Shown here one piece after another: positions 1-64,000 of a DNA stretch of 64,000 nt. The stretch's first letter is position 1. The number at the start of each line of letters is the position of its first letter. The notes beneath the pieces were generated by a model. It was not told the origin of the DNA, searched no databases, and saw only the letters and a list, made by a program, of their open reading frames with translations. Made by a program: the position numbers and the translations under genes. The DNA comes from Lachnospiraceae bacterium 3-1 (lineage in GTDB: Bacteria > Bacillota > Clostridia > Lachnospirales > Lachnospiraceae), in contig KE159571.1 in the NCBI GenBank assembly GCA_000403255.2, positions 654,111-718,110 on the forward strand, written 5' to 3'.

Positions 1-906
1 TTGACAGACGAGGATTACATAAACCCAGAAATCACCCAAACCAGTTCTTTGGTTACCGATGTGATAGAGCGAATTGAGAAGTATGAAAATGCAGAGATTA
101 CTTATGAAATAAAAGATTATGAAGAAAAGCTGGAGAAAGAGAAGATTCGTGGATTTATCCAGGTGGGAGACGACTTTAGTGTTTCTTTGAAGGAAGATGA
201 GATTGAAAAATATGTGCAAAATCTTGCAAGTACTTATAATACGTATGCAGACGTCCGCTCTTTTCAAACTTCTTCAGGTGATACCGTAGAAATTGGCGGC
301 GGAGACTACGGATGGATTGTGAATAAACCCAAGGAAGCCGAGCAGATTAAGGCGGATTTAGAGGCAGGCAAGCCAGTAAGCCGAGAACCTGTATATTCTC
401 AACGCCCCTTTGTGGAGGGAAAAGATGATATCGGCAACACTTACATTGAGATAGATTATACAAAACAGCATCTTTGGTATTATGAAAATGGCAGTCTGGT
501 TACAGAAACAGATGTGGTGACAGGAAATATCAGCCAGAATAATGGTTCCCCAGATGGAGTATTTAAAATTGTGTATAAGGAAAGTCCAGCAGTGTTAAAA
601 GGCGAGGACTATGAATCAGACGTTACTTATTTTATGCCTTTTGCCTATAATGTTGGGATTCATGATGCATCCTGGAGAAATGGCAAATTTGGCGGAGAAA
701 TTTATAAACACAGCGGTTCCCATGGCTGCATCAATGCGCCATTGGAGGTGGCAACGATTCTCTATGAGCGGGTAAAAGTAGGAACACCAGTAGTGGCTTT
801 TTATAGGGAAGAGGTGGAATTATCTGCTGAAAATGCTAAAATTTCCAATGCATTTTCTTATGTTGACCCAGAGAAAAAGGATGAGGAACAGCAAATCAAT
901 GAGTAA
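1..906 (+). CDS. L,D-transpeptidase (YkuD), 5' end outside window
   Basis: This is the C-terminal 301 residues of an extracytoplasmic L,D-transpeptidase, the enzyme family that makes 3-3 peptidoglycan cross-links. The catalytic YkuD motif HSGSHGCIN is visible, with nucleophile Cys243 of this fragment. The upstream half resembles the PG_binding_4 region that precedes YkuD in clostridial members. No signal peptide or membrane anchor is visible, and the reading frame is open to the window edge, so the first TTG is probably not the start and the N-terminus lies upstream. The stop codon overlaps the start of the pyruvate kinase-like gene (ATGAGTAA), so the two are probably co-translated. Confidence 0.9.
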   Translation: MTDEDYINPEITQTSSLVTDVIERIEKYENAEITYEIKDYEEKLEKEKIRGFIQVGDDFSVSLKEDEIEKYVQNLASTYNTYADVRSFQTSSGDTVEIGGGDYGWIVNKPKEAEQIKADLEAGKPVSREPVYSQRPFVEGKDDIGNTYIEIDYTKQHLWYYENGSLVTETDVVTGNISQNNGSPDGVFKIVYKESPAVLKGEDYESDVTYFMPFAYNVGIHDASWRNGKFGGEIYKHSGSHGCINAPLEVATILYERVKVGTPVVAFYREEVELSAENAKISNAFSYVDPEKKDEEQQINE

Positions 907-1978
907 GATAGAAATTTATGGCACCATAGGCCCTGCTTGTGCAGAACAAAAAATTCTGGAAGAAATGTTTTGCCTTGGTATGACAGGAATTCGCTTGAAC
1001 CTGTCCCATGTAGAATTGGAAGAATGTAGAGAATGGACGAAGATGATTCAAGCAGCTTCTAATGCAGCAGGAATCCAACCTAAATTGTTGATTGACTTAC
1101 AGGGACCAGAGCTTCGGATTGGAAACCTGAAACGGCCGTTAGAGCTGGCAGAGGGAAAGACGGTGATTTTAAAAAGCAAAGAGGCTTTTAGCCCAATGGA
1201 AGGACAGCCTTTGGAAGCGTCAAGAGGAAAGACAGGGTTCTTTTATCATAGCGAGAATTCTGATGCAGAAGAGATTTCGCTGCCAGAAGTTGTTATAGCC
1301 TCGTTACAGACAGGTCAGGAAATATTGTTAGATGACGGGAAAATACACCTTGTGGTAATAAAAGTGACAGGAAATGATGTAGGCTGTCAGGTGATCCGAG
1401 GCGGCGTTTTACAATCGAGAAAGAGTGTAGCCCTGCCAGGTGTGGCAATCAATCTGCCTGTTTTAACGGATAGTGATAGAAGAAATATTCGCAGAGCGAA
1501 AGATCATGGAGTTACCGGAGTCATGCTGCCTTTTGTTCGGAGTGCAGAGGATATAAAGGAATTGAGACAAGAGCTTTATAGGGCGGATGCAGAATCTTTA
1601 GAGATATTTGCAAAAATAGAAAATATGGATGGTGTGGAGCATTTGGAAGAATTGCTGCCTTTTGCAGATCAAATTGTGATTGCCAGAGGGGACTTGGGAA
1701 ATAGCATGCCTTTGTGGAAACTTCCCACCATTCAGGCGCGAATTGCAAAAACCTGCCAAAAGGCAGGGAAGCCATTTATGGTAGTGACTCAGATGCTTGC
1801 CTCCATGGAAAAACATCCGGTTCCCACACGGGCAGAAATGTCTGATATTTTTCTTGCAGTTTTAGAAGGGGCGGCAAGCGTCATGGTCACAGGAGAAACA
1901 GCCGTTGGAAAATATCCCCAGGAAGTGATTCGCTATCTGTCCAACGGGGTAAAGGCGGCAAATGATGAGAAGATTTAA
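899..1978 (+). CDS. Pyruvate kinase-like protein lacking the C-terminal domain
   Basis: The 359-aa product has the pyruvate kinase barrel: TIGPA near the N-terminus, KIEN, ARGDLG, TQML, PTRAE and GETAVG in the family order. Full-length pyruvate kinases are about 470-590 aa; this one stops just after the barrel and lacks the C-terminal regulatory domain. The start is the ATG at 899, preceded by AGGATGAGG and overlapping the upstream stop; a longer frame from 833 has no ribosome site. By family it would convert phosphoenolpyruvate plus ADP to pyruvate plus ATP, but activity is uncertain. A second, complete pyk elsewhere in the genome is likely (inference). Confidence 0.8.
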   Translation: MSKIEIYGTIGPACAEQKILEEMFCLGMTGIRLNLSHVELEECREWTKMIQAASNAAGIQPKLLIDLQGPELRIGNLKRPLELAEGKTVILKSKEAFSPMEGQPLEASRGKTGFFYHSENSDAEEISLPEVVIASLQTGQEILLDDGKIHLVVIKVTGNDVGCQVIRGGVLQSRKSVALPGVAINLPVLTDSDRRNIRRAKDHGVTGVMLPFVRSAEDIKELRQELYRADAESLEIFAKIENMDGVEHLEELLPFADQIVIARGDLGNSMPLWKLPTIQARIAKTCQKAGKPFMVVTQMLASMEKHPVPTRAEMSDIFLAVLEGAASVMVTGETAVGKYPQEVIRYLSNGVKAANDEKI

Positions 1979-1988
1979 GCTAGTATGA

Positions 1989-2024
1989 TTCACATTTTGC
2001 CAAATTAACTTGTCAAAATGTGAA
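1989..2024. terminator. Inverted repeat between convergent genes
   Basis: A perfect 11-bp inverted repeat (TTCACATTTTG and its complement) with three more inner pairs lies between the converging pyruvate kinase-like and methyltransferase genes. There is no T-run on either side, so it is at best a weak bidirectional terminator. Confidence 0.4.
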
Positions 2025-2034
2025 CGCTAGAATT

Positions 2035-2892
2035 TTAGGCTTCCCACCGTCCGCTTGCTCCGCAAGGAAGAATCAATCCATTGCAGGAGACAGGCAGTCC
2101 AATTTCTTGCGCATCTACAGTTCCACCGATTTTTCCCAATTCTGTGCCAAGCATATAGGCGAGAACTGCAGGCTGCAATCCAGTGGTATAGGAATTAATC
2201 AGGAAGAACAAAGGTGTATCGGACAAAAGATTCGTGCAGAGCTTTATCAATGGATAAATATTATCCTCGATTTTCCAGATTTCCCCTTTGGGACCTCTTC
2301 CATAAGAGGGTGGGTCCATAATGATGGCATCATAGTGATTTCCACGGCGGATTTCACGCTCCACAAATTTCACGCAGTCATCTACAATCCAGCGGATAGG
2401 CGCATCTGATAGCCCTGATGCGGCAGCGTTTTCTTTTGCCCAGGTAACCATTCCTTTGGAAGCGTCCACATGGGTAACGGCTGCCCCCGCAGAGGCTGCA
2501 GCCAGGGAAGCGCCGCCAGTATAGGCAAAAAGGTTCAGAACTTTTATGGGTCGGTCTGCTTGCTTTATTTTTTTGGTAAACCAATCCCAATTGACAGCTT
2601 GTTCTGGGAAGAGACCAGTGTGTTTAAAACGAAAGGGCTTCAAGTGGAAGGTGAGGGCGCCATAGTGTAAATCCCATTGTTGAGGCAGGTCAAAAAATTC
2701 CCATTCGCCGCCGCCACGGTTACTACGATGATAGTGGGCATTTCTGTGTTTCCATCCCTTGTGAGTTCTAGGCGTGTCCCAGATTACTTGAGGGTCTGGC
2801 CTTACCAAAATGTATTTTCCCCAGCGTTCTAATTTTTCGCCATTGGAACAGTCAATGACTTCATATTCTTTCCAATTATCTGCAATCCACAT
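2035..2892 (-). CDS. Class I SAM-dependent methyltransferase (RlmI/COG1092-like)
   Basis: A 285-aa methyltransferase. The SAM-binding motif LFAYTGGASLAAA and the catalytic motif DPPSYGRGP, typical of rRNA/nucleic-acid N/C5 methylases of the COG1092 type, are both present. The N-terminal PUA domain of RlmI proper is absent, so the exact substrate is open; rRNA is the likeliest. The start at 2892 follows AAAGGAAA; the longer frame to 2961 has no ribosome site. It is transcribed alone, convergent with the pyruvate kinase-like gene. Confidence 0.75.
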   Translation of the reverse strand: MWIADNWKEYEVIDCSNGEKLERWGKYILVRPDPQVIWDTPRTHKGWKHRNAHYHRSNRGGGEWEFFDLPQQWDLHYGALTFHLKPFRFKHTGLFPEQAVNWDWFTKKIKQADRPIKVLNLFAYTGGASLAAASAGAAVTHVDASKGMVTWAKENAAASGLSDAPIRWIVDDCVKFVEREIRRGNHYDAIIMDPPSYGRGPKGEIWKIEDNIYPLIKLCTNLLSDTPLFFLINSYTTGLQPAVLAYMLGTELGKIGGTVDAQEIGLPVSCNGLILPCGASGRWEA

Positions 2893-2982
2893 AAATGTTT
2901 CCTTTCTTTCATAGTAGTTGTTTTGCTGATTATAGCATATCAATAGAACAGCCGCAAGCAAATGGAAGATATGGGGGAAATA

Positions 2983-3698
2983 GGGAAGTTGTAACAGTTC
3001 AGCCCTTTCAGCTCTGAAATAGAGCTTTATTCAAAGGATTTTCATACTTACAGTATAAAAATATGGATGGGTATTTCCATATTTGAGACAAATTTTCCTG
3101 CTTTCCCTTCCAAGAAAGGAAACATTCGGTGGATTTCGTGTATTTCCTGCTTCCAGGGATGGAAGAAGTGTATTCTCTCCAATTTCACTGTTAGAGGTTT
3201 TCCGCCGCGTGGGAAATTATCATGGAGCGGGGCTGTTTTTCTTCACGGACAGCCCTTCTGGTTTTCCTAACAGCGCTAAAAGCCCCTTCGATTTGGGTAT
3301 GCCGCTGAAACTCAGGACTGCCCCATAGAATAGAAAAGACTCAAAAGGCCTGGCGCAGCAGTCCTTCAAACAGGTCAGCCTGGCATACCCATTGGGGCTT
3401 TTCTGCCGCTGGCAAGGAAAACATACGAAGGACTTCCGAATTTCAGAAAAACAACCCCGCCCCTCGATATCCTCCCATCGGCTGGAAAACCGAGTTTGAA
3501 TTGGAGGGAATTAATAGCATCCTTCCATCCCTGGAACTGGAAATACTAGAAATCCAGCCGCGTTTCCTTGTGGAAGTGAAAGCAGGAAAATTTGTAAAAA
3601 CAATAGAAGCTCCCATCCATATTTTTATTCTTACATCGAAGAATCCTTTGAATAAAGCAATGTAGAAAGCTGAAAGGGCTGAACTGTTACGGGAAGTT
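2983..3698. mobile_element. 700-bp hairpin (foldback/MITE-like) element with 8-bp target duplication
   Basis: Positions 2991-3690 form one long imperfect palindrome centred near 3341. The outer 23 bp (2991-3013 and 3668-3690) are a perfect terminal inverted repeat beginning GTAACAGTTCAGCCC. Matching blocks continue inward along both arms almost to the centre. The element is flanked by the direct repeat GGGAAGTT (2983-2990 and 3691-3698). No credible gene lies inside. Ends beginning GTAA plus an 8-bp duplication are the known signature of the IS66 family, so I infer a non-autonomous element mobilised by an IS66-like transposase. Confidence 0.8.
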
Positions 3699-3805
3699 AT
3701 AGTTTTTTTAAAAATAAATTGAATTATCCAGAGAATGGTGTTATCCTTTTAAAGAATGGGAGATAGGATTAGAAAGGAGCAGGATATCTTTTCTGGATAC
3801 CCTGG

Positions 3806-4024
3806 CTATTCAGGAGAACGGTAAGTGATAAGTTCACCAACTTCAATATTCAAATAGTGGCAAAGTTTGCAGATCAGGCCAGCATCCAGCCGTTGAAATT
3901 CATTCTTACAATAGCGGTTGAAATTGGGACGAGGAATATCCAAATCTTTACATATCTGATTCTTGGAGATTCCTCTTTCGGCCAGGAGTTCATTGATATG
4001 AAGTTCTAATCTTCCGTAGTCCAT
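3806..4024 (-). CDS. Small XRE-family helix-turn-helix regulator
   Basis: This 72-aa protein is essentially a single Cro/C1-type HTH domain (residues about 8-60: KNQICKDLDIPRPNFNRYCK covers the recognition helices). It is of the YozG-like kind seen in many Firmicutes. The start follows GGGGAAG. It is divergent from the gene at 4157, with a perfect palindrome between them that is the obvious candidate operator for it. Confidence 0.75.
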   Translation of the reverse strand: MDYGRLELHINELLAERGISKNQICKDLDIPRPNFNRYCKNEFQRLDAGLICKLCHYLNIEVGELITYRSPE

Positions 4025-4073
4025 GTTTCTTCCCCTTTACTTTAATAAATTAATTATATATAATAATTTTAAC

Positions 4074-4105
4074 AATAGTAATTTACAATATGATAAATTA
4101 CTATT
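4074..4105. promoter_or_regulatory. Perfect palindromic operator between divergent genes
   Basis: AATAGTAATTTA and its exact complement are separated by 8 nt, in an AT-rich intergenic region between the XRE gene (3806-4024, minus) and the gene at 4157 (plus). By position it is the probable binding site of the XRE protein, controlling both directions (inference). Confidence 0.55.
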
Positions 4106-4156
4106 TAGGTATTTGCTATTTAATAAATACATGATAAGCAAAGGAGGGGCATAAGC

Positions 4157-4627
4157 ATGAAGATTATTAGAAAATATTATGACCAGTTGAAAGAGGAAAT
4201 GGATATTGTTAGACGGAAATGCCAGGAAGAGGAAAAGAGTAAAACACCAGAGGAAAAGGCAAATGAAAAATTACAATTGGAAAAAGAAATTGAAGCATTT
4301 ATAAAAGAAGTAAAGGAATCAGAACAGAATGTATGCTTTGAGCCGGACGAGGAGAAAGAAGCAGATTTTGATCTAATGTGCAAATTTGCTATGTTTACAG
4401 CAAAGTATTTGGAATTGAATATAGAAATTGATACAGATAATGAGAAGTACTCAACGATTGAATTTACAATGGAACAGATTTATCTGATAAACAGCGTGCC
4501 TAAGGAGGTCTGTATTATGCTGGGAATGATGTTTGCATGGGCAGATGAAACATGGGTAGACCGAAAGGGGAATATGATTAGCTTCCTGTTTTTCTTCCAT
4601 ATCAATCGCGAGGTGGTTAGGAGATAA
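4157..4627 (+). CDS. Hypothetical acidic protein
   Basis: A 156-aa protein I do not recognise. Residues about 5-65 are highly charged (Glu/Lys rich) and likely form a long helix or coiled coil. The C-terminal half is more globular, with no Cys/His metal motif, signal peptide or clear membrane segment. AAGGAGGGG precedes the start. It ends 2 nt before lgt, so they are probably co-transcribed, and it may be under control of the divergent XRE gene. Confidence 0.65.
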   Translation: MKIIRKYYDQLKEEMDIVRRKCQEEEKSKTPEEKANEKLQLEKEIEAFIKEVKESEQNVCFEPDEEKEADFDLMCKFAMFTAKYLELNIEIDTDNEKYSTIEFTMEQIYLINSVPKEVCIMLGMMFAWADETWVDRKGNMISFLFFFHINREVVRR

Positions 4628-4629
4628 TT

Positions 4630-5391
4630 ATGATTAATGATATACACATTGGGCCGCTCACCATACATATGTATGGTGTGATGGTAGCCCTTGGTTATAT
4701 GAGCGCATTGCTAATTAGTGAAAGGCGGGCCAAAAAACGTGGGATGGACCCGGATATTTTGTTTGGTATTTTTTGGTGTGCAGTTCTTGGAGGCGCAGCG
4801 GGAAGTAAGATTCTTTATTACACCGTAAGCATCAAGGATGTTTTGCAAGACCCGTCTATTTTATGGAATTTTCAAAATGGATGGGTGGTATACGGTGGAA
4901 TTATCGGCGGTGTTCTTACTGGCTGGGGATATTGTCGTTATAAAAAGGTGGATTTTCTCTCGTATTTGGATTTGGTGCTTCCGGCGGTGGCTTTTGCCCA
5001 GGGATGTGGGCGGATTGGATGCTTTTTTGCTGGGTGCTGTTATGGAAGAGAGACAGATTCTGTCCTTAGTATCCAGTACTGGCAGTCTGTGTATGCACCC
5101 AATGGGGTCAAATTAATTCCCACTCAGATTTATTCGGCAGTTGGGGATTTTGCCATGGCTTTTCTTTTGATGGCTTATGCAAAAAGAGAGCCGCAAAAGG
5201 GAAAGGTTGCAGCGGTCTATTGCGTGCTTTACAGTATTGGAAGGTTTTTTATTGAAATGCTTCGAAATGATTATCGTGGAGAGTTTGGCTTTTTGTCCAC
5301 TTCTCAGCTTATTTCTATCTTCATATTAGCCCTTGGTGTTGGATTGTTTTTATGGGCAGGGAAACGAAGAGAAGGAAATGATGAAAAATGA
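4630..5391 (+). CDS. lgt: Prolipoprotein diacylglyceryl transferase
   Basis: Lgt transfers the diacylglyceryl group from phosphatidylglycerol to the lipobox cysteine of prolipoproteins at the membrane. The 253-aa length, multiple hydrophobic segments, the N-terminal YGVMVALGY region and the signature GRIGCFFAGCCYG (residues 127-139) identify it. The C-terminal RFFIEMLRNDYRG segment is also typical. Its ribosome site (AGGAGA) lies in the end of the upstream gene, and its stop overlaps the MATE gene start (ATGA), giving a tight three-gene operon. Confidence 0.93.
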   Translation: MINDIHIGPLTIHMYGVMVALGYMSALLISERRAKKRGMDPDILFGIFWCAVLGGAAGSKILYYTVSIKDVLQDPSILWNFQNGWVVYGGIIGGVLTGWGYCRYKKVDFLSYLDLVLPAVAFAQGCGRIGCFFAGCCYGRETDSVLSIQYWQSVYAPNGVKLIPTQIYSAVGDFAMAFLLMAYAKREPQKGKVAAVYCVLYSIGRFFIEMLRNDYRGEFGFLSTSQLISIFILALGVGLFLWAGKRREGNDEK

Positions 5392-6722
5392 ACCAGGATT
5401 TGACCAAGGGACCGGTGATGGGCGTTATGCTGAGATTTGCGGTTCCTATGATTTTGGGAAATTTGTTACAGCAATGCTATAACATTGCAGATACATTGAT
5501 TGTCGGAAAGTGTTTGGGGAGCAATCCCTTGGCGGCGGTAGGCTCTGCTTTTACCCTGATGACATTTCTCACCTCTATCTTACTTGGATTGTGTATGGGC
5601 AGTGGAGCAGTGTTTTCCATCCGGTTTGGACAAAGGGATGAAGAAGGCTTGAAAGAGAGTATATGGACATCCTTTGTGTTGATTGCAGGCTTGGCAATTC
5701 TATTAAATATTCTTGCTTTTGTATGCTTGGATGGGATACAGATTTTTTTGCAGGTGCCAGGGGAAGTATGGAAATTTATGCGGGAATATCTTCTGGTAAT
5801 TTTCAGTGGGATTTTTGCAACATTTTTATATAATTTTTTTGCAGCTTTTCTTCGGGCAGTGGGGAATTCCTTTGTGCCTCTTATTTTTCTGGCAGTTTCT
5901 GCTGTCTTGAATATTGTTTTGGATTTGTGGTTTGTCCTGGGATTGGGGCAAGGGGTAGCAGGAGCGGCGATGGCGACAGTGGCTGCCCAATATATTTCGG
6001 GAGTGGGAATCGCAGTTTATGCATGGTTTTTGTGTCCGCAATTTCATGGGATTTGGAATTATCGAAAAATCAAAAGCTCCTGTGTGAAAGAAATTGGGAG
6101 CTTTTCTATTTTAACCTGTGTGCAGCAGTCAGTGATGAACTTAGGAATCTTGATGGTGCAGGGCTTGGTCAATAGTTTTGGCCCAGTGGTTATGGCAGCT
6201 TTTGCAGCAGCAGTTAAAATTGATGCTTTTGCCTATATGCCAGTGCAGGATTTTGGAAATGCATTTTCTACTTTTATTGCTCAGAATTATGGTGCAAAGA
6301 AAGAAGAGCGTATTCAGAAAGGGTGGAAGGGGGCGCTGCTTATAGCATTTTTGTTTGGTATAACGGTTTCTGCTCTTGTCTGTATCTTTGCTCGTCCGTT
6401 GATGGAATTGTTTATTGACAGCAGGGAAACGGAGATTATTGTAGAAGGCGTCCGATATCTGCGAATTGAGGGTGCGTTCTATGTGGGAATTGGATGCTTA
6501 TTCCTACTGTATGGTCTGTACCGGGCGTTGGGAAAGCCTGGGATGTCTGTGGCGCTTACTGTGATTTCCCTGGGAACCAGGGTATTGCTGGCTTATGTGC
6601 TATCAACAATTAAAGCCCTTGGTGTCACCGGAATCTGGTGGGCAATTCCAATTGGATGGTTTCTGGCAGATGCAGCAGGAATGATTTACTATAGAAGAAA
6701 TAAGGAACAGCTTTTTGAGTAA
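5388..6722 (+). CDS. MATE family efflux transporter
   Basis: A 444-aa integral membrane protein with about 12 hydrophobic segments and the MATE N-terminal pattern (LRFAVPMILGNLLQQCYNIA, then LAAVGSAF and GSGAVFSIRFGQ). Members export cationic drugs or metabolites using a Na+ or H+ gradient; the substrate cannot be read from sequence. It overlaps lgt by 4 nt and is probably co-transcribed with it. Confidence 0.9.
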   Translation: MNQDLTKGPVMGVMLRFAVPMILGNLLQQCYNIADTLIVGKCLGSNPLAAVGSAFTLMTFLTSILLGLCMGSGAVFSIRFGQRDEEGLKESIWTSFVLIAGLAILLNILAFVCLDGIQIFLQVPGEVWKFMREYLLVIFSGIFATFLYNFFAAFLRAVGNSFVPLIFLAVSAVLNIVLDLWFVLGLGQGVAGAAMATVAAQYISGVGIAVYAWFLCPQFHGIWNYRKIKSSCVKEIGSFSILTCVQQSVMNLGILMVQGLVNSFGPVVMAAFAAAVKIDAFAYMPVQDFGNAFSTFIAQNYGAKKEERIQKGWKGALLIAFLFGITVSALVCIFARPLMELFIDSRETEIIVEGVRYLRIEGAFYVGIGCLFLLYGLYRALGKPGMSVALTVISLGTRVLLAYVLSTIKALGVTGIWWAIPIGWFLADAAGMIYYRRNKEQLFE

Positions 6723-6827
6723 ATATTTCTTTCAATTGGTGTCTATACTTAAATTTCCATCTTTCATCTGCCGATATAATTGTCAGATAGTAGTAAATTA
6801 TTTTGAGCGTACAGAGGAGAGATGGGA

Positions 6828-7427
6828 ATGAATATGATAAATGTAGGAGTTGATGTAGCAAAGAGAAAATCTGGTGATTTGTCAGTAGACATTAGCCAGG
6901 TGATCCGAAATATTACCGGGTCAGAAATGGATGAAAATAAAAAGTCTGTGCTGCAGAAGCTGTTGGAACCGAAGGAAGTTGATGATAGTGAAAAGGAAGC
7001 CAGAAAGCTATTGCAAATTGCAAAGAGAATTGCCAGAGGCGAGTCAGTTACTCCAGAAGAAAAACAATTATTGATGCGGATGAATCCTCAGCTTGCGCAG
7101 ATGGCAGAATTGGCCAGAAAAGAAGGAGAGCGTATTAAGCATGCCTTGCAGCAGGCCGAATCCAGGGAAGAGCAACAGACCATTGTAGGGCAGGCATATC
7201 AACAGGTGAGAGAAGTGAGCAAATCCAATCCAGAGTTTGGAATGCTGTTGGGAGAAGCTGTAAAAGCGGCTATTAAGGAGGCAAAAGAAGATCCGAAGGT
7301 TATGGGAGAGTTGGAAGAGGAAGCTGAAAATACCCAAAGGCACAAAGAGGCGGAGGTCAGGCAAGAAGAAATAATGGAGCGGTTTTATCCAGAAGAGTGG
7401 GTATCCATGCTGGATTGTAAGCAGTGA
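6828..7427 (+). CDS. Hypothetical helical protein upstream of the S10 operon
   Basis: A protein of about 199 aa, not recognised. It is predicted to be almost entirely helical and charged (for example EEAENTQRHKEAEVRQEEIM), with no signal peptide, membrane segment or metal motif. The ATG at 6828 is preferred because AGAGGAGA sits about 7 nt before it; an in-frame ATG at 6822 touches that site. The gap before rpsJ contains a strong promoter, so this gene is probably not part of the ribosomal operon. Confidence 0.6.
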   Translation: MNMINVGVDVAKRKSGDLSVDISQVIRNITGSEMDENKKSVLQKLLEPKEVDDSEKEARKLLQIAKRIARGESVTPEEKQLLMRMNPQLAQMAELARKEGERIKHALQQAESREEQQTIVGQAYQQVREVSKSNPEFGMLLGEAVKAAIKEAKEDPKVMGELEEEAENTQRHKEAEVRQEEIMERFYPEEWVSMLDCKQ

Positions 7428-7501
7428 ATGGGAAGGAGATTGTTTCAATTTATCTAAAAGATGAGTTGTTAAAAGTTATTGAAAAAAATACAATTTAGTA
7501 C

Positions 7502-7530
7502 TTGCATTATACAAAATTTTGTTTTATAAT
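7502..7530 (+). promoter_or_regulatory. Main promoter of the S10 operon
   Basis: TTGCAT and TATAAT are separated by 17 bp, giving a near-consensus sigma-A promoter about 230 nt upstream of rpsJ. It is the best candidate for driving the whole ribosomal superoperon down to infA. Confidence 0.7.
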
Positions 7531-7757
7531 AACAAATGCTGTGGCATGATAGCAACGAAGCGAGAGGTTGCTGCCAATGGTTGGCAGGTTTTTCCGTGGA
7601 GCGAATGTCAAGTTAGGAAACTGGCGACAAGTCACTGTATCACAATCATATGTCTGCAAGAGCAGCGCCGTGTGTAAAACATGCGACACACACGGAGAAG
7701 TGTACAGTCACCGCTTGTCGTACTGAGGTAAAGTGCGAAAAGGAGGCGGCTTTTTTT
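7531..7757 (+). promoter_or_regulatory. Structured 5' leader of the S10 operon
   Basis: The 5' UTR holds several stems: AGCAAC with GGTTGCT; TGCCAA with TTGGCA; CCGTGTGT with ACACACGG; and a long stem in which CGACAAG (7623-7629) pairs with CTTGTCG near 7715 and ACTGTA with TACAGT. S10 leaders in other bacteria mediate feedback by a ribosomal protein. Whether this one does is inference, and I cannot assign it to a known leader family. AGGAGG at 7741 is the rpsJ ribosome site. Confidence 0.45.
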
Positions 7758-8078
7758 ATGGCAAGTCAAGTAATGAGAATCACACTGAAGGCATATGACC
7801 ATCAGTTAGTGGATGCATCTGCGAAGAAAATTATCGAAACTGTAAAGAAAAATGGATCACAGGTGAGCGGACCCGTACCACTTCCCACCAAGAAGGAAGT
7901 AGTTACAATTTTGCGTGCAGTTCACAAATATAAGGATTCCAGAGAGCAGTTTGAGCAGAGAACCCATAAGAGACTCATTGATATCATTACACCGACCCAG
8001 AAAACGGTAGATGCATTATCCAGACTGGAGATGCCGGCAGGTGTATACATTGATATCAAAATGAAAGAAAAGAAATAG
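7758..8078 (+). CDS. rpsJ: 30S ribosomal protein S10
   Basis: uS10 sits in the 30S head and is also the NusE antitermination factor. The 106-aa product contains [26 protein letters not shown] and THKRLIDI, characteristic of the family. The ATG at 7758 after AGGAGG is the true start; the frame runs open further upstream but that part is leader. First gene of the superoperon. Confidence 0.97.
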
Positions 8079-8200
8079 GTAACAATCCTGAAGGGTTTAA
8101 TATAGAAATGTATTGACTGTTCTAGGATGAACGGTTCCGCTGCCCGGCGATAAAAGCTGGTATGAAGCGTTCCGCTGTAGAGTAAACAGGAGGTAAAGAA

Positions 8201-8878
8201 ATGAAGAAAGCGATTTTAGCTACAAAAGTCGGAATGACTCAAATCTTCAATACAGACGGTACTTTAATCCCGGTTACTGTATTGCAGGCTGGTCCATGTG
8301 TTGTAACACAGATTAAAACAGTAGAGAATGATGGATACAGTGCAGTGCAGGTTGGCTTTGTGGATAAGAAAGAAAAAATTATCAACAGAGATGCCAATGG
8401 GAAGAAAGAAATCAGAAACAGACATGGAGCAACAAAGGCAGAAAAAGGCCATTTTGATAAAGCGGGCGTGTCTGCCAAGAGATTTGTAAAAGAATTTAAG
8501 TTTGAAAATGCTGCAGATTTTAATCTGGCAGATGAAATTAAAGCAGATATTTTTGCAGAAGGCGACAAGATTGATGCAACTGCAATCTCAAAAGGTAAAG
8601 GATTCCAGGGCGCAATTAAGAGACATGGCCAGCACAGAGGACCTATGACTCACGGTTCCAAATTCCATCGTCATCAGGGTTCCAATGGTGCATGTTCCAG
8701 CCCAAGCAGGGTATTTAAGGGAAAAGGCATGCCGGGACATATGGGAGCAGTAAAGGTAACGATCCAGAACCTTGAAGTTGTCAGGGTAGATGCTGAAAAT
8801 AACCTGCTTTTGGTAAAAGGCTCTGTTCCGGGACCGAAGAAATCCCTGGTAACAATCAAAGAGACTGTAAAGCAGTAA
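8201..8878 (+). CDS. rplC: 50S ribosomal protein L3
   Basis: uL3 (225 aa) is an early 23S rRNA-binding assembly protein reaching the peptidyl transferase centre. [16 protein letters not shown] begins it, and the signature [12 protein letters not shown]...[11 protein letters not shown] lies at residues 132-156. AGGAGG precedes the ATG. The 122-nt gap after rpsJ has GC-rich stems (around 8115-8175), an intercistronic structure of unknown role. Confidence 0.97.
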
Positions 8879-8897
8879 GTGAAAGGAGGACTTTACG

Positions 8898-9518
8898 ATG
8901 GCTAGTGTAGCTATTTATAATATGGAAGGCAATGAAGTTGGAAGCCTTGAGCTGAACGATGCAGTGTTCGGCGCCAAGATTAACGAACATCTGGTGCACA
9001 TGGCAGTTGTACAGCAGCTTGCAAATAACCGTCAGGGAACACAGAAGGCAAAAACCCGTTCTGAAGTCCGCGGCGGCGGAAGAAAACCATGGAGACAAAA
9101 AGGAACCGGACATGCAAGACAGGGTTCTATCCGTGCTCCTCAATGGAAAGGCGGCGGCGTAGTATTTGCTCCGGTTCCAAGGGATTACTCCTTCAAGATG
9201 AACAAGAAGGAAAAAAGAGCAGCATTGAAGTCTGTACTGACATCCAAAGTAAATGAAAGCAAGTTTATCGTTGTGGATGAATTGAAGCTGGATGAAATTA
9301 AGACAAAGAGATTCCAGGAAGTTTTGAACAACCTGAAAGTAAATAAAGCGCTTGTGGTTTTGAATGACAATGACAAAAATGTGATTTTATCAGCAAGAAA
9401 TATTCCCGCTGTAAAGACTGCATTGACCAATACCATCAATGTGTATGATATTTTAAAATATGACACCGTAGTAGTAACCAAGGATGCGGTGGCAACCATC
9501 GAGGAGGTGTATGCATAA
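8898..9518 (+). CDS. rplD: 50S ribosomal protein L4
   Basis: uL4 (206 aa) lines the nascent peptide tunnel. The long loop is clear: [20 protein letters not shown]. In E. coli L4 represses the S10 operon; whether that holds here is unknown. AAGGAGG lies upstream, and the stop overlaps the rplW start by one base (TAATG). Confidence 0.97.
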
Positions 9519-9817
9519 TGGCAAATATACAGTATTATGATGTAATCCTCAAACCGGTAATTACCGAAAAGAGTATGAATCTTATGGGCGAGAAAAAATA
9601 TACTTTCCTGGTTCATCCTGAAGCAAATAAAACCATGATTAAGGCGGCTGTTGAGAAAATGTTTGAGGGCACAAAAGTAGAGAAAGTAAATACCTTAAAC
9701 ATCCCCGGCAAGAAGAAAAGAAGAGGAATGGTGGTAGGAAAAACTGCCAAGACCAAGAAAGCAATTGTTCAGTTGACAGAGGACAGCAAGGAAATTGAAA
9801 TTTTTGCTGGTTTATAG
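9518..9817 (+). CDS. rplW: 50S ribosomal protein L23
   Basis: uL23 (99 aa) is at the tunnel exit, where trigger factor and SRP dock. [12 protein letters not shown] and [16 protein letters not shown] are the family landmarks. Translation is coupled to rplD through the one-base overlap. Confidence 0.96.
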
Positions 9818-9831
9818 AAAGGAGAAAAATC

Positions 9832-10677
9832 ATGGGAATTAAGACATATAACCCATATACACCTTCCAGAAGAAATATGACTGGTTCTGATTTCTCTGAA
9901 ATTACCAAGAAAAAACCAGAGAAATCCCTGGTAGTTTCCTTACAGAAAAGATCCGGGCGTAACAATCAGGGTAAAATTACTGTAAGGCACCGTGGCGGCG
10001 GTTCCAGAAGGAAATATAGAATTATCGATTTTAAAAGAAATAGTAAAGACGGAATTCCGGCGAAAGTAATCGGAATTGAGTATGATCCAAACAGGACAGC
10101 AAATATTGCGTTAATCTGCTATGCAGATGGTGAAAAATCATACATCCTTGCACCAGACGGGCTGACCGATGGTATGAAGATTATGAATGGACCAGAAGCA
10201 GAAGTAAGAGTTGGTAACTGCCTGCCATTGGAAAATATTCCAGTTGGTACTCAGGTGCATAACATTGAACTGCATCCAGGTAAGGGAGGACAGCTTGTTC
10301 GTTCCGCTGGAAACAGTGCACAGTTAATGGCAAAAGAAGGGAAATATGCAACACTCAGATTGCCTTCTGGTGAAATGAGAATGGTGCCAATTATCTGTAG
10401 AGCAACGATTGGCGTTGTAGGAAATACAGATCACAACCTGATTAAAATTGGTAAAGCAGGCCGGAAGCGCCATATGGGTATCCGTCCTACCGTACGTGGT
10501 TCCGTTATGAATCCGAATGACCATCCACATGGTGGTGGAGAAGGTAAGACTGGAATCGGACGTCCAGGCCCATCTACTCCATGGGGCAAGCCTGCGCTTG
10601 GTTTGAAGACCAGAAAGAAAAACAAAGCAAGCAATAAGCTTATTATAAGAAGAAGAGACGGTAGGGCTTTGAAATAA
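9832..10677 (+). CDS. rplB: 50S ribosomal protein L2
   Basis: uL2 (281 aa) organises 23S domains II, IV and V and is needed for subunit joining. The family hallmark near the C-terminus, [17 protein letters not shown], is intact, as is [16 protein letters not shown] near the N-terminus. AAGGAG lies 8 nt upstream, 14 nt after rplW. Confidence 0.97.
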
Positions 10678-10682
10678 CAGGA

Positions 10683-10724
10683 ACACCCGCAGGGCATATT
10701 ATTTGCCCGAAAGCGGGAACGTAT
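10683..10724 (+). other. Intercistronic hairpin between rplB and rpsS
   Basis: A nested stem in the 63-nt gap: CCCGC pairs with GCGGG, and inside it GGGCA pairs with TGCCC; flanking GGAAC/GGGAAC bases do not extend it cleanly. There is no T-run, so it looks more like an mRNA stability or processing structure than a terminator. Confidence 0.45.
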
Positions 10725-10740
10725 TTAGGAGGTTGAATTT

Positions 10741-11022
10741 ATGGGTCGTTCATTAAAAAAAGGACCATTTGCTGATGCAAGTTTATTGAAAAAAGTAGAT
10801 GCCATGAACGCAGCAGGTGAAAAGAGCGTGATTAAAACCTGGTCTCGTCGTTCTACTATTTTCCCACAGTTCGTAGGCCATACATTTGCTGTACATGATG
10901 GAAGAAAGCATGTACCGGTTTATGTGACAGAAGATATGGTTGGGCATAAACTTGGGGAGTTCGTTTCTACAAGAACTTACCGTGGACATGGAAAAGACGA
11001 AAAGAAATCGAAAGTTCGTTAA
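10741..11022 (+). CDS. rpsS: 30S ribosomal protein S19
   Basis: uS19 (93 aa) binds in the 30S head with S13. [12 protein letters not shown] and the [21 protein letters not shown] segment are diagnostic. TTAGGAGG is the ribosome site. Confidence 0.97.
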
Positions 11023-11051
11023 TTAAAAGAATCTGAAAGGAGGTTTCATCC

Positions 11052-11438
11052 ATGGCAAAGGGACATAGAAGTCAAATTAAGAGAGAAAGAAATGCACAGA
11101 AGGATACCAGGCCATCCGCAAAATTATCTTATGCCCGTGTATCTGTTCAGAAAGCATGTTTCGTTTTAGATGCAATTCGTGGAAAAGATGTTCAGACTGC
11201 ACTGGCGATTTTGGCATATAATCCAAGATATGCATCAAGCCTGATAGAGAAATTATTAAAATCTGCAATTGCAAATGCAGAGAATAACAGCGGCATGAAT
11301 GCAGACAATCTTTACATTGCAGAATGTTATGCAAATAAAGGACCAACAATGAAGAGAGTTAGACCGAGGGCACAAGGAAGAGCTTACAGGATCGAGAAGA
11401 GAATGAGCCACATTACGATTGTGCTTGATGAAAGATAG
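11052..11438 (+). CDS. rplV: 50S ribosomal protein L22
   Basis: uL22 (128 aa) contacts all 23S domains and its beta-hairpin forms part of the tunnel constriction. [20 protein letters not shown] near the C-terminus is the family signature. AAAGGAGG precedes it; rpsC follows after 10 nt. Confidence 0.96.
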
Positions 11439-11448
11439 GAGGGCAAAC

Positions 11449-12105
11449 ATGGGACAGAAAGTGAATCCTCATGGTTTAAGAGTTGGAATTATCAAAGATT
11501 GGGACTCTAAATGGTATGCGGAAGCAGATTTTGCAGATTTACTGATTGAAGATTATAATATCAGAACATTTTTGAAAAAGAAATTATATGCATCAGGTGT
11601 TTCTAAAATTGAGATTGAAAGAGCTTCTGATCGGGTGAAAGTAATTCTCTATACTGCAAAGCCAGGTGTGGTAATCGGAAAAGGCGGAGCAGAGATTGAG
11701 AAAGTAAAAGCAGAACTCCAGAAGTTTACAGATAAAAAATTGATTGTAGATATCAAAGAAGTAAAGAAACCAGACAAGGATGCACAGTTGGTAGCTGAAA
11801 ATATTGCTTTGCAGTTGGAAAACCGTGTTTCTTTCCGAAGAGCAATGAAATCCTGCATGGGCAGAAGTATGAAAGCAGGCGCTCTTGGAATTAAGAGTTC
11901 CGTTTCTGGACGTTTGGGCGGCGCTGATATGGCACGTACCGAATTCTATAGTGAAGGAACGATTCCACTTCAGACATTAAGAGCAGATATCGATTATGGA
12001 TTCGCTGAGGCAGATACCACTTACGGAAAAGTAGGAGTTAAGGTATGGATCTACAAAGGCGAGGTACTTCCAACAAAAGAAACAAAGGAAGGGAGCGATA
12101 AATAA
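11449..12105 (+). CDS. rpsC: 30S ribosomal protein S3
   Basis: uS3 (218 aa) lies at the mRNA entry channel. [15 protein letters not shown] at the N-terminus and a type 2 KH domain with GKGG at residues 77-80 identify it. The ATG at 11449 after AGGAGGG is the start, not the earlier in-frame ATGs inside rplV. Its stop overlaps rplP by one base. Confidence 0.97.
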
Positions 12106-12545
12106 TGTTAATGCCAAAAAGAGTAAAACGCCGTAAACAGTTCCGTGGTTCCATGGCAGGTAAGGCGTTAAGAGGTAATAAAATTACAAATGGTGAATAC
12201 GGTATTATATCCACAGAGCCTTGCTGGATTAAATCCAATCAGATTGAGGCAGCGCGTATCGCAATGACACGTTATATCAAGCGTGGCGGTAAAGTTTGGA
12301 TTAAAATTTTCCCTGATAAACCAGTAACTGCAAAACCGGCAGAAACTCGTATGGGTTCTGGAAAAGGAACATTGGAATATTGGGTGGCAGTTGTAAAACC
12401 AGGACGCGTTTTATTTGAAATCTCCGGTGTTCCGGAAGAAACAGCGCGGGAAGCGCTGCGTCTTGCTACACACAAATTACCCTGTAAATGTAAAATAGTT
12501 TCACGGGCAGACTTAGAAGGCGGTGAATCAAATGAAAACCAGTAA
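12105..12545 (+). CDS. rplP: 50S ribosomal protein L16
   Basis: uL16 (146 aa) is a late-assembling protein near the A-site tRNA elbow. [15 protein letters not shown] and [18 protein letters not shown] are characteristic. The start overlaps the rpsC stop (TAATG); GAAGGGAG lies upstream. Confidence 0.96.
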
Positions 12546-12747
12546 TTATGTAAAAGATTTAAGAGAAGAATCCGTAGCAGCATTGCAGGAACAGTTAGTA
12601 GCTGCTAAAAAAGAACTTTTTAATTTAAGGTTCCAGAATGCAACCAATCAGTTGGATAATACTGCAAGAATCAAAGAGGTTCGCAAAAATATTGCCAGAA
12701 TTCAGACGATCATCACTGAGAAAGAGCGCGAGGCATTGAACGCTTAG
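12532..12747 (+). CDS. rpmC: 50S ribosomal protein L29
   Basis: uL29 (71 aa) sits beside L23 at the tunnel exit. The [13 protein letters not shown]...ELFNLRFQ...[13 protein letters not shown] pattern is typical. The ATG at 12532 is preferred over 12523 because it has the AAGGCGGTGA site and gives the usual N-terminus; it overlaps rplP by 14 nt. Confidence 0.94.
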
Positions 12748-12791
12748 TGAAAGGGACTTCCAGTGTATAACCATGGGAAAGGAGCAAAATC

Positions 12792-13049
12792 GTGGAAGAA
12801 AGAAATCTTAGGAAAACACGTACCGGTGTTGTTGTAAGCGATAAGATGAATAAGACTATCGTAGTTGCCGTAAGAGATAATGTAAGGCATCCTCTGTACA
12901 ACAAGATCGTAAAAAAGACTTATAAATTGAAAGCTCATGACGAAAACAATGAATGCAAAATTGGAGATACTGTCAAAGTAATGGAAACAAGACCTTTATC
13001 CAAAGACAAGAGATGGAGACTTGTAGAGATTATTGAAAGAGCGAAATAA
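12792..13049 (+). CDS. rpsQ: 30S ribosomal protein S17
   Basis: uS17 (85 aa) is a primary 16S rRNA-binding OB-fold protein. [16 protein letters not shown] and [18 protein letters not shown] identify it. It uses a GTG start, after AAAGGAG. Confidence 0.96.
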
Positions 13050-13063
13050 AGGAGGCTACCAGC

Positions 13064-13432
13064 ATGATTCAACAGGAAAGCAGACTGAAAGTAGCCGATA
13101 ATACAGGAGCAAAAGAAATACTCTGCATCCGTGTTATGGGCGGTTCTACAAGAAGATATGCGAATATCGGAGATATCATCACTGCTACGGTTAAAGATGC
13201 AACACCAGGCGGCGTTGTAAAAAAAGGTGATGTAGTAAAAGCTGTAGTAGTTCGGACCAAAAAAGGTGCTCGTCGGAAAGACGGTTCTTATATTAAATTT
13301 GATGAAAATGCGGCTGTTATCATTAAAGATGACAAGACCCCAAGAGGAACCCGTATCTTTGGACCAGTTGCCAGAGAGCTTCGTGAAAAACAGTTTATGA
13401 AAATTGTTTCCTTAGCTCCGGAAGTATTATAG
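13064..13432 (+). CDS. rplN: 50S ribosomal protein L14
   Basis: uL14 (122 aa) is at the subunit interface and forms bridges with 16S rRNA; RsfS binds it in other bacteria. [18 protein letters not shown] and the [16 protein letters not shown] segment are highly conserved. AAAGGAGG lies 8 nt upstream. Confidence 0.97.
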
Positions 13433-13445
13433 GAGGTGTGGGTCT

Positions 13446-13757
13446 ATGGCAACATTAAAAATTAAAAAAGGCGATCTGGTAAAGGTGATCGCTGGAAAAG
13501 ATAAAGATAAAGAAGGCAAGGTAATTGCAATAAACAGGAAAAAGAATACTGTGCTGGTGGAAGGTATCAATATGATTACCAAGCATACAAAGCCAAGTAT
13601 GGCTAACCAGCAGGGAGGTATTGTTCATCAGGAAGGGCCCATCCATGTTTCCAATGTAATGTATGTTCACAAAGGAAAAGCTACCCGTGTAGGCTTCAAG
13701 ATGGAGGGCGGCAAGAAAGTACGTTTTGCCAAATCCACTGGCGACGTAATTGACTAA
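13446..13757 (+). CDS. rplX: 50S ribosomal protein L24
   Basis: uL24 (103 aa) is a KOW-domain initiator of 50S assembly. The KOW motif [20 protein letters not shown] is at residues 5-24. ATAGGAGG precedes the ATG. Confidence 0.96.
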
Positions 13758-13780
13758 TTTAGGAGAGGAGGTTCATTCAG

Positions 13781-14326
13781 TTGAGTAGTAGATTAAAAGA
13801 TATTTATCAGAACGAAATTATAGATGCTCTGATGAAAAAATTTGAATATAAAAATGTTATGGAAGTACCAAAAATTGAAAAAGTAGTCATCAACATGGGT
13901 GTTGGTGAAGCAAAAGAAAATGCGAAGCTCCTTGATGCAGCAGTAAGTGATCTGGAAACTATTACCGGACAGAAAGCTGTTGTTACGAAAGCAAAGAAAT
14001 CTGTTGCTAACTTCAAGATCAGAGAAGGAATGCCAATCGGATGTAAAGTGACATTAAGGGGAAACAGAATGTATGAATTTGTTGACCGTTTAATCAATCT
14101 TGCACTTCCTCGTGTACGTGACTTTCGTGGTGTGAACCCAAATTCATTCGATGGAAGAGGAAATTATGCTCTTGGAATCAAAGAGCAGCTTATTTTCCCA
14201 GAAATTGAGTACGATAAAATTGACAAAATCCGCGGTATGGATATTATTTTCGTAACTACAGCAAAGACAGATGAAGAGGCTCGTGAATTGTTAGCACAAT
14301 TCAATATGCCATTTGCAAAACAGTAA
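13781..14326 (+). CDS. rplE: 50S ribosomal protein L5
   Basis: uL5 (181 aa) binds 5S rRNA and the P-site tRNA elbow. [16 protein letters not shown] and [20 protein letters not shown] are family signatures. The best start is a TTG at 13781, 9-10 nt after GAGGAGG; no ATG fits the expected N-terminus. Confidence 0.96.
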
Positions 14327-14339
14327 GGAGGGAATTTCA

Positions 14340-14525
14340 ATGGCAAAAACAGCGATGAAAATGAAACAGCAGCGTAAACAGAAATTCTCTACCAGAGAAT
14401 ACAATCGTTGCAGAATTTGCGGACGTCCGCATGCATATTTGAGAAAATACGGAATTTGCAGAATTTGCTTCCGTGAATTAGCATATAAGGGACAGATTCC
14501 AGGAGTGAAGAAAGCAAGTTGGTGA
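14340..14525 (+). CDS. rpsZ: 30S ribosomal protein S14, zinc type
   Basis: uS14 (61 aa) of the short C+ form, with Zn ligands Cys24, Cys27, Cys40 and Cys43 in CRICGRP...CRICF. The ATG at 14340 after AAGGAGGG is used; an upstream in-frame ATG lies inside rplE. Organisms with this form often keep a zinc-free paralogue elsewhere. Confidence 0.96.
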
Positions 14526-14675
14526 CCGGAAGCACTTAGCGAAAGCAAGCTGCTAAGCGCAGCTTAAGGTTAGTGCGAGGTCGTTCCAGGAGGTTAGTGA
14601 AACCGAGCCTTTGGCGAAGGTTGAGCTTAGCGAGTGGAACTTCCTTATAAGAAAATAACAGGAGGAAAATATATC
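14526..14675 (+). other. Structured intercistronic element, copy 1 (before rpsH)
   Basis: This 150-nt gap carries a folded element also found after rpsH. Shared landmarks in order are GCACTTAG, TTAGTGCGA, GTTCC, CGAGCCT, TTGGCGAAG, and GAGTGGAACT. GTTCCA pairs with TGGAAC as an outer stem, AAGCTGC with GCAGCTT, and CCTT with AAGG around the loop TGGCG. AGGAGG for rpsH lies at its 3' end. Confidence 0.5.
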
Positions 14676-15077
14676 ATGACAATGAGTGATCCAATCGCAG
14701 ATATGCTTACAAGAATCCGTAACGCAAATACTGCTAAACATGATACAGTTGATGTTCCAGCTTCCAAGATGAAAGTTGCAATTGCTGACATTCTTGTAGA
14801 TGAAGGATATATTGTAAAATATGATATTGTGGAAGATGGCAGCTTTAACACAATCCGTATCACTTTGAAATACGGTAAAGATAAAAATGAAAAGATTATT
14901 ACAGGTCTTAAGAGAATTTCGAAACCAGGACTTCGGGTATATGCTGGCAAAGAAGATGTACCAAGAGTTTTGGGAGGATTAGGAATTGCAATTCTTTCCA
15001 CCAATCAGGGTGTTATAACAGATAAACAGGCTAGAAAATTAGCAGTAGGAGGCGAAGTGCTGGCCTATGTATGGTAG
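14676..15077 (+). CDS. rpsH: 30S ribosomal protein S8
   Basis: uS8 (133 aa) is a central-domain 16S binder; in E. coli it also represses the spc operon by binding m[21 protein letters not shown] and the C-terminal GGEVLAYVW are diagnostic. The start at 14676 follows ACAGGAGG; upstream in-frame ATGs lie in the structured spacer. The gene is bracketed by two copies of the same structured element, which is suggestive given S8's known regulatory habit. Confidence 0.97.
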
Positions 15078-15225
15078 GCATTGAGCACTTAGTGAGGTGT
15101 TATCGAACTTAGTGCGAAAGCCGTTCCCGAGACTTAGCGGTGACGAGCCTGCTTTTGGCGAAGACAGCGTGTTAGTCGAGTGGAACTCTCACAGCATATA
15201 AAAATAAATTACAGGAGGTACGGGC
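15078..15225 (+). other. Structured intercistronic element, copy 2 (after rpsH)
   Basis: The second copy keeps the landmarks of copy 1 (GCACTTAG, TTAGTGCGA, CCGTTCC, CGAGCCT, TTGGCGAAG, CGAGTGGAACT), but several stem bases differ. The stem below the TTGGCG loop is CTG-CTT/AAG-CAG here against CCTT/AAGG in copy 1, so pairing is kept while sequence changes. AGGAGG for rplF follows. Confidence 0.5.
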
Positions 15226-15765
15226 ATGTCACGAATCGGAAGAATGCCAATCGCGGTACCTGCAGGTGTAACTGTAGATATTGCAGAAAATAATCATGTG
15301 ACTGTAAAAGGTCCGAAGGGAGCTCTTGAGAGAACCCTTCCAGCAGAAATGGAAATCAAATTAGAAGGTTCTGAAATTACTGTAACCAGGCCCAATGACT
15401 TAAAGAAAATGAAATCTTTGCATGGCCTGACCAGAACATTGATTAATAATATGGTAGTAGGTGTAACCAATGGTTATACCAAAGAACTGGAAGTAAACGG
15501 TGTTGGTTACAGAGCATCAAAATCTGGAAAAGATTTAACTCTGAATCTGGGATATTCCCATCCAGTAGTTATGACTGATCCAGAAGGATTGGAATCCAAA
15601 GTAGAAGGAAATAAAATTACCGTTTCCGGTATTGATAAAGAAAAAGTTGGCCAGTACGCTGCTGAAATCAGAGACAAGAGAAGACCTGAGCCTTACAAAG
15701 GAAAAGGTATCAAATATGTTGATGAAGTTATCCGGCGTAAAGTTGGTAAGACTGGTAAAAAATAA
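15226..15765 (+). CDS. rplF: 50S ribosomal protein L6
   Basis: uL6 (179 aa) is near the factor-binding site. [15 protein letters not shown] and the C-terminal [21 protein letters not shown] are family marks. ACAGGAGG precedes the ATG. Confidence 0.97.
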
Positions 15766-15783
15766 TTAAAGGAGGAACAAAAA

Positions 15784-16152
15784 ATGATTAATAAAAAATC
15801 AAGATCAGAAGTCCGTTTGAAAAAGCATAGAAGAATTCGCAATCGTTTCTCCGGTACAGCTGAAAGGCCACGTTTGGCAGTGTTTAGAAGTAATAATCAT
15901 ATGTATGCACAGATTATTGATGATGATGCGCAGCATACACTTGTTTCCGCGTCTACACTCCAGAAAGATGTGAAAGCAGAGTTGGAGAAAACCAATAATG
16001 TGGAAGCGGCAGCATACCTTGGAACAGTGATTGCAAAGCGGGCGCTGGAAAAGGGCATTACTACGGTTGTCTTCGACAGAGGCGGTTATATCTATCAGGG
16101 AAAAGTCCAGGCTTTAGCTGATGCAGCAAGAGAAGCTGGGTTAAACTTTTAA
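15784..16152 (+). CDS. rplR: 50S ribosomal protein L18
   Basis: uL18 (122 aa) binds 5S rRNA together with L5. [30 protein letters not shown] and the end [26 protein letters not shown] match the family. AAAGGAGG lies upstream. Confidence 0.96.
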
Positions 16153-16169
16153 TAGGAGGAGACAAATAC

Positions 16170-16679
16170 ATGAAACGTACAATCATTGATGCTAGTCAAT
16201 TGGAATTAACAGAAAAAGTGGTATCAATTAAACGTGTAACAAAAGTTGTGAAAGGCGGACGTAATATGCGTTTTACAGCTTTGGTTGTTGTTGGTGACAG
16301 CAATGGTCATGTAGGTGCAGGTTTAGGCAAAGCAACTGAAATTCCTGAAGCGATCCGCAAGGGAAAAGAAGATGCAATGAAGAAACTGATTTCTGTAAAA
16401 TTAGATGATAACAACAGTATTACCCATGATATTACTGGAAAACATACCGGTGCATCTGTACTGTTGAAAAGAGCTCCAGAAGGTACCGGTGTAATTGCAG
16501 GCGGTCCTGCACGTAGTGTATGTGAGCTGGCAGGAATTAAGAACATCCGTACAAAATCTTTAGGCTCCAACAATAAGCAGAACGTAGTTCTTGCTACAAT
16601 TGAAGCTTTAAAACAGTTAAAATCTCCAGAAGAAGTAGCAAAACTCCGCGGTAAATCTGTAGAAGAGATACTCGGTTAA
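16170..16679 (+). CDS. rpsE: 30S ribosomal protein S5
   Basis: uS5 (169 aa) lines the mRNA entry path and affects decoding accuracy. [17 protein letters not shown] and [14 protein letters not shown]-type sequence (here [14 protein letters not shown]) are the double-stranded RNA-binding landmarks. ATAGGAGG lies upstream. Confidence 0.97.
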
Positions 16680-16693
16680 GGAGGATATGGAAA

Positions 16694-16876
16694 ATGGCAG
16701 AGAAATTAAAAATTACACTTGTAAAATCCGCAATCGGCGCTGTTCCCAAAAATCGCAAGACAGTGGAAGCATTAGGTTTAAGAAAATTGAACCATACAGT
16801 AGAAATGCCAGATAATGCAGCGGTTAGAGGGATGATCCGACAGGTAAAGCATTTAGTGAAAGTAGAAGAAATCTAA
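16694..16876 (+). CDS. rpmD: 50S ribosomal protein L30
   Basis: uL30 (60 aa), the bacterial short form. [26 protein letters not shown]-type residues and the C-terminal [14 protein letters not shown] are characteristic. AAGGAGG lies upstream, 14 nt after rpsE. Confidence 0.95.
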
Positions 16877-16898
16877 GAGAACGTAAGGAGGTGTCAAA

Positions 16899-17336
16899 AT
16901 GGACTTATCAAATTTAAAGCCGGCAAAAGGTTCTAAGCACAGTGATTATAGAAGAGGCCGCGGACACGGTTCGGGAAATGGTAAGACAGCAGGCAAGGGA
17001 CATAAGGGTCAGAAAGCACGTTCTGGAGCGCCAAGACCTGGTTTTGAAGGCGGTCAGATGCCATTATACAGAAGAATTCCAAAACGCGGATTCAAAAACA
17101 GGAATTCCAAAGATATTGTTGCAATCAATGTTGACGTTCTGGAAGTATTTAATAACGATGATGTTGTAACAATAGAAGTTTTAAAAGAGCGTAAAATTGT
17201 GAAAAACCCCAGAGATGGCGTGAAGATTCTCGGAAATGGTGAGCTTACCAAGAAACTTACCGTACAAGTAAATGCTTTCAGCGCAGGTGCAAAAGAGAAG
17301 ATTGAGGCTCTTGGTGGAAAAGCAGAGGTGGTTTAA
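16899..17336 (+). CDS. rplO: 50S ribosomal protein L15
   Basis: uL15 (145 aa). The glycine/arginine-rich N-terminus ([20 protein letters not shown]) that threads into 23S rRNA is obvious, as is [15 protein letters not shown]. The stop overlaps the secY start by one base (TAATG), the usual coupling. Confidence 0.96.
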
Positions 17337-18655
17337 TGCTGGAGACACTCCGTAATGCATTTAAAATAAAGGATATCAGGAACCGTATTTTTTATACGCT
17401 AGTAATGTTGGTAATCATCAGGATAGGATCACAGCTTCCTCTTCCTGGTGTAAATGCCGAAGTAATTGCCAACTGGTTTGCAAACCAGGGAATGGATGCA
17501 TTGAATTTCTTTGATGCAATTACTGGCGGTTCTTTTGAACAGATGTCAGTGTTTGCATTGAACATTACACCATACATTACGTCCTCCATTATTATGCAGC
17601 TTCTTACAATTGCGATTCCCAAGCTAGAGGAGATGCAGAAGGATGGAGAAGATGGAAGGAAGAAGATAGCGGAAATTACACGTTATGTTACGGTTGCTCT
17701 TGCATTGATTCAGTCTATTGCCATGGCAATTGGATTTGGCCGGGGTGGATATTTGGATAAATTTGATGCACCTCATGTTATTATGATGGTGACAGGACTG
17801 ACGGCAGGTTCCGCAGTCTTGATGTGGATTGGTGAAAGAATCACAGAGCACGGTGTGGGAAATGGTATTTCCATTGTGTTGGTAATCAATATTATTTCCC
17901 GTATTCCAGAGGATTTGATGACTCTTTACACTCAGTTTATTGCAAATGCACCAAATGTAGGAAATGCAATTATTGCTGCAGTAGTAATTCTCGCAGTAAT
18001 TCTGGTAACAGTTGTATTCGTTATTATCTTGCAGGATGGTCAGCGCAGAATTCCGGTACAGTATAGTAAAAAAATTCAGGGACGTAAGCAGGTAGGCGGA
18101 CAGTCTACACATATTCCTTTGAAAGTAAATACTGCTGGTGTAATACCGATTATTTTTGCCCAGTCCATTATGCAGTTCCCGGTTATCATTGCTACCATTA
18201 TGGGAAAAGGAAATGGAAACGGAATTGGAAGCAAAATTCTTCATGGATTGTCCCAGTCTTACTGGTGTGATCCAGAGAATCCAGTTTACAGCATAGGTTT
18301 GTTGGTGTATATTGTGTTGGTAATTGCTTTTGCATATTTCTATACATCTATCACCTTCAATCCTTTGGAGATTGCAAATAATATGAAACGTCAGGGTGGA
18401 TTTATTCCAGGTATCAGGCCAGGAAAGCCAACCAGTGATTATTTGACAAAGATCTTGAATTATATTGTATTTATCGGAGCAGTAGGACTTATGATTGTGG
18501 CTGTGATTCCAATTTTCTTTAATGGAGTTTTCAGTGCAAATGTATCCTTTGGTGGGACATCTATCATTATTATTGTAGGTGTGGTAATCGAAACTCTGAA
18601 ACAGATCGAATCTCAAATGCTGGTACGTTATTATAAAGGATTTTTAAATGATTGA
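17336..18655 (+). CDS. secY: Preprotein translocase subunit SecY
   Basis: SecY (439 aa) is the protein-conducting channel of the membrane. About 10 hydrophobic segments are visible, with the family motifs LPLPGVN, MQLLTIAIPKLE, ITEHGVGNGIS, IPLKVNTAGVIP and NPLEIANNMKRQGGFIPGIRPG. It follows rplO with a one-base overlap, and adk comes 119 nt later. Confidence 0.97.
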   Translation: MLETLRNAFKIKDIRNRIFYTLVMLVIIRIGSQLPLPGVNAEVIANWFANQGMDALNFFDAITGGSFEQMSVFALNITPYITSSIIMQLLTIAIPKLEEMQKDGEDGRKKIAEITRYVTVALALIQSIAMAIGFGRGGYLDKFDAPHVIMMVTGLTAGSAVLMWIGERITEHGVGNGISIVLVINIISRIPEDLMTLYTQFIANAPNVGNAIIAAVVILAVILVTVVFVIILQDGQRRIPVQYSKKIQGRKQVGGQSTHIPLKVNTAGVIPIIFAQSIMQFPVIIATIMGKGNGNGIGSKILHGLSQSYWCDPENPVYSIGLLVYIVLVIAFAYFYTSITFNPLEIANNMKRQGGFIPGIRPGKPTSDYLTKILNYIVFIGAVGLMIVAVIPIFFNGVFSANVSFGGTSIIIIVGVVIETLKQIESQMLVRYYKGFLND

Positions 18656-18674
18656 TATGCCAGTTTAAATGCAG

Positions 18675-18700
18675 CCACTTTCGCATGCGTGCGGAAGTGG
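18675..18700 (+). other. Intercistronic hairpin between secY and adk
   Basis: CCACTT-CGCA pairs with TGCG-AAGTGG in an 11-step stem closed by a TGCG loop, with one mismatch. There is no T-run. A second short stem (ATATTCG with CGAATAT) follows before the adk ribosome site. Possibly a partial attenuator or processing site. Confidence 0.4.
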
Positions 18701-18774
18701 TTACTATCATATTCGGTGATGAAAACATTAGCGAATATACATCATAAAGCGGAAATAATAAGGAGGAGCCAAGT

Positions 18775-19419
18775 ATGAAAATTATTATGTTAGGAGCGCC
18801 GGGAGCAGGAAAAGGAACACAGGCAAAGCAGATTGCGGATAAGTATTCTATTCCACATATTTCTACTGGAGATATTTTTCGGGCGAACTTGAAAGCAGGG
18901 ACAGAACTTGGAAAGAAGGCAAAGGAATACATGGACCAGGGACTTCTGGTACCAGATGAGCTTACATGTGATTTAGTTATGGACCGCATTGGTCAAGATG
19001 ACTGCAAAAATGGATTTGTGCTGGATGGTTTCCCAAGAACAATTCCCCAGGCACAGGCTTTGGATGCAGCGCTTGCAAAAATCAATGAAAAGATGGATTA
19101 TGCCATTGATGTGGATGTACCAGATGAAAATATTGTCAATCGGATGTCAGGAAGACGTGCATGCTTAAATTGTGGCGCAACTTATCACATTGTTTCGATT
19201 CCTACCAAGGTGGAAGGTATTTGCGACCGTTGTGGGAATAAAGTAGTTTTAAGAGATGATGATCAGCCAGAAACAGTAAAGAAACGTTTGGATGTATATC
19301 ATGAACAAACCCAGCCCTTAATTGATTATTATAAAGAACAGAATATTTTAAAAACTGTAGACGGAACCCAGCCAATGGAAAATGTATTTGGCGCCATTGT
19401 GGAAATTTTAGGAGCGTAA
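18775..19419 (+). CDS. adk: Adenylate kinase
   Basis: Cytoplasmic enzyme interconverting ATP + AMP and 2 ADP (214 aa). The P-loop GAPGAGKGT is at residues 7-15, DGFPRT at 84-89. The long lid carries four cysteines (Cys130, 133, 150, 153), the zinc-binding form of Gram-positives. AAGGAGG lies upstream, and map starts 2 nt after the stop. Confidence 0.97.
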
Positions 19420-19421
19420 AA

Positions 19422-20186
19422 ATGTCAGTATCAATTAAATCTGCCAGAGAAATCGAATTAATGCGGGCAGCAGGGAAAATTTTGGAGAAGGTTCATGATA
19501 ATCTGGGGAAATCCTTAAAGCCTGGGATGTCTACATACGATGTAGATCATCTAGGAGAGGAAATCATTAGAAGTTATGGGTGCATCCCTTCTTTTAAGAA
19601 TTATAATGGCTATCCGGCGTCTGTGTGTGTGTCGGTAAATAATGAGGTGGTGCATGGGATTCCCAGTAAAAAGCGCCTGATCCGTGAGGGAGATATTGTG
19701 AGCTTGGATATCGGAGTGATCTATAAAGGCTACCATTCTGATGCAGCAAGAACCCATGGTATTGGAGAAATTTCTCAGGAAGCAGCATTGTTGATTGAAA
19801 GGACCAGGCAGAGTTTTTTTGAAGGCATAAAATATGCGAAAGAAGGAAATCATCTACATCAGATTTCAAATGCAATCGCCGCTTATGCAGAAAGCTTTGG
19901 CTATGGAGTAGTGAGAGATTTGGTAGGGCATGGAATCGGCACGCATCTTCATGAAGATCCTCAGATACCGAATTTCAAACAAAAGAGCAGAGGCGTCAGG
20001 CTGAAGGCAGGCATGACATTGGCAATTGAACCTATGATTAACGCAGGGCGTTATGATGTGGCATGGCAGGAGGACAACTGGACAGTTGTTACTCAGGATG
20101 GTTCCTTATCTGCCCATTACGAAAATACGATTTTAGTGACAAGCGGGGAGCCTGAAATCTTATCCCTTACAAATGTGGAGGCATAG
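19422..20186 (+). CDS. map: Methionine aminopeptidase type I
   Basis: Removes N-terminal methionine from new proteins (254 aa). The metal ligands appear in the expected blocks: SLDIGVIYKGYHSDAART (two Asp), GHGIGTHLHEDP (His), AIEPM (Glu) and ENTILVT (Glu). It sits in the adk-map-infA arrangement typical of Firmicutes, closely coupled to adk. Confidence 0.96.
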   Translation: MSVSIKSAREIELMRAAGKILEKVHDNLGKSLKPGMSTYDVDHLGEEIIRSYGCIPSFKNYNGYPASVCVSVNNEVVHGIPSKKRLIREGDIVSLDIGVIYKGYHSDAARTHGIGEISQEAALLIERTRQSFFEGIKYAKEGNHLHQISNAIAAYAESFGYGVVRDLVGHGIGTHLHEDPQIPNFKQKSRGVRLKAGMTLAIEPMINAGRYDVAWQEDNWTVVTQDGSLSAHYENTILVTSGEPEILSLTNVEA

Positions 20187-20459
20187 ATGAATATAAAGTT
20201 AGCAGTTTCCAGATCTGGTCACGACAAAGACAACATGTATGTAATTGTAAAAGAAGAAGCCAATTGGGTTTATCTGGCGGATGGGAAATTAAAGCCTTTG
20301 GAAAAACCAAAAAAGAAGAACAAAAAGCATATTCAGATGATTAAAAAGCTTCCGAAAGAAATTACAGAAGTCTTTATGCAGGAGAATTTTCGGAATGAAG
20401 AGATAAAAAGAGCCATTAAGCTTTATCAGAAAAGTATCAGGAATACCCAGCAGGTATGA
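20187..20459 (+). CDS. KOW domain RNA-binding protein (L14e-like)
   Basis: A 90-aa basic protein starting directly after the map stop, with GGAGG just upstream in map. The N-terminal pattern ([45 protein letters not shown]) matches the small KOW/L14e-like RNA-binding proteins that occupy this slot between map and infA in Clostridia and Bacilli. The role is unknown; an auxiliary ribosome or translation factor is likely by context. Confidence 0.8.
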
Positions 20460-20478
20460 AAAATCAGGAGGAAACAAT

Positions 20479-20697
20479 ATGTCAAAAGCAGACGTAATCG
20501 AAGTAGAAGGAAAAGTAGTTGAGAAATTACCTAACGCTATGTTTCAGGTGGAATTGGAAAATGGACATCAAATTCTGGCACACATCAGCGGAAAGTTGAG
20601 AATGAATTTTATTCGTATTCTGCCAGGAGACAAGGTTACCATTGAAATGTCCCCATATGACCTGACAAAAGGAAGAATTATATGGAGAGATAAATAA
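20479..20697 (+). CDS. infA: Translation initiation factor IF-1
   Basis: IF-1 (72 aa) is an S1/OB-fold protein that blocks the A site during initiation. [22 protein letters not shown] and [18 protein letters not shown] are diagnostic. TCAGGAGG lies upstream. In related genomes rpmJ follows at once; here a 4-kb antisense cassette intervenes. Confidence 0.97.
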
Positions 20698-20759
20698 GAA
20701 GAGCGCCTATTAGAAAGTATTTTTCGAAATGCTTTGGTAATTAAGTTATCTCATATAAG

Positions 20760-20818
20760 CCCCATCGCCTTATTATGCAGTAGTGGAGATTGCATAATAA
20801 GGCGATGGGGTTTTGTTT
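20760..20818 (+). terminator. Strong terminator after infA
   Basis: A perfect 19-bp stem (20760-20778 with 20792-20810, starting CCCCATCGCC) with a 13-nt loop is followed by TTTTGTTT. It is oriented to end transcription coming from the ribosomal operon and reaches into the last codon of the antisense specificity gene. It should decouple infA from the rpmJ-rplQ part. Confidence 0.85.
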
Positions 20819-22304
20819 AAAATAATTCCTTTGGAAAATCTATTTCGATGTGTTCATCATTAATGATCTTGTCCAAAATTGTTGTAAGCTTGGTTTTGAG
20901 GCTTTTTATTGCTTTATCAAGTTGTATAATTCCCCATTTTGAGTAATCTTTACTATCTATATCATATGGTGTAGTATTAGGAGCATGATATAAAGATACA
21001 ATGTTATCAATCACATCTTCATCAAATTTTGGAATTTTGATATATTCAAAATATTCTGGGGAGAAATGTCCACCCGAACCGCCTACAGCCATTAAATCAA
21101 TAAGATTCATTCTACGGTACCAATCAAATATACATCTAAAATAAATAGATTTTCTTAAATCATTGTCTTCTCTTCTGGCATATAATCCATGTGCATTTGT
21201 AGTGCATTTTTCAAATTCTTCAACAATGACTGTGGACCTTCCTTTTTGAAAACCAGCTTCCCCAAACAAAATATCTCCCTTTTTTAACATTGGTAATTGC
21301 TTTTTTGTTCCTATGTACTGTATCTTATTTATTGTCCCGTATTCAGAAAGGTTTGTGGGAAGAAGTAATTGATAGAAACCTTTTTTATAAGTATCAGAAT
21401 CTATTCTAGTTTTTAATAGTTTTATTTCCAAGCTGGGACCAGGTATTATGGAAAAACCATATTCACCTGGTGTCCAATATCCGGCTTTGAAGGATTCAAC
21501 CAATCGGATTTTTTCTTCATATTCTTTGCAATAAATAGCAGCGTCTAACCGTTTTTCTTTTAACATTTTAGAAATTGTAGGATATTCATAAACATATTCT
21601 GTATTTGTTTGATTAGAACGAAGCGTTATACTTATGATATCAAAGATTTTTTGTGCGTTGTCTGTGATAGCCTTTTCCATAGCCATGATCATTTGTACAT
21701 GCTCTGAAATCAACTTTATAATATCTCTATGGTTCTTTTGATTTGGAAATGGAATTTTACATTGCATCCATCTTTCTCCGGCATGTTTAATTGTTGCACC
21801 TTTAGGACAAAGAGAGTTTAACTGTTCCTTAAAAAAATTATGTTTTAAAAAAGCATAAACATAGTAGTTATCATACTCTTCCTTAATATTTAATTTTACT
21901 ATTCCACTACAAAAATTTTTATCTTCGCATTCATTAGAACAAACAATTGCAGCTTCACCTATATTGGAGTCTTTTGATAATAAAATATCTCCTTTTGTCA
22001 GTCTTATGTTGGCATATTTTTTAGGATTGATTGGAATAATGCAATCTCCTTTCGGATAGATCAAATAGCTAAAATCTTGTAAGGACTTTGTTCTCAATAA
22101 ATATTTATTTGATTTTTTTACGTACCATTGACTTCCTGGTTCATTCCCTTTTTGATATCTGTGTTCTTCATCCAATAATTCTTTTACAGTTTTTACATTC
22201 TGATTTTTAATCTGTATTTTCTTGTACATTGTTGGCGACAGGGAACAGCCATGATCAAGAATTTCTTTAAATGATAACGTATCTGGAATTTTGTTAAAAT
22301 CCAT
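20817..22304 (-). CDS. Restriction-modification specificity subunit (HsdS/BcgI-B-like)
   Basis: A 495-aa protein with two target-recognition halves, the layout of Type I HsdS and Type IIB S subunits. Each half has the typical hydrophobic pattern (RLTKGDILLSKDSNIGEAAIV in the first, MLKKGDILFGEAGFQKGRSTVI in the second), with helical spacers around residues 205-230 and 460-480. It would choose the DNA sequence for the fused nuclease-methylase encoded just upstream: start 3 nt after that gene's stop, ribosome site AGGAGGATTAG within it. AT-rich unlike the ribosomal genes either side, so acquired (inference). Confidence 0.8.
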   Translation of the reverse strand: MDFNKIPDTLSFKEILDHGCSLSPTMYKKIQIKNQNVKTVKELLDEEHRYQKGNEPGSQWYVKKSNKYLLRTKSLQDFSYLIYPKGDCIIPINPKKYANIRLTKGDILLSKDSNIGEAAIVCSNECEDKNFCSGIVKLNIKEEYDNYYVYAFLKHNFFKEQLNSLCPKGATIKHAGERWMQCKIPFPNQKNHRDIIKLISEHVQMIMAMEKAITDNAQKIFDIISITLRSNQTNTEYVYEYPTISKMLKEKRLDAAIYCKEYEEKIRLVESFKAGYWTPGEYGFSIIPGPSLEIKLLKTRIDSDTYKKGFYQLLLPTNLSEYGTINKIQYIGTKKQLPMLKKGDILFGEAGFQKGRSTVIVEEFEKCTTNAHGLYARREDNDLRKSIYFRCIFDWYRRMNLIDLMAVGGSGGHFSPEYFEYIKIPKFDEDVIDNIVSLYHAPNTTPYDIDSKDYSKWGIIQLDKAIKSLKTKLTTILDKIINDEHIEIDFPKELF

Positions 22305-22307
22305 ACA

Positions 22308-24455
22308 CTAATCCTCCTTTAAAAACAGACGATTAATTTCTTCTTCTTGTCCCAAACACCAATCTCTAAAATCACTGATAATTTGAGAAAATTCTTCGTC
22401 TAAAACCATTTTTCCCTCTTTATCTTTTTCAATTTCGAATGTTGAATCATCTATTTTATACACTGGGTTAAAAACAACGTTTCTTTTTGATGTTCGTTTT
22501 TCATATCCAACAGCTTTAATATCTCTTGCAAAAACTGAATAATTACTATCTATCAATTTTTGCAGGCGATCTTCACATGGTTTATATGCAATAATTATGC
22601 TTGTATTTACGCCTGTTTCTGCAAATACATTTGGTGGTAAATCAAATACTGCCACTATACGCATTTTTTTCATTAACCATTCACGGACACATGCATATTT
22701 GTTGATTGATGATATAGAATTTGATACTACAATACCCATTCTTCCGCCAATTTTAAGCATTCGATATGCATTTTCTAAAAAGATCACTCCTTTGTCTATG
22801 GAATCTCCGCCTATGATATCCCATAATTCATATGTTTCAATAACTTTCTGCTCATATTTGTTTGCAGGTCTAAATGCCCGATCCTCTCCAAATGGTGGAT
22901 TTGTTAATATTACATCAAATCCCATTAATTTGGTGTTATCAGACCAATGATTCCATTGTCCATTTTTTTGCTTATCAACTTCTAATTCAACTAATTCTGG
23001 AGGATTTCCTACGGCAATTTTCCACAATATAGACCCTAAGTCGGGTTTGTAATACAATTTTGCTTCTCCATCACCATTTAATAACATATTTAAGGTTGCC
23101 AATTTTATCATATTGGGATCAATATCGACACCATAAATATTTGCATCGCTTAGCTTCCACTCATCAGGTTTTTCCAAAGCATTAACGTATGACAATGATA
23201 AAAAATCTCCAATTCCGCAACATGGATCTAGCACAGTGTCATTTTTACGTGGATTAACTATTCTGACTAAAAAATCTATAATGGGCAATGGGGTTAAAAA
23301 CTGAGCTGATTCATCTCTCTTGAATGCATTTGCAAAATTATAAAATATCATTTGATATATGTCACTTTTGGAAGATCTAACAAATGAAAAGTCTTGAAAA
23401 GCTATACAGATTGAAACTGCGACTTTAACCTGATTTATCTCTTTCCAATCAATTAATTGTTCGCTTAGTATTTTAGAATACTCATTTTCGGCATTAAGCC
23501 AGATTTCTTTTAATCGTTTGATAAAATTTTGAATTCCTTCTTCTCTAAGTGAATGAAACTTTTCTTCATTCTCTGTAATATAAAACTTTAGTTTATCCAT
23601 GGGATGTCTTTTGTTATGCTTTTCATCATATATTTTCAAAGCAAATGTTTGGATAAGTATTTCATAGCCTCTTTGGGAAACTAGGCCCACTTTATCTAAA
23701 CACCGTAGGACACTTGAGAGCGCATCTTGTAGTGATGTGGTTAATCTTGATGTAATAGTATCAAGATCCAGAATTGTGCGACAGCTTCTATCTAAAGTTT
23801 TTACCTTATTTTTTCTTGTAATCAATTCGTTATAATCTGGCAAATATATGTATGGGTCGAAAAGCTGTAAGGATAAGTCGCCTAGTTTGCTGTTATCACC
23901 TTTTACATTTTTATTTTCATCATATCTTAAATAGAGGCCGTTTCTTCGATGGAATAAATACATTCTTTCTGTATCATAATATATGCCAAGTACATAATCC
24001 ATAGATGGTTCTTTTTGTTTCATAGCAGCTTTTATTTGCCCGTTATATACTTTCTCGATTTCTTTATCACCCTTTTTAAACTCAATGACAGACAATATAT
24101 GTTCATTGAGCCAGTCTAAGTCAGAGGTCTTTTTATGTGTCCAATAATTATTGTATCTATCCAACCATTGTGGGGAGTCAAATATTACGGCATCAATCTT
24201 TAATGGCGCAGATGTTTTATTTCCTTTGGGAAAACGCACTTCAACCCCAATGTAATCCTTGTTATACATTCCACTATTTATAAGTGCATAGATAAACTGC
24301 CATTTATAGTATTCTTCTATTTTTTCACCAGAGGTATTTTTGATTGTTATGTCAGAAATATATTTTCCATCTACAGGAACAATAGATGTAGTTAGTCTTT
24401 GATTTTTTCCCAAACCACTATCAAATTCTTCTTTTTTTACAGTAAATTTAGGCAT
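22308..24455 (-). CDS. Fused nuclease plus N6-adenine DNA methyltransferase
   Basis: A 715-aa restriction-modification protein. N-terminus: an HsdR_N-like PD-(D/E)XK nuclease block, with Asp88 in LKIDAVIFD and Glu125-x-Lys127 in VIEFKKG. Residues about 215-390 are a helical HsdM-like region. The methyltransferase follows, with motif I DPCCGIGDF at 410-418 and catalytic NPPF at 519-522. Nuclease and methylase in one chain with a separate S subunit is the layout of BcgI-type (Type IIB) enzymes; no HsdR translocase is present here. The ribosome site AAAGGAGG precedes it, and its promoter carries a palindrome at the start site. Confidence 0.8.
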   Translation of the reverse strand: MPKFTVKKEEFDSGLGKNQRLTTSIVPVDGKYISDITIKNTSGEKIEEYYKWQFIYALINSGMYNKDYIGVEVRFPKGNKTSAPLKIDAVIFDSPQWLDRYNNYWTHKKTSDLDWLNEHILSVIEFKKGDKEIEKVYNGQIKAAMKQKEPSMDYVLGIYYDTERMYLFHRRNGLYLRYDENKNVKGDNSKLGDLSLQLFDPYIYLPDYNELITRKNKVKTLDRSCRTILDLDTITSRLTTSLQDALSSVLRCLDKVGLVSQRGYEILIQTFALKIYDEKHNKRHPMDKLKFYITENEEKFHSLREEGIQNFIKRLKEIWLNAENEYSKILSEQLIDWKEINQVKVAVSICIAFQDFSFVRSSKSDIYQMIFYNFANAFKRDESAQFLTPLPIIDFLVRIVNPRKNDTVLDPCCGIGDFLSLSYVNALEKPDEWKLSDANIYGVDIDPNMIKLATLNMLLNGDGEAKLYYKPDLGSILWKIAVGNPPELVELEVDKQKNGQWNHWSDNTKLMGFDVILTNPPFGEDRAFRPANKYEQKVIETYELWDIIGGDSIDKGVIFLENAYRMLKIGGRMGIVVSNSISSINKYACVREWLMKKMRIVAVFDLPPNVFAETGVNTSIIIAYKPCEDRLQKLIDSNYSVFARDIKAVGYEKRTSKRNVVFNPVYKIDDSTFEIEKDKEGKMVLDEEFSQIISDFRDWCLGQEEEINRLFLKED

Positions 24456-24545
24456 TTTCGTATACCTCCTTTATTTTTAAATAATAATCCGTGTATTCTG
24501 AGTTTATGTTATTTTGGCATTCATTAGATTTTAAAGATATTTAAA

Positions 24546-24557
24546 GAACGTACGTTC
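24546..24557. promoter_or_regulatory. LexA-like palindrome at the R-M promoter
   Basis: GAACGTACGTTC is a perfect 12-bp palindrome fitting the Gram-positive LexA core GAAC-RNRY-GTTC. It lies 6 nt downstream of the -10 box of the minus-strand R-M promoter, where a bound repressor would block initiation. LexA binding is inferred from the match only. Confidence 0.5.
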
Positions 24558-24563
24558 CATTTC

Positions 24564-24591
24564 ATTATAACATTAATTTTTGCTATTGCAA
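24564..24591 (-). promoter_or_regulatory. Promoter of the R-M cassette
   Basis: Reading on the minus strand, TTGCAA (24591-24586) and TATAAT (24569-24564) are separated by 16 bp, about 110 nt before the methylase start codon. Confidence 0.6.
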
Positions 24592-24632
24592 GTATTTTCT
24601 ATATTTATATACAAAAATGTTTTCCGAACCTA

Positions 24633-24661
24633 TTGATTTTTTTTTTTTAGAATGTTATAAT
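24633..24661 (+). promoter_or_regulatory. Promoter for rpmJ and the alpha operon part
   Basis: TTGATT and TATAAT with a 17-bp T-rich spacer, about 100 nt upstream of rpmJ and just past the R-M promoter region. With the terminator at 20760 it would give the rpmJ-rplQ genes their own transcript. The leader after it has small stems (GCATA/TATGC). Confidence 0.65.
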
Positions 24662-24760
24662 GCCAAGTGAACGCTTTTGGAGCGAGTTGTTTTTGCATAC
24701 AAAAATATGCAGAGACAGATACAAGAATATTTGTACAAACAGTAGAAAGGAGGAACTGCT

Positions 24761-24874
24761 GTGAAGGTAAGATCATCCGTAAAACCTATTTGCGAAAAAT
24801 GCAAAATTATTAAGAGAAAAGGAAGCATCCGGGTTATCTGTGAGAATCCAAAACATAAACAGAGACAGGGATGA
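24761..24874 (+). CDS. rpmJ: 50S ribosomal protein L36, zinc type
   Basis: bL36 (37 aa): [20 protein letters not shown], with the zinc ribbon Cys11, Cys14, Cys27, His32. It begins with GTG after AAAGGAGG. It normally follows infA; here it is separated from it by the antisense R-M cassette. Confidence 0.95.
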
Positions 24875-25249
24875 GATACAACACTTAACAAATTTTTATG
24901 TGCGGCTGTAGTGAAACACCAGGAACTGTTGTTAAACAGCAGGGAATCGTTTCATTATTCATAATAACCAGCGTGTGCGGCTGTTTTCGGGTTTTTTGAT
25001 ACCGAGGGAATCCGGGAAAAATGTACAGAACAAGATATTTGACAGAGAACAGAGATATGCACTCATTTCAGGGCGAGCAACCGCAGCTGCATATGTTTGT
25101 TTTTCGTGTTTAAGGCAGATTTTGTTGCAGATATGCCTGAGCTTGCCGTTTGCAGATGGAAAATACTGGAATTGTCAGAGGCAGGCGGCAGAATGGAAAA
25201 GATCCGATATGGAGAAAAGATTAGAAGATTATGGAGGTGTACGACACAC
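24875..25249 (+). other. Unusually long gap between rpmJ and rpsM
   Basis: 375 nt without a convincing gene, where most relatives have a short spacer. It contains two copies of TGTGCGGCTGT (about 24899 and 24973), a short stem (ACTGTTGTTAAACAGCAG region) and a 31-codon frame from 25021 with no good ribosome site. Possible 5' leader regulating rpsM-rpsD, as S4 does in other bacteria (inference). GGAGGTG for rpsM is at the 3' end. Confidence 0.35.
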
Positions 25250-25618
25250 ATGGCTCGTATCGCAGGTGTAGATTTACCAAGAGAAAAACGTGTTGAAATA
25301 GGATTAACTTATATTTATGGCATCGGAAGAGCAAGCTCTAACCGTATCCTGGCAGAAGCTAAAGTAAGTCCTGATACTCGTGTCAGAGATTTGACAGACG
25401 AAGAAGTGAAAAGAATCAGTGAAGTGATCGACCAGACTCAAATGGTAGAAGGTGATTTGAGAAGAGAAATCGCTTTAAATATTAAGAGATTACAGGAAAT
25501 TGGATGTTATCGTGGGATTCGTCATAGGAAAGGGCTTCCAGTTCGTGGTCAGAATACAAAGACGAATGCAAGAACCAGAAAAGGTCCTAAGAGAACAGTT
25601 GCGAATAAGAAAAAATAG
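25250..25618 (+). CDS. rpsM: 30S ribosomal protein S13
   Basis: uS13 (122 aa) is in the 30S head and contacts the 50S and P-site t[29 protein letters not shown] and the C-terminal [19 protein letters not shown] are diagnostic. The ATG at 25250 follows GGAGGTG; the frame is open further upstream but lacks homology. Confidence 0.97.
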
Positions 25619-25728
25619 ATCATTTTGTGATGGCAAGCGGATTTGCGCAGCCTGAGCTTAGTGAACAGAATTACAATTAATAGCAGAGCAATCAATATTA
25701 TTTTGGAAGAAAGTAGGTTAGTTTAGAT

Positions 25729-26124
25729 ATGGCGAAAAACACTGCAAAAAAAGTGACAAAAAAGCGCGTAAAGAAAAACGTTGAACGTGGACAGGCGCAC
25801 ATTCAGTCATCTTTCAACAATACAATCGTAACAATTACAGATGCTGAAGGAAATGCTTTATCATGGGCAAGTGCAGGCGGTCTTGGCTTTAGAGGTTCAA
25901 GGAAATCTACTCCGTATGCTGCACAGATGGCGGCAGAGACAGCTACAAAGGCAGCTCTTATTCATGGTTTAAAAACAGTAGACGTTATGGTAAAAGGACC
26001 TGGTTCAGGAAGAGAAGCAGCAATCCGTGCACTTCAGGCATGTGGTCTTGAGGTAACAAGCATCAAGGACGTTACTCCGGTACCTCACAATGGATGCCGC
26101 CCGCCAAAACGTAGAAGAGTCTGA
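25729..26124 (+). CDS. rpsK: 30S ribosomal protein S11
   Basis: uS11 (131 aa) forms the platform near the E site. [38 protein letters not shown] and the C-terminal [18 protein letters not shown] identify it. The 110-nt gap before it lacks a strong ribosome site (GAAAGTAGG only) and holds a short GCCTGAGCTTAGTGAAC stretch resembling part of the rpsH elements. Confidence 0.97.
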
Positions 26125-26144
26125 TTTAGGAGGTATAAGTTAAG

Positions 26145-26738
26145 ATGGCAGTAAATAGAGTTCCCGTTTTAAAGAGATGTAGATCTCTTGGGTTAGACCC
26201 AATTTTTTTAGGAATAGATAAGAAGTCTAACAGACAGTTAAAGAGAGCAAACAGAAAAGTATCTGAATATGGTCTTCAGTTAAGAGAAAAACAGAAAGCA
26301 AAATTTATTTATGGCGTATTAGAAAAACCATTCCATAATTATTATCTGAAAGCAGATAGAATGAAAGGAATGACAGGTGAGAACCTGATGATCATTCTGG
26401 AGAGCAGATTGGATAACGTAGTATTCCGTTTAGGACTGGCAAGAACCAGAAAAGAAGCAAGACAGATTGTTGGCCATAAGCATGTTTTGGTAAATGGCAA
26501 GCAGGTAAAGGTTCCGTCTTATCTGGTAAAAGCTGGCGATACAGTTGAAATCAAAGAAAAATGCAAAGGATCCCAGAGATACAAAGATATCCTTGAAGTA
26601 ACTGCCGGGAGATTAGTTCCGGAATGGTTAGAGGCTGACCAGGAAAACCTGAAGGGTACTGTAAAGGAATTACCGAACAGAGAGGCAATTGACGTTCCAG
26701 TTAACGAAATGCTTATCGTCGAGTTGTATTCTAAATAA
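26145..26738 (+). CDS. rpsD: 30S ribosomal protein S4
   Basis: uS4 (197 aa) is a primary 16S binder at the mRNA entry, and a translational repressor in several bacteria. The S4 domain [30 protein letters not shown] is clear. The N-terminus ([19 protein letters not shown]) lacks the four-Cys zinc motif, so this is the C- form. TTAGGAGG lies upstream. Confidence 0.96.
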
Positions 26739-26779
26739 TCATTAACAAGCAACGATACCCGAAAAGGAGGGACTTTGTA

Positions 26780-27739
26780 GTGTTCGATTTTGAAAAACCA
26801 AAAATTGAAATTTCTCAGATTTCAGAAGACAAAAAATACGGCCGATTTGTTGTAGAACCACTGGAGAGAGGTTATGGTACTACACTTGGCAATTCTTTAA
26901 GAAGAATCATGCTTTCTTCCTTGCCAGGCGCAGCAGTCAGCCAGGTAAAAATCGAAAGTGTTTTGCATGAGTTCAGTTCCATTCCTGGCGTAAAGGAAGA
27001 TGTAACTGAGATTATTATGAACATCAAGAATCTGGCATTAAAAAACACCAGCCCAACAAACGAGTCTAAAGTTGCTTACATTGAATTTGAAGGTGAAGGC
27101 GTAGTTACAGCAGCAGATATTCAGGTAGATCCTGATATCCAGGTGCTGAATCCTGAATTGGTAATTGCCCATCTGAACGGTGGAGCAGATTCCAGATTAT
27201 ATATGGAATTGACAATTACAAAAGGCAGGGGCTACGTGAGCGCTGACAAGAACAAGAGTGAAGATGTACCAATTGGCGTCATTGCAGTTGATTCTATTTA
27301 TACGCCAGTAGAGCGTGTAAATCTTACGATTGAGAATACACGTGTGGGACAGATTACAGACTATGATAAGCTTACACTGGATGTATTTACGAATGGTACA
27401 CTGGAACCCGATGAGGCAGTAAGTTTAGCAGCAAAGGTTTTAAGCGAGCATTTGAATTTATTTATTGACTTGTCTGAGAATGCAAGAACTGCAGAAGTCA
27501 TGATTGAAAAAGAAGATAATGCAAAAGAAAAAGTTCTTGAAATGAATATTGATGAACTGGAATTGTCCGTTCGTTCTTATAACTGCCTGAAACGGGCAGG
27601 TATCAACACGGTAGAAGAGTTGACCAATAGAACACCGGAAGATATGATGAAGGTTCGTAATCTTGGACGTAAGTCTTTAGAAGAAGTATTAGCAAAACTA
27701 AAAGAACTAGGATTACAATTAAACCCCGGAGAAGAATGA
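26780..27739 (+). CDS. rpoA: DNA-directed RNA polymerase alpha subunit
   Basis: Alpha (319 aa) nucleates RNA polymerase assembly and its C-terminal domain contacts UP elements and activators. Dimerisation domain: [21 protein letters not shown]-type sequence. Alpha-[24 protein letters not shown] and [16 protein letters not shown]. It starts with GTG after AAAGGAGGG. A hairpin (GAAGAAT with ATTCTTC flanked by CCCC/GGGG) follows the stop. Confidence 0.97.
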
Positions 27740-27756
27740 AATTCTTCGGAGGGGTA
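27723..27756 (+). other. Hairpin between rpoA and rplQ
   Basis: CCCC-GAAGAAT pairs with ATTCTTC-GGGG around a GAA loop, immediately at the rpoA stop. There is no T-run. It is probably an mRNA processing or stability element lowering or separating rplQ expression. Confidence 0.4.
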
Positions 27757-27877
27757 ATCCCAGTTTTACACATACTTGGCGAGGATTGTAAGACCAAAGG
27801 GCAAAGCCTTGTCAATCACATGTTCGGTAAATAAGACCAAAAGGCATTGCCGGATATTCAAAATGGAGGATTTAAAA

Positions 27878-28414
27878 ATGGCAAAATATAGAAAATTAGG
27901 CAGAACCTCTGATCAGAGAAAAGCCTTAATTAGAAATCAGGTAACTGCATTGTTATACAATGGCAAAATTGTAACGACAGAAGCTAAAGCTAAAGAAGTC
28001 CGTAAAGTAGCAGAAGGGTTAATTGCTATGGCTGTAAGAGAAAAAGATAATTTTGAGGAAGTTACCGTAACAGCTAAAGTGCCACGTAAAGACAAAGACG
28101 GCAAAAGAGTAAAAGAAGTGGTAGACGGCAAGAAAGTGACCGTATACGACGAAGTAGAGAAGAAAATCAAGAAAGACCTTCCTTCCCGTTTACATGCAAG
28201 ACGTCAGATGAACAAAGTATTATACTCTGTGAAATCTGTTCCGGCTGAAAATGCAGGAAAGAAGAAGAACACCAAGAAAGTTGACGTTGCAACCAAGTTA
28301 TTTGACGAAATTGCTCCAAAGTATGTAGACCGTAATGGTGGATACACCAGAATCGTAAAAATTGGTCAGCGTAAAGGTGACGGTGCTTTAGAGGTTCTTC
28401 TGGAATTAGTATAG
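27878..28414 (+). CDS. rplQ: 50S ribosomal protein L17 with internal insertion
   Basis: bL17 (178 aa) lies near the tunnel exit. Both family ends are intact: MAKYRKLGRTSDQRKALIRNQ and APKYVDRNGGYTRIVKIGQRKGD. Ordinary L17 is about 115-130 aa; the extra length is a Lys/Val-rich stretch, roughly residues 52-90 (KVPRKDKDGKRVKEVVDGKK...), before LHARRQ. The ATG at 27878 after ATGGAGG is the start. Last gene of the operon, followed by a terminator. Confidence 0.95.
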   Translation: MAKYRKLGRTSDQRKALIRNQVTALLYNGKIVTTEAKAKEVRKVAEGLIAMAVREKDNFEEVTVTAKVPRKDKDGKRVKEVVDGKKVTVYDEVEKKIKKDLPSRLHARRQMNKVLYSVKSVPAENAGKKKNTKKVDVATKLFDEIAPKYVDRNGGYTRIVKIGQRKGDGALEVLLELV

Positions 28415-28437
28415 AATCGGAAAATATAATGATGAAA

Positions 28438-28488
28438 GGTCGTCGGAAAGAATATTTGAAATGTATTCTTTCCGGCGGCCTTCTTTTG
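28438..28488 (+). terminator. Terminator of the ribosomal operon
   Basis: A 17-bp stem (GG-CG-CGGAAAGAATA type, with two G-T pairs) around a 9-nt loop is followed by TTCTTTT, directly after rplQ. Confidence 0.85.
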
Positions 28489-28644
28489 ATATGTTGTGAA
28501 TAAATTCCTTTCAAACATTATTTTTTGTGGAAATGTGACGATGTTATTATTATAGCCAGTCAAATGTAAGAGAACAGGAGGCTTAGGCGTTAGGGATTTT
28601 CAGAGGAAAAGGATTTCCAAAATCAGTTTCAGGGAGGGAACAGT

Positions 28645-29508
28645 ATGAAAGTAACATCATATATGGCCAGTGGAGTAGCTTCCAGCAGCATACAGGGAAC
28701 GATATCCACGAGAAATATGCAAAAGAATACAAGAGCTTCCAAAAAGAGCAGTCAGAACAAAGGAAAAAAGAAAAACGTAAATTATAATCCAAGAGAAATA
28801 CGCTCTGCGCTGTCTCGGGTAAAAAAAGCACAGAGCGCCGGGCAGGTGTTGGCACAGGCCAAGGGAAAGCTGGCTAATTTGCTGAAAGCAAAAGGCACAG
28901 GGCAATTCAATGAAGCACAGCTTGCAGCGGCTATTATCCATGCTCGCAGGATGGTGCGTTGCGCCCAGATGAAGACACAGAATCTAAAACAGGAAGAGCA
29001 GCTTCAGAAAAGGCATGCCAAGGAAGTGAAAGCAGAAGAACAGCAGCAAAAAAATGAAATAAAGCTCAGGGTAAAACAAAAAGAGCAGAATCTCAAACAA
29101 AAAGCAAGGATGGACAAAAGCCAGAGAATCCAGAAGCAGAAACGCCAGCAGCAGGAATTGATGCAGAAACGCCGGATTCACCGCAACATGGAGCATGAGA
29201 AGATGGAGGAAGCAGATTTGGAGTATAAGAAAAATATGGGCAATGCTTCCAATTATTCTGAGAATGAAGCGTTTGCATATGCCTATGTTCCGACTGAGGG
29301 TGTGGAGCTTAAGTTGAGCGAGGACGGCATAGAGCTGACAGAAGCACAGATAGAAGCGCAGATTGAGCAGCAGATAGAAATGATGGTGGCAGCAGAGATG
29401 ACAGTAAGCACTGGCGTTCCAGATATTTCTGCAGGTGCAGCTACTACAGTTGGCGGAGGAGCCGATATGTCAGGCGGGGATGTTCCGTCGGTGGATTTGG
29501 TGGTTTGA
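28645..29508 (+). CDS. Hypothetical coiled-coil protein
   Basis: A 287-aa protein that I do not recognise. Residues about 1-45 are Ser/Thr/Lys rich; 48-105 are helical; 110-200 form a long Gln/Lys/Glu coiled coil (KQKEQNLKQKARMDKSQRIQ and similar); the last 60 residues are acidic then Gly/Ala/Val-rich and likely disordered. No signal peptide or membrane segment. AGGGAGGG lies upstream, and it is a single gene between the operon terminator and a terminator at 29609. Confidence 0.6.
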   Translation: MKVTSYMASGVASSSIQGTISTRNMQKNTRASKKSSQNKGKKKNVNYNPREIRSALSRVKKAQSAGQVLAQAKGKLANLLKAKGTGQFNEAQLAAAIIHARRMVRCAQMKTQNLKQEEQLQKRHAKEVKAEEQQQKNEIKLRVKQKEQNLKQKARMDKSQRIQKQKRQQQELMQKRRIHRNMEHEKMEEADLEYKKNMGNASNYSENEAFAYAYVPTEGVELKLSEDGIELTEAQIEAQIEQQIEMMVAAEMTVSTGVPDISAGAATTVGGGADMSGGDVPSVDLVV

Positions 29509-29608
29509 TTTGGCAAGTTTATATAGAGCATGGGAAAACGGAGTTTCTCCAACAAAAGGATAGCCCATATTTACCTGTTTGAAAAAGAAAGAATATTGCT
29601 GTTAAGTT

Positions 29609-29646
29609 AAGAGGTACTACATAAGCGTGTTGGTATCTCTTTTTTA
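29609..29646 (+). terminator. Terminator after the coiled-coil gene
   Basis: AAGAGGTAC pairs with GTATCTCTT (one G-T pair) around a 15-nt loop, running into TTTTTT. Confidence 0.6.
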
Positions 29647-29774
29647 TCGTCGTGAAGCAGCAGAAATGAAATGATGATATTGAAGGATTATTCGTTAATT
29701 CTTCATTAAAAGAATATTAAGGAAATCTTTATTGTTCTATGCAAATAAATATGATATTCTACAAATGTTCTGCT

Positions 29775-29820
29775 GAGCATGCTCTCATATATTACTGTTG
29801 TAAAATATGAGAGCATACTC
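29775..29820 (+). promoter_or_regulatory. Long 5' UTR hairpin before the secreted-protein gene
   Basis: A 16-bp inverted repeat with a single mismatch (GAGCATGCTCTCATAT and its partner, 14-nt spacer), ending 26 nt before the ATG. It could be an operator or an mRNA-stabilising hairpin. A weak promoter (TTGTTC, 17 bp, TATTCT) lies just upstream near 29733-29761. Confidence 0.5.
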
Positions 29821-29846
29821 GAAAAAAGAAAAAACAAGGGAATAGC

Positions 29847-30554
29847 ATGAACAAACGAAAAACTTTTACTTCTCTGGCATTAGCTGCAATTATGGCAGCT
29901 ACTATGAGTACAACGGCATTTGCCGCAGAAACGGCGCCTGTTATCAATGACACCAAAGACTTTTCTAATGTAGGGGAACCCACTTATAACTATGAGGGAG
30001 ACTATATCATTCAATCCTACGACTTAACTGATGAAGAAATCAAATTAGGACAGGACTTACAGGAATTACATACACACCCAACAAAGGCTCGCCATTTTAG
30101 TTTAACTCCCCATAGCCACTCAATCAAAAATGTTAAAACGGGAACTTTTCGCAAGTATAGTTGGAATCCTACTACGGTATGGACAAGAAATTCTAAATAC
30201 CCTAAATCCACGGATTGGCCTACTGTATCATGGGCAACATCAAAAAGTAAAAGCGTATCCAAATCAGTAAGTACCTCTGTCGGGGTTACAGATAGTGTAG
30301 TATCCTCTTCTCTTGGTACTAGTTATACTAAATCACATACAATTTCTACCTCTACTACTCGTACTTTCAAAGTTCCGTATAAAAAAGACGGTAGAGTGAA
30401 AGTAACATATTCTCGTCCATACAAAACATTTACTTGTGTAACTACATATGTTCTTTCTGGACCGCCTTTAAGTAAATGGCAAGAAACGGGTAAAGGTAGC
30501 GCATTGGGTAAACCTACAAACATTGTATGTGACTTAGAAACAAGAAGTTATTAA
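29847..30554 (+). CDS. Secreted Ser/Thr-rich protein of unknown function
   Basis: A 235-aa product with a textbook signal peptide (MNKRKTFTSLALAAIMAATM, cleavage near AFA-AE at residues 26-28), so exported. Residues about 125-175 alternate Ser/Thr with hydrophobics (KSVSTSVGVTDSVVSSSLGT), followed by a beta-rich region (TFKVPYKKDGRVKVTYSRPY). That pattern is reminiscent of beta-pore-forming toxins of the aerolysin/ETX-MTX2 kind, but this is only a resemblance in texture; I do not claim the family. The start follows AAGGGAA. Two small membrane-associated proteins follow in the same direction. Confidence 0.6.
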   Translation: MNKRKTFTSLALAAIMAATMSTTAFAAETAPVINDTKDFSNVGEPTYNYEGDYIIQSYDLTDEEIKLGQDLQELHTHPTKARHFSLTPHSHSIKNVKTGTFRKYSWNPTTVWTRNSKYPKSTDWPTVSWATSKSKSVSKSVSTSVGVTDSVVSSSLGTSYTKSHTISTSTTRTFKVPYKKDGRVKVTYSRPYKTFTCVTTYVLSGPPLSKWQETGKGSALGKPTNIVCDLETRSY

Positions 30555-30632
30555 ATTTACCATTAGGGGATAGAAAGATTGATCATAACAACCTTTTTAT
30601 CTCCTTTTTTACCAACGAAAAGGAGGCTGTTT

Positions 30633-31442
30633 GTGAAAAAATCATTTAAAATTATCATTTCTATTTTTCTTCTTTGTATAATAGGGCTGGTTATTTTTTT
30701 TGCTTTTCCCAAAAATTCTTTTGATTTTTCAACTCTTAAATTAGACCAAAAAAATGCTTATATTTCTATGAGTAAAAATGATATAGACGGTTATAATCGG
30801 TGGCTTCCGTTTTACTTCGCTTTTTCTGAAAAGTCGGATATAGATACCGCACAAGTAGAATCTATACTCAATGAAAAAATTGAAAGTGCCGCTTTGTATG
30901 CTAACAGTAAAATCGTTTATCAGACGAATCAGTTAATTTGGAGTGCGCATAAAGTAAACGACGAACTTTATAACTTAACATTAGTATTAGTTCCAGAACT
31001 ATCTGATTTTTCGTTTGACGGATTTAAATCGCTAACACATATTGAGTTGAGTTCTAATAAGGATTCTAGTCAAAAATATGAACTTTCTAGTTATTTGGTG
31101 GAACAAAAAGTAACTTTAACTGATGAATTATTTTCAGTTTCTTTGTCTAGTATGGAATCAGATATTTCAGAGGATTTAATTGCTGGAGCAAATTATGGAA
31201 TAGATCAAAATGGAAATAAAATCACAAAATTTAGTTTGGAATTTCCTAAAGAATTTTCTAATGTTACAGATTACAAAATTACTGATACCGTACAATCCGA
31301 AGATGATAGGAATACATATTCTGTTGCTTTACAGTTAAGTAAAAATAGTTCAAAATCCGTTTTTAGACCATTTTTGAAAATTGAATATAATAATGGAAAT
31401 TCAGGATATTTAGTTCCGTCTGTTCCTGTTTATTTTAGATAA
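30633..31442 (+). CDS. Membrane-anchored hypothetical protein
   Basis: 269 aa, GTG start 7 nt after AAAGGAGG; the frame is open to 30579 but lacks a ribosome site there. One N-terminal membrane segment (residues about 4-24, FKIIISIFLLCIIGLVIFFA) is followed by an extracytoplasmic domain of about 240 residues with no recognised motif. It is probably co-transcribed with the secreted-protein gene 78 nt upstream and the small membrane gene 15 nt downstream. An immunity or accessory role for the secreted product is possible, but a guess. Confidence 0.6.
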   Translation: MKKSFKIIISIFLLCIIGLVIFFAFPKNSFDFSTLKLDQKNAYISMSKNDIDGYNRWLPFYFAFSEKSDIDTAQVESILNEKIESAALYANSKIVYQTNQLIWSAHKVNDELYNLTLVLVPELSDFSFDGFKSLTHIELSSNKDSSQKYELSSYLVEQKVTLTDELFSVSLSSMESDISEDLIAGANYGIDQNGNKITKFSLEFPKEFSNVTDYKITDTVQSEDDRNTYSVALQLSKNSSKSVFRPFLKIEYNNGNSGYLVPSVPVYFR

Positions 31443-31457
31443 TTAAGGAGGTAAAAC

Positions 31458-31676
31458 ATGAAAAAAGTAATTTGGGGTTCGTTCCTCTCTTTAGCTGGCA
31501 TAATTGCCACGGCACTTTTATTAGGCTTTAGTATGATTAAAGATTGGATAAACGATGATACCTATTCGGTAATTTTTAATTTATCACGATATGAATTACT
31601 GCCTGTACTTGCTGTCTTTATATTCGTTGCTATTTTGGGTATGGTTATTTCTCTATGGGGAATTTTTGAAAAATGA
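31458..31676 (+). CDS. Small two-helix membrane protein
   Basis: 72 aa, with two hydrophobic segments (residues about 5-25 and 47-69) joined by a short polar loop. TAAGGAGG precedes the ATG. It is the third gene of the run starting at 29847. No family recognised. Confidence 0.6.
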   Translation: MKKVIWGSFLSLAGIIATALLLGFSMIKDWINDDTYSVIFNLSRYELLPVLAVFIFVAILGMVISLWGIFEK

Positions 31677-31753
31677 ATAGTAGCGCAATTAAGAGAACGT
31701 AAAAGAGTATTCATAATCACTATAAAAGATTGAATAAGACATAAGAAAAACAG

Positions 31754-32112
31754 ATGGAGAGTTTCAATCAACAAGAACCGTTATTCCTGTTGATTGATTA
31801 CTTCCATGTCCGCTTTCCTACTATGGACGCATTGCCGATTATCCGTGATGTATTACAACTGAAATCTGATTATATGCTTTATAAGGATTATGGAAAATAC
31901 GGATATAAAAGCAAATATGTACTTGGCGACATCAATATCATGTGTTCCATGTAAGAAGAAAGTACGAAAGCCTGCAAGTGAATTGACCGTGTTTTCTATG
32001 GCAGACGGAATTATCTTCGGATTACGGTAACTTATGGTGAATTAATGTATCAGGGTATCCCTCTGAAAGAAGGAACAGATTTTGCAGCAAGCAGCAGTTT
32101 AATCTTATAGAA
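31754..32112 (+). pseudogene. Remnant of a conjugative-element replication initiator (Orf20-like)
   Basis: The first 66 codons (LIDYFHVRFPTMDALPIIRD, then YMLYKDYGKYGYKSKYVLGDINIM) resemble the N-terminus of Rep_trans replication initiation proteins such as Tn916 Orf20. The frame then stops at 31952. A further frame ending at 32112 (YLRITVTYGELMYQGIPLKE) may be debris of another gene from the same element. Evidence of a decayed integrative element; no integrase or end was found nearby. Confidence 0.45.
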
Positions 32113-32121
32113 AGCTCATTC

Positions 32122-33492
32122 TCAAAGGAAGATATATTTCAAAATAAATAAAATAGTCAGGACATACATCAAAACGCTGATTTTCTTTTCTTTTGCCTTT
32201 CCAGTCAAAAGATTGATTAAGGTCCAGGAAATTACTCCAATGGAGATCCCTTCGGAAATACTGTAGGCAAGAGGCATAGCAATCATACATAAAAATGCCG
32301 GAATTCCATCACTCATATCATCAAAGTTGATTTTTGTTACAGCACCCATCATGTAGAAGCCCACGAGAATTAAAGCAGGGGCAATTGCGAAGGATGGGAC
32401 GCTTAAAAACAGAGGGGAGAAAATCACAGATAGCAGGAATAATAGTCCAGTGGTAAGGGCGGTAAGGCCAGTACGTCCCCCAGCGGTTACACCTGTAGCG
32501 CTTTCTGCAAAGGTTGTGGTTGTGGAAGTACCAAAAATGGCTCCTACACAGGTGGCAATTGCATCAGACAATAAAGCGGGTCTGATTCTAGGGAGTTTTC
32601 CTTCTTCGTCCAGCATATCTGCTTTGGTGGAAAGTCCAATCAATGCTCCCAGAGTATCAAACAAATCCACGAATAGGAAAGAGAATATGATAACAGCAAA
32701 ATCTATAAGATGAAAGCTGTTGAAATCTATGGCAAAGACGGCGCCAAAGGTTTCCTGGAAAGAGGAAAAATCAAGGCTGACAAATCCAGATGGAATGACA
32801 GAATACATGCCGTTGTCTGGGGAAGGAACATAAATGCCTGCAACTTCACAGAGAATACCAAGTATCCAAGTGGTAAAGATACCGATTAAAATACTGCCTT
32901 TTACTTGTTTTACTAACAATATTCCCGTAAAAATTAGGCCAATCAATGCAAGAATGGCGCCGATTCCTACAGAATGAAAGTTTTCTCCCTTAAAATTCTG
33001 GTAGGTTACCAGTGTAGAATCGTTGTGTACGATTAATTTTGCATCCTGTAATCCAATAAAGGCGATAAACAGGCCGATTCCCACGCCAACGGCGGCTTTT
33101 AAGGTGGTGGGGATGGTGTTGAATATAGATTCCCGAACATTGGTCAGGGACAGGATGATAAAGATAACACCTTCCACAAATACAGCAAACAATGCAGCTT
33201 GCCAGGAATAGCCCTTTCCGATCACTACCGTGTAGGCAAAGTAAGCATTTAGTCCCATGCCGGGAGCTAATGCAAAAGGATAATTCGCAAGCAGCGCCAT
33301 AAGCAGCGTACCTACAAAGGAAGCCAGAGCGGTGGCAATCAACACAGCCTTTGGGTTCATACCTGCCGCTGAGAGGATGTTAGGATTCACAGCAAGGATA
33401 TAGGCCATGGTCATGAAGGTGGTAAATCCCGCAATGATTTCTGTTTTTACTGTAGTATGGTTGTCACGTAGCTTGAAGAATTTTTCCAACAT
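32122..33492 (-). CDS. NCS2/AzgA-type guanine/hypoxanthine permease
   Basis: A 456-aa, roughly 13-helix purine importer. The N-terminus (EIIAGFTTFMTMAYILAVNPNIL), ALAPGMGLNAYFAYTVV and FGTSTTTTFAESATGVTAGGRTGL match the PbuG/PbuO/AzgA group. It lies 25 nt after the histidine kinase gene and is probably the last gene of that transcript. No purine riboswitch precedes it. Confidence 0.88.
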   Translation of the reverse strand: MLEKFFKLRDNHTTVKTEIIAGFTTFMTMAYILAVNPNILSAAGMNPKAVLIATALASFVGTLLMALLANYPFALAPGMGLNAYFAYTVVIGKGYSWQAALFAVFVEGVIFIILSLTNVRESIFNTIPTTLKAAVGVGIGLFIAFIGLQDAKLIVHNDSTLVTYQNFKGENFHSVGIGAILALIGLIFTGILLVKQVKGSILIGIFTTWILGILCEVAGIYVPSPDNGMYSVIPSGFVSLDFSSFQETFGAVFAIDFNSFHLIDFAVIIFSFLFVDLFDTLGALIGLSTKADMLDEEGKLPRIRPALLSDAIATCVGAIFGTSTTTTFAESATGVTAGGRTGLTALTTGLLFLLSVIFSPLFLSVPSFAIAPALILVGFYMMGAVTKINFDDMSDGIPAFLCMIAMPLAYSISEGISIGVISWTLINLLTGKAKEKKISVLMYVLTILFILKYIFL

Positions 33493-33517
33493 AATTTTAT
33501 TCTCCTTTTGTTTCTTT

Positions 33518-34921
33518 TCATTCTTTTTTCAAGGGCAGCGTAAAAATAAATTCTGTGCCAACTCCTTCTGTGCTGATAACATTAATATTTTCGTTATGTA
33601 CAGAAATGATTTCTTTCACAATGGCAAGTCCAAGACCTGTACCACGTTTGTCTTTTCCGCGGGACAGGTCTGTTTTGTAAAATCGTTCCCAGATTTTTTT
33701 AATACTTTCTTTTGGAATGCCGATTCCGGTATCCTTCACGGAGATAAAAACCTTTTCATTTTTTTCTGTGGTTTCAATGGTTATAGCAGAATCTGGATGA
33801 CTGAATTTAATCGCATTGTCAATCAGGTTGTAAAGTACTTGTTGGATTTTGCTCATATCTGCACAGACAAAAGAGGTTTCTCCTGTTAATATCAATTCAA
33901 AAGAAATCCGTTTTTCCTGGCAGATTCCTTCGAAAGACTGAACTACCAGTTTGATGGTGTTATTAATGTCAAAGCTTGAGATATCCAGCATAGTGCCTTT
34001 GACGCCATATTTGTTCAGCTCCAGCATACTCTGGGTTAGCTTGTTGAGGCGTTCTGTTTCAAATAAAATGATATTCAGGTATTTATCCTGCATTTCATGG
34101 GGAATGGTGCCATCCATAATGGCTTCTATATAGCCTTTGATGGAAGTCAGAGGCGAGCGGAAATCATGAGAAACATTTGCAATAAATTTCCGTTGATCCT
34201 CTTCCAAGGTGGAGAGCTCCGTTGCCATATAATTTAGGGAAGCCGACAGGTATCCTATTTCATCATTGGTATGAATATCAATTTGTGTTTCAAAATTTCC
34301 TTCCGAGTAATCTTTGGCGGCCCTGGTAATTTTCCAGATAGGAATATAAACAGTATAAGTAAAAAGCCCAAGTACCACAAAAGCGCAGAGGAAAATAATA
34401 GCTAAGGTCATGTAGGAAATATTGATAAAGCCATCTTTTAATGCGGTCAGTTCACGAACTGGTTTGTGAATCAATACATAACCTCTTACTTTATAATTAA
34501 TGGTGATAGGAGAAAAGACGGATAGAGTTTCTTCCGAAAAGGTGCCGAAAAAAGTGCCAGTTTGGTAATAGCTGGAACCAAAAACGGTAATGTCAAAGCC
34601 TTCAATGGTGTGAATGGAGGATTCCTGATTGGAATGAATCATAATCTTTCCGCTGTTGCTAATAACTTGGGTATCTGCATTCAGATAGGTGGAAACCGCT
34701 TGAAAATGGGCGGTTACATCTTCTAATGTCATACTTCCCCGGTAATAATTGGCAGCATAATTGGAGGCCAGAAGATTGGATTCCCGATACAGATTGGAAG
34801 CAGTATCTCTTTTTATGTAATTTAAAGTCAGTTGTGAGGTAAATGTGGCAATGGTAATAAAACCAAGAATACCAAATGCCACATAACCAATTAAAAGTTT
34901 CAGATAAAGGGTCCGTTTCAC
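33518..34921 (-). CDS. Sensor histidine kinase
   Basis: 467 aa. Membrane helices at about 8-30 and 170-193 flank an extracytoplasmic sensor region; HAMP follows (194-245), then the HisKA box with phospho-acceptor His252 (ANVSHDFRSPLTSIKGY). The ATPase domain has N (LYNLIDNAIKFS), G1 (VKDTGIGIP) and G2 (KRGTGLGLAIVKEI) boxes. GTG start overlapping the response-regulator stop by one base. The signal is unknown. Confidence 0.93.
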   Translation of the reverse strand: MKRTLYLKLLIGYVAFGILGFITIATFTSQLTLNYIKRDTASNLYRESNLLASNYAANYYRGSMTLEDVTAHFQAVSTYLNADTQVISNSGKIMIHSNQESSIHTIEGFDITVFGSSYYQTGTFFGTFSEETLSVFSPITINYKVRGYVLIHKPVRELTALKDGFINISYMTLAIIFLCAFVVLGLFTYTVYIPIWKITRAAKDYSEGNFETQIDIHTNDEIGYLSASLNYMATELSTLEEDQRKFIANVSHDFRSPLTSIKGYIEAIMDGTIPHEMQDKYLNIILFETERLNKLTQSMLELNKYGVKGTMLDISSFDINNTIKLVVQSFEGICQEKRISFELILTGETSFVCADMSKIQQVLYNLIDNAIKFSHPDSAITIETTEKNEKVFISVKDTGIGIPKESIKKIWERFYKTDLSRGKDKRGTGLGLAIVKEIISVHNENINVISTEGVGTEFIFTLPLKKE

Positions 34922-35619
34922 TATTTCACCTCAAATTTGTATCCAATTCCCCAGACAGTGGCAAGACGCCAGGAAGGGTGGTCTTTGATTTTTTCCCGGA
35001 GACGTTTGACGTGCACATCTACAGTACGTGTGTCGCCGATATATTCATAACCCCAGATATGATCTAAAAGCTGTTCTCTGGTAAATACCTGGTTGGGGGA
35101 AGAAGCAAGAAAATACAAAAGCTCCAGTTCCTTTGGAGGCATATCGACAGATTTACCATAATAAAGGACAGAATAGTTGGTCTGGTTGATGACAAGGTCA
35201 GGATATTCTACACATTTGATATTGACAGCAGTAGATTCCGGTTTGGGAGGCTGGTAGCGGCGCAGCACTGCCTTGACCCGCGCCACTAACTCTTTGGAAT
35301 CAAAGGGTTTCATAATATAGTCGTCTGCGCCAAGCTCCAGGCCAAGCACTTTGTCAAAAATCTCTCCCTTCGCAGAGAGCATAATGATAGGAAGATTGGA
35401 TTTGGTTCGTATTTCCCGACACACCTGATAGCCGTCGATGCCAGGAAGCATCAGATCCAGCAAAATTAAATTCGGCTGATATTGTTCGTATACCGCGAGG
35501 GCTTCCTCTCCGTCTTGAACCATTCGGGTGTCGTAGCATTCTTTGGTTAGGTAAAGAGAAATCAATTCTGCAATATTTGCATCGTCATCCACAATTAATA
35601 TTTTTTGTTTTGCAACCAT
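34921..35619 (-). CDS. OmpR/PhoB-family response regulator
   Basis: 232 aa. Receiver domain with acidic pocket DDD at 11-13, phospho-Asp55 and Lys104; C-terminal winged helix (ELLYFLASSPNQVFTREQLLDHIWG, RTVDVHVKRLREKI). Partner of the overlapping kinase gene. It starts 30 nt after mutS2, so the order mutS2-regulator-kinase-permease reads as one minus-strand transcript. Confidence 0.94.
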   Translation of the reverse strand: MVAKQKILIVDDDANIAELISLYLTKECYDTRMVQDGEEALAVYEQYQPNLILLDLMLPGIDGYQVCREIRTKSNLPIIMLSAKGEIFDKVLGLELGADDYIMKPFDSKELVARVKAVLRRYQPPKPESTAVNIKCVEYPDLVINQTNYSVLYYGKSVDMPPKELELLYFLASSPNQVFTREQLLDHIWGYEYIGDTRTVDVHVKRLREKIKDHPSWRLATVWGIGYKFEVK

Positions 35620-35649
35620 AAGGGCTCCTTCTATAAGATAATTGTTTGC

Positions 35650-38019
35650 TTATTTGAATTCCACAATTGTAACGCCAGAATCTCCTTCTCCGAACTCGCC
35701 CAGCCGGAAAGATTTTACGTATTTTAGCCGCTTTAAATGGCCTTGGACTGCTTTGCGCAGTGCGCCGGTTCCTTTTCCGTGGACAACCCGCACGGAAGGC
35801 ATATGGGCAAGGTAAGCGTCATCCAGATATTTATCAAGCAAAGACACAGCTTCGTCTGTGGTCTTTCCAATCAGATTGATTTCTGTGGAAACAGAAGCAG
35901 ATTTTGACATTTTCAGTTTTCCGGCTCCAGTGGATTTTTTCTTGTTGCCAAGGGTCGGAGGCTCTTCCAAAAGTACCAAATCTTTGATATTTACCAAGGA
36001 TCGTAAGATTCCCATTTGAACGTATAAGTCTCCCTTGTCATTGGGCAGGGTATGGACGGTTCCTTTTAAGTTCATGCTTAATACCTTTACAGAATCGCCA
36101 ATGCGCAATTTTTTTGGAACCTTGTGGTTGGCGGTTTCTTTTTGTTTCAGGGCCATGTTTTTCTCCAGGTTACTCATTTTGCCCCGGAGCTTGCTGCGCT
36201 CCTGTTCCATTTCTTTGGCGGAAGGATTTGCCTGGCCGTATTTATGGAAATTCTTAATCGTCTGGTCTGCAACTTCTTTTGCTTCCCGGAGAATGGCATG
36301 GGCGTCTTCATTTGCCTGTCGGATAATTTTTTCACGCTGGGCATCCAGACGTTCCTGCTTTTCTTCCAGCTTGTGCTTTAAGGCTTCTATTTCTTTTTTG
36401 TATTGTTCTGTTTCCAAACGTTCTTTTTCAATGGCGGTTCGTTTGGTTTCCAAATCAGAAATCAGGTCCTCAAAATTCTCTTCCTGTTCTGTCATACGTG
36501 TTTTGGCATCCTCGATAATATCCGCTGGCAGTCCTAGCTTGCCGGAAATGGCAAAGGCATTGCTTTTTCCAGGAATTCCGATTAAAAGGTGGTAGGTTGG
36601 ACTTAAAGTTTCCACTGAAAATTCACAACAGGCATTTTCCACACCAGCAGTAGAAAGGGCAAAAACTTTCAATTCGCTGTAATGTGTGGTTGCCATGGTG
36701 CGGATACCGTAATCATGGAGCCTGGATAGAATGGAAGTAGCCAGTGCAGCTCCTTCTACCGGGTCTGTTCCAGCGCACAATTCATCAAAGAGCACCAGAG
36801 AATTTTCGTTTACCTGCTTCAAAATGGAAGTAATATTTGTCATATGGGAGGAAAAGGTGCTTAAGTTCTGTTCAATGCTCTGTTCATCTCCAATGTCTGC
36901 AAATACTTCTTCAAATACTGAAAGTTCGGAGCGGTCATTTGCTGGAATGTGTAAGCCTGCCTGCCCCATTAAGGTAAAAAGTCCAACGGTTTTTAAGGAT
37001 ACGGTTTTTCCACCAGTGTTAGGACCTGTGACAATCAACAGATCAAAATCCTCCCCAAGATGGATGTCAATGGGCACAACCTTGCGGCTGTCCAAAAGGG
37101 GATGACGTCCCCGGCGGATTTTTATTCTTCGTTCTTTGTTGAAAACAGGGCTGGTTCCATTGTGTTTTTTTGCCAGAGAGCCTTTGGCAAAAATAAAATC
37201 CAGTTCTGTTAAAATATCATAGTCATCTTTGAGATAAGGAATATATTCTCCAGTCAGGCTGCTTAAGTTGGCAAGAATGATTTCAATTTCTTCTCGTTCC
37301 TTTAGGTAGAGCTCCTTTAAATCATTGTTTAGCTTTACAATTGCCATTGGCTCAATAAAGAAAGTAGAGCCAGTGGAAGACTGGTCATGAATCATACCAG
37401 GCACCTGTCCCTTGGATTCTGCCTTTACTGGAAGGCAGTAACGTCCGTCTCGCATGGTAATGACTGCATCCTGCAAATGGCTGCGGCTGCTGTTTAACAG
37501 CTCGTTCATCTGACTGCGGATTTTTTCATTTGTGTTTTTAATGGAACGTCGGATATGCTTCAAGGTGGCGGAAGCATCATCTGCAATTTCATCTTCTGAC
37601 AGGATACAGCGTCTGATTTCTTCTAAAAGAGGCGTTAAAGGCTCTAGTCTGGCAAAGAGCTCTTCTAAGGAGTCTGCCTTGGATTCTTCTCTTTCATTGC
37701 GGGAATATGCTTTGGCACGTTTTGATACCTCCAACAAGGAGGCAATTTTGAGAAATTCTTCTATGCTTAAAATACCGCCGACTTCTAAACGTTTCAAAGA
37801 GGCGCCTACGTTGTGGGCGCCGGAAAAAGAAAGAGAGCCTTTCTGGTAAATTCTTGTCAGTGCGTCAGAAGTCTGCTGCTGGGCCAGTTGTATCTCTTTC
37901 AGATCTACTGAGGGTTTTAAATTTCTGCAAAGTTCTTTGCCAGAAGCAGAGGTTGCACATTCAGACAGCATATCTATAATTTTGTGGTATTCTAATGTAT
38001 GCAATACTTTTTCATTCAT
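35650..38019 (-). CDS. mutS2: Endonuclease MutS2
   Basis: 789 aa. A MutS-type ATPase core with Walker A TGPNTGGKTVSLKT and FDELCAGTDPVEGAALA (Walker B), a long coiled coil (residues about 510-630), and a C-terminal Smr domain with VVHGKGTGALR. MutS2 suppresses homologous recombination or rescues collided ribosomes in other Firmicutes. The Smr LDLRG-type motif reads INLIG here, so the endonuclease side may be altered. A divergent promoter region separates it from the HtrA-like gene. Confidence 0.93.
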   Translation of the reverse strand: MNEKVLHTLEYHKIIDMLSECATSASGKELCRNLKPSVDLKEIQLAQQQTSDALTRIYQKGSLSFSGAHNVGASLKRLEVGGILSIEEFLKIASLLEVSKRAKAYSRNEREESKADSLEELFARLEPLTPLLEEIRRCILSEDEIADDASATLKHIRRSIKNTNEKIRSQMNELLNSSRSHLQDAVITMRDGRYCLPVKAESKGQVPGMIHDQSSTGSTFFIEPMAIVKLNNDLKELYLKEREEIEIILANLSSLTGEYIPYLKDDYDILTELDFIFAKGSLAKKHNGTSPVFNKERRIKIRRGRHPLLDSRKVVPIDIHLGEDFDLLIVTGPNTGGKTVSLKTVGLFTLMGQAGLHIPANDRSELSVFEEVFADIGDEQSIEQNLSTFSSHMTNITSILKQVNENSLVLFDELCAGTDPVEGAALATSILSRLHDYGIRTMATTHYSELKVFALSTAGVENACCEFSVETLSPTYHLLIGIPGKSNAFAISGKLGLPADIIEDAKTRMTEQEENFEDLISDLETKRTAIEKERLETEQYKKEIEALKHKLEEKQERLDAQREKIIRQANEDAHAILREAKEVADQTIKNFHKYGQANPSAKEMEQERSKLRGKMSNLEKNMALKQKETANHKVPKKLRIGDSVKVLSMNLKGTVHTLPNDKGDLYVQMGILRSLVNIKDLVLLEEPPTLGNKKKSTGAGKLKMSKSASVSTEINLIGKTTDEAVSLLDKYLDDAYLAHMPSVRVVHGKGTGALRKAVQGHLKRLKYVKSFRLGEFGEGDSGVTIVEFK

Positions 38020-38118
38020 AATGATAATCCTTTCCTTCGGGCTCGTTCATTACTTTGTGATTCGATATCGTTAGGAATGATGATATCTTCCGATTATTAT
38101 ACCTGAAAAAGAAAAATC

Positions 38119-38147
38119 TTGCAACAAGCCCAGGAAAAACGTATAAT
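38119..38147 (+). promoter_or_regulatory. Promoter of the HtrA-like gene
   Basis: TTGCAA and TATAAT separated by 17 bp, about 80 nt upstream of the ATG at 38225, probably also serving yhaM. Confidence 0.65.
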
Positions 38148-38224
38148 GTTTATATGTGTTATCGGTTACCGTTCAGCTATGCAGCCTTAAGAGGGATGGC
38201 GGCATGTTCATGGAGGGTGTGTTT

Positions 38225-39532
38225 ATGAAACAACAAAGGCAGAATGAGCAGGAATTTGCTTTTATTAAGGAGAAAATAAAAGACAAACCAATCAATAAAC
38301 GGCGGCTGCTGATACGTGCAGGATATAATATTCTCTGTGCGATAATTTTTGGAGCGGTTGCCTGTGTTGTATTTGTATGGTTAAGACCTTATTTGGATGA
38401 GTGGCTGTATCCCAAGAAAGAATCTACCATCAGCATTCCGAAGGATGATGCCCCCCAGGAAGAGGAGGAAGAAGCTGAGACGGAGAAAAGGGAAGAGGAA
38501 CAAGTGAAGGAGTCTCCGACCGAGCCGGAAAGCCAGACTGTGGTGGTGCAGGAGAGGCTGGAGATAGAGGATTATCAGGAATTACAGAATCAATTGTATG
38601 ATATTGGAAAACAGGCAAATAAATCTGTGGTAACCGTTACTGGAGTGACAAGCGGCATAGACTGGTTTGACACGCCTTATGAGAATGAAAACAGTGCAGC
38701 AGGAATTGTGATTGGGAATAGCGGACAAGAGCTATTGATTTTAACCGAGAAAAAGGTAATTGCAGATGCACAGGAAATCAGCATTACTTTTGTAGATGAT
38801 ACAGTGGTTTCTGCATCTTTGAAAAAATATGATGGAAATACGGGAATTGCTGTTATCAGCGTTCCATTGGAGGGAATCTCAGAGGAAACCATGAATCAAG
38901 TGGAGGTAGCTTCTCTAGGGAATTCTTATATTGTTCAGCAAGGGACCATAGTGCTTGCCATTGGAAGTCCTTTGGGTGCAAATTATTCTATTTTGTGCGG
39001 AACCATTACTTCCTCCAATAATGAGGTATCCACCATAGATAAGAATTATACCATTTTTACTACGGATATTGTGGGAAGTGAAAATGGAAGCGGCGTGTTG
39101 ATTAACCTGAAAGGGGAAATTATTGGACTGGTACTTCAGGATTACAGCAGTCAGAGTGACCGTAACACAATTACAGCGCTGTCAGTATCGGAATTAAAGC
39201 AGGTGATTGAGGATTTATCCAATGGCCGGGATGTGCCTTATGTGGGACTGCGCCTGAGTACAGTAACAGATGAGATTGCAAAGGAATACAGTATTCCCAA
39301 AGGTGTTTATATTAAGTCCGTAGAGTTAGATTCACCGGCAATGGCGGCTGGCCTCCAGGAGGCAGATGTTATTCTTACGGTGAATGGAGAAGAAGTGAAG
39401 ACAGTGGAGCAGTATAACCAGAAAATTTATGCATTAAATCCAGAGGACCCAGTACTTATCACTGTCAAAAGGCAGAGCGGTGAAGAGTATGTAGATTTGG
39501 ATTGTATTGTCACAGTTGGCGTATGGAAATAA
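38225..39532 (+). CDS. HtrA-like membrane protein with degenerate catalytic triad
   Basis: 435 aa from the ATG after GGAGGGTG. Cytoplasmic basic N-terminus, one membrane helix (about 35-53), Glu-rich linker (77-103), trypsin-like domain (115-330), PDZ domain (336-432, VGLRLSTVT...GVYIKSVELDSPAMAAGLQEADVI). The layout is that of surface HtrA/DegP. But the usual LTNxHV reads LTEKKV (Lys177 for His), DxAV reads TGIAV (Gly207 for Asp), and GNSGGPL reads NGSGVL (Ser289 kept). Proteolysis is unlikely; a scaffold or sensing role is inferred. yhaM follows 12 nt later. Confidence 0.8.
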   Translation: MKQQRQNEQEFAFIKEKIKDKPINKRRLLIRAGYNILCAIIFGAVACVVFVWLRPYLDEWLYPKKESTISIPKDDAPQEEEEEAETEKREEEQVKESPTEPESQTVVVQERLEIEDYQELQNQLYDIGKQANKSVVTVTGVTSGIDWFDTPYENENSAAGIVIGNSGQELLILTEKKVIADAQEISITFVDDTVVSASLKKYDGNTGIAVISVPLEGISEETMNQVEVASLGNSYIVQQGTIVLAIGSPLGANYSILCGTITSSNNEVSTIDKNYTIFTTDIVGSENGSGVLINLKGEIIGLVLQDYSSQSDRNTITALSVSELKQVIEDLSNGRDVPYVGLRLSTVTDEIAKEYSIPKGVYIKSVELDSPAMAAGLQEADVILTVNGEEVKTVEQYNQKIYALNPEDPVLITVKRQSGEEYVDLDCIVTVGVWK

Positions 39533-39544
39533 AGGAGTAAGATT

Positions 39545-40489
39545 ATGAAATATATAGGGAACCTGAGAGAAGGAGAACGTGTAGGGGATATTTATCTGTG
39601 TAAAGTGAAGCAGACAGCTTTGACAAAAGCCGGAAAGCCGTATGAGACATTGATTTTACAGGATAAAACAGGCACCTTGGATGCAAAGATCTGGGACCCG
39701 AATTCCCAGGGAATCGATGAATTTGAAGCTTTGGATTATATTGCGGTGGTAGGAGATGTCACCAGCTTTCAAGGGGCGTTGCAGCTTAATATCAAACGTG
39801 TCCGCAAAGTGGGAGAAGGGGAATATGATCCGAAGGAATATCTTCCTGTCAGTGAGAAGGATATTGATCAGATGTATCTGGAGCTTACAGAGTTTATTAA
39901 AGGAATGAAGAATCCTTACCTGAAAAAGCTCTGTTCCAGTTTCTTCTTAGAGGATAAGGAATTTGAGAAGAATTTTAAATTCCACAGTGCAGCCAAAAAT
40001 GTTCATCATGGTTATGTGGGGGGATTGTTGGAGCATACCCTCAGCGTAACAAAGCTTTGTAATTATTATATCCAGGCATATCCAATGTTACATAAGGATT
40101 TGCTGCTGGCGGCTGCTATGTTTCATGATGTTGGAAAATTGCAAGAGCTGTCTGTATTTCCAGAAAATGATTATACAGATGCAGGGCAGCTTTTAGGACA
40201 TATTATTATTGGGGAAGAGCTGGTGGGAGAAAGGATTCGTACGATTCCAGGGTTTCCCATGAAATTAGCCAATGAATTAAAGCATTGTATTCTTGCACAT
40301 CACGGGGAGCTGGAGTATGGATCGCCCAAAAAGCCTGCGATTGCGGAGGCAGTGGCTTTGAGCTTTGCTGATAATACGGATGCTAAAATGCAGACTATGA
40401 AGGAGGCCCTGGCTGCTGCGGAGGGAAATCATGGTTGGCTGGGATATAACCGATTGTTTGAATCCAATATACGAAGAACCAGTGAATAA
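39545..40489 (+). CDS. yhaM: 3'-5' exoribonuclease YhaM family
   Basis: 314 aa. An N-terminal OB-fold (residues about 10-85, LQDKTGTLDAKIWDP) precedes an HD phosphohydrolase domain with VGGLLEHTLSV, AAAMFHDVGKLQEL and CILAHHGELEYGSP. B. subtilis YhaM trims RNA 3' ends. AAGGAG lies upstream; downstream of the HtrA-like gene. Confidence 0.9.
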   Translation: MKYIGNLREGERVGDIYLCKVKQTALTKAGKPYETLILQDKTGTLDAKIWDPNSQGIDEFEALDYIAVVGDVTSFQGALQLNIKRVRKVGEGEYDPKEYLPVSEKDIDQMYLELTEFIKGMKNPYLKKLCSSFFLEDKEFEKNFKFHSAAKNVHHGYVGGLLEHTLSVTKLCNYYIQAYPMLHKDLLLAAAMFHDVGKLQELSVFPENDYTDAGQLLGHIIIGEELVGERIRTIPGFPMKLANELKHCILAHHGELEYGSPKKPAIAEAVALSFADNTDAKMQTMKEALAAAEGNHGWLGYNRLFESNIRRTSE

Positions 40490-40541
40490 AAACAAGGGCT
40501 GCTGTATGAAGGGGAATTTCCTGGATGCAGCAGCCATATTT

Positions 40542-40740
40542 GTTCTTCTATAGGAAAGACCTTGCCACGCTAAAGCGTGAAAGTATCTTTCCTATAGAAG
40601 AACAAAGCTCTTATCGCACTGCGGCGGGTATGAAATCTGTCGCAAAGCGACCCGCCGCAGGCGGAGAATCCTGCAAAGCAGGATTCTTTCTTGCCACGAG
40701 CAATGAGCCAAGCAGCCGCGCTCGCGGGGATAGAAGTTTT
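40542..40740. repeat. Cluster of perfect hairpins between yhaM and rlmCD
   Basis: Four stems in about 200 bp. An 18-bp perfect repeat (40542-40559 with 40586-40603) encloses CACGCT/AGCGTG. Then come GCGGCGGGT/ACCCGCCGC with an inner GTCGC-aaa-GCGAC, and GAATCCTGC-aaa-GCAGGATTC, then GC-rich GAGC/GCTC bases. Loops are AA or AAA. It looks like a composite of REP-like repeats or a multi-stem RNA; an 85-codon frame crossing it is judged not to be a gene. Confidence 0.6.
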
Positions 40741-40778
40741 GCAATTGTCTATGTTTCAGGGAAGGGAATTAAAGTGGT

Positions 40779-42218
40779 ATGAAAAGAAATGCACAGGCTA
40801 AACAGAAAAATAATGGTATTTTCCAAAAAAATATGGAATTGGAGCTTTTGATTGAGGATATGGGAGTAGATGGAGAGGGAATTGGGAAAAAAGAAGGTGC
40901 CATATTTTTTGTAAAAGATGCTGTCCTTGGAGACCGTGTTTTGGCAAAAATTATGAAAATGAAGAAAAATTATGGGTATGCCCGTCTACTTCAGGTAATA
41001 GCGCCATCTCCTTATAGGGTGGAGCCTCGCTGCAATTACCATCGTCAGTGTGGGGGATGTCAGATGCAGGCATTGGATTACCAAAAGCAGTTGGAGTTTA
41101 AGGAAAACAAGGTTAAGAATAACCTGAAGCGAATAGGTGGCTTTCGTCTGCCAGAGGATATTCCTGTGATACATCCGGTTATTGGTATGGAGAAACCATA
41201 TTATTATAGAAATAAAGTGCAGTTTCCCATTGGAACCGATAAAAATGGGAAAATTGTGACAGGATTTTATGCTGCCCACAGTCATAATATTATTCCCAAT
41301 CGACAATGCTTTCTTGGTGAAAAAGTCAATGAAAAAATCTTGGATGTGGTGATTTCCTTTATGGAAGAAAACGGAATTACAGCTTATGAAGAAGCAACTG
41401 GAACTGGGCTGGTGCGGCATGTGCTGACCCGTGTTGGATTTCGGACTGGGGAACGAATGGTGTGTCTTGTTATCAATGGGAAATCTTTGCCATGTGCAGA
41501 AAAGCTGGTGGAAAAACTGCGTACCATTGAGGGGATGACCAGTATCCTGTTAAATGTAAACAGAGAAAATACAAACGTTATTCTTGGAAGAGAAATTATT
41601 TCTCTCTGGGGGAAAAATTTTATTTCAGATTATATTGGAAATATCAAATATCAGATTTCTCCGTTGTCTTTTTTTCAGGTAAATCCAGTCCAGACACAGA
41701 GACTATATGAGAAAGCTCTGGAGTATGCAGGGCTTACAGGCAAAGAAATTGTGTGGGATTTGTATTGTGGAATTGGAACGATTTCTTTGTTTTTGGCTCA
41801 GAGGGCGAAGAAGGTGTACGGAGTGGAGATTGTGGCCCCTGCCATTGCAGATGCAAGACAGAATGCCAGAATAAACGGCATTGAAAATGTTGAGTTTTTT
41901 GTAGGAAAGGCAGAGGAGGTTTTGCCAGAGTTTTATGAAAAGGGATGTTGGGATGCGCAAATGGAGGATATGCTGCACCCGGATGTCATTGTGGCAGATC
42001 CGCCTAGGAAAGGCTGTGATGAGAAGTGTCTGGAAACCATTGTGAAAATGCAGCCGGGGCGGGTGGTGTATGTCAGCTGTGATTCGGCGACGCTGGCTCG
42101 GGATTTGAAATACTTGTGTGAGGGAGGATATGAGGTGAGGGAAGTGCAGATGGTGGATATGTTTCCGCAGACAACACATGTGGAAACGGTGGCTCTGCTG
42201 ACGAGAAAAGCCCCGTAA
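40779..42218 (+). CDS. rlmD: 23S rRNA (uracil-5-)-methyltransferase, RlmCD/RumA type
   Basis: 479 aa. N-terminal TRAM domain, Fe-S cysteines (CNYHRQCGGCQMQ plus NRQC), SAM site WDLYCGIGTISLFLAQ, and catalytic ADPPRKGCD and VYVSCDSATLARD with the nucleophilic Cys. Gram-positive members methylate U747 and/or U1939 of 23S rRNA; which one cannot be read here. No strong ribosome site; AAGGGAATTAAAGTGG precedes the ATG. Confidence 0.9.
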   Translation: MKRNAQAKQKNNGIFQKNMELELLIEDMGVDGEGIGKKEGAIFFVKDAVLGDRVLAKIMKMKKNYGYARLLQVIAPSPYRVEPRCNYHRQCGGCQMQALDYQKQLEFKENKVKNNLKRIGGFRLPEDIPVIHPVIGMEKPYYYRNKVQFPIGTDKNGKIVTGFYAAHSHNIIPNRQCFLGEKVNEKILDVVISFMEENGITAYEEATGTGLVRHVLTRVGFRTGERMVCLVINGKSLPCAEKLVEKLRTIEGMTSILLNVNRENTNVILGREIISLWGKNFISDYIGNIKYQISPLSFFQVNPVQTQRLYEKALEYAGLTGKEIVWDLYCGIGTISLFLAQRAKKVYGVEIVAPAIADARQNARINGIENVEFFVGKAEEVLPEFYEKGCWDAQMEDMLHPDVIVADPPRKGCDEKCLETIVKMQPGRVVYVSCDSATLARDLKYLCEGGYEVREVQMVDMFPQTTHVETVALLTRKAP

Positions 42219-42753
42219 ATCAAAGTTTTCCGCCGATTTGGGACAAAAATGGATGTGTGTTTCAGTTTCCGCAGAATAGGTATGAGGGAATTGATTTACC
42301 CAGGGGGATAGGCTGTGGGGAACGGAAGATATACATTTTGGCGAAAGGATATGTTTTCGCAAAAATAGAAGAAACAGTGGCATTGCATTTTCATTAACTG
42401 GAGATGTGATGCCATTTTGTTATAAATATGGTAAATATATTTTTTGATAATCTACGGTGTTAAGACTCTGACCTTGGCATCAACGGAGGGGCGAAAAAGC
42501 CCGTAAACTGGGCATTTCTGCGGTTACATAGGGTTAAAATTTACATAATAGAACGTCACTTTTAGCAGACAAAAAATCCCGTTTTGTCCTTTTGGATAGG
42601 TTAAGGGGGTAGCTTAATGTATGCACTATTTGGCAAAAGAAAATAAAATATGGCAAAAGTATAAATGTATGGCGAAAGTATATTAAATTGCAAAACACAA
42701 ACTTTATACGAGCCTCCGTAGATTTAAAAGTACAATGAAATGTTATATAAATG
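42219..42753. other. AT-rich intergenic region before the defence island
   Basis: No gene seen. It contains a GCCC/GGGC hairpin near 42500, a GACAAAA/TTTTGTC hairpin followed by CTTTT near 42573, and three spaced copies of TGGCRAAAG (42631, 42651, 42670). Base composition shifts to AT-rich here, marking the island edge. Confidence 0.5.
42631..42678 (+). repeat. Three iteron-like repeats TGGCRAAAG
   Basis: TGGCAAAAG at 42631 and 42651, TGGCGAAAG at 42670: spacing 20 and 19 bp, about two helical turns, with partly shared flanks (TATGGC-AAAGTATA). They lie 75-125 bp upstream of the controller promoter; probable protein-binding array. Confidence 0.5.
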
Positions 42754-42782
42754 TTGCTTAAATGATTGGTATGAGTTATAAT
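42754..42782 (+). promoter_or_regulatory. Promoter of the defence island
   Basis: TTGCTT and TATAAT with a 17-bp spacer, 50 nt before the controller gene ATG. Confidence 0.6.
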
Positions 42783-42831
42783 AATGCTGTTGCAGTGCGT
42801 ATTTTGATGAGATAATTAAGAGGTGGATATA

Positions 42832-43041
42832 ATGAGTTTTTCTGAGGACATTAAGCGTATACGTCGTAAGGCTTTTTTAACACAAGAAGATTTTGCAAAA
42901 GAAATAGGGGTATCATATGCAACAGTGAATAGGTGGGAGACTGGCAAAGCGAAACCTAATTTAAAGACAATGAAACTGATAGATGGGTATTGCAAGAAGA
43001 ACGCCATTGACTTTGACATCAGTGAAGAAATAGCAGATTAG
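42832..43041 (+). CDS. XRE-family controller of the restriction island
   Basis: 69 aa, nearly all HTH (TQEDFAKEIGVSYATVNRWETGKAKPN at residues about 17-41). The ATG at 42832 follows AAGAGGTGG. Its place just before two methyltransferase genes matches the controller (C) proteins that time restriction after methylation; this role is inferred from position and size. Same strand and 14 nt from the next gene. Confidence 0.75.
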   Translation: MSFSEDIKRIRRKAFLTQEDFAKEIGVSYATVNRWETGKAKPNLKTMKLIDGYCKKNAIDFDISEEIAD

Positions 43042-43055
43042 AGGAGTGGCATACA

Positions 43056-44135
43056 ATGCAGAATTATAAAGTAGTTGACTTGTTTTGTGGAGCAGGTGGA
43101 TTATCTAAAGGATTTCTTGATGCCGGGTATGATGTGGTCTTGGGAATTGACTATGATGATGCTGCACTAGAAACTTTTCAGAAGAATCACGGCTCAGCCA
43201 CTGCAATGAAATTGGATTTGTATAATCATGAGAATATAGAAAAAATTGTAGATTTTTTAAAAGAAAGAAATATAGATAATTTGGATGTTTTAGTAGGCGG
43301 ACCGCCATGCCAAGGTTTTTCGTATGCTGGAAAAATGGATATAAATGATAAAAGAAACTTTTTATATATTGCTATGGTTAAATTAACAGAGCGCTTGCGT
43401 CCCAAAGCCGTGTTATTGGAAAATGTATTGGCAATGATAGAGGCAAATGGAGGTGTTGGGGCAAGGCGTGTTATTGACGATTTTAGAGCTATAGGATATA
43501 AAATGGTGCCTAAAGTATTATTTGCTCCAGATTATGGAGTACCTCAAATTAGAAAAAGAGTGTTTTTCGTTGGTTTGCGTGATTTGGTAGATGAATTTTG
43601 CTTTCCAGAAGCTATGCTAGATCCGGCACATTATATTACTTGCGAAGAAGCTATTTCTGATCTTCCGAGTCTTCAGACCGATAAAGGTGAAATTGTTCGA
43701 GGAGAAAAAGTGCAGGATTATATGACAGAACCCAAATCTGATTATCAGAGGCTTATGAGAAAGCAATCGTTGAAAGTGTATAATCATGTGGGCAGTGTTC
43801 CAATAGAAAAAACTAGGAAGATGATTGCTTTGGTACCGGAAGGTAAAAATTATCTAGCATTGCCAGATGAATATAGGGGGTTGTATAAATATCATGAGGC
43901 GCTTACAAGATACAATAGTAAAAAACCGTCATTGACAATTAATACAGGACATAGGTCGCATTTTCATTATAAGTGGAATCGTATTCCAACTGTTAGAGAA
44001 AGTGCGAGATTGCAAAGTTTCCCAGATGATTTTATTTTTTATGGAAATCAGTCTGAGCAGTTTAAACAAGTTGGAAATGCCGTACCACCTTTGCTCGGAC
44101 AGGTAATAGCTGAACAGCTAAAAAAATATATTTGA
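43056..44135 (+). CDS. DNA (cytosine-5-)-methyltransferase 1
   Basis: 359 aa with the m5C motifs in order: I DLFCGAGGLSKGF, IV GGPPCQGFS (catalytic Cys), VI ENV, VIII QIRKRVFFVGL, and IX-X ending QVGNAVPPLLG. The short variable region gives target choice. Paired with a second m5C enzyme 13 nt downstream; two such enzymes are expected for a restriction site whose strands need different methylases (LlaJI) or an obligate pair (BsuMI). Confidence 0.92.
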   Translation: MQNYKVVDLFCGAGGLSKGFLDAGYDVVLGIDYDDAALETFQKNHGSATAMKLDLYNHENIEKIVDFLKERNIDNLDVLVGGPPCQGFSYAGKMDINDKRNFLYIAMVKLTERLRPKAVLLENVLAMIEANGGVGARRVIDDFRAIGYKMVPKVLFAPDYGVPQIRKRVFFVGLRDLVDEFCFPEAMLDPAHYITCEEAISDLPSLQTDKGEIVRGEKVQDYMTEPKSDYQRLMRKQSLKVYNHVGSVPIEKTRKMIALVPEGKNYLALPDEYRGLYKYHEALTRYNSKKPSLTINTGHRSHFHYKWNRIPTVRESARLQSFPDDFIFYGNQSEQFKQVGNAVPPLLGQVIAEQLKKYI

Positions 44136-44148
44136 TTAAAGAGGAAAT

Positions 44149-45429
44149 ATGATGCTTTATAAGATGATAGATTTGTTTGCTGGTTGTGGCGGTCTTGAGG
44201 ATGGGTTCTTACAAAGTGGACGATATGAAGATATTGCGGCTGTCGAGTGGTTGCAGCCGCAAGTTCGGACGTTAGTTCATCGACTGAAAACAAAGTGGAA
44301 AATTGAAGATGCCGAGGACAGGGTAATGTGCTTTGATATCCAGCGAGAGGAAGAACTATATTATGGTTGGAGTGATGATTCTACAGTTCCATCACGAGAA
44401 ATACTTCCAAATGGTAAGCATAGCCGATATAAAACAGGACCTTACGGTAACGGAAAAGGGCTTGATTATTTTGTAGATAAAGCTGGTGGTATAGATATTA
44501 TTATTGGCGGCCCCCCATGCCAAGCATATTCTGTAGCAGGACGTGTTAGAGATGAGAATGGTATGAAAGATGACTACAGAAATTATTTGTTTGAACATTA
44601 TTTGAATGTAGTAAATCGATATAAGCCCAAGGTATTTATATTTGAAAATGTGCCGGGATTGTTAAGTGCTATGCCAGATGGAACTCCGATAACAAGGTTA
44701 ATTTGTCAAGGCTTTGAAGGTATTGGGTATGAGATAGTAGATGATTTGAAAGCGTATGCAAAAATAAATGCAAGTGATTATGGTGTTCCCCAGCATAGGG
44801 AACGATTGATTATTCTTGGAATTAGGAAGAATATCTGTGAAAAACCACAGGAAATATTGCATGATTTTTACAAAAATATTTTGCCAAAATACAAATCAAA
44901 AACGAAAAAGACTGTGGAAGAAGCAATAGGAGATCTTCCGGCGCTTTATCCGATAATCACTGAAAAAACATCTTTAAAGAGAATAGGATACACAAAATCA
45001 GAGTGCAATATAACATGGCATAAGGCCCGGCATCATAGTCTTCGCGATGTGGAAATATATGGAATGCTTGCGGAAGATATATTGTCAGGGGAAAATAAGT
45101 ATGCTGATAGCAAATCTCTTAGTGAGTTGTATGAAGAACGTGTTGGTGCAAAATCTCCGATACATAGGTATCATGTCTTGCGGAAGGATGAGCCAAGTAC
45201 AACTATTATTTCGCATTTGGATCGTGACGGTAATAGATTTATTCACTATGATCCGAAGCAATGTAGGGATATTACTCCGAGAGAGGCTGCAAGAATACAA
45301 TCCTTTGATGATGATTTTGATTTTATAGGGAATCAGACAGATACATATATTATGATCGGGAATGCTGTGCCTCCTATTCTTGCTAAATGTGTTGGAGGGG
45401 CTGTAGCTGAAATACTTGATATGCTGTAA
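44149..45429 (+). CDS. DNA (cytosine-5-)-methyltransferase 2
   Basis: 426 aa. Motifs: I DLFAGCGGLEDGF, IV GGPPCQAYS, VI FENVPG, VIII QHRERLIILG, X MIGNAVPP. It differs strongly from methyltransferase 1 (long insertion between motifs I and IV, larger target region), so it is not a recent duplicate. It ends 13 nt before the McrB-like gene. Confidence 0.92.
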   Translation: MMLYKMIDLFAGCGGLEDGFLQSGRYEDIAAVEWLQPQVRTLVHRLKTKWKIEDAEDRVMCFDIQREEELYYGWSDDSTVPSREILPNGKHSRYKTGPYGNGKGLDYFVDKAGGIDIIIGGPPCQAYSVAGRVRDENGMKDDYRNYLFEHYLNVVNRYKPKVFIFENVPGLLSAMPDGTPITRLICQGFEGIGYEIVDDLKAYAKINASDYGVPQHRERLIILGIRKNICEKPQEILHDFYKNILPKYKSKTKKTVEEAIGDLPALYPIITEKTSLKRIGYTKSECNITWHKARHHSLRDVEIYGMLAEDILSGENKYADSKSLSELYEERVGAKSPIHRYHVLRKDEPSTTIISHLDRDGNRFIHYDPKQCRDITPREAARIQSFDDDFDFIGNQTDTYIMIGNAVPPILAKCVGGAVAEILDML

Positions 45430-45442
45430 GGAAGTGGGAAAC

Positions 45443-48202
45443 ATGACAAAAGCCACAAATGAATTAGTGGACAGACTTAGCAAGTTCGTAGATAAAAATA
45501 AATATTTAATTTTATCTGGCACAATGGCTGTTGGAAAAACGTATATTGCTTCTGCCATAGCTATGCGGTGTGCCCTTCCAGAGTATAATTCTCAGGGAGA
45601 ATTGCCCGCAGGACAAGAAAAGTTTGATGTCGTTACAGAAATTGTTCCAATTCATCCTTCATATTTTTATGAGGATTTTATTTCTGGAATCACGATAAAA
45701 ACTCAAAATGGACAAGTTGATTTTCAGTATGAGGATAAAATTTTTCTGAAAATGTTAAAAGCGGCTAATAGAAGTTGGGAGCACAAGGAAAGTAAGAAAT
45801 ATTTTCTCATTTTAGATGACATTGGTCGAGGAGCAATATCAGGGATTTTAGGTGATATGCTGTCGATGATTGAGCCACATGGAAATGCAGATTATAGAGT
45901 TGCGTTAAGAGACGGAACACAGGTGTGGATTTCTCCGAATGTTTACATTATTGCGACAAGGAGTACAACCATTGAGGCAATCGAACAGTTTAACTATGGA
46001 TTCTTTCGCCATTTTTATGATTATTTGATAGAAACCGATTTTTCCTATATGAATGATGATGTGCATTTGACGTTTTCTGATTATGATTTATCAGCAAATG
46101 CAATGTATTGTAGGGTAAAACAGCTTGTGTCTGATAATATGAGACACCGTTATCAAATATCAAGTGCAGAAAAAAGTAGATATATAATAGGTCATGGTAT
46201 TTATAAAGATAATGGTATTTCAATGGTTATAAAATACCAAGTGATCCCATTGCTTAAACAATATGTTAGAGACAATATTCTTAATCGAACTGCAAATACA
46301 GGCATATGTGCATTACAGAAATTGGTTGACGGAAAGTACAGCAAAGATAAAACACGTGCTGATACTAATAGGATAAAGTTATATAAAACAGGTATCACTG
46401 CAGAAATATTTAAAGACGAAGGAATGACCCATCAACCACTTGTAAATCTTGTCAGTAGAATTAAGGAACAGGGACTTATTGATGATACGGATATAACGAA
46501 TCAGATAATGTTTAATCCTCAAGTGGTCATAAGAAAAAAGGCTAAGATTAATAAGGTCGAGCGCACATTTCCTGTTCCGGGGTATCTTTATGTTGAAAGA
46601 AGTTCTAGGGATATTTATACATATGGGACAACTGTTAACAAGAGGGGCGAAGCTAAGCGACCTAGATTTTTCTATTCTGGCAGTATCAATGATGCTATTT
46701 CAGTCGATGGTATAGATTACGCAGTGGCTTCCGAAATGCAACCGGGCGAATATTCCAGATGGTATGAGGATTTAGATAGTGGCACAGAGGAGAATGAAAG
46801 ATACTCATCATCGCCAAATTCAATTATGTTTCGTATTCTAAGAAGCTATTATAGGGCTTTAAGCAAGCATTATGGAGAGTATTTGCTAGAATTTCCCGGC
46901 GATGAGAACATCAGGAGACTGAAGGCATATGCTGAGCAGGAATATAGATATCTTGTAAGTGAGTCAAGAAAATTACATCCGGAGATTTCTGATGAAAAGG
47001 ATGTAAATGCAAAGGCAAATAACGATTTTCGAGATGTTATTTTTGGATTAACGCTGTTTTGGAAAAATATAGGAGATGCAATTGCTGTAGGTGGTCAGAC
47101 TATTAACGTGGAAGGAGTATATAAAGTGGACGGTAGCAAAAAATACGAAGAATATTCAAATGCAATGGAAACGTTGGGGATTCATCAAATGATAATGCAA
47201 GGACCTCCCGGCACCTCTAAAACTTATTCCGCAAGGGAGTATCTTAAGTTTGTTGGGAAAAACGAAAATTCTAGTGATATTTTATCGGATTCCGAACTTG
47301 ATAGTTTGCAAATAAAAGACTATTCTGCAGGAGGAATCCTGTCTGATTGGACCAAAGTTAATACTCAAAAGACTCCTAAGATTGCATGGGATATTGTTCA
47401 GTTTCATCCCTCATATGGATATGAAGATTTTGTCCGTGGCATCGAGGTAAGTACTATAAAGAATAGTACAGGTGGTTCTTCTGTTTCATATGATACAGTT
47501 AATAAAATATTGGGAAAGATGGCAGAAGTGGCAGGACGCAAGGAGTATAAGGACACAAAATTTTTCCTTGTTATTGATGAAATTAATCGAGCAAATTTAG
47601 CGACTGTATTTGGAGAATTAATTTATGGCTTAGAATATAGAGGACGTGGTGTAGCCACTCCGTATACTGTTGATAAATCGAATAAAGTAAATTTGCCGGA
47701 AAATCTGTATATTATTGGCACAATGAATACTGCTGATAAATCCATTGGCGGTATAGATTACGCTATCCGTAGGCGATTTCTCTTTTTCTCATTACTTCCA
47801 GAAAGAAATGTTATTCTGGAGTACAGAAAAGGACTCTGCAATACTGCAGAAGAAGAAAAAAATCAAATGGAAATAAATGAGATGGCTGCTAGACTTTTTG
47901 ATCGTGTGGCTGAGTTGTTTAATACAGAAAATTTGAATTCAGAGTATTATAAGGATGACGTGCAAATTGGACATACTTATTTTCTTGTTTCGTCCCAAGA
48001 ACAGCTTTATTTGCGATTTAGGTATCAGATCATTCCAATTTTGAGGGAATATTTTAAGGATGGTATGTTCCAGTTTGAAATACCCGATGTAGACAGTGAT
48101 GGCTGGTACGGACTATTAGGTTGCATTACTGGAGAGATTGATATAAACATGGATGAGAGCAAGGTAAAAGATATCTTTGATAAGCTCGTGAAAACAGTTT
48201 AG
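45443..48202 (+). CDS. McrB-like ATPase/GTPase with two AAA+ modules
   Basis: About 919 aa from ATG 45443 (AAGGAAGTGGG upstream). The N-terminal AAA module (about 1-200) has Walker A SGTMAVGKT and LDDIGRG, but IATRSTT where McrB has the MNTADRS signature, and no RRRF arginine finger. The C-terminal module (about 580-830) is canonical: GPPGTSKT, FHPSYGYEDFVRGIE, VIDEINRANLATVFGE, GTMNTADKSIGGIDYAIRRRF. The 200-560 region is a linker with no obvious DNA-reading domain. It should power restriction by the McrC subunit next door. Confidence 0.85.
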   Translation: MTKATNELVDRLSKFVDKNKYLILSGTMAVGKTYIASAIAMRCALPEYNSQGELPAGQEKFDVVTEIVPIHPSYFYEDFISGITIKTQNGQVDFQYEDKIFLKMLKAANRSWEHKESKKYFLILDDIGRGAISGILGDMLSMIEPHGNADYRVALRDGTQVWISPNVYIIATRSTTIEAIEQFNYGFFRHFYDYLIETDFSYMNDDVHLTFSDYDLSANAMYCRVKQLVSDNMRHRYQISSAEKSRYIIGHGIYKDNGISMVIKYQVIPLLKQYVRDNILNRTANTGICALQKLVDGKYSKDKTRADTNRIKLYKTGITAEIFKDEGMTHQPLVNLVSRIKEQGLIDDTDITNQIMFNPQVVIRKKAKINKVERTFPVPGYLYVERSSRDIYTYGTTVNKRGEAKRPRFFYSGSINDAISVDGIDYAVASEMQPGEYSRWYEDLDSGTEENERYSSSPNSIMFRILRSYYRALSKHYGEYLLEFPGDENIRRLKAYAEQEYRYLVSESRKLHPEISDEKDVNAKANNDFRDVIFGLTLFWKNIGDAIAVGGQTINVEGVYKVDGSKKYEEYSNAMETLGIHQMIMQGPPGTSKTYSAREYLKFVGKNENSSDILSDSELDSLQIKDYSAGGILSDWTKVNTQKTPKIAWDIVQFHPSYGYEDFVRGIEVSTIKNSTGGSSVSYDTVNKILGKMAEVAGRKEYKDTKFFLVIDEINRANLATVFGELIYGLEYRGRGVATPYTVDKSNKVNLPENLYIIGTMNTADKSIGGIDYAIRRRFLFFSLLPERNVILEYRKGLCNTAEEEKNQMEINEMAARLFDRVAELFNTENLNSEYYKDDVQIGHTYFLVSSQEQLYLRFRYQIIPILREYFKDGMFQFEIPDVDSDGWYGLLGCITGEIDINMDESKVKDIFDKLVKTV

Positions 48203-48214
48203 TTGGAGAAAAAT

Positions 48215-49696
48215 ATGATTGATAAATGTTATTGGGAGAAAGGTACAAAACATCAGTGGATTTTTTATGCGAATGATAATAGTTCACTTGACGAACTTTC
48301 TGAAAAAGTAAATATAGATGAGATTGCTTGTTCTTCTGATAATGTAATAGTAAATCTCGGAATAAAGAAAATTAATGGGCGTTTATACTCTGGCAATTAT
48401 GTAGGCGTTTGTCGTTTAAAAAGTGTGAATGGGAAAACTCTTTTATCATCAGATGGGGCTGAGATTATTTTGAAGATTGAGCCGAGATTTGATATATCTG
48501 TGGTGGATATGCTTAATGCACTTAGAGATGATGATGAGTTTGAAAGATATCTTGCGCCACAAACAAATAGACAGAATGAGGCGGTTAAGGAAATTGAGGA
48601 TTTAAGTGACAATGAATTATTCCATTTCTTTAATAACGAAGATTCAATCTTTTTAAAAGACAGCATTGCTCAGGAAAGTAGTATTATTACGGCAAGTGTT
48701 TTTATAACAATGCTAAAAAGTCTTTGTAGTCGACCGTTAATGGGAAGGATGGAGAGAAAAGAAGAAAATCTTACGGCTAAAGTTAAAGGAAAGATTGTAT
48801 TTGGAAAAAATATTCAGAAGAACACTCTAAGAGGTAGAGATGATCGTACTTATTGCAGGTATTTAGAATATACGGAGGATATTATTGAAAATAGAATACT
48901 AAAAGCTGCCTTACATAAAGCTGAGATTTTTTTGACAAAGTATTTTGGATCGGCTAGTGGAAATAATAATTCATTTCGAGATATGGTGTCATATTGTAGG
49001 AATGCACTGTCACATATTTCTTATACCAAAATTGCGAGACTTGATTTAAGTGATATTAAGACAACGGGTGTATATGTTTATTATAAACCGGTTATTAATG
49101 TCGCCAAAATGGTACTTAATGAAATAACACTTGAGGCAACAGGAAATTCGGCGATTACTAGCTACGTTATTCCATATGCCATTTCTATGGATAAATTGTT
49201 TGAAATGTATATAAGAGCTTATTTAAAACGTGCAGGAATCAAGTCTTATGCTTCAAAGGAAAAAGGCTTACATTTATTGAAATATGATGATAAAACTGCG
49301 GTGCTTCAGCAAAGAGCAAAGGCATTTTCAAGATATATTGCAGGAAATGTGAAACCCGATATTGTAGTGTACAATGATGAAAATGGAAAGTATGCTGTGT
49401 TTGATGTTAAGTACAAGAATTCGTTTAATATGCAGTCATCTCGTTCAGATAGATTACAAATATTGGCATACGCATTAATGTTTAATTGTGTTGATGTCGG
49501 AAACATATTTCCAACGCAGAATGGGAGAAAAAACACATATTATAGGCGCAATAAAATTAATAGCCATGAAGAAATGTCGAGATATTATAATCAGCTAAAT
49601 ATTGCAATTGATGCTAATTGGGAGTTTGTTCTTCAAGCGGAAGATGAGTCTTCAAGTGAAACAATATATGAGTTTTTTGAAAAAATATTAAAATAG
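48215..49696 (+). CDS. McrC-like restriction endonuclease subunit
   Basis: About 493 aa; ATG at 48215 after TTGGAGA (a TTG at 48203 directly after the mcrB stop is also possible). The N-terminal beta-rich arm is followed by a McrBC_McrC-type domain, with nuclease site PDIVVYNDENGKYAVFDVKYK: Asp, then Asp-x-Lys, near residues 385-405. It forms the cutting subunit driven by the McrB-like ATPase. Confidence 0.87.
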   Translation: MIDKCYWEKGTKHQWIFYANDNSSLDELSEKVNIDEIACSSDNVIVNLGIKKINGRLYSGNYVGVCRLKSVNGKTLLSSDGAEIILKIEPRFDISVVDMLNALRDDDEFERYLAPQTNRQNEAVKEIEDLSDNELFHFFNNEDSIFLKDSIAQESSIITASVFITMLKSLCSRPLMGRMERKEENLTAKVKGKIVFGKNIQKNTLRGRDDRTYCRYLEYTEDIIENRILKAALHKAEIFLTKYFGSASGNNNSFRDMVSYCRNALSHISYTKIARLDLSDIKTTGVYVYYKPVINVAKMVLNEITLEATGNSAITSYVIPYAISMDKLFEMYIRAYLKRAGIKSYASKEKGLHLLKYDDKTAVLQQRAKAFSRYIAGNVKPDIVVYNDENGKYAVFDVKYKNSFNMQSSRSDRLQILAYALMFNCVDVGNIFPTQNGRKNTYYRRNKINSHEEMSRYYNQLNIAIDANWEFVLQAEDESSSETIYEFFEKILK

Positions 49697-49738
49697 CTTT
49701 GTGAAAATATTATTATTTGAAAAGTAGGGGGTAAGAAA

Positions 49739-50449
49739 GTGTCATTTAAAGTAATTGATCCCAAATTTCTAATGCTGAACGGAAAAAATGCTTTCCCAAA
49801 TGTGAATTATGAGCATTTTCTAATTGATGTAATAAATGGATCTAAATATTTTAGCAGTAAACATTCCTTCATGGAACATTATCGGTTGGTGGAAGACCAG
49901 TCTCATGGCGAAGATGATGTTTATTCATCCACATATCAGTTGGATTTTAAACTTCTGATCAGTAGTGATGTGATGAGAGAAAGACATAAGAATATGCCAA
50001 AAGTAGATTACAGTAGGATGGCGGAAGGTTTCATTTTTTCATGGACAAAGGATAAGGTTTCGGAAATCCCACCAGATACAATATTGACAGACATTGAGGA
50101 TTGCAAATTGGAGGATTTAAGAGCGGAGCAGTATAAAAATAGTACAATTCAAAATCTTATAAAGAATTTGAAAAAGAACAAAAATATTTTCATGTATTAT
50201 CCTTATGAGTATGAGGGCGTGACAAGAGGAATGATGCAGAGCTTTGAAAAAACTGTGACACGCATTTTTACGAATGTACTGACTTATAGGGATGAGCTTA
50301 ATCTGAATAAAGATACCTTTGTTTGTTTTAAGATTAATGCAGAATTTGTGATTTTGGAATGGGTTGATAAGTGTTTTATAATTCGGGATAGTGTCCATGA
50401 AATGCTATGTGCAAACTACCGAGATGCTAAAGCATATTCTGTATATTGA
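49739..50449 (+). CDS. Unknown protein of the restriction island
   Basis: 236 aa, GTG start after GGGGGTAAGAAA. No family recognised. Features: soluble, mixed alpha/beta, basic stretch LIKNLKKNKNIFMYYPYEY, no nuclease or ATPase motif seen. AT-rich and 42 nt after mcrC, so it belongs to the island. It could be a third restriction subunit, an anti-toxin-like modulator or a nucleotide sensor; nothing decides. Confidence 0.55.
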   Translation: MSFKVIDPKFLMLNGKNAFPNVNYEHFLIDVINGSKYFSSKHSFMEHYRLVEDQSHGEDDVYSSTYQLDFKLLISSDVMRERHKNMPKVDYSRMAEGFIFSWTKDKVSEIPPDTILTDIEDCKLEDLRAEQYKNSTIQNLIKNLKKNKNIFMYYPYEYEGVTRGMMQSFEKTVTRIFTNVLTYRDELNLNKDTFVCFKINAEFVILEWVDKCFIIRDSVHEMLCANYRDAKAYSVY

Positions 50450-50498
50450 AATTTGGCAGTATAAAATGTTTAATAAAACCATTCTTTAGGAGACTACG

Positions 50499-51038
50499 AT
50501 GGTAATAGTGAAAAGCTCTGATAAAGTAAGCATTGCACAGATAGATGAGGAAACAAAAGAAATATACCGCCAAATGAGCCAATCCCGGTCTGTAGTAAAA
50601 TCATTGTATTCTTCCGATAAATTTCTACAGACTTGGGAACAGCTCAAAGCAAATGATTTTGTCTGTCCCGTGATTGAAAATCAAACAGGGCGAGTATGTG
50701 GTTTTGCTCAGATACTGGAAATGGAAAGCAAAACGCCAGAAGTGGGAATTGACATTATGGACGAATTTATGGGAAAAGGCTATGGCTATGAATCCACAAA
50801 ACTTCTGATGGAGTATTATACGGAAACACACGAAGTGGAGTATTTCCGATGGAAAGCGTCAACAGATAATGTAGCAAGTTGCGCTATTGCCAAGAAACAT
50901 GGTGGCTCCATTGTGAAGAAGAAAACGTCTATACCACAGAGAGTCATTGACTTCGGGAAAGAAAATGGAATTTTGACGGATGAGGATATTACCTATATCT
51001 ATATTTTCCATATTCCTGTAAAAAAGGAAGTTGATTAA
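50499..51038 (+). CDS. GNAT family N-acetyltransferase
   Basis: 179 aa. The acetyl-CoA pyrophosphate loop is recognisable in GIDIMDEFMGKGYGYESTKLL, and the RWKASTDNVASCAIAKKHGG segment is the usual fourth motif. The substrate is unknown. TTAGGAG lies upstream, and the next gene starts 27 nt downstream. Confidence 0.75.
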   Translation: MVIVKSSDKVSIAQIDEETKEIYRQMSQSRSVVKSLYSSDKFLQTWEQLKANDFVCPVIENQTGRVCGFAQILEMESKTPEVGIDIMDEFMGKGYGYESTKLLMEYYTETHEVEYFRWKASTDNVASCAIAKKHGGSIVKKKTSIPQRVIDFGKENGILTDEDITYIYIFHIPVKKEVD

Positions 51039-51065
51039 AAAATAAGCAGGAGGAGGATACAGCAC

Positions 51066-51446
51066 ATGCCGGAAACAGAGATTAGAATCTGGTCTGTAGA
51101 AAAAGGAACAACCTATCGGTACAATCTGGATTATACATCCATTCCTGTTTTGGCAGAAAATTATAATCCATCCTATATGTTGACAAGTCCTGTAATAGAA
51201 GCGGTTTGTTATGAGACCATCAAAGGTGTGCCGGAAGAACTTACCATAGAAATATATGTTGGATTTTGTGACCGGGATATACGTAAAATGATAAAGTCGG
51301 CTGAGTTTAAGAAGGGGAAAGGTACGCTTCGAAACTTTGTTACAAAAATTGTGGAAAAAGAATTGGAAGAGACGGATATGATAAATAAAGATTTTCTTAA
51401 ACTGGCAAGGCGTATCATGGGAGCAGATTTGATTGAACAGAGTTAA
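51066..51446 (+). CDS. Hypothetical protein
   Basis: 126 aa, not recognised. Mixed beta N-terminus (EIRIWSVEKGTTYRYNLDYT) and helical Lys/Glu-rich C-terminus; cytoplasmic. AGGAGGAGG lies upstream. It is probably co-transcribed with the GNAT gene. Confidence 0.55.
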   Translation: MPETEIRIWSVEKGTTYRYNLDYTSIPVLAENYNPSYMLTSPVIEAVCYETIKGVPEELTIEIYVGFCDRDIRKMIKSAEFKKGKGTLRNFVTKIVEKELEETDMINKDFLKLARRIMGADLIEQS

Positions 51447-51455
51447 CAATTCTTA

Positions 51456-51484
51456 TTGACAAAAAGAACAAATGTTCGTATAAT
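51456..51484 (+). promoter_or_regulatory. Consensus promoter with embedded LexA-like site
   Basis: TTGACA and TATAAT separated by exactly 17 bp; the spacer contains GAACAAATGTTC (51466-51477), which fits the Gram-positive SOS box core GAAC-RNRY-GTTC. A repressor bound there would block RNA polymerase. It drives the 76-aa gene at 51581. Confidence 0.65.
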
Positions 51485-51580
51485 GTACCTATCGCTACAT
51501 TAGGATGGTGTCGCACGAGGAAACTGACAGGTTGGTTGACTTTCCCTTTTTCTGACCTCAGTATAGGAGGCGATGGTTAC

Positions 51581-51811
51581 ATGAAATTTGAAACGGGCTC
51601 CACGGCATATATTGTTGAGAGCAACCGATTAATCCGTGAAGTAAAAATTGTAAAACAGAGCGGAGATTTTTATATAATCCGTTTTGGCACAAGCGGTGGT
51701 ATCCAAGTAAGAAGCAGTCGACTGTTTGAAACGGCGGAAGCTGCTGAATCTTCCATAAAGAAAAATAATGAGCCGAGAAAAGGTCATTTTCCACACAGCT
51801 ACCTGCATTGA
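51581..51811 (+). CDS. Small protein from a putative SOS-controlled promoter
   Basis: 76 aa, ATG after ATAGGAGG. The sequence (STAYIVESNRLIREVKIVKQ, then FYIIRFGTSGGIQVRSSRLF) predicts a small beta-barrel of Tudor/SH3-like texture, seen in small proteins of clostridial mobile elements; the function is unknown. Its promoter carries a LexA-like palindrome, suggesting DNA-damage induction (inference). Confidence 0.6.
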   Translation: MKFETGSTAYIVESNRLIREVKIVKQSGDFYIIRFGTSGGIQVRSSRLFETAEAAESSIKKNNEPRKGHFPHSYLH

Positions 51812-51851
51812 CTACGATGAAAAGGAATAAAACTTTTGGGCAAAATTAGGG

Positions 51852-51910
51852 TTGACATTCCTTTTCATTTTTTATATAATCGTGTTAGCAAGTTAGCGAA
51901 CAAGCAAGCG
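51852..51910 (+). promoter_or_regulatory. Consensus promoter and operator of the XRE/ImmA pair
   Basis: TTGACA (51852) and TATAAT (51875) with a 17-bp spacer. Immediately downstream lies a repeated motif: TTAGCAAGTTAGCGAACAAG, with AGTTAGCGAACAAGC at 51891-51905 recurring at 53225-53239 after the pair. TTAGC and GCTAA flank it. A likely autoregulation site for the XRE protein. Confidence 0.65.
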
Positions 51911-51993
51911 TGCTAATGAATGAACACCGATATGAGAGACGATGCAGAACAAAGACAAAACGAGAAGAAAAGGAAAATGAAAAGGTGAAGATC

Positions 51994-52359
51994 ATGTATG
52001 CGAATTTTGGAGAATTTATAAGTAAGAAGAGGATTGAGAAAAAAATTACGATCAGAAAAATGGCAGAGATGCTGAATGTGTCCGCTCCGTTTTTAACAGA
52101 TGTAGAGAAAGACAGACGAAATCCCTTCGATATGGAAAAACTTACTCAACTCGCAAGTATCCTGAATCTTTCAAAGGAAGAAAATGCGCTTATGCTTGAT
52201 TTGGCTGGAAAAAAGAGGAATGCAGTAGCCCCTGATTTACCAGAATACATAATGGGAAGGGATTATGTTAGTGCAGCCTTAAGGACAGCGAGGGACTTGG
52301 ATGCCGGAGAAGAGGAATGGAACCAGTTTGTTGAGGAACTGAGAAAGCGAAAGGGGTAA
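51994..52359 (+). CDS. XRE-family regulator paired with ImmA/IrrE protease
   Basis: 121 aa from ATG 51994 (AAGGTGAAG upstream). HTH at residues about 15-45 (TIRKMAEMLNVSAPFLTDVEKDRR); the C-terminal helical tail is probably the part cut or bound by the protease. In ICEBs1 and many phages ImmR-ImmA pairs of this kind hold an element silent until DNA damage. The metalloprotease gene starts 10 nt later. Confidence 0.8.
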   Translation: MYANFGEFISKKRIEKKITIRKMAEMLNVSAPFLTDVEKDRRNPFDMEKLTQLASILNLSKEENALMLDLAGKKRNAVAPDLPEYIMGRDYVSAALRTARDLDAGEEEWNQFVEELRKRKG

Positions 52360-52369
52360 ATGCCTGTAT

Positions 52370-53161
52370 ATGTATAGACCAGACATAAAAAGGAAGCAGT
52401 CAGGGGCACCAGTATTAAGCAGGAAAGAAATTGATATCATTGGGGAAAATCTTGTGGATGAGTTTATGCCGGAAGCACTTAAGACTCCGCAGGAGATCGA
52501 TATTGATTTATTCGTTCAGGATTATCTTGGCATGGAGCAGGACTTTCAGTACCTGTCACATTGCGGGTTATATCTTGGAATGACAGTATTTAATGACACA
52601 GATAAAATACCTGTGTACAATCCGGCGAATAACTGCGCGGAATATATCAGTGCAAAGGCTCACACGGTGATAATTGATAATACCCTGTTAGAAGAAAATC
52701 AAGAACACAGGTATCGGTTTACTATGGGGCATGAGGCAAGCCACGGGTATCTACATAAGGAGTATTTTGCTTATGATCCCAATCAGATAACTTTGTTTGA
52801 TTTCATGGGACAGGCTCCCGTGCCGATGGTACAGTGTCGGATTGATACAAAAAAATTAGAAGCGAAACAGATAAAAACGTGGACAGACCGGGATTGGATG
52901 GAATGGCAGGCAAATGCATTATCTTCAGCGATTCTGATGCCGGAATCAATGGTACGGTTGATAGCAGAGAACTTTGGTAACCTGAATTTGCCAAAGAGAT
53001 TACTTTGTTATGCAATGATAGAAAAAGTGGCGTCTGTTTTTAACGTATCTTTTGAAGCCGCTGGATATAGACTGAAGCAGCTTGGATATATTTCAGGGGA
53101 AACAAAACTGGATGCGGATGTTCTGAATATGTTTTCTTATGATTTGATTTGGAATTATTAG
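52370..53161 (+). CDS. ImmA/IrrE-family metallopeptidase
   Basis: 263 aa. The zinc site is TMGHEASHGYLH (HExxH), with a downstream Glu/Ala block (WQANALSSAILMP) typical of the family. It probably cleaves the partner XRE regulator. The frame ends 12 nt before a terminator, so the pair is a self-contained unit. Confidence 0.85.
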   Translation: MYRPDIKRKQSGAPVLSRKEIDIIGENLVDEFMPEALKTPQEIDIDLFVQDYLGMEQDFQYLSHCGLYLGMTVFNDTDKIPVYNPANNCAEYISAKAHTVIIDNTLLEENQEHRYRFTMGHEASHGYLHKEYFAYDPNQITLFDFMGQAPVPMVQCRIDTKKLEAKQIKTWTDRDWMEWQANALSSAILMPESMVRLIAENFGNLNLPKRLLCYAMIEKVASVFNVSFEAAGYRLKQLGYISGETKLDADVLNMFSYDLIWNY

Positions 53162-53173
53162 AAGAAGGTAGGA

Positions 53174-53208
53174 ATATGCGGATTGCATAACGGTCCGCAT
53201 ATTTTTTT
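53174..53208 (+). terminator. Terminator after the ImmA/IrrE gene
   Basis: ATATGCGGA pairs perfectly with TCCGCATAT around an 11-nt loop, followed by TTTTTT. Confidence 0.8.
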
Positions 53209-53438
53209 GAGAATAATGCTCGCTAGTTAGCGAACAAGCTATCTGAGCAATATATTTCCTGCAAATCAGGAAGAGATTGTGATTACATTGGGTACACCTT
53301 TTATGGGTAAAAAGGTTTCAGAACATTTTATGAAAGAACTTGAAAAATATTCCAAAATAATGAAATAAAAACTGTTTTGTAACATAGAATAATAGTGAAA
53401 GAGAGAAATCTGTCGTATTTTGATTGGAGGTGGGACAC

Positions 53439-53618
53439 ATGGCAGATGGAGTGGTACATAGATGCACACAGAATTGCCCGTGGAATAAGAAATGTTTTGT
53501 CTGTAAGACAAAATCGGAAGTTAGGGAAGATGTGGTGGTGCTTCATAAATGCAAGATTACAAAAGAGGATATCCCTGTTCACATAGGAAAGACAACAGCA
53601 AATGCCTGTGTCGGATAA
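53439..53618 (+). CDS. Small cysteine-rich protein
   Basis: 59 aa, ATG after TTGGAGGTGGG. Cysteines are clustered (HRCTQNCPWNKKCFVC, and one more in HKCK), suggesting a zinc or Fe-S site in a small basic protein. No family recognised. Between 53209 and 53438 only the second AGTTAGCGAACAAGC repeat and a short frame ending at 53367 (EEIVITLGTPFMGKKVSEHF), possibly a gene fragment, are seen. Confidence 0.5.
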   Translation: MADGVVHRCTQNCPWNKKCFVCKTKSEVREDVVVLHKCKITKEDIPVHIGKTTANACVG

Positions 53619-53662
53619 TGGGTAATAATGAAAATAGAATAATGGGACTAGCTTGTAAAGAC

Positions 53663-53747
53663 AGCCACTAGGATGTGCTGATATTACAGTAGTCTACGAA
53701 CAGGTATGTTGGTAGAATGCTGTAAAAAATCAGAGATTCTAGTGGCT
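53663..53747 (+). ncRNA. Candidate structured RNA, long interrupted stem
   Basis: Four nested helices in perfect register: AGCCACTAG/CTAGTGGCT (53663-53671, 53739-53747), CTGAT/ATCAG, TTACAG/CTGTAA and TCTAC/GTAGA, closing a 14-nt apical loop (53698-53711). Internal loops are small and asymmetric. The loop bases AACAGGTA (53699-53706) are complementary to TACCTGTT (53776-53783) in the 5' arm of the terminator just downstream. No match to a family I know. Confidence 0.6.
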
Positions 53748-53769
53748 TTCTTAAGTTCATCCATTTTTA

Positions 53770-53810
53770 GGGAATTACCTGTTTACGTTGGACAGGCAGT
53801 TCCCTTTTTT
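53770..53810 (+). terminator. Terminator downstream of the candidate RNA
   Basis: A 13-position stem, GGGAATTACCTGT with ACAGGCAGTTCCC (one G-T pair, one mismatch), a 9-nt loop, then TTTTTT. Its 5' arm can instead pair with the apical loop of the upstream RNA. Confidence 0.7.
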
Positions 53811-53947
53811 AGTTGTGAAAAGGATATTACCTATTGCGTGGAGATTGCAGTGTGATTTTTATGGTTTATCTGAAATGCGAAAAGAGAATAAAGGAATGAA
53901 GGCGATGGGGAGTGCTTTTCTATCCTAAAGAAATTTGAAAAATGTTT

Positions 53948-53976
53948 TTAAAGGTGCAAAAAGCCTGCACCTTTAA
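53948..53976 (+). other. Hairpin upstream of the phage HTH gene
   Basis: TTAAAGGTGC pairs perfectly with GCACCTTTAA (10 bp, 9-nt loop) without a T-run, 50 nt before the HTH gene. The rest of 53811-54028 shows nothing else. Confidence 0.4.
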
Positions 53977-54028
53977 CCAATATCCTGTGTTCACAAGGCA
54001 AGGGAAATGAGGAAGGAGGTGTGCGGGG

Positions 54029-54358
54029 ATGGCGAAAAACATGACACCAAGTGAGCGCCGTGAGACGATCTTAAATGTCCTGTGTAAAAGAAGGCAGGAC
54101 ACCATTGCGAACTTGGCGCATGAATTTGATGTATCGGTCCGGACCATTAAATATGACATCGAAGAGCTTACCCTCGCTCACCCGATTGAAACCATCCGCG
54201 GCAGATACGGCGGAGGAGTAAAAGTGGCTGATGGGTATTACATCGGGCGCAAATACCTAAAGCCGAATCAGCAGGAACTGCTTAAACGTTTGTCGGAGCA
54301 GCTAACCGATGAGGACAAGGCAGTGATGGACAGCATTCTCAGAGACTTTGCTTTGTAG
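54029..54358 (+). CDS. DeoR/HTH_11-type DNA-binding protein
   Basis: 109 aa. The N-terminal winged helix (ERRETILNVLCKRRQDTIANLAHEFDVSVRTIKYDIEEL) is of the DeoR/HTH_11 kind, without a sugar-binding domain; the C-terminus is a short helix. GAAGGAGG lies upstream. It heads the prophage early gene run, so it is a likely phage regulator. Confidence 0.75.
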   Translation: MAKNMTPSERRETILNVLCKRRQDTIANLAHEFDVSVRTIKYDIEELTLAHPIETIRGRYGGGVKVADGYYIGRKYLKPNQQELLKRLSEQLTDEDKAVMDSILRDFAL

Positions 54359-54416
54359 AAAATATTGACGAGTACCCCACGGCCATGAGAGCCGAATGTG
54401 AAAGGATGATTTAATT

Positions 54417-54515
54417 ATGAGAAAAGTTTTTATCTGCTCCCCATATCGGGGAAACATCGAGGAAAGAGTGAAAAATAAAGTGTATTTTTGGATGCACTTG
54501 TATAAGGGTTCATAA
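54417..54515 (+). pseudogene. 5' fragment of a DUF4406-like gene split by IS110
   Basis: MRKVFICSPYRGNIEERVKN is the N-terminus of a DUF4406/DUF7768-type (nucleoside deoxyribosyltransferase-like) phage protein. After codon 19-20 the frame runs into the insertion and stops. The remainder resumes at 56119; joining AAAAA (54471-54475) to CATG at 56119 restores one continuous frame. Confidence 0.75.
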
Positions 54516-54552
54516 AACCCCATTTTTTACAAATATAGAAAACGGAATCATG

Positions 54553-55824
54553 TTAGTTATCGCTGCGTTTTACTAACTTAGAACTATCATAACCAAGGGT
54601 TTCAAGGTAAGCAAAAACATTGTTCTCATTTAAAACAACACGCTCCACATGATTTTGGGGGTCCATCAATTCCTCGTAATCAGTAGGAGTGAAAGGCTTC
54701 TTTTCAGAAACCATGTGGTAAATACAAACCATCATCATTCTTGCAATGGCAATGATTGCTTTCTTGTGACCACGGCGCTTTTTAATTCGACCATATTTGA
54801 TTGCGAAATAAGGCTGCTTTCTACTCTTGACTGCGGCAAGGGCACACTGTACCATCATCGGTTTCAGGTAATCGCCTGCTTTGGCAATCCGGACAGATTT
54901 TTTCTTGCCTGCTGATTCATTATTAGCAGGAGAAAGCCCACACCAGGAACATAGGTGTTTCGCATTATCAAAAATGTTCATGTCAACGCCTGTTTCCGCA
55001 AGAACAATCGTGGAACTTAACTCGGTCATACCGGGCATGGAACTGACAAATTCAACGAACTCATAATAAGGTTTTATTCGGACATAAAGCTCAACTTCTG
55101 TCTGGGTAATCATGTCATCAAGAAAATCCAGATGGGCACGGGCAAGTTCCAGCTTTTTCGCCTGATCCGTTTCAATGTTGTAACCTCTAATGGCTTCGAT
55201 GATTTCATCGGATTTGGCCTTTGCGCCTTTCTTTATCAATTTGCGGACAGCTTTTTCGTCAATGGAATCAGCGGTATGTTCCAGCAGATAAGACATGATT
55301 TCGGTTGCGGTCTTGCCAAAAGGGTCCGAAAGCACGCTGGCAATGCCGACATTGGAAACGGTCATACAGTTTTGGATGCGGTTTTTCTCAGAAGATTTCA
55401 TACAGACCAGCTTGAAACGGTATCTTGCGAGTTCCCGAAGCTGGCGGAAATCTTTCAGAGGGATAAAGGAACATCTCACAAGGTCAAACTTATAGAGGTC
55501 GGCAATCCATTTGGAATCCTTTTTATCAGTTTTTTTGCCTTTGATGGCTTTGACATATTTAGGATGCGTAAGGCAGATTTCTATGTCATTTTCGAGATAA
55601 TTAAAAATAGGAATCCAATACTTTCCCGTGGATTCCATACAAACGTGATAACAATGATTCTCAATGAGCCAGTTGTGAAACTTTTGGATATCTGAGCTGA
55701 TGGTTGAAAAAGATTTTTGCTTATACTCGGATACCCCGTCCTTGTTAGTAATTACGATGGTTGCAACGATAACATTTTTGTGGACATCAAGCCCACAGCA
55801 GATGGAGTATTTTAACTTCATCAT
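54553..55824 (-). CDS. IS110-family transposase (bridge-RNA guided recombinase)
   Basis: 423 aa. The N-terminal RuvC-like DEDD site is complete: Asp13 (CGLDVHKN), Glu64 (CMESTGKYW), Asp100 and Asp103 (GKKTDKKDS). The C-terminal Transposase_20 domain (SSMPGMTELSSTIVLAETG, then SWCGLSPANNESAGKKKS) holds the family's catalytic serine. Start at 55824 after AAGGTGGTG; a longer frame has no ribosome site. It looks intact, so the element may be active. Confidence 0.9.
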   Translation of the reverse strand: MMKLKYSICCGLDVHKNVIVATIVITNKDGVSEYKQKSFSTISSDIQKFHNWLIENHCYHVCMESTGKYWIPIFNYLENDIEICLTHPKYVKAIKGKKTDKKDSKWIADLYKFDLVRCSFIPLKDFRQLRELARYRFKLVCMKSSEKNRIQNCMTVSNVGIASVLSDPFGKTATEIMSYLLEHTADSIDEKAVRKLIKKGAKAKSDEIIEAIRGYNIETDQAKKLELARAHLDFLDDMITQTEVELYVRIKPYYEFVEFVSSMPGMTELSSTIVLAETGVDMNIFDNAKHLCSWCGLSPANNESAGKKKSVRIAKAGDYLKPMMVQCALAAVKSRKQPYFAIKYGRIKKRRGHKKAIIAIARMMMVCIYHMVSEKKPFTPTDYEELMDPQNHVERVVLNENNVFAYLETLGYDSSKLVKRSDN

Positions 55825-55848
55825 AAGTATCACCACCTTAGTAAAAAA

Positions 55849-56028
55849 GGAATAGCAATAGTGACTGTCATCCTGCGACTGAATAAACATGGTTTATTAC
55901 CAATGATAAGAGTCCGGGCTCAAAGTCCCACTTGTTTGTGCTTGAAAGGATGACGGCACATATAAACATACGGGGTCGAAATAAATTCGCCACTCCTCCT
56001 TCCGTGCTCTGTAGTATATTGCTATTCC
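55849..56028 (-). ncRNA. Putative IS110 bridge RNA
   Basis: A 180-nt region in the noncoding left end, upstream of the transposase start. It is closed by a perfect 12-bp stem, GGAATAGCAATA with TATTGCTATTCC (55849-55860 and 56017-56028). Inside are GTCATCC/GGATGAC, AATAAAC-atg-GTTTATT and a TCGAA/TTCG stem, leaving large loops. Position, size and loop-rich fold fit the bridge RNA described for IS621, which is about 177 nt. Function is inferred. Confidence 0.55.
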
Positions 56029-56107
56029 CTACAAGAATTATAAATCAAAGAGTGGAGGGGCACAACATTTTTCATAACTTGTTTGTGCCTTGAGCGAAGC
56101 GAAAGGA

Positions 56108-56464
56108 ATGATAAAAAACATGAAAAAGGCAAAATTCTACGGGAAGATTGTCATTGGGACAGGGAGAATCCCTGTGGCCTCGCATCTCTATTTTCCAACA
56201 TTCCTCGATGAGAATAATCCCAACGAGAGAATGACAGGCATTGAGATGGGCTTGGAACTGATGGATTCCTGCGATGAGGTGTATGTATTCGGATTCGACA
56301 TCACGGAAGGCATGAAGTTTGAGCTTGACCATGCCAGAAAGAAAAAGAAACCTGTCCGGCTTTACGATGACAGATTCAATGCAGTAAATGTCAGGACGCT
56401 TCCGATTGATGAACGTGCCACACCGGAATACCGTATGGCGGTTAAGGGATTGAGATTGAAATAA
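56108..56464 (+). pseudogene. 3' part of the DUF4406-like gene
   Basis: The remaining roughly 115 codons (AKFYGKIVIGTGRIPVASHLYFPTFLDENNPNE, then EVYVFGFDITEGMKFELDHARKKKKPV) carry the core of the family: HLYFP and the GMKxEL segment. An in-frame ATG at 56108 could allow truncated translation (GCGAAAGG upstream, partly from the IS). The product would lack the N-terminal ICSPYRG phosphate loop, so function is probably lost. Confidence 0.7.
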
Positions 56465-56479
56465 AGGAGGAGAAAACCT

Positions 56480-56809
56480 ATGAGTGAAGGATTAATGAAA
56501 ATGGCGGAAGGCTATGAGATGATTGCCGCCGGAATCCGGCAGATGATTTCGGAGGGCAGGCGCTTGCCGGATGCTGCAGGGGAAGTGACTGAAAAGAAGG
56601 AAGCTGCGGAAGCGGAGTCTCCCAAAGGGAAGGAAAAGGATGAGCCGCAGATTGACAGGAAAACAGTCCGTGCATTCCTGACGGAGAAATCAAGGGCTGG
56701 AAAGACTTCTGAGGTCAAGAACCTCATTACCGAGTTTGGATACAGCAAGCTGTCGGATGTGCCAGATGAGAAACTCGGCGCGCTGTACCAGAAAGCGCAG
56801 GCGCTCTGA
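56480..56809 (+). CDS. Prophage hypothetical protein
   Basis: 109 aa, AAAGGAGG upstream. The N-terminal helix (GLMKMAEGYEMIAAGIRQMI), charged linker, and C-terminal SAP-like helical region (VRAFLTEKSRAGKTSEVKNLI) are often seen just before DUF2800 genes in clostridial prophages. Function unknown; the stop overlaps the next start by one base. Confidence 0.65.
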   Translation: MSEGLMKMAEGYEMIAAGIRQMISEGRRLPDAAGEVTEKKEAAEAESPKGKEKDEPQIDRKTVRAFLTEKSRAGKTSEVKNLITEFGYSKLSDVPDEKLGALYQKAQAL

Positions 56810-57936
56810 TGGGCGCGCATGCAAGGTTTTCCCCATCGTCCGGCAGGCGGTATTTAAGCTGCCCGCCCTCCCTTAAGCTGGAAGAGCAGTTTGCGGATGA
56901 GCAGTCCCCTTATGCGGCAGAGGGGACTGCCGGACATGAGATGGCGGAATACCTTATCAAAAAACATCTGAAGAAAAGGACCAAGCGGCCTGTCTCTGAT
57001 TATTATTCGGATGAACTGATGGAAGCGGTAGAGGATTACGCTGCCTACGGAATTGAACAGATTGAGACGGCAAGGAAGGAATGCCCCGATCCGTTCATCG
57101 GCGTGGAACTGAAGGTCAGCCTTGATGAACGTGTGGAAGGATGTTTCGGGACGGCAGACCTTGTAGTGGTGGATTCCCGGAAAATCCATATTATCGATCT
57201 GAAACTCGGCAAGGGCGTCATGGTGGAAGCGGAAGAGAATGTACAGCTTATGATTTATGGGCTCGGAGTCCTCGATATGCTGTCCTGCCTGTATGATATC
57301 GACATGGTGGAGCTGACCATTGTGCAGCCGAGACTGCAGCATCTCTCCACATGGGAGATTTCCGCAGAAGCTCTTTTGAAATGGGGAAGTGAGGTATTTG
57401 AAACCGGGGCAAAAAAGGCCCTTGCCGGGGAAGGCGAATATGCTGCCGGTGATCATTGCCGATTCTGCAAGGCGAGGTTTACCTGCCGGGAGAGGGCGAA
57501 TGAGTATCTGAGATTGGCGCAGATGGAGTTTCGGGAAGCCCCTCTTCTGTCGGAGGAAGAAATCGCAGAGGTGCTTATGAAAGCGGACGCTTTGAAAAAG
57601 TGGGCGGAGGAAATTTACACCTACGCCCAGAATGAAGCGGTTGTGAACCATAAGAAATGGCCAGGATTCAAGCTGGTGCTTGGGCGGAGCAACCGCAGAT
57701 ATACGGATGAGGAGGACGCGGCGAATGCGGCAAAAGCAGCCGGGTATACGGATATCTTCAAATCTTCGCTGATCGGCATCACGGAGATGGAGAAGCTGAT
57801 GGGGAAAAAGAAGTTTGCTGAAATTCTCGGAGCTTTCGTGTATAAGCCGGAGGGCAAGGTCACGCTGGTACCGGAATCAGATAAACGGGAAGCAGTCAAT
57901 GTATCAACCGCAGAAGCGGATTTTAAGGAGGACTAA
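56809..57936 (+). CDS. DUF2800 phage protein (RecB/Cas4-like nuclease fold)
   Basis: 375 aa. SSGRRYLSCPPSLKLEEQF at the N-terminus, AAEGTAGHEMAEY, the IIDLKLGKGV segment (D-x-K of the PD-(D/E)XK site) and a cysteine cluster (CRFCKARFTCRERA) are family features. In phages it accompanies DUF2815, and both probably serve replication or recombination. Coupled to its neighbours by overlaps. Confidence 0.85.
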   Translation: MGAHARFSPSSGRRYLSCPPSLKLEEQFADEQSPYAAEGTAGHEMAEYLIKKHLKKRTKRPVSDYYSDELMEAVEDYAAYGIEQIETARKECPDPFIGVELKVSLDERVEGCFGTADLVVVDSRKIHIIDLKLGKGVMVEAEENVQLMIYGLGVLDMLSCLYDIDMVELTIVQPRLQHLSTWEISAEALLKWGSEVFETGAKKALAGEGEYAAGDHCRFCKARFTCRERANEYLRLAQMEFREAPLLSEEEIAEVLMKADALKKWAEEIYTYAQNEAVVNHKKWPGFKLVLGRSNRRYTDEEDAANAAKAAGYTDIFKSSLIGITEMEKLMGKKKFAEILGAFVYKPEGKVTLVPESDKREAVNVSTAEADFKED

Positions 57937-58485
57937 GTGATGAGTACAGAAAACAGAACCAAAGTAATTGTTCCATGCAGGCTTTCCTACGCGCATTTGT
58001 GGGAGCCGGATTCCGTCAACGGCAGCGAGCTGAAGTATTCGGTATCCTGCATCATCGACAAGAAAGATAAGGATACGGTTGCCAAGATCAAAAAGGCTAT
58101 CGAAACTGCGAAGGAGGAAGGAAAAGGGAAATGGGGAGGTAAGATTCCTGCTAATTTAAAGACGCCGCTCCGGGACGGCGATACAGACCGCCCAGAGGAC
58201 GAGGCTTATGTGGGTTCCATGTTCCTGAATGCCAATTCCAAGCAGGCTCCGCAGATCGTAGACAGACAGGTGCAGCCGATCCTTGACCAGAGCGAGGTGT
58301 ACAGCGGATGCTACGGCAGGGTTTCCATTACCTTTTATGCCTATAATTCCAACGGCAACAAGGGTGTGGCAGCCGGACTTGGCAATGTCCAAAAATTAAG
58401 GGATGGGGAGCCGTTGGGTTCCAGAGCTAATGCGAAGGATGAGTTTGAAGCGGTGGATGACGGCGAGGATGATTTCCTCTCCTAA
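57937..58485 (+). CDS. DUF2815 phage protein (ssDNA-binding-like)
   Basis: 182 aa; starts at GTG 57937 or ATG 57940, with AAGGAGG 6-9 nt upstream. VIVPCRLSYAHLWEPDSVNG, YSVSCIIDKKD and the acidic tail (DDGEDDFLS) match the DUF2815 family, thought to be phage single-strand binding proteins. The acidic C-terminal tip is what SSBs use to recruit partners. Confidence 0.85.
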   Translation: MMSTENRTKVIVPCRLSYAHLWEPDSVNGSELKYSVSCIIDKKDKDTVAKIKKAIETAKEEGKGKWGGKIPANLKTPLRDGDTDRPEDEAYVGSMFLNANSKQAPQIVDRQVQPILDQSEVYSGCYGRVSITFYAYNSNGNKGVAAGLGNVQKLRDGEPLGSRANAKDEFEAVDDGEDDFLS

Positions 58486-58540
58486 AGGACACGGGACGGG
58501 CGGCAGGAACGCCGCCCTATACATAAAGGAGGTTTTGGGA

Positions 58541-58816
58541 TTGGAACGGTGGAAAGACATAGAAGGAATGGAAGGAAGATACCAGATCAGCGACCAAGGC
58601 AGAATCCGATGTATGCCGCGCTATGTGAAGTGCCGGGGCGGTTCTGTGCGGCGGCTCCCGATGAAGGTGCTGGAACTGAAATATGACGAGGTGCTTCAGA
58701 TTAAAAGGATGCTTGCTGGCGGCATCCACCCGTATGAAATTGCGGAGAAAATGGGGATTTCAAGGAAGATGGTCAGCAAAATTAAATCGGGGAGGTCGTA
58801 TGCATGGCTGAACTGA
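58541..58816 (+). CDS. NUMOD4 motif plus HTH protein
   Basis: 91 aa from a TTG at 58541, 8 nt after AAAGGAGG. The first half, ERWKDIEGMEGRYQISDQGR, is the NUMOD4 DNA-binding module of HNH homing endonucleases; the second half is an HTH (HPYEIAEKMGISRKMVSKIKSG). No HNH nuclease is attached, so it is either a stand-alone DNA-binding protein or a trimmed homing enzyme. It overlaps the polymerase gene by 13 nt. Confidence 0.7.
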   Translation: MERWKDIEGMEGRYQISDQGRIRCMPRYVKCRGGSVRRLPMKVLELKYDEVLQIKRMLAGGIHPYEIAEKMGISRKMVSKIKSGRSYAWLN

Positions 58817-60741
58817 TGGCGATTGATATTGAAACCTATTCGGATGTTTCCCTGCCGGACTGCGGGGTACACCGTTATGCATCGTCTCCGCAGTTTGAAA
58901 TCCTGCTGTTTGCATACAGCATCGATGACGGGGAGATTGCGGTAGTTGACCTTGCTTCCGGGGAGGAGATGCCGGAGGAGGTCATGGAGTGCCTGAAAGA
59001 TGGCTCGGTTATCAAGACGGCGTTTAATGCTGCCTTTGAGCGGACCTGCATCAACCGTTTTTTCCATCTGGATCTGCAGCCGGAGAGTTGGCACTGCACC
59101 GCTGTTCAGGCTTCCATGCTTTCCCTGCCGTTATCTCTGGAGGGTGTGGGGGAAGCGCTGAAGCTGGATAAAAAGAAAATGACGGAGGGGAAGGAACTGA
59201 TCCGCTATTTCTGTATCTCCTGCAAGCCGACCAAGAGCAACGGCGGCAGGGCAAGGAACCTGCCGTCCCACGCGCCAGAGAAGTGGGAGCTGTTCAAAAC
59301 CTACTGCATTCGGGATGTGGCGGTGGAGATGCAGATCAGGAAAAAGCTGCAGAAGTTCCCGATCCCCGATAAGGAGCAGGAGCTTTACTGCATGGACCAG
59401 CGTATCAATGACCGGGGCATTTTGGTAGACCGGGAGCTGATCACCCATGCGGCGGCCTGTGACCTTCTATATAAGGAAACGGCTTCCAAGAGGGCGTATG
59501 AACTGTCAGGGCTTGAAAATCCCAACAGCGTATCGCAGCTTAAGGCGTGGCTTCAGGAGAAAGGAGTCGAGGCTGGTTCCCTTGCCAAAGCCGCAGTGGA
59601 GGAACTGGTGGAAAAAAATGAGGGCGAGGTGTCGGAAATGATGAAGCTGCGTCTTGCCATGTCCAAGACTTCCATTAAGAAGTATGAGGCGATGGAACGC
59701 TCCGTCTGCCCGGATGGAAGGGTACACGGGCTTCTGCAGTTCTATGGGGCAAACCGGACAGGGAGATGGGCGGGCCGGCTTGTGCAGATCCATAACCTCC
59801 CGCAGAACCATATGGAGGATCTGGAGCTTGCACGCTCCCTTGTGAAGGAAGGACGGTATGACCTCATCGAATTATTATACGATTCCACGCCGGAGGTGCT
59901 GTCGGAACTGATTCGTACCGCATTTGTGGCAAAGGAAGGGTGCCGCTTCATTGTCAGCGATTTCTCTGCCATCGAAGCGAGGGTAATGGGCTACCTTGCC
60001 GGGGAGGGATGGGTCATGGAGGAATTCCGGGGAGCCGGAAAAATCTATGAGCAGACGGCGGCAAAGATGTTCCATATCCCCATCGGGGAGATCACGAAAG
60101 GAAGCCCATACCGGGCGAGGGGGAAGGTGGCATCGCTTGCCTGCCAGTACGGAGGCGCGGAAGGGGCGCTCATCAGCATGGGGGCTTTGAATTTCGTAGA
60201 GGAATCGGAATTGAAAGGGCTGGTGCAGTCTTGGCGGAGCGCCAACCCGCATATCGTGAATTTCTGGTATGAGATTGACGGCGCGGTCAAGGCGGCGGTT
60301 AAGGAGCATAAGGCAACTACGGTAGGAAGAGTATGCGTGTTCTACCAGTCAGGGATGCTGATGATCCGGCTCCCGTCCGGGAGGGTGCTTTCCTATGTGC
60401 GCCCCCGGATGACGGTAAACCGCTTCGGCTCGGAAAGCGTCTGTTATGAGGGCGTGGGGCTGAACAAAAAATGGAGCCGGGTGGAATCCTACGGCGCGAA
60501 ATTTTGTGAGAACATCGTTCAGGCGATGGCAAGGGACCTGCTGGCGGAGGCAATGCTCCGGCTGGAAAAAGCGGGGCTTCCCATTGTCTGCCATGTCCAT
60601 GATGAAGTGGTTCTGGAAGTGCCGGAGGGCGTTTCCAGCGTGGAGGAAGTAAATGGGATCATGTCGGTCTGCCCGTCATGGTGCGAGGGACTTCCGCTTA
60701 AGGCGGCGGGATTTGAAAGCCCGTTTTATAAAAAGGATTAG
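58804..60741 (+). CDS. Phage DNA polymerase, family A
   Basis: 645 aa. N-terminal 3'-5' exonuclease: MAIDIETYSD (motif I), NAAFERTC (II), YCIRDVAVEMQ (III). Polymerase: GANRTGRWAGRLVQIHNLPQN, motif A VSDFSAIEARVMGYLAG, motif C CHVHDEVVLEVPEG. The 5' nuclease domain of cellular Pol I is absent, as in phage enzymes. It replicates the prophage genome. Confidence 0.93.
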   Translation: MAELMAIDIETYSDVSLPDCGVHRYASSPQFEILLFAYSIDDGEIAVVDLASGEEMPEEVMECLKDGSVIKTAFNAAFERTCINRFFHLDLQPESWHCTAVQASMLSLPLSLEGVGEALKLDKKKMTEGKELIRYFCISCKPTKSNGGRARNLPSHAPEKWELFKTYCIRDVAVEMQIRKKLQKFPIPDKEQELYCMDQRINDRGILVDRELITHAAACDLLYKETASKRAYELSGLENPNSVSQLKAWLQEKGVEAGSLAKAAVEELVEKNEGEVSEMMKLRLAMSKTSIKKYEAMERSVCPDGRVHGLLQFYGANRTGRWAGRLVQIHNLPQNHMEDLELARSLVKEGRYDLIELLYDSTPEVLSELIRTAFVAKEGCRFIVSDFSAIEARVMGYLAGEGWVMEEFRGAGKIYEQTAAKMFHIPIGEITKGSPYRARGKVASLACQYGGAEGALISMGALNFVEESELKGLVQSWRSANPHIVNFWYEIDGAVKAAVKEHKATTVGRVCVFYQSGMLMIRLPSGRVLSYVRPRMTVNRFGSESVCYEGVGLNKKWSRVESYGAKFCENIVQAMARDLLAEAMLRLEKAGLPIVCHVHDEVVLEVPEGVSSVEEVNGIMSVCPSWCEGLPLKAAGFESPFYKKD

Positions 60742-60753
60742 GGGGTGTCTGTT

Positions 60754-60921
60754 TTGTCAGGGAAAAACCGGGAAGGGTATCCGGACCCGACAGCCAATAC
60801 CGCTGTCGGCAGGGTAACCCGTACAGAGAAGAAAAAGAAGAAGGAGGCGGCGAAGAATGTTCGTATCAGTCGGAAACTCAAGGATGGACAAGAAATTCAA
60901 CGGGCAGGAAATGACGTATGA
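60754..60921 (+). CDS. Small phage protein overlapping the primase start
   Basis: 55 aa from a TTG at 60754, 7 nt after AGGGGG (a GTG at 60745 is the alternative). GKNREGYPDPTANTAVGRVTR followed by a Lys-rich run resembles small proteins found between polymerase and VapE genes in clostridial prophages. It overlaps the next gene in another frame by 65 nt. Function unknown. Confidence 0.5.
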   Translation: MSGKNREGYPDPTANTAVGRVTRTEKKKKKEAAKNVRISRKLKDGQEIQRAGNDV

Positions 60922-63229
60922 GGAGTTTGCCAAGCGGCTGTCGCAGACTGTTTATACCGCAGAGACGATGGAGCAGTACCGGAAGATGCTGAAGGGGGAG
61001 CAGGATAATGTCAAGGATGTGGGCGGTTTCGTGTTAGGGAAGCTGAAAGGCGGCAGGAGGAAGAAAGACTGCGTCATTTCCCGGTCTGCCGTCACGCTGG
61101 ATATGGATTATGGGACGGAAGGCATCCTTGACGAGATCGAAATGTTTTTTGACATGAAGATGGTTGCCTATTCCACCCATAAGCACACGCCGGAGAAGCC
61201 GAGGCTCCGGCTCATCATTTTCCTTTCGAGGGAGGTCACTCCCGATGAGTACGGCGCAGTGAGCCGGATGCTTGCAGACGACATCGGGATTGAATTATTC
61301 GATGATTCCACCTATGAGCCGTCCAGGCTGATGTACTGGCCGAGCACCTCAAGCGATGGGGAGTATGTGTTCCGGGAACTGGACGGGAGGATCGTGGAGC
61401 CGGACGAGGTGCTGGCAAGATACAGGGACTGGCATGATGTTTCCTCATGGCCAGTGAGCAGCCGCCATAGTACGGTGGTGCAGCGGGATATCAGGAAGCA
61501 GGCCGATCCGCTTTCAAAGGAGGGGCTGATCGGGGCATTCAACCGTACCTACAGCATTACGGATGCAATTGAAAAATTCCTGCCGGATGTGTACCGCCCG
61601 TCAAGCGCCATTCGTGAGAGGTATGATTATATCCCGGCGGATTCGGCGGCGGGCGTGGTGATTTATGACGGCCTGTTTGCATACAGCCACCATGCCACCG
61701 ATCCCTGCTGCGGCAGGCTGATGAATGCGTTTGATGTGGTCAGGCTCCATAAATTCGGGGAGAAGGATGCCCGTGCCGCAGAAGGGACGGAAGCCGGGAA
61801 GCTGCCTTCTTTTAAGGCAATGCAGGAATTCGCTGCGCAGGATGAACAGGTAAAAGCGACGCTGGCAAGGGAAAGGCAGGAGCTGGCGGCGGCAGAATTC
61901 TCTGAACCAGAAGAGGACTGGCAGAGACACCTTGTGATTGACCGCAGGGGCATGATCAAGGACAGCCTGCAGAATATCGCCCTGATTATCCGTAATGATG
62001 AAAATTTTAAAAATGTAGTCTACAACGAATTCAAGGATACTATTGACGTCATCGGTGCTTTGCCGTGGAAGCAGGTCAAGCCGGGCTGGAACGATTCCGA
62101 TCTTGCCAACGCAAAGGTGTATTTCGAGAGGGTGTACGGGATATGGTCCCCGGCGAAATTCAAAGATGCCCTGCTTGCGGTGGTGTCTTCCGACAGACTG
62201 TACCATCCCATTAAAGAATATTTCTCCGGCTTGGCGTGGGACGGGACAAAGCGTATTGATACCCTGCTCATTGATTATTTTGGCGCAGAGGACACCCCGT
62301 ATACGAGGGCGGTCATCCGCAAGACGTTTGTCGCGGCGGTAGCCCGGATTTATGAGCCGGGGATTAAGTTTGATTCCATCCTCGTGCTGAACGGTCCGCA
62401 GGGCATGGGGAAATCCACATTTTTCTCCCTGTTGGGGAAGCAGTGGTTTTCCGATTCCCTGTCGATTTCTGACATGAGAGATAAAACTGCTGCTGAGAAG
62501 TTGTTGGGGAACTGGATATTGGAGATCTCCGAGATGAGCGGTATCCGTAAGACGGAGGTGGAGGTCGTGAAGTCCTTTGTCACAAGGCAGGATGATAAAT
62601 TCCGTCAGGCATACGGCGTGAATGTGGAATCCCATCCGAGGAAATGCGTCATTGTCGGCAGCACAAACTCGGAGGGCGGCTTCCTGCGCGATGTGACGGG
62701 CAACCGCAGATTCTGGCCGGTCCATGTGCCGGGGACGGGGAAGTTCCATCCGTGGGAGCTGGACTGCGTGGATCAAGTGTGGGCGGAGGCAATTCATCTC
62801 TACAAGGAGGGCGAGGAGCTGTTCTTAAAGGGACGGGAAGCGGAGGAAGCCTATAAGATGCAGCAGGAAGCGATGGAGTCCGATGACCGGGAGGGCATCG
62901 TGGCGGATTATCTTGACCGCCTCCTGCCGGATAACTGGAATGCGATGGACGTCTACCAGAGAAGGGCATTCTTGGGCGGCGGCGAGTTTGAAACCGAGGG
63001 GATCACAGGAACCGTCAGGCGGGAGTGCGTGTGCTGTATGGAGATATGGGTGGAGTGTTTTGGAAAGGAACGGCAGAATCTCCGGAAAACAGATTCCTAT
63101 GAGATCGAGGGCATTATCAATAAGATCGGCGGCTGGAAAAAATATGACGCCAACAGCACGGGAAAGACGAAAGTTCCCTTATACGGAGTGCAGAAAACAT
63201 TTGTAAGGGCAACTGCGGAAACCGTGTAA
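60857..63229 (+). CDS. Phage primase-helicase, VapE family
   Basis: 790 aa, AAGGAGG upstream. The N-terminal part (SAVTLDMDYGTEG, STHKHTPEKPRLRLI) looks like an archaeo-eukaryotic primase. The C-terminal VapE/D5-like helicase has Walker A GPQGMGKST, DKTAAEKLLGNWILEISEMSG and VGSTNSEGGFLRDVTGNRRFWPV. It provides priming and unwinding with the polymerase encoded just upstream. Confidence 0.9.
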   Translation: MFVSVGNSRMDKKFNGQEMTYEEFAKRLSQTVYTAETMEQYRKMLKGEQDNVKDVGGFVLGKLKGGRRKKDCVISRSAVTLDMDYGTEGILDEIEMFFDMKMVAYSTHKHTPEKPRLRLIIFLSREVTPDEYGAVSRMLADDIGIELFDDSTYEPSRLMYWPSTSSDGEYVFRELDGRIVEPDEVLARYRDWHDVSSWPVSSRHSTVVQRDIRKQADPLSKEGLIGAFNRTYSITDAIEKFLPDVYRPSSAIRERYDYIPADSAAGVVIYDGLFAYSHHATDPCCGRLMNAFDVVRLHKFGEKDARAAEGTEAGKLPSFKAMQEFAAQDEQVKATLARERQELAAAEFSEPEEDWQRHLVIDRRGMIKDSLQNIALIIRNDENFKNVVYNEFKDTIDVIGALPWKQVKPGWNDSDLANAKVYFERVYGIWSPAKFKDALLAVVSSDRLYHPIKEYFSGLAWDGTKRIDTLLIDYFGAEDTPYTRAVIRKTFVAAVARIYEPGIKFDSILVLNGPQGMGKSTFFSLLGKQWFSDSLSISDMRDKTAAEKLLGNWILEISEMSGIRKTEVEVVKSFVTRQDDKFRQAYGVNVESHPRKCVIVGSTNSEGGFLRDVTGNRRFWPVHVPGTGKFHPWELDCVDQVWAEAIHLYKEGEELFLKGREAEEAYKMQQEAMESDDREGIVADYLDRLLPDNWNAMDVYQRRAFLGGGEFETEGITGTVRRECVCCMEIWVECFGKERQNLRKTDSYEIEGIINKIGGWKKYDANSTGKTKVPLYGVQKTFVRATAETV

Positions 63230-63447
63230 GCGGTTGCCGATGGTTTCCCAAACGGCAATGGGCAACGCTAGTGGGAAACCGTGCTGACATCTTGCAGAAT
63301 AAGGGCTTTCGGGGTTTCGGTTTCCCAATTTCCCATAAAACTAAGTTGAGATAAAGAAATAAAGAGAAAAAAAGCAATCGCAGGCGTATACGCGCGTAAG
63401 GGATAAAACCCTTTGGGCAACCGCAATCGGCAAAGGAGGTAAAAGCC
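63230..63447 (+). other. Repeat-bearing gap after the primase-helicase gene
   Basis: 218 nt without a gene. GGTTTCCC occurs at 63242 and 63319, and its complement GGGAAACC at 63273; a GCGTATACGC palindrome lies near 63385. A replication origin or regulatory site of the phage is possible. AAAGGAGG at the end serves the VRR-NUC gene. Confidence 0.4.
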
Positions 63448-63729
63448 ATGTTAGAAAGTGTGATTGAGGGCAGGCTTAGGCAGGAAGCAAAGAAGCGCGG
63501 GGGCATGGCGCTGAAGTTCGTCTCTCCCGGCATGAATGGGGTGCCTGACCGCATCGTCCTGATGCCGGGAGGGAAGATGGCATTTGTGGAATTGAAGGCT
63601 CCGGGGAAAGTACCGAGGGTGTTGCAGGAAAAAAGAATTTGGCAGCTTAGAAGGTTAGGATTTTTGGTTTATGTGCTGGATGGCACGGAAAGGATTGGAG
63701 GGATTTTGGATGAAATACAGGGCGCATGA
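63448..63729 (+). CDS. VRR-NUC domain nuclease
   Basis: 93 aa, the stand-alone phage form of the PD-(D/E)XK VRR-NUC family. Glu7 (ESVIEGRL), GVPDRIVLMPGG (catalytic Asp) and FVELKAPGK (E-x-K) form the active site. It is normally encoded beside an SNF2 helicase, as here, and probably acts on branched phage DNA. Confidence 0.9.
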   Translation: MLESVIEGRLRQEAKKRGGMALKFVSPGMNGVPDRIVLMPGGKMAFVELKAPGKVPRVLQEKRIWQLRRLGFLVYVLDGTERIGGILDEIQGA

Positions 63730-64000
63730 TTACCAGCAGTATGCAGCGGATTTTATACTGGAGCATCCGGTAAGCTGCCTGATACTGGATATGGGGCTTG
63801 GAAAGACCGTGGTCACTCTGACCGCCCTGCAGCTTCTGCTGTTTGATTATTTTGAAGTCAGCAGGATTCTGGTCATCGCCCCGAAACGGGTGGCGGAGAA
63901 TACATGGCCGGCGGAGATTACAAAGTGGGAGCATCTGACAGGGCTTACCTTTTCCGTGGTTATGGGGACGGCGGAGCAGAGACAGGAAGCACTGGAAGAG
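63710..64000 (+). CDS. SNF2/DEAD-type phage helicase, 3' end outside window
   Basis: The first 97 residues are present. MKYRAHDYQQYAADFILEHP (Q-motif-like), Walker A LDMGLGKTVVTL and motif Ia VIAPKRVAENTW identify an SNF2-like ATPase. It starts inside the VRR-NUC gene (20-nt overlap) after GGATTGGAGGGA and runs off the window end. Confidence 0.88.
   Translation, partial: MKYRAHDYQQYAADFILEHPVSCLILDMGLGKTVVTLTALQLLLFDYFEVSRILVIAPKRVAENTWPAEITKWEHLTGLTFSVVMGTAEQRQEALEE

Follow-up and report, generated by a model that had tools for sequence, protein, structure and literature searches.

The window, which is the whole stretch of DNA analysed (64,000 nt, from a gut-type bacterium), carries a ribosomal gene cluster that is split between infA and rpmJ, each of which has a single match across the genome. 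infA (IF-1; nt 20479–20697, + strand; Pfam PF01176, E 1.1e-29) closes the upstream block and is followed by an intrinsic-terminator-like hairpin (nt 20757–20813, +), detected by repeat search and folding. Beyond this lie two genes that run antisense to the ribosomal cluster (nt 20817–24455): an S, or specificity-like, subunit of 495 aa (nt 20817–22304, −; PF01420, E 2.7e-5; PADLOC Specificity_I, E 1.1e-15) and an RM protein of 715 aa (nt 22308–24455, −), a putative fusion of a PD-(D/E)XK nuclease and an N6-adenine methyltransferase (PF02384, E 1.5e-30). The cassette would be transcribed from its own antisense promoter, the likely candidate being TTGCAA-16-TATAAT with a TG ahead of the -10 (nt 24564–24591, −). 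A perfect, LexA-box-like palindrome, GAACGTACGTTC (nt 24546–24557), stands 6 nt beyond this -10 box. The right edge of the insert falls at nt 24604–24625, where homology with the empty site of the sister genome G016 starts again. It is followed by a conserved promoter of the extended -10 type, TTGATT-17-TATAAT (nt 24633–24661, +), a leader with the element TTTTGGAG and hairpins (nt 24662–24760, +), rpmJ (L36; GTG start; nt 24761–24874, +; PF00444) and, after a spacer of 375 nt, rpsM (nt 25250–25618, +; named by eye from the sequence). This order of infA, terminator, antisense two-gene R-M cassette, promoter and rpmJ had been given in a preliminary description of the locus and is confirmed.

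In all 36 aligned sequences of the RM protein, residues D88, E125 and K127 are invariant, as is NPPF at positions 519–522. The D88...E125-x-K127 arrangement is taken here to be the PD-(D/E)XK nuclease motif; the nuclease part matches the HSDR_N_2 profile weakly (E 0.076). Two features of a Type IIB-like RM + S system (BcgI/BsaXI type), a class that cleaves on either side of a bipartite site, are present: the methyltransferase domain, with its PF02384 match and NPPF, and a separate S gene beside RM, with a Methylase_S match. An S match was found at 37 of the 45 loci that bear an RM relative. The RM chain of BsaXI (PDB 8w0p) matches the window protein in the methyltransferase part only (E 4e-15) and is the longer of the two (916 vs 715 aa), while the S subunit gave no match to solved structure chains at E≤0.01. 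According to the available parts of PMC11997821 and PMC9159934, BsaXI-like Type IIB enzymes are likewise specified by two genes, a restriction-modification fusion and a separate S. With its motifs intact, the cassette probably encodes a stand-alone, presumably active RM + S enzyme. A Type I system (HsdRMS) was rejected, as no HsdR translocase gene lies beside M and S; the insert consists of two long ORFs only, and its neighbours at this locus are infA and rpmJ. The MADS defence system was also rejected, the MAD2 and MAD5 models scoring under their curated cut-offs (151 vs 720 bits and 54.5 vs 400 bits).

The LexA-like palindrome across the R-M promoter region suggests SOS control of the cassette, which a LexA-type regulator would perhaps repress, and the evidence on this point is mixed. 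A sequence of this kind, CGAACAAATTTTCG, occurs upstream of the host lexA, and GAACTAACGTTC is found 27 nt ahead of a putative DNA-repair radical SAM gene (TIGR03916). Across the genome the LexA-box-like pattern has 35 sites versus 58 for a reversed control pattern, and 9 of 15 sites inspected fall within an ORF. The upstream region of the nearest cassette copy, at locus L051, is unlike that of the window cassette.

Comparison with G016 defines the ends of the insert. In this sister genome the site is empty, with an infA–rpmJ gap of 289 bp, and its homology to the window ends on the left at the infA stop codon (nt 20697) and restarts on the right at about nt 24604–24625. From there onward the window DNA is homologous to the empty site, so that the rpmJ promoter lies outside the insert. 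Only G000, among 29 genus genomes, has the cassette at infA/rpmJ. Relatives of the cassette (P0002) occur in two of these 29, the second being 37% identical and on a different contig, and at E≤1e-60 the sole relative among 170 family genomes is G000 itself. Because the sister site is empty and relatives in the genus are scarce, the cassette is, judged by these comparisons, a recent gain, in agreement with the earlier view of it as an insertion. The L051 copy, at a different genomic place, shares 84.3% DNA identity across 3619 nt; the matching stretch opens 12–14 nt upstream of the RM start and closes 34 nt short of the final base of the window S gene. The mobile unit is likely to be the ORF pair; movement of the cassette with its own regulatory DNA is unsupported, since the identity ends so close to the RM start. 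No plasmid-borne relatives were found in a plasmid collection at E≤1e-40, and no integrase or recombinase ORF was found in the window insert. The longest direct repeat at the insert edges is 9 nt (nt 20715 and 24590); it was equalled in 24 of 500 shuffles and misses the homology edges.

The hairpin that follows infA has 23-nt arms (nt 20757–20779/20791–20813) that are 96% complementary, with a core of 20 perfect pairs and a T-rich tail on the + side, and so is at least as good as the perfect 19-bp terminator described previously. Its folding z-score is -7.83, none of 200 shuffles was equally stable, and 3–8 nt separate its end from the final base of S; its strength as a terminator is predicted from sequence. 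A dispersed repeat was considered and rejected, there being no second genome copy besides itself and its own self-complement. Under a strict rule, which was applied to the genus only, a hairpin follows infA in 15 of 21 genus loci versus 1 of 105 shuffles. Three further loci (G001, G006, G016) have infA hairpins about 100 nt long, so that, of the 21 loci with a visible infA, 18 carry behind it a hairpin whose tail is T-rich. A lenient scan gave no separation in the genus (18/21 real vs 25/42 shuffled); in the family it gave 28/65 real vs 25/130 shuffled. Given the 18 of 21 loci, such hairpins, if they function as their sequence implies, would probably make the two blocks separate transcription units. 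No hairpin was found after infA in the early-branching G004, G007 and G023, so the case for uncoupling extends to less than the whole genus.

Within nt 19000–29000 there are 32 promoter-like matches versus 34.0 expected, so a single match is not above chance; the conservation of the rpmJ promoter, unlike the lone match, exceeds chance. Each of the 25 genus loci combines a TTG -35, a 17-bp spacer, a -10 of TATAAT, TATACT or TACAAT and a TG ahead of it, 84–106 nt upstream of rpmJ; the rule for this count demanded TTG plus A2 and T6 of the -10, and as some rows are nearly identical (G025, G026) the 25 loci are not independent. A rule-free score also recovered the promoter in 25/25 genus loci (vs 3.2% of shuffles) and in 51 of 70 family loci from other genera (vs 4.1% of shuffles), with 19 below the score; these 70 are a non-random set of the 30 best-scoring and 40 hand-picked from a list. 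In the genus the same score was reached ahead of rpsM in 0/25, rpsK in 0/25, infA in 0/21 and map in 0/21 loci, and in the family a promoter-like site precedes rpsM at 1 of 69 loci. The rpmJ promoter is present even in seven genus loci where the gap is only 143–297 bp. The genes from rpmJ to rplQ look independent of the upstream block in transcription.

The infA–rpmJ gap ranges from 143 to 12573 bp in the genus and is at least 820 bp in 14 of 21 loci. At five neighbouring junctions no spacer reaches 700 bp (adk–map, map–orf90 and orf90–infA, each 0/21; rpmJ–rpsM and rpsM–rpsK, each 0/25), the rpmJ–rpsM spacer being 266–514 nt in 25/25 loci. Unrelated cargoes occupy one site in related genomes, as at a hotspot: an ECF sigma factor, flagellin, a deacetylase, MBOAT/AlgX, Big_2 and R-M genes. 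Neither a shared recombinase nor a duplicated attachment site was found for the window insert. Filled and empty sites are intermixed along the genus tree. A search of the literature by titles found nothing on an infA/rpmJ cargo site.

The seam between infA and rpmJ is best read as an old transcriptional boundary in this family that has become, in the genus, a permissive landing place for cargo, with a probability of roughly 0.8. The order of events would be promoter, then terminator, then cargo, and different lineages hold different genes between the two blocks. In the window, the antisense R-M pair replaced the spacer from the infA stop codon to about nt 24604–24625, just ahead of the -35. 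Transcription of the upstream block should terminate at the hairpin and that of the downstream block should begin within the right flank, so both essential blocks should have been kept running.

Nearly as good as an even bet is the proposal that the seam is a neutral inter-operon gap which tolerates insertions and attracts none, the R-M genes being functionally unrelated to the place. The unrelated cargo contents agree with this, as do the lack of a recombinase at most filled sites, the absence of a convincing edge repeat, and three other genera without infA within 9.7–15 kb upstream of rpmJ (in two, the stretch reaches the contig end). Against it, filling is concentrated at one junction in one genus (14/21 loci of at least 820 bp vs 62/70 family loci of 420 bp or less), although such a concentration may simply mark where tolerance exists. 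This proposal keeps the promoter-first history and differs solely on whether the seam is targeted. A bolder form of the boundary interpretation, in which the alpha block of the family forms a module complete in itself, with a promoter at its head, whose front edge in the genus is a true dock, between terminator and ribosomal promoter, for genes in either orientation, and in which the window dock holds a damage-inducible restriction system, is doubtful. It is improbable that cargo enters the seam through the action of a small XerD/DNA-invertase-type tyrosine recombinase: PF00589 ORFs of 193–194 aa are present in the G003 and G006 cargo, and a similar ORF in two pieces was seen by eye in G001, but there is none in the window cassette or at most other filled sites, and these ORFs are equally compatible with an invertase of local cargo.

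Least credible, and largely refuted, is the suggestion that the cassette itself broke a contiguous S10-spc-alpha operon, brought promoter and terminator with it and was anchored by its essential neighbours: the sister lacks the cassette, and nothing in the aligned G016 spacer corresponds to the window hairpin, so that today's terminator could have arrived with the cassette, but the promoter is common to 25/25 genus loci, the empty G016 site has both that promoter and a different strong hairpin after infA, and G002, G019 and G024 similarly combine infA hairpins and short gaps with no cassette. Of the split as originally described, the strong hairpin and promoter flanking the cassette stand, and the cassette as its cause does not; on the genomes compared, the split is inherited. 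The promoter had been called new, which is unsupported given its presence in the genus and by score in the family, and the arrangement unusual, which is unsupported within the genus given the frequency of long seams there. Anchoring of the cassette against loss finds no support, empty and otherwise filled sites being intermixed on the tree.

Few bacterial gene orders are as conserved as that of the S10-spc-alpha cluster, and a conserved promoter at one seam seems to let this order break. The ordered history favoured here, of promoter, terminator and cargo, with some genera losing the linkage to infA, would represent an essential operon being dismantled without evident harm, and is testable. 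In E. coli the alpha block also has its own promoter; there the break lies after rpmJ, here ahead of it. A prior study of Gammaproteobacteria and Bacilli describes, in its available part, foreign or relocated genes between core ribosomal-cluster operons, sometimes followed by full disconnection. The seams named in that part are rpoBC-str, str-S10 and rplL-rsmC, while the present one is infA/rpmJ and differs in belonging to a probable Lachnospiraceae genus, in its repeated filling and in its conserved promoter.

Rfam gave no family at gathering score across nt 20600–25400 or nt 24860–25270; its miRNA matches correspond to the long hairpin. Longer folds of the rpmJ leader are suggestions only, because RNAalifold keeps just one 4-pair hairpin, with one compensatory pair. 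The leader element noted above is invariant among 24 aligned genus leaders.

The infA/rpmJ junction of the ribosomal cluster (here, the seam) holds two minus-strand genes in the window, RM (715 aa) and S (495 aa), separated by a few bases and lower in G+C (0.32 and 0.30) than the window (0.41). Pfam confirms map, infA, rpmJ, rpoA and rplQ; adk, rpsM, rpsK and rpsD were named by eye. The map-infA interval carries a 90-aa lysine-rich ORF (nt 20187–20459), present in 21/21 genus loci with infA (window counted), for which no Pfam or NCBIfam model matched at E<=0.001. A very strong hairpin, its T tail on the plus side, separates infA from the end of S, and TTGATT-17-TATAAT, with TG preceding the -10 box, stands upstream of rpmJ. 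The preliminary description of a terminator, a promoter and an antisense two-gene R-M cassette between infA and rpmJ was accurate as observation. It also called the promoter new and had the cassette splitting the operon, but the same promoter is found in 25/25 genus loci, and causality is reversed, since a division marked by a promoter common to the genus predates the R-M genes. The R-M cassette joined an operon that had been split beforehand, and at the seam it is one guest among several. It is noteworthy that an essential ribosomal cluster hosts guests repeatedly at one site; the cluster is known to be rearranged elsewhere (PMC8046335).

The rpmJ gene was located in 25 of 29 same-genus genomes, the four without it being 63–85% complete. 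In all 25 loci it is preceded by a TTG -35 element, a 17-bp spacer and TATAAT, TATACT or TACAAT, with TG before the -10 box, and the leader from promoter to rpmJ is 84–106 nt. A promoter score test on the 150 nt before rpmJ was passed by 25/25 genus and 51/70 family loci (the latter, from 164 genomes with rpmJ among 170 searched, being the 30 best-scoring plus 40 hand-picked), and by 3.2% and 4.1% of the respective dinucleotide shuffles. Before other genes the test was passed in the genus by rpsM 0/25, rpsK 0/25, infA 0/21 and map 0/21, and in the family by rpsM 1/69, rpsK 0/16, infA 3/64 and map 1/48. The rpmJ promoter is old. The family sampled is probably Lachnospiraceae, judging by the nearest named copy of the cassette and by leader RNAs of Clostridia type.

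The rpmJ leader (nt 24662–24760) contains TTTTGGAG, invariant in 24/24 aligned genus leaders, and folding of the window's leader beats 200/200 shuffles (z -3.37). In 13/25 minimum-energy folds, counted by eye, GCUGUGAAGGU at the rpmJ start codon is base-paired to GCUUUUGGAGC or a variant of it, which could be a translational switch; covariation in the leader is weak. Further on, a rpmJ-rpsM spacer of 266–514 nt is retained in 25/25 genus loci. The S4-Clostridia leader (Rfam RF03140) occurs there in seven (L115, L118, L123, L133, L150, L161 and L162) of nine other-genus loci scanned, a non-random set chosen for their leaders, and was unmatched in the window (nt 24875–25249) and in 13 genus loci scanned. 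It may have been lost or strongly altered in the genus.

Placement of infA upstream of rpmJ succeeded in 21/25 genus loci; the contigs of G008, G012 and G026 run out before infA is reached, and G020 has no infA within 16 kb. The 21 infA-rpmJ gaps measure 143–297 bp (n=7), 820–828 bp (n=4) and 1535–12573 bp (n=10), and at five other nearby junctions gaps of at least 700 bp occur in 0/21, 0/21, 0/21, 0/25 and 0/25 loci. The seam is variable within the genus and its contents differ between genomes. Besides the R-M cassette of the window (G000), Pfam searches of selected ORFs found an ECF sigma factor with a weakly matched zinc-ribbon protein (G014; an ORF start as in this cargo was seen by eye in G005, G011, G013, G015, G027 and G028), Big_2 surface proteins (G009, G025, G003), polysaccharide deacetylase with choline-binding repeats (G025, G001, G003), MBOAT and AlgX-like proteins (G001; similar ORFs by eye in G006 and G008), flagellins (G018, G027) and a small tyrosine recombinase (G003, G006). 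In loci L028, L034 and L037, a small XerD/DNA-invertase-like recombinase (in two pieces in L034) is flanked by a deacetylase-type gene on the minus strand and another gene on the plus strand; this arrangement might act as a phase-variable promoter switch within the ribosomal cluster.

In other genera the gap is at most 420 bp in 62/70 loci and 695–1390 bp in three. Five had infA outside the stretch first fetched, of which four (all but G111) were traced further. G084 carries an NCS2 permease gene inside a gap of about 1.6 kb. In the other three (L190, L191, L193), infA was not found upstream of rpmJ within 14.4 kb (G073), 9.7 kb (G128) or 15.1 kb (G170), the G128 and G170 stretches stopping at a contig end; the alpha block (rpmJ, rpsM, rpsK, rpsD, rpoA, rplQ) may thus be fully detached in these three genera.

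A strict rule (-17 kcal/mol or better, T-rich tail, no more than 230 nt from infA) detects a terminator-like hairpin after infA in 15/21 genus loci vs 1/105 mononucleotide shuffles; a looser rule gave no discrimination. Three more loci (G001, G006 and G016) carry hairpins roughly 100 nt long, with energies of -42 to -57 kcal/mol. None was found after infA in G004, G007 and G023, the earliest branches of a six-gene tree (28 rows, four with 42% of columns; quick method, SH-aLRT support). Read from this tree, the simplest order of events would be promoter, then terminator, then cargo.

Comparison of the junction in relatives bore out an insertion, and showed the seam with other cargoes in the genus. 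G000 and its sister G016 form a pair (SH-aLRT support 99), and the G016 seam, on a single 27-kb contig of an 83% complete genome, is an empty gap of 289 bp. Their alignment places the left edge of the insert at the infA stop codon and its right edge at nt 24604–24625, 8–29 bp before the -35 box, and the G016 hairpin is missing from the window, which has a different one; the cassette thus took the place of the spacer. Close to these edges, but not at them, is a direct repeat of 9 nt (nt 20715 and 24590), which was matched by 24/500 shuffles. RM relatives at E<=1e-30 occur in only G000 and G027 of the 29 genus genomes, that of G027 being 37% identical and on a different contig from its rpmJ; at E<=1e-60, G000 stands alone among 170 family genomes. 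The cassette is recent.

Of 45 homologous loci the nearest is L051, from a goat-colon Lachnospiraceae MAG, with 90% protein identity and 84.3% DNA identity over 3619 nt. It lies downstream of rplM-rpsI (read by eye) and a Mob_Pre-type ORF. Identity begins 12–14 nt before the RM start and runs almost to the end of S, stopping 16 nt before the S stop in L051 and 34 nt before it in the window. RM and S thus seem to travel without their promoter.

D88, E125, K127 and NPPF of RM are invariant in 36/36 aligned sequences (the window and 35 of 38 loci, after dropping three interrupted rows and leaving out seven partial loci of the 45), which fits a predicted fusion of a PD-(D/E)XK nuclease and an N6-adenine methyltransferase. 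Among solved structures, sequence comparison ranks Type I M subunits and the Type IIB enzyme BsaXI closest to RM. RM falls far under the MADS cut-offs, and no HsdR lies beside the cassette. By architecture the cassette appears Type IIB-like, with putative cleavage activity.

SOS control of the cassette is possible: GAACGTACGTTC lies 6 nt beyond its -10 box, with CGAACAAATTTTCG upstream of the host lexA and GAACTAACGTTC 27 nt before the start of a putative DNA-repair radical SAM gene. Genome-wide, the LexA-like pattern is not enriched, with 35 sites where its reversed form has 58, and nine of the 15 sites inspected, out of 35, fall inside an ORF. The region upstream of the L051 cassette differs from that in the window. 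A second LexA-like palindrome, GAACAAATGTTC (nt 51466–51477), precedes by about 60 bp a 91-aa ORF that belongs to no known family and is followed by an HTH gene.
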